From a virus, in the IMG/VR virus record IMGVR_UViG_3300009155_000248, positions 1 to 24,693 of that record: a DNA stretch of 24,693 nucleotides. One strand, given 5' to 3'. A program made the translations under genes and the position numbers. The stretch's first letter is position 1. Every line of letters starts with the position of its first letter. The notes beneath the pieces were generated by a model, which was not told where the DNA came from, ran no database searches, and saw only the letters and a program-made list of their open reading frames with translations. Positions 1 through 24,693 of the stretch are shown in pieces.

Positions 1-33
1 CTGTACCAGATTTATAAAGACATAAAGAAGTGA
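1..33 (+). CDS. C-terminal end of an upstream gene (partial)
   Basis: The first bases read in frame as LYQIYKDIKK followed by TGA at 31-33. The next gene starts with GTG two bases later, which is the tight packing seen throughout the window, so this is probably the tail of a real gene that begins outside. Too little is present to suggest a function. Confidence 0.5.
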   Translation: MYQIYKDIKK

Positions 34-34
34 T

Positions 35-757
35 GTGTTTGATCCCATCACCATTGGCGCTGCTTTCAAGGCAATGCAACTGGCGTATGACGGGATCACA
101 TACTGCTGCGATGCCTTGTCTCAAGGCAAGGTCGCTGTACAGAAGATAAAGAAGGCAACCGATGATGCCCAAGCAATCGCAAAGGAAGTCAAAGGGATAT
201 GGGGATTCTTTAGCGGATTATTTGGTGGCTCAAAGCCAGCCGAGTCCAAGCCAGCAGCCACAGACGCAAAGCCTGTGGCGAAAAAGAAGGAAGTCTACAC
301 AACCCACATCCCTAACGAAGCCGAGATTGTCCAGCAATTCATTAAGCACTTAGGTGCTTTTTTTAGACACCACAAGGAGTTAACCGAATATGTGGAAATT
401 AAATATGAAGAAGTATTTTCAAGCGTTGATCCAGACCCTGAGACAATTCTGGAACTCTCTGTTTTCAAAAACGAGTTAGACCAGAGCTATGTCAAGTTGA
501 GTGGGATGATGAGGGGTGCAAGTGTGCCTTATCAGCTCGGACCACTCTGGGAGAACTACAACAATATCTACTCCAAGGTTCAAGCAGAACAACAAAAACG
601 CAAGGAACAAATTAGAATCAAAAGACAGATAGAGGCTTACAGACAAGAAAGGTTCAGACAAGAAAAGATTGAGCTTGGCATGGGATTGTTTATCGCGCTG
701 CTCGTAGTTTCTTGGCTATACGCAGTATGGATAAATTCATTTATCGAAGCATTCTGA
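35..757 (+). CDS. Coiled-coil protein with C-terminal membrane segment, lysis/virion region
   Basis: 240 residues, GTG start with an AAGAAG purine tract just upstream. I do not recognise a named domain, though the N-terminus resembles proteins I associate with aquatic phages. Visible parts: an N-terminal helical stretch to about residue 60 with a Trp/Phe/Gly-rich patch (GIWGFFSGLFGG, 54-65), a Lys/Ala/Pro linker (66-85), a central helical domain (95-175), a highly charged coiled coil rich in Gln, Arg, Glu and Lys (180-212), and one hydrophobic membrane span near the C-terminus (about 214-234). It precedes the holin and endolysin genes, so a role at the inner membrane during lysis is possible. 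A C-tail-anchored virion protein is the alternative. Confidence 0.75.
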   Translation: MFDPITIGAAFKAMQLAYDGITYCCDALSQGKVAVQKIKKATDDAQAIAKEVKGIWGFFSGLFGGSKPAESKPAATDAKPVAKKKEVYTTHIPNEAEIVQQFIKHLGAFFRHHKELTEYVEIKYEEVFSSVDPDPETILELSVFKNELDQSYVKLSGMMRGASVPYQLGPLWENYNNIYSKVQAEQQKRKEQIRIKRQIEAYRQERFRQEKIELGMGLFIALLVVSWLYAVWINSFIEAF

Positions 758-912
758 TCCTTGTGTGTGTAATGCTGACAATTATCTTAATCATCACGCC
801 AGTCTTGATTAGTATGTGGATCAAGATACAAAAAGCCGAAGTAAGGTTGGAGAAAAAAGAGAGACAAATAAACCGACAATTAAGGTTAATGGAAAGGCAA
901 AGCAATGAATGA
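727..912 (+). CDS. Small single-span membrane protein, i-spanin-like
   Basis: 61 residues from the ATG at 727. A TTG at 712 in the same frame is possible but less likely. It overlaps the end of the previous gene by 31 bases and the next gene by 8. The layout is a short N-terminus, one strong hydrophobic span (about residues 9-31) and a charged Lys/Glu/Arg/Gln tail that should form a coiled coil. That architecture and the position next to a holin match inner-membrane spanins (Rz type), but the protein is short and no lipoprotein partner (o-spanin) is visible. The topology is seen in the sequence; the spanin role is inference. Confidence 0.65.
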   Translation: MDKFIYRSILILVCVMLTIILIITPVLISMWIKIQKAEVRLEKKERQINRQLRLMERQSNE

Positions 913-1354
913 GTTACTCGGTCTTCTCAAGGGTGTCGCACCCACGCTGGCAATGGCTGTCGCTGGTCCTTTGGGTGCTTCTGCTGTTACCGCTTTGGCT
1001 AGTAAGTTTGGTGTGTCTGATAGCGTTGATGCCGTTGCAAAGGCTATTGCTGGCGATCCAGCAGCAACTGCGAAGCTGGCAGAGGTAGAGGCAGACTTTG
1101 CCAAGGCTGAACTAGAAGCCGTTACAAAGCGCTGGGAATCAGACATGAAGTCTGACTCCTACCTATCAAAAAACATTCGTCCTATGACCCTTATAGCGAT
1201 CCTGAGCGCATACTTTCTGTTTGCGATGATGTCTGCTTTCAGCGTCAATGTGAACGAGACCTATGTCAAGCTATTAGGTGAGTGGGGTCAACTGATCATG
1301 TTGGCTTACTTTGGTGGCAGAACCGTTGAGAAGGTAATGGAGAAACGCAAATGA
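905..1354 (+). CDS. Holin, 3-TM gene-transfer-agent type
   Basis: 149 residues, ATG at 905 preceded by a GGAAAGG-type ribosome site. It matches the pattern of the 'holin of 3TMs, for gene-transfer release' family (PF11351). There is an N-terminal hydrophobic stretch (about 11-33), a charged amphipathic helix rich in Ala and Glu (50-80), a Lys-Asn-Ile-Arg-Pro motif (89-93), and two hydrophobic spans (about 94-112 and 126-141) ending in a basic tail. The length is normal for the family. Holins form the timed inner-membrane lesions that let the endolysin reach the cell wall. The next gene starts within its stop codon (ATGA, 1351-1354), so the two are likely translationally coupled. Confidence 0.85.
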   Translation: MNELLGLLKGVAPTLAMAVAGPLGASAVTALASKFGVSDSVDAVAKAIAGDPAATAKLAEVEADFAKAELEAVTKRWESDMKSDSYLSKNIRPMTLIAILSAYFLFAMMSAFSVNVNETYVKLLGEWGQLIMLAYFGGRTVEKVMEKRK

Positions 1355-1668
1355 TTGAATTCTTAAAGCAACTAATACTGGCTAGGGTTAACCGTCCGAA
1401 GCCTAGTGTCGAAGAGGTCGAGGTTCAAGTCTGGGCATTCGTCGTCAAGTCGATCACCATTATGGTCTTGGGCATTGCGTTTGGTACTTTGTGGCTTATT
1501 GGCTTTGAGAAGCAGGAGACCGAACTCGCACCAATCGACGCAATATTCCTTGAAATCTTGAAAGCCATTGCGTTTATGGGAGTGGGAACAATGGGCGGTA
1601 TCTCAGGACGCAAGGCATCAAATGCCATTGCAAAAGCCATTGTGGGAGAAGACGATGCAACTAAGTGA
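1351..1668 (+). CDS. Small 2-TM membrane protein of the lysis cassette
   Basis: 105 residues. The ATG overlaps the holin stop by four bases. Two hydrophobic spans are visible (about 28-52 and 64-85), with a charged N-terminus and a Lys-containing C-terminus. The second span has a Gly-rich MGVGTMGGISGRKAS stretch. No named family is recognised. Lying between the holin and the M15 peptidase, it could be a second holin, an antiholin or a pinholin-like partner. This rests only on topology and position. Confidence 0.75.
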   Translation: MIEFLKQLILARVNRPKPSVEEVEVQVWAFVVKSITIMVLGIAFGTLWLIGFEKQETELAPIDAIFLEILKAIAFMGVGTMGGISGRKASNAIAKAIVGEDDATK

Positions 1669-2122
1669 TCACTTCACACTTGAGGAGGCAACGCACTCCG
1701 ATACCGCCACAAGGCTTGGTATCAGCAACCAGCCAGACGCACAGCAATTAGAGAACATGAAGACGGCTGCTGCTGGCATGGAGAAGGTCAGAGCGTTGCT
1801 GGGTAAGTCAATCAATGTCAACTCATGGATTCGTCTGCCAGAGGTCAATGTGGCGGTGGGTGGATCAAAGGTATCGAGTCACATGGACGGCTGGGCTATT
1901 GACTTCGTATGCAAGGGCTTTGGCACTCCACTAGAGGTCTGCAAGGCTATTGACGCAGCAGGTATCAAGTTTGATCAGATGATCCACGAATTTGGCGATA
2001 AGGGCTGGACTCATATATCTTTTGCGCCAGCATTGCGTCAGCAAAAGCTCACCATCTTCAGACCTCAGAATAAGTACGCCATCGGTTTGTTGACGCAAGA
2101 CGAATACAACAAGGCAGTATGA
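1655..2122 (+). CDS. Peptidoglycan L,D/D,D-peptidase, M15 family (endolysin)
   Basis: 155 residues from the ATG at 1655, which overlaps the previous gene by 14 bases. An in-frame ATG upstream would add 29 residues that look unlike the family, so the shorter form is chosen. It is a peptidase M15 (PF08291-like) zinc enzyme. Visible ligands are His76 and Asp83 in the SxHxxGxAxD motif (SSHMDGWAIDF) and His120 in WTHIS. Arg60 sits in the place of the usual SGYR motif (here NSWIR), and Glu111 is near the metal site. These enzymes cut peptide cross-links in the murein. It should be the lytic enzyme released by the holin upstream; no signal peptide is visible. The next gene overlaps by four bases (ATGA). 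Confidence 0.9.
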   Translation: MQLSDHFTLEEATHSDTATRLGISNQPDAQQLENMKTAAAGMEKVRALLGKSINVNSWIRLPEVNVAVGGSKVSSHMDGWAIDFVCKGFGTPLEVCKAIDAAGIKFDQMIHEFGDKGWTHISFAPALRQQKLTIFRPQNKYAIGLLTQDEYNKAV

Positions 2123-2772
2123 CGAACTTCTACCAGCAGCTCCAGACCCCTGCCACGCCAGACCTGCCTAATCCGCAGGATAGCTACGACAGGTTGACGG
2201 TTGCGCAGACGAATGCTGCCTTGCGTACATTCTTCTTGAAGCTCACAAATGTCTTACAGACCCTTGCGTCACCGCGTGGTGGCAAGTATTTAAACACCCC
2301 CTACGGGGCATTTCTAGACTTAACTGATCAGGTGGCAGCCAATACGACGACTGCCTACGCAATCACATTTGATACGACAGACTTGAGCAATGGCGTAACC
2401 TTGTCTAACTCGTCAAGGCTCAATGTTGCACAGGCTGGAATTTATAACATCCAGTTCAGCGTGCAGCTCACGAACACAACGAATGCACCGCAAGATGTGG
2501 ACATCTGGTTTAGAAAGAACGGCACTAATATCAGCAATTCAAACTCAAGGTTTGGCTTTGCTGCACGCAAGTCTCCAAGCGATCCATTTCACATTGTTGC
2601 TGCAATGAACTTATTTGTGAGTCTTGACACAAATGACTATGTTGAGCTGATGTGGAGACCAACTGATGTTGGCGTTGCCATCGAGCACTACGCTGCCAGC
2701 TCCACACCAACCAGACCTGTAATCCCGTCGGTTATTACGACTATGACCTTTGTGTCCAATCTTTCAGCATAA
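2119..2772 (+). CDS. Jelly-roll (C1q/TNF-like) virion protein
   Basis: 217 residues, ATG overlapping the previous stop by four bases. The N-terminal 75 residues are helical. The rest (from about YLNTPYGAF, residue 57) is a beta-rich domain with the pattern seen in many aquatic phages: a Thr/Asn-rich segment, SRLNVAQAGIYNIQFSVQL, a DVDIWFRKNG strand pair, and a hydrophobic strand before SLDTNDYVELMW. This resembles C1q/TNF-like or BclA-C-terminal-like jelly rolls. The likely place is on the virion, as a fibre-tip or decoration protein, between the lysis and tail genes. The fold is inferred from strand patterns and recalled relatives; the role is not proven. Confidence 0.8.
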   Translation: MTNFYQQLQTPATPDLPNPQDSYDRLTVAQTNAALRTFFLKLTNVLQTLASPRGGKYLNTPYGAFLDLTDQVAANTTTAYAITFDTTDLSNGVTLSNSSRLNVAQAGIYNIQFSVQLTNTTNAPQDVDIWFRKNGTNISNSNSRFGFAARKSPSDPFHIVAAMNLFVSLDTNDYVELMWRPTDVGVAIEHYAASSTPTRPVIPSVITTMTFVSNLSA

Positions 2773-2779
2773 TTGACCT

Positions 2780-4261
2780 ATGGCACTCGTACCCTTAAAA
2801 ATCCCAGCAGGAATCTACCGCAACGGTACTGAGTACCAGTCTATGGGGCGCTGGTTTGACTCGAACCTTATCAGATGGTTTGAGAACACGCTGAGACCTG
2901 TGGGCGGTTGGCGTAAGAGATCGGCATCACAAATGACTGGTGTCAGTCGTGGAATGCTGACTTGGCGAGATAACTCAGATGTGCGTTTTATTGCTGCTGG
3001 CACGCCTACAAAGCTCTACGCAATGAGCGAGGCGGGTGTCTTGAAGGACATTACACCAGTCACCTTTACAACTGGCATCACAGACGCAACGCTAAAGACT
3101 GGCTACGGTTACAGCACCTACGGTAACTATGCCTATGGTGTGGCGCGTCCAGACTTAGGGGGGATAGTCCCAGCGACAACTTGGTCAATGGACTCATGGG
3201 GCGAATATTTGGTTGCGTGCTCCAACGCTGACGGTCAGCTCCTTGAGTGGCAACTAGGTTTTGTCACGCCAACAAGGGCTATTGCCATCGTCAACGCGCC
3301 AACGGGTAATGAGGCTGTGATGACGACAGCAGAGCGCTTTGTCTTTGCCCTTGGTGCGTCAGGTAACCCGCGCAAGGTATCTTGGTGCGATCAAGAAAAC
3401 AATACAGTCTGGACACCTGCTGCAACCAATCAGGCAGGTGACTTTGAGATCAACTCAGTCGGATCAATAAAGTGCGGTAAGCGCGTCCGAGGTGTCAATC
3501 TAATCTTTACCGATGTCGATGTCCACGCTGCCAGCTATATTGGTTTGCCTTATATATACAGCTTCGAGAAGGTCGGATCAGGTTGTGGCGTGATCTCATC
3601 ACAAGCAGTAGCAGCCATTGATACGGCAGCCATATGGATGTCTAAGTCAGGGTTCTGGATATATGACGGTTATGCCAAGCCATTGCCTTCAGATGTTGGC
3701 GACTATGTTTTCCAGAACATCAACTACAACCAAGCCAGCAAAGTTTACGCTGTCCATAATAGTAAGTACGGTGAGTGCATCTGGTTCTATCCATCGAGCG
3801 CCAGCAACGAGAACGACTCCTATGTTACTTACAACTACCGCGAAGGACATTGGTCGATTGGCACTTTGGCGCGTACAGCAGGAACTGACAGAGGAGTCTT
3901 CACCTATCCCTTGATGATCTCAACTGACGGCTACATCTTCGAGCACGAAGTCGGCTACGCATACGACGGGGCTTCGCCATTCGTGGAGTCTGGTCCTTTT
4001 GAGATAGGTAATGGCGACAACATAATGAGCGTAAAGCAAGTTATCCCAGACGAGCAAACGCTGGGCGAGGTCGTCGTTTCCTTCAAGGCTCGGATGTATC
4101 CGACTTCGACTGAGACGACTTATGGACCGTATGCAGCAGCGCAACCGACAGATGTGAGATTCGCTGCAAGACAGGTAAAGATCAGATACACGGGTGCAGT
4201 TCTAGAGGACTGGAGAGTTGGCGTAAACAGAGTTGAGGTAGTCCCGATGGGGAAGAGGTGA
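2780..4261 (+). CDS. Large joining/tail structural protein, P22 gp10-like
   Basis: 493 residues with ATG at 2780. No clear ribosome site is visible in the seven-base gap after the previous stop. The protein begins with the conserved phage pattern LKIPAGIYRNGTEYQSMGRW, followed by Arg-Trp and Pro-Val-Gly-Gly-Trp motifs, then repeats of short beta strands with aromatic residues through the whole length, as in a beta-propeller. I associate this type with the head-to-tail 'stabilisation' proteins of short-tailed phages (P22 gp10 group, PF11134-like), but no residue is decisive. The next gene begins within its stop codon (GTGA, 4258-4261). Confidence 0.75.
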   Translation: MALVPLKIPAGIYRNGTEYQSMGRWFDSNLIRWFENTLRPVGGWRKRSASQMTGVSRGMLTWRDNSDVRFIAAGTPTKLYAMSEAGVLKDITPVTFTTGITDATLKTGYGYSTYGNYAYGVARPDLGGIVPATTWSMDSWGEYLVACSNADGQLLEWQLGFVTPTRAIAIVNAPTGNEAVMTTAERFVFALGASGNPRKVSWCDQENNTVWTPAATNQAGDFEINSVGSIKCGKRVRGVNLIFTDVDVHAASYIGLPYIYSFEKVGSGCGVISSQAVAAIDTAAIWMSKSGFWIYDGYAKPLPSDVGDYVFQNINYNQASKVYAVHNSKYGECIWFYPSSASNENDSYVTYNYREGHWSIGTLARTAGTDRGVFTYPLMISTDGYIFEHEVGYAYDGASPFVESGPFEIGNGDNIMSVKQVIPDEQTLGEVVVSFKARMYPTSTETTYGPYAAAQPTDVRFAARQVKIRYTGAVLEDWRVGVNRVEVVPMGKR

Positions 4262-4626
4262 GCGACATTGATGAATTTTGGAGGTTGCGAGAACCTATCG
4301 AGTCGGCATTAAAATACTCGGCAGGAACGCACACGATTGAGGATGTTGCCCAAGGTGTAAGTGATGGCAGGTTTCAAATCTGGAATCACAACAATTCGGC
4401 AGTCATCACAGAGATTATTGTTTACCCACAGGTCAAGGTATTGCACTACTTCTTGGCTGGTGGAAACCTAGATGAACTCAAATCAATGAGACCTGTCATT
4501 GAGTCTTGGGCTAAACAACTGGGATGCGCCAGAGTTACGCTCGCAGGTCGCAAAGGATGGGAAAAGACATTCCTAAAAGATGAAGGATATGAACCAAAAT
4601 GGTTCATGTTAAGCAAGGAGCTATAA
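4258..4626 (+). CDS. GNAT-like small phage protein
   Basis: 122 residues, GTG start overlapping the previous stop. The order of secondary structure (helix, strand pair SAVITEIIVYPQVKVLHYFLAGG, helix, then CARVTLAGRKGWEKTF and a short C-terminal strand) resembles the central part of GNAT acyltransferases, and close relatives sit between tail genes in many aquatic phages. The usual acetyl-CoA loop (Q/RxxGxG/A) is not clear, so enzymatic activity is uncertain. It may act in virion assembly. Confidence 0.75.
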   Translation: MSDIDEFWRLREPIESALKYSAGTHTIEDVAQGVSDGRFQIWNHNNSAVITEIIVYPQVKVLHYFLAGGNLDELKSMRPVIESWAKQLGCARVTLAGRKGWEKTFLKDEGYEPKWFMLSKEL

Positions 4627-5517
4627 GTGGCAATGACACCTTATGAAAAAATAATGTATGGGTATCAACAACGATCCCCATTCACTTATCCAAGTTACTC
4701 TAATCAAGTGACTGGAGGATATGACCCGTCGCTTTATTCTGGCTTTGGGTTACTAAGCCCATCTTTTGGAAACTATCAATATAACGGTGGCGACAGTCTG
4801 TATAGCAATGGAGTTGGTGGCGATGGTGGATATGGCGATGGAATTAGTAGCGGATTAGGCATATCGTCTTCTGGCTCACCAACTGGCTCTGCACTTGGCG
4901 ATCTTGGTTATTCCATATCTAATCAGTCTATCTCTCCAATAGCTGCTGCAATCGCTGCTGGCTTAATGGATGCCCTGTCAAGCACTAGCGTAAATTCAGT
5001 TAATGCCATAAGTGGTTTGGACTTAGCAAGCGATATTGCTACTGCTTCGGGAGCAAGCACAGCAGCAGGTGTTGACGGTGTTGCTGGAGCTGGCTCTACT
5101 GGCATGGGTAGCGATGTAGGTGGCGAAGGCGCTTCTGCTGGCGCAGCAACTGGCGGTGGCGCAGCAGCCGATAGCGGTGCTGCTGGTGGCGGTGGCGGTG
5201 GAGCTGTCGGAAGCGATGGCTCATCAGGTGACGGTGCATCGTCAGGCTCATCAGGTGACGGTGCTAGTGGCGGTGGCGGTGATAGTGGTGGCGAATACAT
5301 GGGTGGATTTATTGGAATGCCTCAATACATACAAGGCATGGTCACCAGACAGAACACCTTTGGCGATAACCCAGAAGGACCAGACGACGCATATCGCAAG
5401 ACTCAACTTGGCGAGTATGTCATCAAGAAATCAGCAGTACAGAAGTATGGAAGAGGATTGCTCGATATGATAAATAACGAGTCAATTCCAAAGACAAAAT
5501 TAAGGGGTTTACTATGA
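4627..5517 (+). CDS. Gly/Ser/Ala-rich phage protein with conserved C-terminal domain
   Basis: 296 residues. GTG at 4627 directly follows the previous stop; ATG at 4633 is an equally possible start. The N-terminus is Tyr/Pro/Gly-rich and a hydrophobic Ala/Ile-rich helix lies near residues 98-115. Residues 150-225 are almost only Gly, Ala, Ser and Asp and are partly built of a 27-bp DNA repeat. The last 70 residues form a distinct domain with the pattern GEYVIKKSAVQKYGRGLL, which I recall as a conserved module in phage virion proteins. The Gly-rich part is probably a flexible linker. The next gene overlaps by four bases (ATGA, 5514-5517). Likely a structural protein; exact role unknown. Confidence 0.75.
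   Translation: MAMTPYEKIMYGYQQRSPFTYPSYSNQVTGGYDPSLYSGFGLLSPSFGNYQYNGGDSLYSNGVGGDGGYGDGISSGLGISSSGSPTGSALGDLGYSISNQSISPIAAAIAAGLMDALSSTSVNSVNAISGLDLASDIATASGASTAAGVDGVAGAGSTGMGSDVGGEGASAGAATGGGAAADSGAAGGGGGGAVGSDGSSGDGASSGSSGDGASGGGGDSGGEYMGGFIGMPQYIQGMVTRQNTFGDNPEGPDDAYRKTQLGEYVIKKSAVQKYGRGLLDMINNESIPKTKLRGLL
5218..5264 (+). repeat. 27-bp period tandem repeat in Gly-rich linker
   Basis: GGCTCATCAGGTGACGGTGC occurs at 5218-5237 and again at 5245-5264, all 20 bases identical and 27 bases apart. The period is nine codons, so the protein frame is kept. It encodes a Gly-Ser-Ser-Gly-Asp-Gly-Ala-Ser unit. The repeat may expand or contract by slippage. Confidence 0.85.
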
Positions 5518-6266
5518 GCAAAGGTGGCGGTACTACGGTACAAACTCAGTCGATTGATCCTGATTTAAAGAGAGCTTATTTACAAAATGTGCAGCAAGGC
5601 AGGAATGTCGCTGCTGCATTACCTTATAAGCAATTTGCTGGATTTAATCCGATGTATCAGGCTGGCGAAGAGCAGCTTGTCAATACATCGCTCACGCCAT
5701 TTACTGGTGAGACTATTTCTCAATTCCAAAACCCTTATGAGCAACAAGTCGTTGAGCAGACAATGCAAGACATTGAAAAGCAAAGGCAGATGGCAGATTT
5801 AACAGAGCGTGGTAAGGCTACGGCTGCAAGAGCGTTTGGTGGTTCACGCCAAGGCATCACACAAGGAATGCTAAACGAGGCAGCGCTTCGTGAGTCTGCA
5901 AGGGCTTCGGCAGGTCTAAGACAGTCTGGTTTTAGGGATGCGTCACAGCTCGCACAGTACGCAAGACAGCAACAACTTCAAGGCGGTCAGACTGTCTTGG
6001 GTCTTGGCGGTACAAGACAAGCATTTGAGCAAGCTCAACTCGATGCCATGCGTAATCTAGGACTTGAGAAACTAGGCATCTCTTCTGCTGGTTTGGGTAT
6101 AAATTTACCAAATCTCGGCATGACTACTGAATCACCTAACTATCGCAACTACGGCACAAGTGCCTTGGGTGGTGCTTTAGGTGGTGCAGCTTTAGGCAAG
6201 GCAATACCAGCACTAGGTACTGGTTATGGTGCTGGTATTGGTGCAATCCTTGGTTTACTGGGGTAA
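5514..6266 (+). CDS. Probable internal/ejection virion protein with C-terminal glycine zipper
   Basis: 250 residues, ATG overlapping the previous stop. The N-terminal part has the pattern found in aquatic phage structural proteins (a thrice-Gly start, a segment ending YKQFAGFNP, then FQNPYEQQVVEQTMQDI). The middle (about 85-185) is a long Gln/Arg/Ala-rich helix. The last 40 residues are a glycine zipper (GGALGGAALG, then TGYGAGIGAILGLLG) able to insert in membranes. Such zippers occur in proteins ejected with DNA by short-tailed phages. Role inferred from composition and position. Confidence 0.75.
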   Translation: MSKGGGTTVQTQSIDPDLKRAYLQNVQQGRNVAAALPYKQFAGFNPMYQAGEEQLVNTSLTPFTGETISQFQNPYEQQVVEQTMQDIEKQRQMADLTERGKATAARAFGGSRQGITQGMLNEAALRESARASAGLRQSGFRDASQLAQYARQQQLQGGQTVLGLGGTRQAFEQAQLDAMRNLGLEKLGISSAGLGINLPNLGMTTESPNYRNYGTSALGGALGGAALGKAIPALGTGYGAGIGAILGLLG

Positions 6267-6269
6267 GAC

Positions 6270-7883
6270 ATGGCAACAACTGACTTTGGCGGTTTACTCT
6301 TTGGCGGTGGCGGTACTGGTCTAGAAGACTATCTCACGCCAGAGCAACAAAGTGGTATTCAAAACCAAACAATGCTGCAAGCAGCAGCAGCTCTCTTACA
6401 GGCTGGCGGTCCAAGCCCCAGAAGAATCTCTTTAGGTCAAGCCCTTGGCGGTGCTTTCCAAGCAGGTACTGCTGGATACCAGCAAGCACAACAAGGTGCA
6501 ATTCAAAATCTATTGACACGCCAGAAGTTAGCAGAAGCCAAGCGTCTTGAAGACTTCCGCAAGGCATTGCAAGATCAGCAACTCCAGCCAGCACAACCTA
6601 TGGGTGAAGTTACAACGATCACTCCAGATCAAGCAATATCTATTGGCGGTCTACCTGCTGGTCCTACGGTTGCGCGTGCAAACTTAATCGGTCAGCAAGT
6701 CAGAGCACCAGCTCCGCAAATGTCTCAGCAAGAGATGTTGTATCAAGACGCAATGAATAAATATGTGATTGCTGATAGATCAGGGTATCCAGACATTGCA
6801 GCAAAGTATTTGGAGACTGCCTTAAAGATTAAACCAAGAGAAGAAGTTACTGGCGATATTTTTAAGAGTGCGTCTGGCGAGTATGTACAGCGTACAAAGA
6901 GTGGTCAATTTATTCCTGTGTCTGCGCAGTTTGCTCCAATCGAGAAACCAATGGGTGCGCCAATCAAGGTTACTGATTTTGAAGGTAAGCAAGTCTTAGT
7001 CAATCAAATGAGTGATGGAACATTTAAGACCGTTGAAGGATATGGACCAGCAAGAGAACTGATCCAAGTTGATCGAGGTGGCGTAATTACATTTATGGAT
7101 AAAGACAAAGTGCCAGCAGGTACAAGTTTTGGTAAGACCCTTGCACCTCAAATTGTTGGTGGCGCAGAGGCTGGCGGTTACTTCCAAGTTGGTGGTGGTG
7201 GCATGGGTGGTGGTGTAGGCGGTGCTCCTCGTCCTGCTGTCGCTCCAGCCCCTGCTGGCGCACCTAGTGCCGTTGTACCTACTGGTGGTGCTGGCGCACC
7301 TCAAGCAGCACCTACTGGACTGCAACCACTTGTCCCAATCATTCCGCTACAAGGAAAGACATTTGCCAACGAAAAGGACTTGCGTGGTGAGTTCCAAGCT
7401 CAAGTTAAACCATTCATTGACTTAAATCAGGCATACCAGAAGATTGAAACGGCAGCAAAAAACCCGTCTGCTGCTGGAGATATATCTTTGATTTTTGGCT
7501 TTATGAAGGTGCTTGATCCTACTTCTGTCGTGCGTGAGGGTGAGTTTGCTACTGCTTCAAATGCTGGTGGCGTGTCAGACACAGTTAGAAATTTATATAA
7601 CAAGGCTTTGAATGGTGAGCGTCTTGGCGAGAATATTCGTAGTGATTTCTTAAACCAGTCTAGAAACATTGTTGAATCGCAGCGCCAACTATCTAAAGAC
7701 TTAATCGACAGATACACCGAGGTTGCAAAGAATTACAAACTCGATCCTAATCAGATTGTTTATGATCCATTCAAGCGCGTACAGACACCAGAACAAATAA
7801 TAAAAGGTGGAACTGCAACAAATATCCCACAGACTCGTCAAGAGTGGTGGCAACGATTTAACTTGAAAAAACCAAACGAGTAG
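6270..7883 (+). CDS. Virion-associated protein, linker-separated two-domain
   Basis: 537 residues from ATG at 6270, three bases after the previous stop. Four parts are visible: a Gln/Ala-rich helical N-terminus (1-110), a middle region with beta strands (190-295), a Gly/Pro/Ala linker (about 298-350), and a C-terminal helical domain (365-510) with the segment VLDPTSVVREGEFATASNAG. I know that last domain from proteins encoded with ejection-type genes of aquatic phages. It has no enzyme motif that I can see. The gene lies in a run of four long proteins of similar composition, so a role as an internal virion or ejection protein is likely. Confidence 0.75.
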   Translation: MATTDFGGLLFGGGGTGLEDYLTPEQQSGIQNQTMLQAAAALLQAGGPSPRRISLGQALGGAFQAGTAGYQQAQQGAIQNLLTRQKLAEAKRLEDFRKALQDQQLQPAQPMGEVTTITPDQAISIGGLPAGPTVARANLIGQQVRAPAPQMSQQEMLYQDAMNKYVIADRSGYPDIAAKYLETALKIKPREEVTGDIFKSASGEYVQRTKSGQFIPVSAQFAPIEKPMGAPIKVTDFEGKQVLVNQMSDGTFKTVEGYGPARELIQVDRGGVITFMDKDKVPAGTSFGKTLAPQIVGGAEAGGYFQVGGGGMGGGVGGAPRPAVAPAPAGAPSAVVPTGGAGAPQAAPTGLQPLVPIIPLQGKTFANEKDLRGEFQAQVKPFIDLNQAYQKIETAAKNPSAAGDISLIFGFMKVLDPTSVVREGEFATASNAGGVSDTVRNLYNKALNGERLGENIRSDFLNQSRNIVESQRQLSKDLIDRYTEVAKNYKLDPNQIVYDPFKRVQTPEQIIKGGTATNIPQTRQEWWQRFNLKKPNE

Positions 7884-7892
7884 AGGTTATTG

Positions 7893-9911
7893 ATGGCTGA
7901 TACAAATATTGAACGCATCCAGCAGAATGTCAAGACCTTGCAAGATCAAGGTCAGTCTACTGACATGGTGCAGTCCTACTTGAAGTCTGAAGGATTTTCA
8001 GTAACACGCTATGAGCAAGCTATTAAGAACGCTACAAAGGTTGGCGGTGCTCCCATTAAATCAAGCATTGCAGGACCATTCTTGCAGGGCTTAACCTTTA
8101 ATACTGCCGACGAGATAGAAGCAGCATTTAGGGCTGGCGCTATTAGCGGTCCACAGTACGAGCAGATGCTTTCCCGCGTCAGGGCTGGACTCAAAGAGTA
8201 TGGTGAGCAGTATCCTGTACGCTCAACAATGGCAGAGATAGGTGGTGGTCTAGCACCTGTGGCTGCTGCACTTGGCGCTAGTTTATTGACGGGTGGCGCA
8301 GCAGCTCCTGCTGTAACTGCAACTGCTGGCAGGGTTGCACAGGTTGCTGCACAACAAGCGCCAAGCCTACTGGCTCAAATGGGTCGTGGTGCTGGTTACG
8401 GTGTTGCATCAGGCGTTGCGTCTGGTGTCGGTGGCGCTGAGGGCGGTCTACCTAGTCGCGCTACGGGTGGTTTGCTTGGTGGTGGATTAGGTCTAGGCAT
8501 GGGTGCAGCAGCACCTGCTGTCAGTACCGTTCTCGCACCAGTAGGACGCAAGATTGCAAATGTCTTAACAGGCGCTCCAGCACAAACAGCAGAGACTAAG
8601 GCGCAGGAGTTGATAGCACGCGCATTGATACGCGAAGGCACAAGTCCTGAGCAGTTAGCTGCGCGTCAGGCTGAGACAGTTCGCATTCTAGGCGGTAGAG
8701 ATGAGACATTGGCAGACATTGGTGGCGAGTCTATGCGTAGGCTTGCACGCGGTGCTATGGCAGTTCCTAGTGGTGCTCAGACAGATGTGCGTCAGATGCT
8801 TGTGGAGCGTGCCGTAGGCGCTGGTCCAAGGATCACCAAGGACATCACAGACTTCACCGCAGTCGGTGCGCGTGACATTGGTGAGGTTGCTGACGAGATC
8901 ATCAAGACTCGTGCTGAGAAGGCTAGACCTTTGTACGAGCAAGCCTTTGCTGCTGGTGAGGTCTACTCTCCGAAGATTGACGAACTGCTGGCTAAGTCAC
9001 GCGACATCAAGACAGCCATTGAGAGTGCTCGCGGATTACCGCAATATGCTGATCTACCGCCAAACAGTATGCTAATGCTGGATAAGGCTTACAAGTATGT
9101 TGGAGATGCAGCAAACGAGGCTAAGAGGGCTGGCAAGACGACTCGCGCCAACGACTTAAACCAACTGCGTGTTGAGTTACTCAATGCCATTACAGACAAG
9201 CAGACTGGCGTGCCTGTCTACGGTGAGGCTGTCAAGACATTCGCTAGTGAGTCGTTATTGAAGGACGCTCTAGAGGCTGGCTCTAATAAGTTCTTGAAGA
9301 AGTCACCAGCAGAAATCAACCGCGAGTTGGCTAAACTCTCCGACGATGGTGAGCGCCAGATGTATCGACTCGGTGCAGTTCAGTCTTTGCGTGACGAAAT
9401 CTACGGCATGAAGGAGACTGGTGACATTGCTGGCAGATTCATCAATAGTCGTGAGATGCGTGACCGTATGCGCACCGTCTTTAACTCGCAAGGCGAGTAC
9501 GAGGCATTCGTCAAGAACTTAGAGCGTGAGCGCCAGATGGCTATCACTAGGTCTCGCATTGAAGGTGGCTCACCAACTGCACCGATCCAGCAAGACATTG
9601 CTGAGATGGCAGGACCATCACCCACAGACTTGATCGGTGCTGGTGCTCAAATGGCTGGTGGTAATGTGCTTGGTGGTATGACTAACCTCTACCGCCAGCT
9701 CGGTCCACGCATTCAAGGCATTGATCAGAATGTCGCAGAAGCCTTATCCCGTAGCGTCTTAAACCCTAGTTTTAACCAGCAACAACAACTCCTTATGGGT
9801 ATAACACCAGTTATGCAAGAGTTGCAGCGTAGAGCACTAGGCGAGTCAACTCGACGCGCAGGTTACTCAACATCTGCTGGCGCTGCACCTGCAACTTTAT
9901 TGGGTGAGTAA
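7893..9911 (+). CDS. Large internal/DNA-ejection-type virion protein
   Basis: 672 residues from the ATG at 7893, which has AGAGG six bases upstream; a TTG directly before it is less likely. The N-terminus (1-60) is helical. A short motif (FNTADEIEAAFRAG, 69-82) is followed by an Ala/Gly-rich hydrophobic zipper region (about 115-215). Residues 230-600 form a long helical domain rich in Arg and Glu, with several 'ARPLYEQAFAAG'-type helices. This matches the layout of ejected virion proteins: a membrane-active hydrophobic part and a long helical body. No lytic transglycosylase motif is seen. The next gene abuts it with no gap (TAA then ATG at 9912). Confidence 0.8.
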   Translation: MADTNIERIQQNVKTLQDQGQSTDMVQSYLKSEGFSVTRYEQAIKNATKVGGAPIKSSIAGPFLQGLTFNTADEIEAAFRAGAISGPQYEQMLSRVRAGLKEYGEQYPVRSTMAEIGGGLAPVAAALGASLLTGGAAAPAVTATAGRVAQVAAQQAPSLLAQMGRGAGYGVASGVASGVGGAEGGLPSRATGGLLGGGLGLGMGAAAPAVSTVLAPVGRKIANVLTGAPAQTAETKAQELIARALIREGTSPEQLAARQAETVRILGGRDETLADIGGESMRRLARGAMAVPSGAQTDVRQMLVERAVGAGPRITKDITDFTAVGARDIGEVADEIIKTRAEKARPLYEQAFAAGEVYSPKIDELLAKSRDIKTAIESARGLPQYADLPPNSMLMLDKAYKYVGDAANEAKRAGKTTRANDLNQLRVELLNAITDKQTGVPVYGEAVKTFASESLLKDALEAGSNKFLKKSPAEINRELAKLSDDGERQMYRLGAVQSLRDEIYGMKETGDIAGRFINSREMRDRMRTVFNSQGEYEAFVKNLERERQMAITRSRIEGGSPTAPIQQDIAEMAGPSPTDLIGAGAQMAGGNVLGGMTNLYRQLGPRIQGIDQNVAEALSRSVLNPSFNQQQQLLMGITPVMQELQRRALGESTRRAGYSTSAGAAPATLLGE

Positions 9912-11288
9912 ATGGCAGACTACATTGGCGCTACACCGCAGAACCCTTTGCTTGGTTTGCTCTATGGTGGCTACGATTATTTAAGATCACCGCAACGCAC
10001 CCAGCAGATGCAGGGTCTGGCTAGTCTGCTTGAGTCAACTGGTCTACCTAAGACCATTGAGCGTATGTCCTACGGTGAACCGTTGACGAACATAGGTCAA
10101 GCCAATGTGCCATTGCTAAAGCCAGAGACTGCTGAAGCCATGATGACGGTTGCGCCTATGGCTGGTCCTGCTGCAAGAACATTAGGTCGCGGTCTATTGA
10201 CTCTAGGTCCGAGCGAGGCTGCTGCGATGAGTAATCCTATGTCGCAGATGGGTGGCGTGACTACATCATTAAAGAAAAACATTACCAAAGCACCGCGCAT
10301 GAGCGCTGAAGAAGCTAGAGCTGCTGGATATTGGCATGACATTGGAGCTGGTAAAAAGTTACCAATACCAATATCAGAGATGAGGGCAACGCTAGAACCA
10401 GTAGGAAACTTACCGCCAAAGATTTCCATAACTCCAGAGAATATGAAGGGTGGATCAATAGTATCGCTTGCTGGTGATAGGTCTGCTACTGGTCAAAATC
10501 TTTTAGGAATTGGAGATGTGCAGTTTGAAAACCCTGTATATCTTGGGGGTGGTTATGACTTCATGCGTGCCAACTCACCAAGTGGATCAATATGGGCTTC
10601 TGAAAAAGGTGCTGCGCAAGGCTTGTTAAATCAGATAAATGAAGCTGCTAAATATGGAAGTGGTGATGTATATGGTGCTTATACATCGATGGGTCCGCTA
10701 TCAATGAATTACAACACCATGATGTCTGATGCTTTGCTTGAGCAGATGAAGGCTGGCAAGATAAGCAAAAAAAGTATTGCAGCATTTGATCGTCAAGTTA
10801 AAGCGGTGCGTCCTGAGTGGAAGGGCGTAATGAATCCAGAGTCTAGAGATCAACTTGAGTCAAATGGTGCTTTGCGAATTGCATTTGTTGATCGTATGCA
10901 GTTAGATGAATTCCAAAATGCAGGATTTCCAAACATTGCTCAAACAAGATTTGCAATTACAGACCCATTGCTATTGAATGAACCAATGTATTCTGGCGGT
11001 TTAGCGGTTGGCAAAATGAAGCCAAATACTGAGCTAATAACTAACCCAGTATCTCCTCATAAAACATATAACACGCAACTTGCTGGTGAGTATTTAGGTG
11101 GATTAGAGCAGTCAGTACCAAAAGAAATTATGTTCCCAGATTGGTACAAAATGCGCAGAGAAATTGGAGCGCCAGAGAGTGGAGATGTAAGATCATTCCA
11201 ACTTGCAAATCCAATACAACAAACTAATCAAGAGTGGCTAGATAACATCATGCAATATCTTGCAAGCCAAAAATCTCTCTTAGATTGA
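9912..11288 (+). CDS. Virion-associated protein with distinct AT-richer C-terminal domain
   Basis: 458 residues. Residues 1-110 look like the neighbouring virion proteins (short motifs, Gly/Met/Ala-rich). From about residue 125 (near 10270) to the end the protein is a globular domain with conserved-looking blocks: SIVSLAGDR, VYLGGGYDFMRAN, SIWASEKGAA, YTSMGPLSMNYNTMM, LRIAFVDRMQ, RFAITDPLLL, YNTQLAGEYLGGLE and EIMFPDWYKMRREIG. I recall this block series from large phage proteins, but it has no agreed function that I know. The DNA of this part is visibly richer in A and T than the upstream genes. It is the last gene of the rightward late block and its end overlaps the leftward gene by 41 bases. 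Confidence 0.8.
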   Translation: MADYIGATPQNPLLGLLYGGYDYLRSPQRTQQMQGLASLLESTGLPKTIERMSYGEPLTNIGQANVPLLKPETAEAMMTVAPMAGPAARTLGRGLLTLGPSEAAAMSNPMSQMGGVTTSLKKNITKAPRMSAEEARAAGYWHDIGAGKKLPIPISEMRATLEPVGNLPPKISITPENMKGGSIVSLAGDRSATGQNLLGIGDVQFENPVYLGGGYDFMRANSPSGSIWASEKGAAQGLLNQINEAAKYGSGDVYGAYTSMGPLSMNYNTMMSDALLEQMKAGKISKKSIAAFDRQVKAVRPEWKGVMNPESRDQLESNGALRIAFVDRMQLDEFQNAGFPNIAQTRFAITDPLLLNEPMYSGGLAVGKMKPNTELITNPVSPHKTYNTQLAGEYLGGLEQSVPKEIMFPDWYKMRREIGAPESGDVRSFQLANPIQQTNQEWLDNIMQYLASQKSLLD

Positions 11289-11436
11289 CAAGTACGAGAT
11301 CAACTCTATGTTGCGTCTCTAATTTGAATTCTGCTGGATTTTCTTGTTCTGACTCAATGGCAGACTCAATATAAAGTTGAAGCGTATTAAGCGCTTCTAG
11401 TTTTTCTTCTTCAGTCATTGCTTCTAGTTTTTTCAT
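11248..11436 (-). CDS. Small acidic helical protein
   Basis: 62 residues. The start is supported by a perfect ribosome site (AAGGAGATG, ATG eight bases on). The protein is nearly all charged or hydrophobic helix (MKKLEAMTEEEKLEALN, then LYIESAIESEQEN) and may form a short helical hairpin or coiled coil. No family recognised. It is the last gene of the leftward operon and converges on the late block, sharing 41 bases with its final gene. Confidence 0.75.
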   Translation of the reverse strand: MKKLEAMTEEEKLEALNTLQLYIESAIESEQENPAEFKLETQHRVDLVLVNLREIFGLQDIA

Positions 11437-11455
11437 TTATACATCTCCTTAAAAA

Positions 11456-12160
11456 TTAAACACGACTTCTCAGCGCAATAAGCTCCAGCACATTAGGATC
11501 ATTTTCCTGACCCTTTGCTGGTGAGTACAGCGCTCTGTATCTTTCCTCTGCTTGCGGTCTTGGCTCGCACAAGTAGTACACCGCAAGAGACTTGCGTGCA
11601 AAGTCTTCTGGGCATTGGACAGGTCGTGAGAGTCCATGTAGTGAGTTTGTTGTGTCAAACAAAACAGCACGATTGAATTTAGGCATCACTTCTTTTACGA
11701 GGTTGGATGGCTCGCTCCACATCCCTAAGTGACCGCCAAAGTCTTTGTGCCAGTCTGGTGTCAGATACACGATTAGATTTAACCGTCTCTCAAGCAGTAG
11801 CTTAGGGTGTATGGAGTAGTCCAGATGCGGGTTGAGCTTTCCCCCAGAGATGTGCCTGTGCATACCAGCACCATGAAGACCAGCGTCAGCGTAGAGCGTG
11901 CAGCCAGTTAAGTGAACAAGGTGCTGCACAAAGTCAGGAGACACAAGGTGCTGCATTGCTTTATAAATACTGGCTGGGAAAGCACCCCAATGATTCATCG
12001 TTGACTTGTGCTCAAGTGCGTTGTTGTAATGCACCCAGAAGTCTTGTACCTTGTCAAAGTCTTGAGATATTTGCAGAGCGAGTTGTGGTGGAAAGAAGTC
12101 ATCAATAACCAAGTGCTTGAACGGGTGCTCGGACTGCCAAGCGAATGTGTGTGTGTTCAT
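11456..12160 (-). CDS. 2-oxoglutarate/Fe(II)-dependent oxygenase
   Basis: 234 residues, prolyl-4-hydroxylase-like double-stranded beta-helix (PF13640 type). The iron ligands are visible: His112 and Asp114 in NPHLDYS, and His175 in NSLHGLSRP. Arg189 (FARKSLAVYYL) is placed to bind 2-oxoglutarate. Before the core there is an MHRHISGGKLNPHLD lead-in typical of these enzymes, and GGHLGMW lies in the middle. The reaction would be hydroxylation of a substrate at the cost of 2-oxoglutarate and oxygen. The substrate is unknown; phage and bacterial relatives act on proteins or small molecules. Its ATG overlaps the stop of the winged-helix gene (ATGA), so it is part of the leftward operon. Confidence 0.88.
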   Translation of the reverse strand: MNTHTFAWQSEHPFKHLVIDDFFPPQLALQISQDFDKVQDFWVHYNNALEHKSTMNHWGAFPASIYKAMQHLVSPDFVQHLVHLTGCTLYADAGLHGAGMHRHISGGKLNPHLDYSIHPKLLLERRLNLIVYLTPDWHKDFGGHLGMWSEPSNLVKEVMPKFNRAVLFDTTNSLHGLSRPVQCPEDFARKSLAVYYLCEPRPQAEERYRALYSPAKGQENDPNVLELIALRSRV

Positions 12161-12528
12161 ATCTCACCAAAAAATGCAGCAGTCAACGGGTCACGCTTAA
12201 TCTTGCGTCTTAGTTGGTTTTGCTTGGTTAGTCTTCTTTCCTTTGCGTCTGCATCTTCTTTGGCTCGGTGCTTTCTAAGCCTTGAGCTGCTGCTCACAGG
12301 CTCAGGCTTATCTGCATCGACTCCGATGCCGTACCTATAAACAGCAGACCATTGCGTCACGCTCGTCTTACGCCAAGACTGGATGTGGACATTGCCTTGT
12401 GCTCTGAGCTTGGCGATCATGTCTCTGCTGGACCTGATGGTGCAGAAGAGAATCTCAGCCAGCTCGACAGCCGTGTATCCCTTTTGAGTGATCAGAGAGA
12501 TTAGACGGGGCAACCTGACTGGCTTCAT
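12157..12528 (-). CDS. Winged-helix-like DNA-binding protein
   Basis: 123 residues. Residues 5-55 read as a winged helix: a first helix, then KGYTAVELAEILFCTIRSSR as helix-turn-helix, a LRAQGNVHIQSWRK wing, and VYRYGIG as the closing strand. The C-terminal half (75-120) is a highly basic Arg/Lys tail with LRRKIKRDPLTAAFF at the end. Similar proteins occur in phages of Betaproteobacteria. It probably binds DNA and may regulate the phage. It overlaps the oxygenase start by four bases. Confidence 0.75.
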   Translation of the reverse strand: MKPVRLPRLISLITQKGYTAVELAEILFCTIRSSRDMIAKLRAQGNVHIQSWRKTSVTQWSAVYRYGIGVDADKPEPVSSSSRLRKHRAKEDADAKERRLTKQNQLRRKIKRDPLTAAFFGEI

Positions 12529-12633
12529 TCATTTGTCCTCATGTCCAAAGTACAGAACCGCAAAGATGATAGCAATGGCAATGGCAGCGCCAAGCGTTAG
12601 CAAGACGATGATGGTCAATATATTTTCAATCAT
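12529..12633 (-). CDS. 34-residue single-span membrane protein
   Basis: A short open frame: MIENILTIIVLLTLGAAIAI continues with AIIFAVLYFG and ends in HEDK. It has one long hydrophobic span with an acidic tail. The start (CAT at 12631-12633) has an AAGGGG ribosome site about nine bases upstream, overlaps the previous gene by 8 bases, and the stop abuts the next ATG without a gap. That tight fit to the operon supports a real gene. Function unknown. Confidence 0.65.
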   Translation of the reverse strand: MIENILTIIVLLTLGAAIAIAIIFAVLYFGHEDK

Positions 12634-12823
12634 AGTTAAGCCCCTTGAGTTTTAATTCAATATTCTTTGCGGTCTGCTCGATGTCGCAGCCCCCTTTTGC
12701 GTAGGCAATACACTTGTGTACCTGATCGTCGGTGAGGGACACCCACGCTCTTTTGTAGGTCTGGATGTCGTCGTCCTCATCAACCCTGCGATGCGGGACT
12801 GAGATGCCTATGTGTCGTGTCAT
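12626..12823 (-). CDS. Small hypothetical phage protein
   Basis: 65 residues. The start at 12823 is chosen because AAGGAG lies seven bases upstream and the ATG overlaps the previous stop (ATGA). A longer in-frame start at 12862 lacks this. The protein has an acidic patch (RVDEDDD, 13-19), a Trp in RAWVSLTDDQVHKC, two Cys (38 and 46) and a helical C-terminus. No family recognised. Confidence 0.7.
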   Translation of the reverse strand: MTRHIGISVPHRRVDEDDDIQTYKRAWVSLTDDQVHKCIAYAKGGCDIEQTAKNIELKLKGLNYD

Positions 12824-13011
12824 ATGTTGCGCTCCTTTAATGCTTGAACAGGTGTAACCCACATTGATGCCACATTCCCCGACGATGGGTCTTGGTCATA
12901 CACCCAAGGCAATTCAGCATCTCGCACATTAGGGGTAGCGTGTCGTGGAGGTGTCGGCTTGTAGATTTTGAATGCCACAGGCTCACTCTGCTCTTGTTTT
13001 GGTTGTGTCAT
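12820..13011 (-). CDS. Small hypothetical phage protein
   Basis: 63 residues, ATG overlapping the stop of the upstream gene (ATGA) with AGGAGA eight bases upstream. The protein is Pro/Thr/Gln-rich at the start and probably unfolded there. It then has DAELPWVYDQDPSSGNVASMWV and the helical end TPVQALKERNI. No family recognised. Confidence 0.65.
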   Translation of the reverse strand: MTQPKQEQSEPVAFKIYKPTPPRHATPNVRDAELPWVYDQDPSSGNVASMWVTPVQALKERNI

Positions 13012-13484
13012 ACCGTCTTCTCCTCTATTACTCTAGCTTTGCGTGACTTTATCTCATTAGCAACAATGTCGAGTGCCTTCTCTAGTTGCGCAATAGTGGT
13101 GATGTCGAGCTGTGCGTCGTGCAGCTCCATGCCGTAGTTGATCGCGGTGAGTTCTGATGCCTTCGCCACAAACCTATCGTCTCGATTGATACCGCGACGC
13201 GATAACTCCAGCAAGGCATCCTGTCCTTCTTTGATCTCGTCTACATATTCATGCCCAATGCCAAGGCGAGACAAGGCTTCGGAGACATTCAAAGCAGAGA
13301 TGATGGAGTCGATGTCGTAGCGCTTTGCCTGACCCGTCCTAAGCGCTTCTAGGGCAGAATGGTTCTTGATCTTGAGATCGAGTGCAGCGCTGCCAGTAGC
13401 GGACACAAGTCTAAAACCGTTTAAGACATAGGTGGTGGCATCGAGGCGCACGCCCTTGGGTTTGTATTTACTTCTTTTTCGCAT
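13008..13484 (-). CDS. Conserved hypothetical protein of Betaproteobacteria phages
   Basis: 158 residues. It starts with a basic MRKRSKYKPKGVRLD segment and continues as a mostly helical protein: YVLNGFRLVSA, LDLKIKNHSALEALRTGQAK, SIISALNVSEALSRLGIG, ELTAINYGMELHDAQLD and a C-terminal helix with KSRKARVIEE. I recall this pattern from phages and prophages of Betaproteobacteria, with no known function. It overlaps its upstream neighbour by 17 bases and its downstream one by four. Confidence 0.8.
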   Translation of the reverse strand: MRKRSKYKPKGVRLDATTYVLNGFRLVSATGSAALDLKIKNHSALEALRTGQAKRYDIDSIISALNVSEALSRLGIGHEYVDEIKEGQDALLELSRRGINRDDRFVAKASELTAINYGMELHDAQLDITTIAQLEKALDIVANEIKSRKARVIEEKTV

Positions 13485-13617
13485 TGCGTTGTTTTAACCT
13501 TGGGCAGTTTATGCAGAACACTTTTTCCTTGGACTGACACACGCCAAGGGTCTCGCACTTAGTGCGTAGTACAACCCACGGTGGCGGTGTCACCCATCTA
13601 GTTTTGACTTCTGTCAT
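13468..13617 (-). CDS. 49-residue Cys4 (zinc-ribbon-like) protein
   Basis: Short frame with four cysteines, Cys21, Cys27, Cys35 and Cys38 (spacing C-x5-C-x7-C-x2-C), preceded by WVTPPPWVVLR and followed by a basic tail ending in AKKK. The pattern fits a small zinc-binding finger. The ATG overlaps the upstream stop by four bases (ATGA, 13617-13614), and the end overlaps the next gene by 17 bases. Fit to the operon and the Cys pattern support a real gene. Role unknown; a zinc-dependent nucleic-acid binder is possible. Confidence 0.65.
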   Translation of the reverse strand: MTEVKTRWVTPPPWVVLRTKCETLGVCQSKEKVFCINCPRLKQRNAKKK

Positions 13618-13877
13618 TGCTGAGAAGCAATCATTTGCATCTCTAACTCTTTGACGCGCTCGGTCAGCTCTTTGACTGTCAGCTCTGCAACCTCCAGCTC
13701 GTTGCCGTGAGCACGCAAGGACATCTTCATGCCAGCGTCGTATCCAAGCATTGCACCCTTGTGCATTGCGTCTCTGGCTAGTTTGCCGACATCTTGTGGC
13801 GACATTATTCTGGCGCTACCTTCGGTCTTCAGAATGTATTGCAAGACCATCTCTTCGATTTTCTTTTGTACTGACAT
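13614..13877 (-). CDS. Small protein with C-terminal coiled coil
   Basis: 87 residues from the ATG at 13877. A start 24 codons upstream would run through the neighbouring gene and is rejected. The N-terminus is helical (SVQKKIEEMVLQYILK). The centre has a SPQDVGKLARDAMHKGAMLGYDAG stretch. The end is a coiled coil with heptad-like Leu and Glu (ELEVAELTVKELTERVKELE). The ribosome site is weak (GGGGT). Function unknown. Confidence 0.7.
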   Translation of the reverse strand: MSVQKKIEEMVLQYILKTEGSARIMSPQDVGKLARDAMHKGAMLGYDAGMKMSLRAHGNELEVAELTVKELTERVKELEMQMIASQQ

Positions 13878-13879
13878 GA

Positions 13880-14023
13880 TTAGTACCCCATTGTTAGCAT
13901 TGCTGTGATCAGACCGACCGTTACGCCAGCCAAGAAGATGAAGACGCAATCCACAAGGGAGATTCTGTTGTCTTCGTAAGGACCATCGACTTCAAAGTTT
14001 TCTGTGTAGTTTTGATGTTTCAT
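13880..14023 (-). CDS. 47-residue single-span membrane protein
   Basis: A short frame with an acidic, soluble N-terminus (MKHQNYTENFEVDGPYEDNR) and one hydrophobic span (about residues 24-45, ending MLTMGY). The ATG shares one base with the upstream stop (TAATG) and the stop lies two bases before the next ATG, so it fills the operon exactly. Function unknown; it could act at the host membrane. Confidence 0.65.
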   Translation of the reverse strand: MKHQNYTENFEVDGPYEDNRISLVDCVFIFLAGVTVGLITAMLTMGY

Positions 14024-14256
14024 TATTCGCTTTCAGAGTTAAACATTACGAGGGCTTCTTCGCAAATATGGTCTGCAATACTTTGCATAAGAAGGTGGGC
14101 GATGTCAATGTCACCACAAAAGGCATTGACCAGATTCATGCAAGCTGGGAAGTCTGGCGCTTCCCCGTAGTTCAATTCTTCGGGTTCGTGTTCGAGGAAG
14201 CAGACGAGAGTGACCCCTTCTACTTCGCACTTGAATCTGTACAGGTCTTCTAGCAT
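14023..14256 (-). CDS. Small acidic hypothetical protein
   Basis: 77 residues. The start at 14256 is chosen for the ribosome site AAAGGAG nine bases upstream; an ATG 17 codons further up lacks one. The fold looks mixed: strands at RFKCEVEGVTLVCFLEHE, then an acidic loop and a helical C-terminus with CGDIDIAHLLMQSIADHICEE. The stretch from GGAG to ATG (15 bases) is identical to that of the first gene of this operon. No family recognised. Confidence 0.7.
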   Translation of the reverse strand: MLEDLYRFKCEVEGVTLVCFLEHEPEELNYGEAPDFPACMNLVNAFCGDIDIAHLLMQSIADHICEEALVMFNSESE

Positions 14257-14269
14257 TTCGTTTACTCCT

Positions 14270-14521
14270 TTAATAATCTTGACCAGCGCGTGCGGGTTGT
14301 GCGCCAAGGAATTGAGGGTTATAGGGTGCGTTGTGATTCCATTCGCTGGCTTTGTCTTGGTTCAAGATGGCTAATGCTTCTTTGGCGCTGGAAGCCTCAT
14401 AGTCACGGCAGACTGCAACCTCAATGCCGTTGTCGTAAACCACAAGCCATGCACCTGACACGGTGCAATTAAGGCGTGGATTGAACTTCTCTTTTTGGCA
14501 ATAAATTTCTACGATTTTCAT
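14270..14521 (-). CDS. Small hypothetical phage protein
   Basis: 83 residues, ATG at 14521 preceded by AAGGAAAAC. A beta-hairpin-like start (MKIVEIYC) is followed by GAWLVVYDNGIEVAVCRDYEASSAKEALAIL, a strand-strand-helix pattern. The C-terminal 25 residues are Asn/Pro/Gln-rich and probably unfolded. It lies directly after an intrinsic terminator, so its expression depends on readthrough or a local promoter. No family recognised. Confidence 0.65.
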   Translation of the reverse strand: MKIVEIYCQKEKFNPRLNCTVSGAWLVVYDNGIEVAVCRDYEASSAKEALAILNQDKASEWNHNAPYNPQFLGAQPARAGQDY

Positions 14522-14532
14522 AATGTTTTCCT

Positions 14533-14554
14533 TAAAAGATGGGGCTTTCGCCCC
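14533..14554 (-). terminator. Intrinsic terminator in the leftward operon
   Basis: On the minus strand the bases read GGGGC-GAAA-GCCCC followed by ATCTTTT. That is a 5-bp GC stem with a GNRA-type tetraloop, then a short U-tract. It lies between the first and second leftward genes and would trim or weaken transcription of the rest. Confidence 0.65.
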
Positions 14555-14561
14555 GTTGGTT

Positions 14562-14834
14562 TTACTTGCGCTCTACTGTGCCGACTAACTCACCATCTGC
14601 GATTAAGAACAGGATGTGCTTGGCAATGTTGAGTGTTTGACGAGCACCTTCACGAGCACGCTCTACTTCACCATCTGCAATTAATTCCTGAGCATCTGAC
14701 ATCAGACCAGCAACTATCATATTTGCGCCCGTAAATTTATAAGTAGAAGATGCTTTTACAGAATTTACATAAGCAACAATATCTGGTACACCATACATTG
14801 CTAAGTTGCTGTTAAATAAAGTTGCGTTTGTCAT
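14562..14834 (-). CDS. First gene of leftward operon, small helical protein
   Basis: 90 residues with a clear ribosome site (GGAG, ATG twelve bases on from its first base). It is Asn/Ala-rich at the start and mostly helical after residue 36, with an acidic-basic helix (DAQELIADGEVERAREGARQ). The DGE motif occurs twice (54-56 and 79-81). It is directly under the leftward promoter and is separated from the rest by an intrinsic terminator, so it should be the most highly expressed gene of the block. No family recognised. Confidence 0.75.
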   Translation of the reverse strand: MTNATLFNSNLAMYGVPDIVAYVNSVKASSTYKFTGANMIVAGLMSDAQELIADGEVERAREGARQTLNIAKHILFLIADGELVGTVERK

Positions 14835-14856
14835 TTCGTTTACTCCGTTGTGTTGT

Positions 14857-14875
14857 TGATATGCGAATCATATCA
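14857..14875. promoter_or_regulatory. Palindromic operator-like site over the leftward -10
   Basis: Perfect 7-bp inverted repeat TGATATG-CGAAT-CATATCA. It covers the -10 hexamer of the leftward promoter, where a bound dimer would block RNA polymerase. The HTH protein encoded just to the right is the obvious candidate ligand, but this is inference. Confidence 0.5.
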
Positions 14876-14894
14876 GAGTTGACTACATCATCAA
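14867..14894 (-). promoter_or_regulatory. Leftward sigma70-type promoter
   Basis: On the minus strand: TTGATG (14894-14889), 16 bases, TATGAT (14872-14867). The -10 matches consensus at five of six positions and the -35 at four. It lies about 30 bases before the ribosome site of the first leftward gene. Confidence 0.6.
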
Positions 14895-14949
14895 GAACTA
14901 TTTATTAGACCCTACAACTTTGTCGGGTATTACCGCCATAAAATACATA

Positions 14950-14975
14950 GTGACAGGGCGTAGTTTCCCTGTCAC
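14950..14975. repeat. 9-bp inverted repeat
   Basis: GTGACAGGG and CCCTGTCAC are perfect complements separated by eight bases. GTGAC occurs again at 14978-14982, so the right arm could pair with either copy. It has no T-tract, so it is not itself a terminator. It may be an RNA hairpin or a protein-binding site. Confidence 0.75.
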
Positions 14976-15015
14976 CTGTGACTTATGTCTCCGCAAGAGT
15001 CGCAGTTGCCTTGAT

Positions 15016-15047
15016 AGGGGTGAGCGTCAAACCTCACCCCTTTTTTT
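15016..15047 (+). terminator. Strong intrinsic terminator in the divergent region
   Basis: AGGGGTGAG pairs with CTCACCCCT (8 GC-rich pairs plus A-T) across the loop CGTCAAAC and is followed directly by seven Ts. It works for plus-strand transcription only; the minus strand has no T-run after the stem. Confidence 0.85.
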
Positions 15048-15054
15048 GTCTGCC

Positions 15055-15084
15055 TTGTTGAAGTAATCAATTCTAGGTTAACAT
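15055..15084 (+). promoter_or_regulatory. Possible rightward promoter
   Basis: TTGTTG (15055-15060), 18 bases, TAACAT (15079-15084), each four of six to consensus. It would start transcription at or within a few bases of the ATG at 15092, giving a leaderless message. Weak evidence by sequence alone. Confidence 0.35.
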
Positions 15085-15091
15085 TGTAGGC

Positions 15092-15304
15092 ATGAACTAC
15101 CTAACTGAAATAATTGAACGCGCTGAGAAAGCGGGTTTCAAGATGGCTGATATATGCAGAGAGGCTGGCATTGATCAGGCTCAGATGTCACGCTGGATGG
15201 CGGGGCATACCGTACCTCTGATCACCTCAATAGAGAAGCTCAGAACTGCCACAGATCGCTTGATCATTGGTCGCATCAAGTCGCTTGAGGTCAAGAATGA
15301 TTAG
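15092..15304 (+). CDS. Small HTH regulator (Cro/CI-like)
   Basis: 70 residues. Residues 15-45 form a helix-turn-helix: FKMADICREAGIDQAQMSRW, then a MAGHTVP loop, then a third helix, as in small XRE/Cro-type DNA-binding proteins. The C-terminus is a short basic helix (RLIIGRIKSLEVK). The gene has no ribosome site; AGG ends one base before the ATG. It is the first gene of the rightward operon, next to the divergent promoters, and is the best candidate for a switch regulator there. It overlaps the resolvase gene by 8 bases. Confidence 0.8.
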   Translation: MNYLTEIIERAEKAGFKMADICREAGIDQAQMSRWMAGHTVPLITSIEKLRTATDRLIIGRIKSLEVKND

Positions 15305-15767
15305 GGTGATGGGTGTGGATGTTGGCGCACTCGGAGCGTTTTCTCTGTATGTTGACGGCAAGTTTGAGCAGGTCGTCGATATGCCCATCGTGGAGATTCT
15401 CAGAGGTGGCAAGAACAAGCGACAGGTCTCTGCGCAGGGCGTTGCATCCATCATCAAGGTATTCGCCCCTACGCACGCATTTGTAGAACGCACAGGCGCA
15501 ATGCCAAACCAAGGCACAGCGAGTATGTATGCCTTCGGTAGAGCTGCTGGAATTATTGAAGGCGCACTCGCGTCTTTCTCAGTACCCATTACCTACATCA
15601 ATCCCTTGGTCTGGCAGAAGGCTACGGGTTGCGCAAAGGGTAAGGACGCTATACGCCACAGGTGCATGGAACTGCATCCAGAGCACCAGCAAGTGTTTTC
15701 TCGCGTTAAGGACTCTGGTCGGGCTGACGCAACCATGATCGCTTACTTTGGGAGTCAGGCTAAATGA
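15297..15767 (+). CDS. RuvC-like Holliday-junction resolvase
   Basis: 156 residues from ATG at 15297 (an ATG at 15309 is possible). It has the RNase H-fold acidic residues: Asp8 in VMGVDVGALGAF, Glu64 in FVERTGAM, and Asp139/Asp144 in DSGRADATMIAYFG. The YINPLVWQKATGCAKGKDAIR segment is also typical of phage RuvC relatives. It would resolve branched DNA during replication and before packaging. In a phage this size it is typically placed with the replication genes, as here. It overlaps the next gene by four bases (ATGA). Confidence 0.85.
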   Translation: MIRVMGVDVGALGAFSLYVDGKFEQVVDMPIVEILRGGKNKRQVSAQGVASIIKVFAPTHAFVERTGAMPNQGTASMYAFGRAAGIIEGALASFSVPITYINPLVWQKATGCAKGKDAIRHRCMELHPEHQQVFSRVKDSGRADATMIAYFGSQAK

Positions 15768-15961
15768 TCGACGAAGAACGAGGCGCAATGCGCGAGCACA
15801 TTGTCTGGCTCACCAAGGAGCTGGAGGACACCAGAACCAAGCTCAAGATTAGAGACGAGTTGCTCTCTGAGTTGCTCGATCCAGAGCAGCTCGGTCACGC
15901 AGTTACTAACGAGGTGCGCGGTCGCATCTACACAATTTTGCACTTACAGGAAAACAACTAA
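15764..15961 (+). CDS. Small coiled-coil protein
   Basis: 65 residues, ATG overlapping the resolvase stop. Almost all helical and charged: REHIVWLTKELEDTRTKLKIRDELLSELLD, then a shorter helix. Its stop shares one base with the next ATG (TAATG). No family recognised. It may be a partner of the resolvase or the nuclease. Confidence 0.7.
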   Translation: MIDEERGAMREHIVWLTKELEDTRTKLKIRDELLSELLDPEQLGHAVTNEVRGRIYTILHLQENN

Positions 15962-17061
15962 TGATTAAACTACGCCCATCGGCAGCTACGCGCTGGCTCT
16001 CTTGTCCTGCATCTGTGAGGCTGTGCGCAGACATTCCTTATCAGCCAGCAGGAGAGGCTGCACAGATCGGTACTACAATACACGAAGTAGCAGAGACTGC
16101 ATTCTTGACTAACTCAAGTGTCTATGACTGGGTGGGTAAGACGGTCAAGGACATTCTCATCACCGAGCAGAACGCTGACTTTGCAGCAGCTCATGTGAAC
16201 CACATCAGGGACTTGGAGTTAAGACTTGGCACATTGAAGGTCGAGCAGTATGTAACGGTGTACAAGGACAAGGACATCGAGCTGGGCGGTACTGCCGATG
16301 TGGTGGCATGGAACGACGAGAAGTCAACCCTAGTCATTGCAGACTTGAAGACTGGCAGAGGCTATGTGGATGCTGACTCAGACCAGATGAAGATATATGC
16401 TATCGGTGCGATGCGTCACGCAAAGATTGAATTTCAGAATATTGAGTTGTCGATCATTCAACCGATACACGGTGAACCCAGAACGCACAAGATCACATTT
16501 AAGGAACTGAACGACTGGGCTGAGACGCAGTTAACTCCAGCGATACAAGCAATTAAGAAGGGTGATACAGAACCCACTCCGACAGAAGACGGTTGCCAAT
16601 GGTGTCCAGCAAAAGCAATCTGTCCTGCGCAGCGTAAAGGTTTCGAGGTCATTGCTGCCACACCAAACCTTGCGGTGATGGCTAAAGAAGAGATGAAGTC
16701 TGTGGTGGTGACACTATCACCAGAGCAGATCGCAGACTTGCTAGAACGCGCACCACTTGTAGAGAAGTTCATTGACGCTGTGAGAGACCATGCAGTCAAA
16801 CGCATCGAGGCAGGTGAAGTGATCAAGGGCTGGCAGATGCAGCCGAAGCGTGCGTACCGCAAGTGGATTGACGAGAACGACGCAAAGAACCAATTACACG
16901 ACGCTGGTATCCCAGCAGATCAGTTGGTCTCTAGCGAACTAATTAGTCCATCTGAAGCAGCCAAGTTACTTCCCAAAGAATCAAAAGACCTCATTGATAA
17001 GCTCACACGCAAGGAGAGTAGTGGTCTCACTCTTGCGCGAGATTACTCATTAGGTCAATAA
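15961..17061 (+). CDS. DUF2800 PD-(D/E)XK exonuclease with Fe-S-type cysteines
   Basis: 366 residues, DUF2800 family (PF10926), related to Cas4/RecB-type nucleases. It begins with LRPSAATRWLSCPASVRLC. The catalytic residues visible are His41 (TTIHEVAE), Asp113 (GGTADVV), Asp128-x-Lys130 (IADLKTG) and Gln142 (DQMKIYAIG). Cysteines 15, 212, 215 and 221 (CQWCPAKAIC) match the one-plus-three pattern that holds a 4Fe-4S cluster in Cas4 and AddB. The C-terminal 120 residues are helical and less conserved. Likely a 5'-3' exonuclease for recombination or end processing. The neighbouring SSB-like gene fits that. Confidence 0.88.
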   Translation: MIKLRPSAATRWLSCPASVRLCADIPYQPAGEAAQIGTTIHEVAETAFLTNSSVYDWVGKTVKDILITEQNADFAAAHVNHIRDLELRLGTLKVEQYVTVYKDKDIELGGTADVVAWNDEKSTLVIADLKTGRGYVDADSDQMKIYAIGAMRHAKIEFQNIELSIIQPIHGEPRTHKITFKELNDWAETQLTPAIQAIKKGDTEPTPTEDGCQWCPAKAICPAQRKGFEVIAATPNLAVMAKEEMKSVVVTLSPEQIADLLERAPLVEKFIDAVRDHAVKRIEAGEVIKGWQMQPKRAYRKWIDENDAKNQLHDAGIPADQLVSSELISPSEAAKLLPKESKDLIDKLTRKESSGLTLARDYSLGQ

Positions 17062-17076
17062 TCATTTCCCCCAACC

Positions 17077-17091
17077 GTTGCTAAATGCAAC
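17077..17091. repeat. Small inverted repeat before the SSB-like gene
   Basis: GTTGC-TAAAT-GCAAC, 5-bp arms, in the 49-base gap between the nuclease and SSB-like genes. It could form a short hairpin near the ribosome site of the latter, but may be chance. Confidence 0.35.
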
Positions 17092-17110
17092 ATAAACTCG
17101 AAAGGCTCAA

Positions 17111-17722
17111 ATGCTTAATCTTTCATCATCATCTGGCGGTGGTAATTACATTCGCTTTATGCCATCTGCTAACGCATGGCTCAACTCAAACAAGGAGGAA
17201 TTCACACCCAAAAAAATGGTTGTCGATACAGCTTCACTTCAAACAGGATGGATGCACCTTGGAGAAGGTGTGCGCGACTGGCAACCAGACGCAAGTCTGG
17301 GTAAGAAGGGTGCTCAACCGTCACCAGATCACAAGCGTGGCTTCTCTATCAAGTTCTATAACAAGGAGATGGGACTCGCTGAGTGGAGCGCAAACGGGAC
17401 AGGACCAAATATGGGGCTTGAGAAACTTTGGAAGGCAATAGAGGCGGGACAAGCTGCCAACGCTGGCAAGTTACCCGTGATTGAGTACAAAGGCTCGACG
17501 CTAGAGAAGATCGGCAAGGGGACAACAAGAATCCCTAACTTTGATGTGGTGTCATGGATTGAGAGACCTGCTGGAATGGACGCGGTAGCGGTGGACGACG
17601 GCACGCAATCATTTGATAGTGACGGCAAGATCAGCATGGCAGCACCAGCTCCAGCACCGCAACCAAAGGCAGCGCCTAAGACTGCAATGGCTCAAACCGT
17701 CGAAGACGACGAGATGTTTTAA
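17111..17722 (+). CDS. Probable single-stranded DNA-binding protein
   Basis: 203 residues, ATG with AAAGG six bases upstream. The first 150 residues are beta-rich with aromatic and basic residues (GGGNYIRFMPSANAW, TGWMHLGEGVRDW, HKRGFSIKFYNK, LAEWSANGTGPNMG, RIPNFDVVSWIERP). The end is an Ala/Pro linker followed by the acidic tip VEDDEMF, like the partner-binding tail of SSB proteins (DDDIPF in E. coli). I recall this family from phages beside DUF2800 nucleases. I have no structure to cite, so the SSB role is inference from position, tail and fold pattern. Confidence 0.75.
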   Translation: MLNLSSSSGGGNYIRFMPSANAWLNSNKEEFTPKKMVVDTASLQTGWMHLGEGVRDWQPDASLGKKGAQPSPDHKRGFSIKFYNKEMGLAEWSANGTGPNMGLEKLWKAIEAGQAANAGKLPVIEYKGSTLEKIGKGTTRIPNFDVVSWIERPAGMDAVAVDDGTQSFDSDGKISMAAPAPAPQPKAAPKTAMAQTVEDDEMF

Positions 17723-17734
17723 ATCTTAAGAGAG

Positions 17735-17769
17735 ACGGGGCTGGCTGAAAGGTCAGTCCCGTTTTTTTT
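17735..17769 (+). terminator. Strong intrinsic terminator after the SSB-like gene
   Basis: An 11-bp stem (ACGGGGCTGGC with GTCAGTCCCGT and the adjoining bases; two G-T pairs) over 17735-17762 is followed by eight Ts. It separates the SSB-like gene from the primase-helicase although both are on the same strand. Confidence 0.85.
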
Positions 17770-17774
17770 CCTCT

Positions 17775-17894
17775 ATGGAAAACACACAAGAATTTTGGAT
17801 GCTGCTACTTATTGCGTTGGCTCAACGGGTCTACGAGTTGGAGCAGAGATTAGAACAAATAGAACAAGGACAAGAATGCAAGCCGAACAAATAG
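17775..17894 (+). CDS. 39-residue coiled-coil peptide upstream of primase
   Basis: Short frame from ATG at 17775: MENTQEFWMLLLIALAQRVY then ELEQRLEQIEQGQECKPNK. A hydrophobic helix is followed by a heptad-like coiled coil. It overlaps the primase start by 19 bases and carries that gene's ribosome site (AAGGA). There is no ribosome site of its own, just a T-tract before it, so translation is doubtful. It may exist only to couple translation, or may be chance. Confidence 0.35.
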   Translation: MENTQEFWMLLLIALAQRVYELEQRLEQIEQGQECKPNK

Positions 17895-19909
17895 CGCAAG
17901 CGCTTGGCAACGCAAAGAAGGTGAACGGGCAATGGATGGCGAGCTGTCCTGTCAGCAGTCACGGGCAGGGTAACGGGGACAGAAATCCAAGTCTTTGTGT
18001 ATCGGAGACAGACGAAGGCAAGCCGTTGTTTAAGTGCTTTAGTGGGTGCTCTCAGGACGAGGTGTTCCACGCAATCAAAGACTACGGGTTGCTGAAAGAC
18101 CTACCAAACCCGATGGACTTCTTGACGCAGATCAAACCGTTACCGAAACCGCAAGAACCTGTGTTGGAGCAGGAGTGGCATTACACAGATGAAGACGGCA
18201 TCACCCAGCACATAAAACAACGCTACAAGACCTTTGACTCCAAAGGAAAGACATACAAGCAGTACAGGGTGGACGAGAACGGCAGACGGCACGCATCAAT
18301 GACGGGTGCGAACATAGTCCCGTACAACTTGCCAGAAGTTGAGTACGCAAGAAAGACAGGCAGGACTGTCTTCTTGTGCGAAGGCGAGAAGGCTGCCGAC
18401 GCTCTCAAGTCTTTAGGTGTGGTGGCAACCTGCACGCACAACGGTGCAAGCAACTTCCCCGAAGATGTAGTCAAGCACCTAGTCGGACTGACTATTGCGA
18501 TAGTCCCAGACAACGATCTGGTCGGCTGGGAGTACGCAAGGAAAGCAGTTGCAGCGCTCAAGTCGGTTACAAAAAGTATCCGAGTGGTTGACCTTGGGTT
18601 ACAGGAGATAAAAGAAGACGCATACGAGTTTGTCCATAAGTATGGCGGTGACAAGGACAGGCTGGTTGACCTGACAAAGGCAACGCAAGCAGTCATAAGT
18701 GAACTGGATGTAACGACTCCTGCAAGATTGATTGGCGTTGCTGAGACACCAGTAATAGAAGAGTTGGAGCTGCCACAAGCACCACTACAACGCGAAGGAT
18801 TCAAGCTCGAAGCGTGGGACAGCATTGAGGACGAACCAGTTGAGTGGCTCATTCAAGGAGTCATACCGCAACGATCATTCGTTGCCTTATACGCACCGCC
18901 AGCTTCGTTTAAGAGCTTCGTCGCACTCGACATTGCGGAGTGCATCGCAACGGGAAGAGCATTCCTTGGCAACCAGATTACCAGACGCGGTGCAGTCCTG
19001 TACATCGCAGGTGAGGGTCATGGCGGTATCGGGTCACGCATTAAGGCTTTGAAGACGCATCACAAGACACCAGTTGGAGCGCCTGTTTACTTCTTGCGCA
19101 GACAAGTCAACCTTCGGTCAAGTAAGACAGACCTCCAAGACTTGGTGGCAGCCATTGACGACCTCAAAGCAATCAACGAGATCAACTTTGAGTTGATCAT
19201 CATCGATACCTTAGCTAGAGCGTTTGGCGGTGGTAACGAGAACGCATCAGAGGATATGGGTGCATTCATTACGGCTGCTGGCGCTATACAAGGACGGTAT
19301 ACCTGTGGCTTGCTGGTAGTCCATCACGCTGGTAAGGACGCGACCAAGGGACTGCGCGGTCACTCTTCCCTGCTTGGCGCAGTAGACACCGAGCTGGAGA
19401 TTATCAGGATCGAAGGCGCTCAACCGCCAAAAGGAATACTGCACATCTCCAAGCAGAAGGACGGTGTGGACGGGCAACGCATTGGATTCAAGATGATTGA
19501 GGTCAGCTCCAGCAGACTCAATGTCGCTGACACATCCAGTCTGGCGGTAGAACCTGACAAGGAGATGGACACATCGGTCAAGCAGAAGGTAAAACAAAAC
19601 CCTCCAGACGCTACTGGAAATGGAAAGAATCAAAGGCTCGCAATGGAATGCTTGTATGAGGTCGTTGCCGAAAAAGGGTTCATGCGCGACTCAATAAAGT
19701 GCGTTGGGATTGGCTATTGGGAGGAAAGATTTAGGCAGAAAAAGGGAAATAACATCGCCAAAAAGTCAGTTGATAAGGCATGGAGGGAAGTGCAAGAGGA
19801 TTTGGTTGATTACAAAAAAGTAGTAATAAATCGTGACATATGCTGGATCGTATATGAGGACAAAAACGCTTCAGAATACGAAAAAGAGGAGGAGTATTCA
19901 GATGCTTAG
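17876..19909 (+). CDS. Primase-helicase (zinc, Toprim and RepA-like ATPase domains)
   Basis: 677 residues from the ATG at 17876 (AAGGA upstream); a 27-residue longer frame has no support. Domain 1: zinc-binding with Cys24, His29, Cys54 and Cys58. Domain 2: Toprim, with Glu169 (FLCEGEKAADAL) and Asp212/Asp214 (IVPDNDLVG), for primer synthesis. Domain 3: RecA-like ATPase of the AAA_25/RepA type with a P-loop at 340-347 (APPASFKS, with Lys346-Ser347 but no glycines), Walker B at 440-444 (LIIIDT) and the HH motif at 483-484 (LLVVHHAGKD). The C-terminus (590-677) is a helical domain ending in a run of Glu. It should load and unwind at the fork and prime synthesis. Confidence 0.88.
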   Translation: MQAEQIAQALGNAKKVNGQWMASCPVSSHGQGNGDRNPSLCVSETDEGKPLFKCFSGCSQDEVFHAIKDYGLLKDLPNPMDFLTQIKPLPKPQEPVLEQEWHYTDEDGITQHIKQRYKTFDSKGKTYKQYRVDENGRRHASMTGANIVPYNLPEVEYARKTGRTVFLCEGEKAADALKSLGVVATCTHNGASNFPEDVVKHLVGLTIAIVPDNDLVGWEYARKAVAALKSVTKSIRVVDLGLQEIKEDAYEFVHKYGGDKDRLVDLTKATQAVISELDVTTPARLIGVAETPVIEELELPQAPLQREGFKLEAWDSIEDEPVEWLIQGVIPQRSFVALYAPPASFKSFVALDIAECIATGRAFLGNQITRRGAVLYIAGEGHGGIGSRIKALKTHHKTPVGAPVYFLRRQVNLRSSKTDLQDLVAAIDDLKAINEINFELIIIDTLARAFGGGNENASEDMGAFITAAGAIQGRYTCGLLVVHHAGKDATKGLRGHSSLLGAVDTELEIIRIEGAQPPKGILHISKQKDGVDGQRIGFKMIEVSSSRLNVADTSSLAVEPDKEMDTSVKQKVKQNPPDATGNGKNQRLAMECLYEVVAEKGFMRDSIKCVGIGYWEERFRQKKGNNIAKKSVDKAWREVQEDLVDYKKVVINRDICWIVYEDKNASEYEKEEEYSDA

Positions 19910-20045
19910 GGGTAGAGACGAATGGAGACGAATGGTGACAAATGGAAAGCCATTCGTATCCCATTTGTTGCTTGATTTGGAGACGACAAATGGATGGATG
20001 TCTAGAAGACATCCATTCGTCGTCGCCAGCAAATGTCGCCATTGA
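19902..20045 (+). CDS. 47-residue frame across the repeat array
   Basis: A perfect AGGAGG lies nine bases before the ATG at 19902, which overlaps the primase end by 8 bases. The product is basic (MLRGRDEWRRMVTNGKPFVS, then LETTNGWMSRRHPFVVASKC). The same bases form the repeat array, and the AGGAGG also encodes Glu codons of the primase tail, so the ribosome site may be chance. If real, the repeats would be read as Asp/Glu-Trp/Asn-Gly units. Confidence 0.35.
   Translation: MLRGRDEWRRMVTNGKPFVSHLLLDLETTNGWMSRRHPFVVASKCRH
19915..20035. repeat. Iteron-like array of GAGACRAATG units
   Basis: Direct copies: GAGACGAATG at 19915-19924 and at 19925-19934, and GTGACAAATG at 19935-19944. These three are in exact 10-bp tandem, one helical turn. 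Inverted copies lie at 19951-19960 (GATACGAATG) and 19962-19971 (GCAACAAATG). Further copies: direct at 19983-19992 (ACGACAAATG) and inverted at 20014-20023 (ACGACGAATG). A weak copy (CCAGCAAATG) lies at 20026-20035. The array directly follows the primase-helicase stop. Such arrays bind replication initiators or regulators. Confidence 0.75.
19994..20016. repeat. Perfect 10-bp-arm palindrome in the array
   Basis: ATGGATGTCT and AGACATCCAT are perfect complements separated by AGA. With G-T pairs in RNA the stem could extend to 14 pairs. No T-tract follows at once (a TTTTTT run starts near 20048), so it is not a clear terminator. Confidence 0.8.
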
Positions 20046-20068
20046 TTATTTTTTAGTTGGAGTTGTAT

Positions 20069-20758
20069 ATGGTTAAAAAGAGTTTGAGTAAAGTGCTTGG
20101 TGGTCTAAAACAACCAGAATTCCCTATGAATACTTTTGAGGTATTTATGAATTCGAGGTTAGTTGAGCTGTCTGTGGTGAAAAGGGAGCACGAAAAGCGT
20201 TGGGGCATCAATCGCTTGATCGAGCTGGTGGACTCGGAATTTCGGATCAAGGTGTGGCGACAGGCTGAGAGAGTGTTCGAGGCTTCGGTGTCCAGAGATG
20301 AGGTCAAGCTGGACAGAGCTGTCGCAGGAATGATCAAGGCTTATGCAGCGCTGGAGACTTGGGCGGTCGAGAACGGTGTGTCGGAGATGCCAGCGATAGT
20401 TGCAGTCGAACATGAGATGCAGGACGGGTCGGTGATGGTGGTCGTTGGTACACATCACGACGCGACGCTTTACCAGCAGTTTAGACCCGATGTTGCCAAT
20501 CGTCACATCTGGACGATGGAAGAGCTGGAGTTGATCATGGACTCGCCAGTCATCAAGGACACGATGAAGATCAAGTCGTTGATGCCTTGTGCTGCACTTG
20601 TTAGGCTGGACAAGGATGCGAAGGAGTTTCCACTTGGCGGTGCGACAGGCTTTGATGATGTCAAGTCGGACGAGCTGGAGGCTTCGTCGTTGCCAAAGGT
20701 GTTCGACACCAGCAAGATAGGCAAAAATAGGGCTAATCGGGCTTTGGAGGAGATTTAG
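20069..20758 (+). CDS. Hypothetical phage protein between primase and terS
   Basis: 229 residues from the ATG at 20069, GGAG seven bases upstream; a TTG four codons earlier is less likely. It starts with a basic MVKKSLSKVLGGLKQPEFP segment. Then come helices with many Arg, Lys and Glu (REHEKRWGINRLIELVDSEF, WRQAERVFEAS), a beta-type middle (PAIVAVEHEMQDGSVMVVVGTHHDA), and an end with DTSKIGKNRANRALEEI. I do not recognise a family. It could be a replication or packaging accessory protein; the position after the array is the only hint. Confidence 0.7.
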   Translation: MVKKSLSKVLGGLKQPEFPMNTFEVFMNSRLVELSVVKREHEKRWGINRLIELVDSEFRIKVWRQAERVFEASVSRDEVKLDRAVAGMIKAYAALETWAVENGVSEMPAIVAVEHEMQDGSVMVVVGTHHDATLYQQFRPDVANRHIWTMEELELIMDSPVIKDTMKIKSLMPCAALVRLDKDAKEFPLGGATGFDDVKSDELEASSLPKVFDTSKIGKNRANRALEEI

Positions 20759-20815
20759 ATGCTTGGATGTACTTTGTGGTGGGTGAGTGGCTTTGATTGC
20801 TTGGAGGGCTTTTAA
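20759..20815 (+). CDS. 18-residue leader-like peptide frame
   Basis: ATG directly after the previous stop (TAG then ATG at 20759), with AGGAG six bases upstream, and a TAA that abuts the terS ATG at 20816. The product MLGCTLWWVSGFDCLEGF is rich in Trp, Cys and Gly. The exact fill between two genes with a good ribosome site suggests translational coupling to terS. It may have no product function. Confidence 0.4.
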   Translation: MLGCTLWWVSGFDCLEGF

Positions 20816-21256
20816 ATGGCTGGTAGACCAAAACGCAAGTCGGACTTGGCTGCGCTTGATTCGTTGCCGAAGGAACATATCGTCGCAATGCTTGAGGCTG
20901 GGCAGCCGATTGCACGCATCTGTTACGCGCTCGGAGTTGGTCGAGTTGCACTCGAAGATTGGCTGTCAAAACAGGAGAATGAAGGTCTCGCCTCGCGTGC
21001 GCGTGCGAAGGCTGCGGACGACATGGTAGCAGAAAGCATACTAATTGCTGACGAAACCGATGTCGAAGAGGTACAAAAGGCTAGATTACGGGTGCAAACG
21101 AGGCAATGGGTGGCAGAGCGCTGGAATCCTGCCTCATACGCCCAGAATAAGATGCCAAGCGTGCAAGTGAACCTGTCTGGCATGAGGCTGGACGCATTGC
21201 GACACATCGAGGTCGTTGAGGACATATCCACAGAAAACAGCGAGAAGTTGTCCTAG
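20816..21256 (+). CDS. terS: Terminase small subunit
   Basis: 146 residues. It starts MAGRPKRKSDLAALDSLPKE. An HTH follows at about 25-52 (GQPIARICYALGVGRVALED), then the block ARAKAADDMVAESILIADET, then RVQTRQWVAERWNPASYAQNK. This is the pattern of phage small terminases that bind the packaging site and feed DNA to the large subunit. The C-terminus is acidic and short. It lies directly before the origin-like non-coding segment and terL; GGAGG is nine bases before the start. One DnaA-box-like 9-mer lies in its last codons. Confidence 0.88.
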   Translation: MAGRPKRKSDLAALDSLPKEHIVAMLEAGQPIARICYALGVGRVALEDWLSKQENEGLASRARAKAADDMVAESILIADETDVEEVQKARLRVQTRQWVAERWNPASYAQNKMPSVQVNLSGMRLDALRHIEVVEDISTENSEKLS

Positions 21257-21320
21257 TTGTCCACAGTTGCGTGGAAACTGGCGAAGTTATGCACAAAACA
21301 CCCGTCAAACCTGTGGATAA
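21224..21320. promoter_or_regulatory. DnaA-box cluster, candidate replication origin
   Basis: Four 9-mers: ATATCCACA (21224-21232, one mismatch), TTGTCCACA (21257-21265, one mismatch), TTATGCACA (21287-21295, matches TTATNCACA) and, on the minus strand, TTATCCACA (21312-21320, perfect). The AT-rich stretch at 21321-21360 could be the unwinding element. This is the main content of the non-coding gap between terS and terL. Boxes are seen; origin function is inference. Confidence 0.65.
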
Positions 21321-21562
21321 CAGCAAAATAACTTTACATAATGGACATAGTATAAAGTAGGTGTAGAGATTAGTATTCGTTTCTGCTTGTTTTCTGCTTG
21401 TTTTCTGCTGACAGATTCGGGTTTACCCCCCCCTTCGCTTGGCGCGACGGGTGGCGCTGAAACTGCACCCCGACAGTTACCGACCTAACACCCCCCCACT
21501 ACCCCTACCCACAGCACCACTCAACCCTAAAAAAATAAAAAAAATCAAGGCACAATCCTGAC
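21257..21562. other. Non-coding segment between terS and terL
   Basis: The largest gene-free stretch in the window. In order: three DnaA-box-like sites, an AT-rich stretch (21321-21360), 11-bp direct repeats (21380-21410), an 8-C run (21426-21433), a GC-rich part with GGCGC sequences, a 7-C run (21491-21497), a C-rich, G-poor tract to about 21525, and an A-rich run (21529-21545) before the terL ATG. A packaging (cos/pac) site could also lie here. Confidence 0.8.
21380..21410 (+). repeat. 11-bp direct repeats TTTCTGCTTGT
   Basis: TTTCTGCTTGT at 21380-21390 and again at 21391-21401, then the partial TTTCTGCTG at 21402-21410. The period is 11 bases. It lies 60 bases to the right of the DnaA boxes. 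Confidence 0.8.
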
Positions 21563-23062
21563 ATGACGACAGAATCAACTGCACCAGTACAAAAGAAACT
21601 ACACCCACAGGTCAAGGAGACGCTAGACCGTATCCACGACAAGCGACAAGACGAACTCAGCAAGAATCCCTTTGTTGCGTTCACCATCCGCTACAAGAAC
21701 AACCCCACGCTCTTCGTGAAGGAAGTCTTAAAAGCCAACCCCGACACTTGGCAAGAGACCTTCCTCACGCACATCGCAAAGGGCAACCGCAGAATATCTG
21801 TAAGGTCAGGGCATGGCGTAGGAAAGTCCACAGCAGCGAGCTGGGCGATCATCTGGTACTTACTGCTCAGATACCCCGTCAAGGTCGTCGTCACCGCCCC
21901 CACATCCAGCCAACTCTACGACGCACTCTTTGCGGAACTAAAGCGCTGGGTGAAGGAACTGCCTGAGACCTTGCGGGATATGCTCGAAGTCAAGCAGGAC
22001 AGGATCGAGGTCAAGGAAGCAGCGTCCGAGGCTTTCGTCTCAGCCAGAACCAGTAGGGCAGAGCAGCCAGAAGCCCTGCAAGGTGTCCACTCAGAGAATG
22101 TGATGCTGGTAGCTGACGAGGCATCTGGCATCCCAGAGGCAGTCTTTGAGGCTGCTGCGGGGTCTATGTCTGGACACAATGCCGTGACCCTTTTGCTGGG
22201 CAACCCTGTCAGAAGTTCGGGATTCTTTTACGACACCCAGAACCGACTGGCGAACGATTGGGTGACGATGAAGGTGAGCTGCAAAGACTCGCCAAGGGTC
22301 TCAGATGCCTATGTCGAAGAGATGAAGGCGCGGTACGGGGAAGAGTCGAATGCCTACCGAATAAGGGTACTAGGTGAGTTTCCAAGGTCAGACGACGACA
22401 CCATCATCCCGATGGAACTCTTGGAACTGGCAAAGCACCGAGATGTCGAGACCTCCCAGCACGCAAAACTGATCTGGGGCTTGGATGTCGCACGCTTTGG
22501 TGGCGACAGGTCTGCACTCTCGAAGAGACAGGGCAACGCATTGATTGAACCCACGAAGACTTGGAAAAACCTAGACTTGATGCAACTCACAGGCGCAGTA
22601 GTCGCGGAGTGGGAAGCCCTACCGCCAAGCCAGAGACCGCATGAGATCATGGTGGACTCGATTGGACTTGGCGCTGGCGTAGTAGACCGTCTCAGAGAAC
22701 TTGGGTTGCCAGCCCGTGGCATCAATGTCTCAGAGTCCCCCGCGATGGGTACGACTTATCGAAATCTAAGGGCAGAGCTTTGGTACAAGGCAAAGGCGTG
22801 GTTTGAGGCGCGTGACTGCCGTATCCCAAATGACGAGGAGCTGGTGGCTGAACTGGCGACGGTGAGGTACTTCTTTAGCAGCGCGGGGAAGATGCAGGTC
22901 GAGGGCAAGGACGACATTAGAAAGCGCGGTCTGAGGTCACCTGATAAGGCAGACTCGTTTGTATTGACCTTTGCGTCCGACGCTGCCGTCTCGATGTTTG
23001 GTGCGAATACGAGTCAGAAGTGGTCGCAACCGTTGAAAAGAAACCTGTCAAGGGTTGCATAA
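21563..23062 (+). CDS. terL: Terminase large subunit (ATPase and nuclease)
   Basis: 499 residues. Walker A is at 83-90 (GHGVGKST) and Walker B at about 180-186 (VMLVADE, catalytic Glu186), with a QLYDALFAELK helix between. The nuclease domain has Asp308 (GLDVARFGGD), Asp365 (MVDSIGLG) and Asp464 (SPDKADSF), the RNase H-type metal site. It is the motor that packages DNA into the prohead and cuts the concatemer. The length is normal. The start has AAGG twelve bases upstream, a loose ribosome site after an A-rich tract, so translation may be moderate. Confidence 0.95.
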   Translation: MTTESTAPVQKKLHPQVKETLDRIHDKRQDELSKNPFVAFTIRYKNNPTLFVKEVLKANPDTWQETFLTHIAKGNRRISVRSGHGVGKSTAASWAIIWYLLLRYPVKVVVTAPTSSQLYDALFAELKRWVKELPETLRDMLEVKQDRIEVKEAASEAFVSARTSRAEQPEALQGVHSENVMLVADEASGIPEAVFEAAAGSMSGHNAVTLLLGNPVRSSGFFYDTQNRLANDWVTMKVSCKDSPRVSDAYVEEMKARYGEESNAYRIRVLGEFPRSDDDTIIPMELLELAKHRDVETSQHAKLIWGLDVARFGGDRSALSKRQGNALIEPTKTWKNLDLMQLTGAVVAEWEALPPSQRPHEIMVDSIGLGAGVVDRLRELGLPARGINVSESPAMGTTYRNLRAELWYKAKAWFEARDCRIPNDEELVAELATVRYFFSSAGKMQVEGKDDIRKRGLRSPDKADSFVLTFASDAAVSMFGANTSQKWSQPLKRNLSRVA

Positions 23063-23093
23063 TTCGGGTATCCCATTTCAAGGAGTCATTGAC

Positions 23094-23261
23094 ATGATGA
23101 AGAAGACAAAGACAGAGAAGAAAATCTCTAAGGTGTACAACGAATTCAAGGCTGGCAAGATGCATAGCGGATCGAAGTCTGGACCAGTCGTCAAGAACCC
23201 GAAACAAGCCTTGGCGATTGCCTTGTCCTCTGCTGGCGTGAAGCAGAAAAAGGGTAAGTAA
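23094..23261 (+). CDS. Small basic protein, DUF6496-like
   Basis: 55 residues. The start at 23094 is chosen for AAGGAG nine bases upstream; ATG at 23097 is possible, and a longer frame from 23055 lacks a site. The segment KVYNEFKAGKMHSGSKSGP followed by VKNPKQALAIALSSAG matches the short family I know as DUF6496. Role unknown. Its stop shares one base with the next ATG (TAATG). Confidence 0.8.
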   Translation: MMKKTKTEKKISKVYNEFKAGKMHSGSKSGPVVKNPKQALAIALSSAGVKQKKGK

Positions 23262-23743
23262 TGGCTACCTCATACCCCAAGAGCTTGCAAGGCGCAATGG
23301 ACAAGATGATGTCCGACAGCGACACCAGCGAGTGTCCAGCACCCACGCAAGACATCACCCTTAATCTGAAAAACCGCGCTAAGGCGATTACGGCTGCGAA
23401 GTACGGTCCTGAGAACCCCAATCTGCCTAACGAGGCATTCTGGAGACGCAAGTCAGATACTTGGGATGTGTCGATTGACGACGCGAAGCAATCTCGTTGC
23501 GGTAACTGTGCAGCGTTTAATGTCTCCGACACCATCAAGCAATGTATTGCTGACGGCATTGGAAACGAAGCAGACCCTTGGGGAACTATCAAACTCGCTG
23601 ACTTAGGGTATTGCGAGATATTCGACTTCAAGTGCGCAGCGTCCAGAACCTGTGATGCTTGGGTTGTTGGTGGTCCTAATACTGGCGAAGCCAAGGACGA
23701 GGACATGGAAGAAGGCGAAGACTACGAGGAGAATGAAAAATGA
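23261..23743 (+). CDS. Cys-rich phage protein (possible Fe-S or zinc)
   Basis: 160 residues with seven Cys; six lie in an ordered block: Cys80-x2-Cys83-x11-Cys95-x22-Cys118-x6-Cys125-x5-Cys131. Around them are CGNCAAFNVSD, GYCEIFDFKC and SRTCDAWVVGGP. The C-terminus is very acidic. The pattern is common in aquatic phages near terminase genes and recalls small high-potential iron-sulfur proteins, but a zinc or disulfide role is not excluded. Function unknown. It overlaps the next gene by four bases. Confidence 0.8.
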   Translation: MATSYPKSLQGAMDKMMSDSDTSECPAPTQDITLNLKNRAKAITAAKYGPENPNLPNEAFWRRKSDTWDVSIDDAKQSRCGNCAAFNVSDTIKQCIADGIGNEADPWGTIKLADLGYCEIFDFKCAASRTCDAWVVGGPNTGEAKDEDMEEGEDYEENEK

Positions 23744-23898
23744 AGACTGGACTTTACGCAAATATCAATGCCAAGCAAAAACGCATAGCTGCTGGCTCTG
23801 GCGAGAAGATGAACAAGGTCGGCTCTAAGGCAGCACCGTCTGCTGCCGACTTCAAACAGGCTGCCAAGACCGCCAAGAAGCCAAAGGCTAAGAAGTGA
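23740..23898 (+). CDS. Small Lys-rich conserved phage protein
   Basis: 52 residues. MKTGLYANINAKQKRIAAGS is followed by GEKMNKVGSKAAPSAADFKQ and a Lys/Ala-rich tail. I recall this short protein from many aquatic phages, always small and very basic, of unknown role. The start overlaps the previous stop (ATGA) with AGGAG before it. Confidence 0.8.
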   Translation: MKTGLYANINAKQKRIAAGSGEKMNKVGSKAAPSAADFKQAAKTAKKPKAKK

Positions 23899-24185
23899 GC
23901 GCAGCGTGGCAGAGGAAAGAGGGCAAGTCACCAACTGGTGGCTTAAACGCTAAAGGTCGTGCCTCTGCGAAAGCTGAAGGCATGAACCTCAAGCCCCCTG
24001 TCAAGTCTGGAGATAACCCCAGACGGGCGAGCTTTCTTGCGCGCATGGCGGGTAACGCAGGACCAGAGTACAAAAACGGTGAAAAGACCCGTCTTCTTTT
24101 GAGTCTCAACGCATGGGGTGCGTCCAGCAAGGCAGATGCCAAGGCGAAGGCGAAAGCGATCACAGCGAGAAACAAAGCCAAGTGA
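23895..24185 (+). CDS. Small basic protein, DUF6321-like
   Basis: 96 residues, GTG start within the previous stop (GTGA). The blocks AWQRKEGKSPTGGLNAKGRA, then SAKAEGMNLKPPVKSGDNPR, then RASFLARMAGNAGPE and LLLSLNAWGASSKADAKAKA match the family I know as DUF6321. Likely a virion or packaging-associated protein; not enzymatic by any visible motif. The following gene again starts within its stop (GTGA). Confidence 0.82.
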   Translation: MSAAWQRKEGKSPTGGLNAKGRASAKAEGMNLKPPVKSGDNPRRASFLARMAGNAGPEYKNGEKTRLLLSLNAWGASSKADAKAKAKAITARNKAK

Positions 24186-24693
24186 TCCCAATCTGCATTT
24201 CGACGGTCAACGGCAAAGGTTTGCCAGTTCTGCTCGAATCCATTAAGCAATACGCACCAGAGGCGTTTGTTTACTTGCGTGGCACAGAGAGAGTCGTCTC
24301 TGGGTACAAAAACGCAAGGCTTATCTTTGGCGAACCCCGTAACTTTGGCGACGATTACAACGAAGTAATCGACGACGCTCTGAAGTACGCACAGGCTTGC
24401 ATCGTCTGCAATGACGATGTGGTGCTGACACCGAACTCTTACCAGCGACTCTTAGAAGATGTCGAGGTGATCCGCGAGCTGGAGGTCAATGTCGGCTGGG
24501 TGGGCGCAAGAAGTGACTATGTAAGACCTGCGCAGAACATTCGCTACAACCCCGACGGTGATCACCTAGAGATGTGCAGATTTAAGTCCGAGCAGTTCAT
24601 TCGTCACGCCAACAACATTGCACCGATCTTTGCGTACATCTCTAGAGACGCATGGCATCACGGCAGATTCCCCCCACTTAATTGGTTCTCAGA
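24182..24693 (+). CDS. GT-A-type glycosyltransferase (5' part, runs off the window)
   Basis: 170 residues are present; the rest is outside. The GTG start overlaps the previous stop. The order fits a family-2-like GT-A fold: a first strand-helix unit (IPICISTVNGKGLPVLLESI), then strands, and the metal-binding DxD-like motif Asn77-Asp78-Asp79 in ACIVCNDDVVLTPNSYQRLL. The later part has VGWVGARSDY. It would transfer a sugar from a nucleotide sugar. The target (virion protein, DNA or host surface glycan) cannot be told from this part. The neighbours are packaging and small virion genes. Confidence 0.75.
   Translation, partial: MIPICISTVNGKGLPVLLESIKQYAPEAFVYLRGTERVVSGYKNARLIFGEPRNFGDDYNEVIDDALKYAQACIVCNDDVVLTPNSYQRLLEDVEVIRELEVNVGWVGARSDYVRPAQNIRYNPDGDHLEMCRFKSEQFIRHANNIAPIFAYISRDAWHHGRFPPLNWFS

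Follow-up and report, generated by a model that had tools for sequence, protein, structure and literature searches.

Organization of the terS-terL region

The window, by which we mean the whole stretch of DNA analyzed here, comprises 24,693 bases of a lake phage and is entered in IMG/VR as a linear virus sequence; the record itself is partial. A megablast of phages with the window gave zero matches. The genes relevant to this work are the following:

15092..15304, + strand: small Cro/C1-type HTH protein (phrog_4 transcriptional repressor, E=1e-4; Pfam HTH_3 under the cut-off)
17795..19909, + strand: RepA-like primase/helicase, AAA_25 (PF13481, E=3e-40; phrog_906, phrog_239)
20816..21256, + strand: terS, terminase small subunit, Sf6-type (PF20901, E=3e-13; phrog_1482)
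21563..23062, + strand: terL, terminase large subunit (phrog_2, E=2e-44; PF03237)

The HTH gene is located where leftward genes (11456-14834) and rightward genes diverge. Its product may possibly act as a lysogeny or early switch, which is a hint and no proof.

Four 9-mers resembling the DnaA box had been noticed within 21224-21360, between the two terminase genes, two of them as exact matches. All four were recovered there, at 21224-21320, and both Pfam and PHROGs confirmed the identity of terS and terL. Offsets are given relative to the dif-like site described below:

21224..21232, + strand: DnaA box 1, ATATCCACA (1 mismatch), in the 3' end of terS, offset -107
21257..21265, + strand: DnaA box 2, TTGTCCACA, offset -74
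21287..21295, + strand: DnaA box 3, TTATGCACA, exact TTWTNCACA, offset -44
21312..21320, - strand: DnaA box 4, TTATCCACA, inverted, exact TTWTNCACA, offset -19

Boxes 2-4 lie in the terS-terL gap and only box 1 overlaps terS; the box starts are spaced by 33, 30 and 25 bp. The whole 24.7-kb window contains two exact TTWTNCACA sequences, while 2.12 were expected from shuffled windows. Thus, the total is ordinary, and it is the clustering that is not due to chance, as both matches fall within the array, 25 bp apart.

To follow the array in close relatives, we used 80 IMG/VR loci whose TerL is 86-100% identical to that of the window. Neither an equal box density elsewhere nor a loss of the boxes, both of which would have spoken against the original prediction, was seen in these loci. 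Loosely defined boxes had a density of 5.27/kb within 500 bp upstream of terL vs 0.20/kb elsewhere, and the array was kept, in a fixed order, in nearly all relatives with sufficient upstream sequence. The distance from the array to terL varied from about 190 to 880 bp despite the constant box order. The position of box 3 reads TTATCCACA in many relatives; it is missing in a marine sub-clade, which retains boxes 2 and 4 at a distance of 55-56 bp. In members of this sub-clade, such as L054 and L057, box 3 is replaced by a short inverted repeat (TTGTTGCAGCGATGCAACA) located between boxes 2 and 4. Judging from these high-affinity 9-mers and the strong selection that appears to act on them, DnaA very likely binds the boxes. 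The observation that started this work is sound, and stronger than was claimed for it.

A dif-like site adjacent to the DnaA boxes

An AT-rich stretch had also been noticed to the right of the boxes. It is indeed present, but it consists largely of an overlooked dif-like site, which begins ten bases right of box 4:

21331..21358, - strand: dif-like XerC/XerD site (XerC-type arm ACTTTATACTA, centre TGTCCA, XerD-type arm TTATGTAAAGT)

This 28-mer is composed of an 11-bp XerC arm, a 6-bp centre and an 11-bp XerD arm, shows dyad symmetry together with the dif consensus, and has its XerD-type arm directed toward the DnaA boxes. With a matrix derived from the 29 proteobacterial dif sites tabulated in PMC2731167, it scored 17.7 bits, and the maximum among 40 shuffled windows was 14.5; taken alone, this score is moderate, and it is the relatives that carry the argument. 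The 28-mer is the best-conserved block of the terS-terL gap, is uninterrupted in all window-family contigs examined, and represents the top dif match, usually the sole one, in each of eight assembled window-family genomes. It is very probably an Xer-type site. It should be noted that a phage contig with other gene content (L194:11-38) ends at the exact 28-mer of one window-family genome, G007 (ACTTTATACAATGTCCATTATGTAAAGT), and carries no DnaA boxes.

The nearest published dif site is that of Rhodoferax ferrireducens (ACTTGATACGATGTATATTATGTTAAGT; PMC2731167), with which the phage site shares an unusual XerC arm, ACTTNATACNA; the host is therefore presumably betaproteobacterial. Single-copy chromosomal sites of the matching unusual type (ACTTYATACGATGTATATTATGT..) were found in 3 of 398 Pseudomonadota genomes. 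The chromosomal site ACTTCATACGATGTATATTATGTAAAGT (G1031) is identical to the window site at 24 of 28 positions, including the entire XerD arm, and the centres differ at two of six positions (TGTCCA in the phage vs TGTATA in the host). No good DnaA box was present within 200 bp of the three matching chromosomal sites, and the idea that the composite of boxes and dif-like site is host-derived was dropped for this reason.

Boxes and dif-like site as a single unit in different phages

We next scanned viral contigs for the pattern of the composite and analyzed 26 non-redundant flanks, counting boxes with at most one mismatch in 160 bp to the left and 100 bp to the right of the dif-like site. In total, 85 boxes were located on the left, where 1.3 were expected, vs 2 on the right. 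The inverted box was at -19 in 24 of the 26 flanks and another box at -74/-75 in 23; the outermost box occupied -97/-98 or, about one helical turn farther, -107/-108. The offset -44 likewise belongs to the recurring set. The composite was found beside unrelated terminase types, and at three loci (L339, L340, L353) the terminase genes run the other way with respect to the entire composite, whose internal geometry is preserved. Similarly, in a separate clade with an alpha-type dif, TTATCCACA precedes the dif site in 76 contigs, and the spacer is 38 or 39 bp in 76/76, where 24-54 bp were allowed.

From their arrangement, the boxes and the dif-like site appear clearly to form a single composite unit. 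Because the offsets are fixed, one-sided and held even when the unit is inverted, the boxes are better explained as accessory sequences of a recombination site than as a free-standing origin.

Other elements of the gap were considered as well. Three TTTCTGCT repeats with an 11-bp period (21380..21409, + strand) are missing or reduced in relatives; they were rejected as iterons for this reason and probably lie outside the composite unit. DnaA-trio-like TAG repeats (21349-21370) were rejected too, being unconserved among relatives and having no adjoining box. A C-rich, purine-poor tract (21424-21530) lies between the Xer site and terL, and occurs in the same gap of relatives. Contigs of several metagenomes stop within it, 44-87 bp before terL, two of them at the identical base (GCTGAAACTGC). 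The tract may correspond to the physical ends of the genome or may simply have blocked assembly, and the contig ends are only suggestive as termini.

Dif-like sites in distant relatives

The TerL of phage C72C1 and its kin is about 50% identical to that of the window family. In the terS-terL gap these phages have canonical alphaproteobacterial-type dif sites such as ATGTCGCATAATGTCCATTATGGAAATT, mostly in a shared orientation. Considering the window family and the C72C1 kin together, a dif-like site of at least 15 bits was present within 2.2 kb upstream in 140 of 163 terL loci and in 0 of 80 control stretches; about half of the terL loci with no site are contigs broken off just before terL. 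Many of the distant relatives, C72C1 itself among them, have a dif-like site but no DnaA box, while others have one box 38-39 bp away.

An exact IHF consensus was present to the left of dif in 9 of 21 C72C1-type flanks, vs 0.14 expected. The motif GCTAAGTCATTGAAATCATT is found repeatedly in alphaproteobacterial phages (L203-L219, L087, L096), both next to dif-like sites and at other positions, and its variants (TAAGTCATTGATA) fit the IHF consensus; in Paracoccus phage R3 (L220) and Rhizobium phage TRX32-1 (L221) it reads ATGGCTAAGTCATTGAAATCATTA (MAKSLKSL). We rejected CTAAGTCATTGAAAT as a phage-specific motif, since it is found in unrelated phages and variants fit the IHF consensus.

Dif-like sites and integrase genes exclude each other

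The scan for integrases covered the tyrosine family (PF00589). None of the 36 near-complete genomes with a dif-like site had a PF00589 match, vs 4 of 6 with no such site. PF00589 was likewise absent from 17 long window-family contigs, C72C1, dif-bearing C72C1-type contigs and 26 further composite contigs. Among the near-complete genomes found through terL, an integrase was present in 0/22 with the site vs 4/6 without it (Fisher p=7e-4), and as the integrase matches of G253 and G254 are identical, about three independent integrase lineages stand behind these counts. The integrase-bearing relatives phiM5, MW202496, G253 and G254 had no dif-like site in the sequence examined; MW202879 and MW202711 had neither an integrase nor a dif-like site. 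Since site and integrase are mutually exclusive, we suggest that the dif-like site does the integrase's work, either in insertion or in circularisation/resolution.

Search for integrated copies

No close TerL relative was found as a prophage among 84,980 species genomes. About 800 sampled host-type genomes likewise gave no integrated copy: the composite pattern was absent from 401 genomes of the family in which the matching dif occurs, and no prophage with a C72C1-type terL was detected in 397 genomes of the family to which a MAG labelled Rhodobacteraceae belongs; among these 397 genomes a C72C1-type TerL occurred solely in that MAG, on a short contig.

A different element is present on contig L351, where direct repeats TGTGCATTATGTAAA of the window dif type (27-54 and 10251-10278) surround a small element encoding a zot-like ATPase and a replication protein, beside pilus-type ATPase genes. 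It is unrelated to the window phage and is probably a Xer-integrated prophage of a related host. With these repeats on both sides, the element makes it probable that sites of this type are used for integration in related hosts. Insertion of the phage into the host dif is a plausible proposal, multimer resolution or circularisation being the main alternative.

GC skew and DNA stability at the site

The box cluster was originally predicted to be a host-DnaA-dependent phage origin, at which the GC skew should change sign. In five circular relatives the skew instead falls at the site: it is strongly positive up to there and close to zero beyond, and none of these five genomes shows an origin-type GC-skew minimum at this position; an origin-type skew was dropped accordingly. 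Our reading of the fall is that it is terminus-like or transcriptional. The easily unwound region next to the boxes is the dif-like site itself, the dif side being among the 0.1-0.4% least stable 60-bp windows in the five circular genomes (rank 35-126 of about 36,000), which leaves some room for origin activity. With the GC skew unsupportive, a pure DnaA-dependent origin is a poorer reading of the locus than a Xer site. What stands of the original interpretation is the DnaA boxes, their position between terS and terL and the very likely binding of DnaA to them; its free-standing origin is less well supported, as the boxes are spaced to the dif-like site that it had overlooked and the skew gives no origin signal.

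Discussion

The label "DnaA-dependent origin" should give way to "composite DnaA-box/Xer site of integrase-less tailed phages", and the presence of this composite is well supported by the sequence comparisons. The sites, their fixed geometry, their conservation, the unrelated terminases beside them and their mutual exclusion with integrase genes are established, and from these we infer binding of DnaA and of the Xer proteins, the accessory role of DnaA and the outcome of recombination.

The best-supported mechanism, to which we assign a probability of about 0.55, is that host XerCD would recombine at the core in the integrase's stead, with DnaA as the accessory protein. The dif-like core would be taken by host XerC/XerD, and DnaA, occupying the three to four boxes next to the XerD-type arm, would act as an architectural or regulatory accessory, in the manner of ArgR/PepA at cer and of ArcA/PepA at psi. 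The outcome would be either insertion into the host dif, that is, integrase-less lysogeny of the IMEX kind, or resolution/circularisation of phage multimers. More tentatively, it can be hypothesized that widespread integrase-less tailed phages use host XerCD at a dif-like attP with host DnaA as accessory, which would tie integration, excision or resolution to the replication-initiation state of the host. Against the XerCD/DnaA mechanism stand the missing integrated copies in the genomes scanned, the uninterrupted site of the family contigs, the two centre positions at which phage and host differ, the small number of integrase lineages behind the exclusion, and C72C1, whose dif-like site has no boxes. 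We also know of no precedent for DnaA as a Xer accessory.

An origin together with a Xer site is the usual plasmid pair. A plasmid-like cassette could accordingly be imagined, in which the boxes and the easily melted dif side serve as the origin of a circular phage state and post-replicative dimers are resolved at the dif-like site. Such a cassette agrees with the circular assembly of five relatives, with the rank of the site region among the least stable windows, with the RepA-like primase/helicase gene, and with the failure to find integrated copies in the genomes scanned. An origin, however, would not need exact spacing to a Xer site; no rise in GC skew starts there, none of the annotated proteins was recognised as a partition protein, and the dif-like site of many distant relatives has no DnaA box. 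We consider this explanation rather unlikely.

That the locus is a DnaA-dependent origin of lytic replication, the resemblance to dif being incidental, is improbable. The high-affinity boxes, the inverted last box and the AT-rich flank are as expected of such an origin, but no part of the gap is better conserved than the 28-mer, distant relatives devoid of boxes hold a canonical dif in the same gap, and both the skew pattern and the exclusion of integrases speak against it. Slightly less probable still is a decoy or nucleotide switch, in which the array would sequester or convert host DnaA and so block host initiation, with the dif-like site as a separate neighbour. The datA and DARS2 loci are likewise characterised by box clusters with fixed spacing and by IHF sites (PMC4585315), but a decoy explains neither the fixed spacing to the dif-like site nor the integrase exclusion, and some clades have one box only. 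Finally, the view that the genome is cut in the terS-terL gap and that conservation reflects a cos, pac or DTR function finds support in the terminal repeat of phiM5 directly before terL and in the contigs ending in the C-rich tract, but it is very improbable, as the composite is kept with unrelated terminases in both orientations and the contig breaks lie outside it.

Comparison with known systems

The composite resembles bacterial oriC, datA and DARS1/DARS2 in its clustered high-affinity DnaA boxes, whose spacing is conserved, and in some cases in IHF. To our knowledge, none of these is coupled to dif and no phage version exists. Among chromosomal dif sites, those of the betaproteobacterial Rhodoferax type are similar in the XerC arm and in overall identity, but differ in their centre and in having no good DnaA box nearby.

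The plasmid Xer sites cer (ColE1) and psi (pSC101) resemble the composite in having a 28-30 bp Xer core with sites for accessory proteins on one side. The accessory proteins are ArgR/PepA at cer and ArcA/PepA at psi, and their DNA lies next to the XerC side of the core. In the composite, by contrast, DnaA boxes occupy the accessory position and adjoin the XerD-type arm. The fixed coupling of DnaA boxes to a Xer core points to a complex in which recombination would respond to the host replication initiator.

Like the window phage, the IMEX phages (CTXphi, VGJphi and TLCphi, as well as Jorvik-like and gokushovirus prophages) have no integrase and carry a dif-like site in their genome, on which host XerCD is expected to act. 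In the open-access literature on phages using dif we found only filamentous, tailless or microviral cases and no tailed phage. The window phage differs from the IMEX phages in being a tailed dsDNA phage with terS/terL and in possessing a DnaA-box array at fixed spacing; integration is only a proposal here. A dif-like site conserved in the integrase's place in freshwater and marine tailed phages would extend the XerCD-exploiting lifestyle to ordinary dsDNA phages, and would allow hidden temperate or plasmid-like phages, scored as virulent for want of an integrase, to be recognised. Recurring as it does in many phages that have no integrase of their own, the composite suggests that its carriers rely on two systems of the host for handling their DNA.
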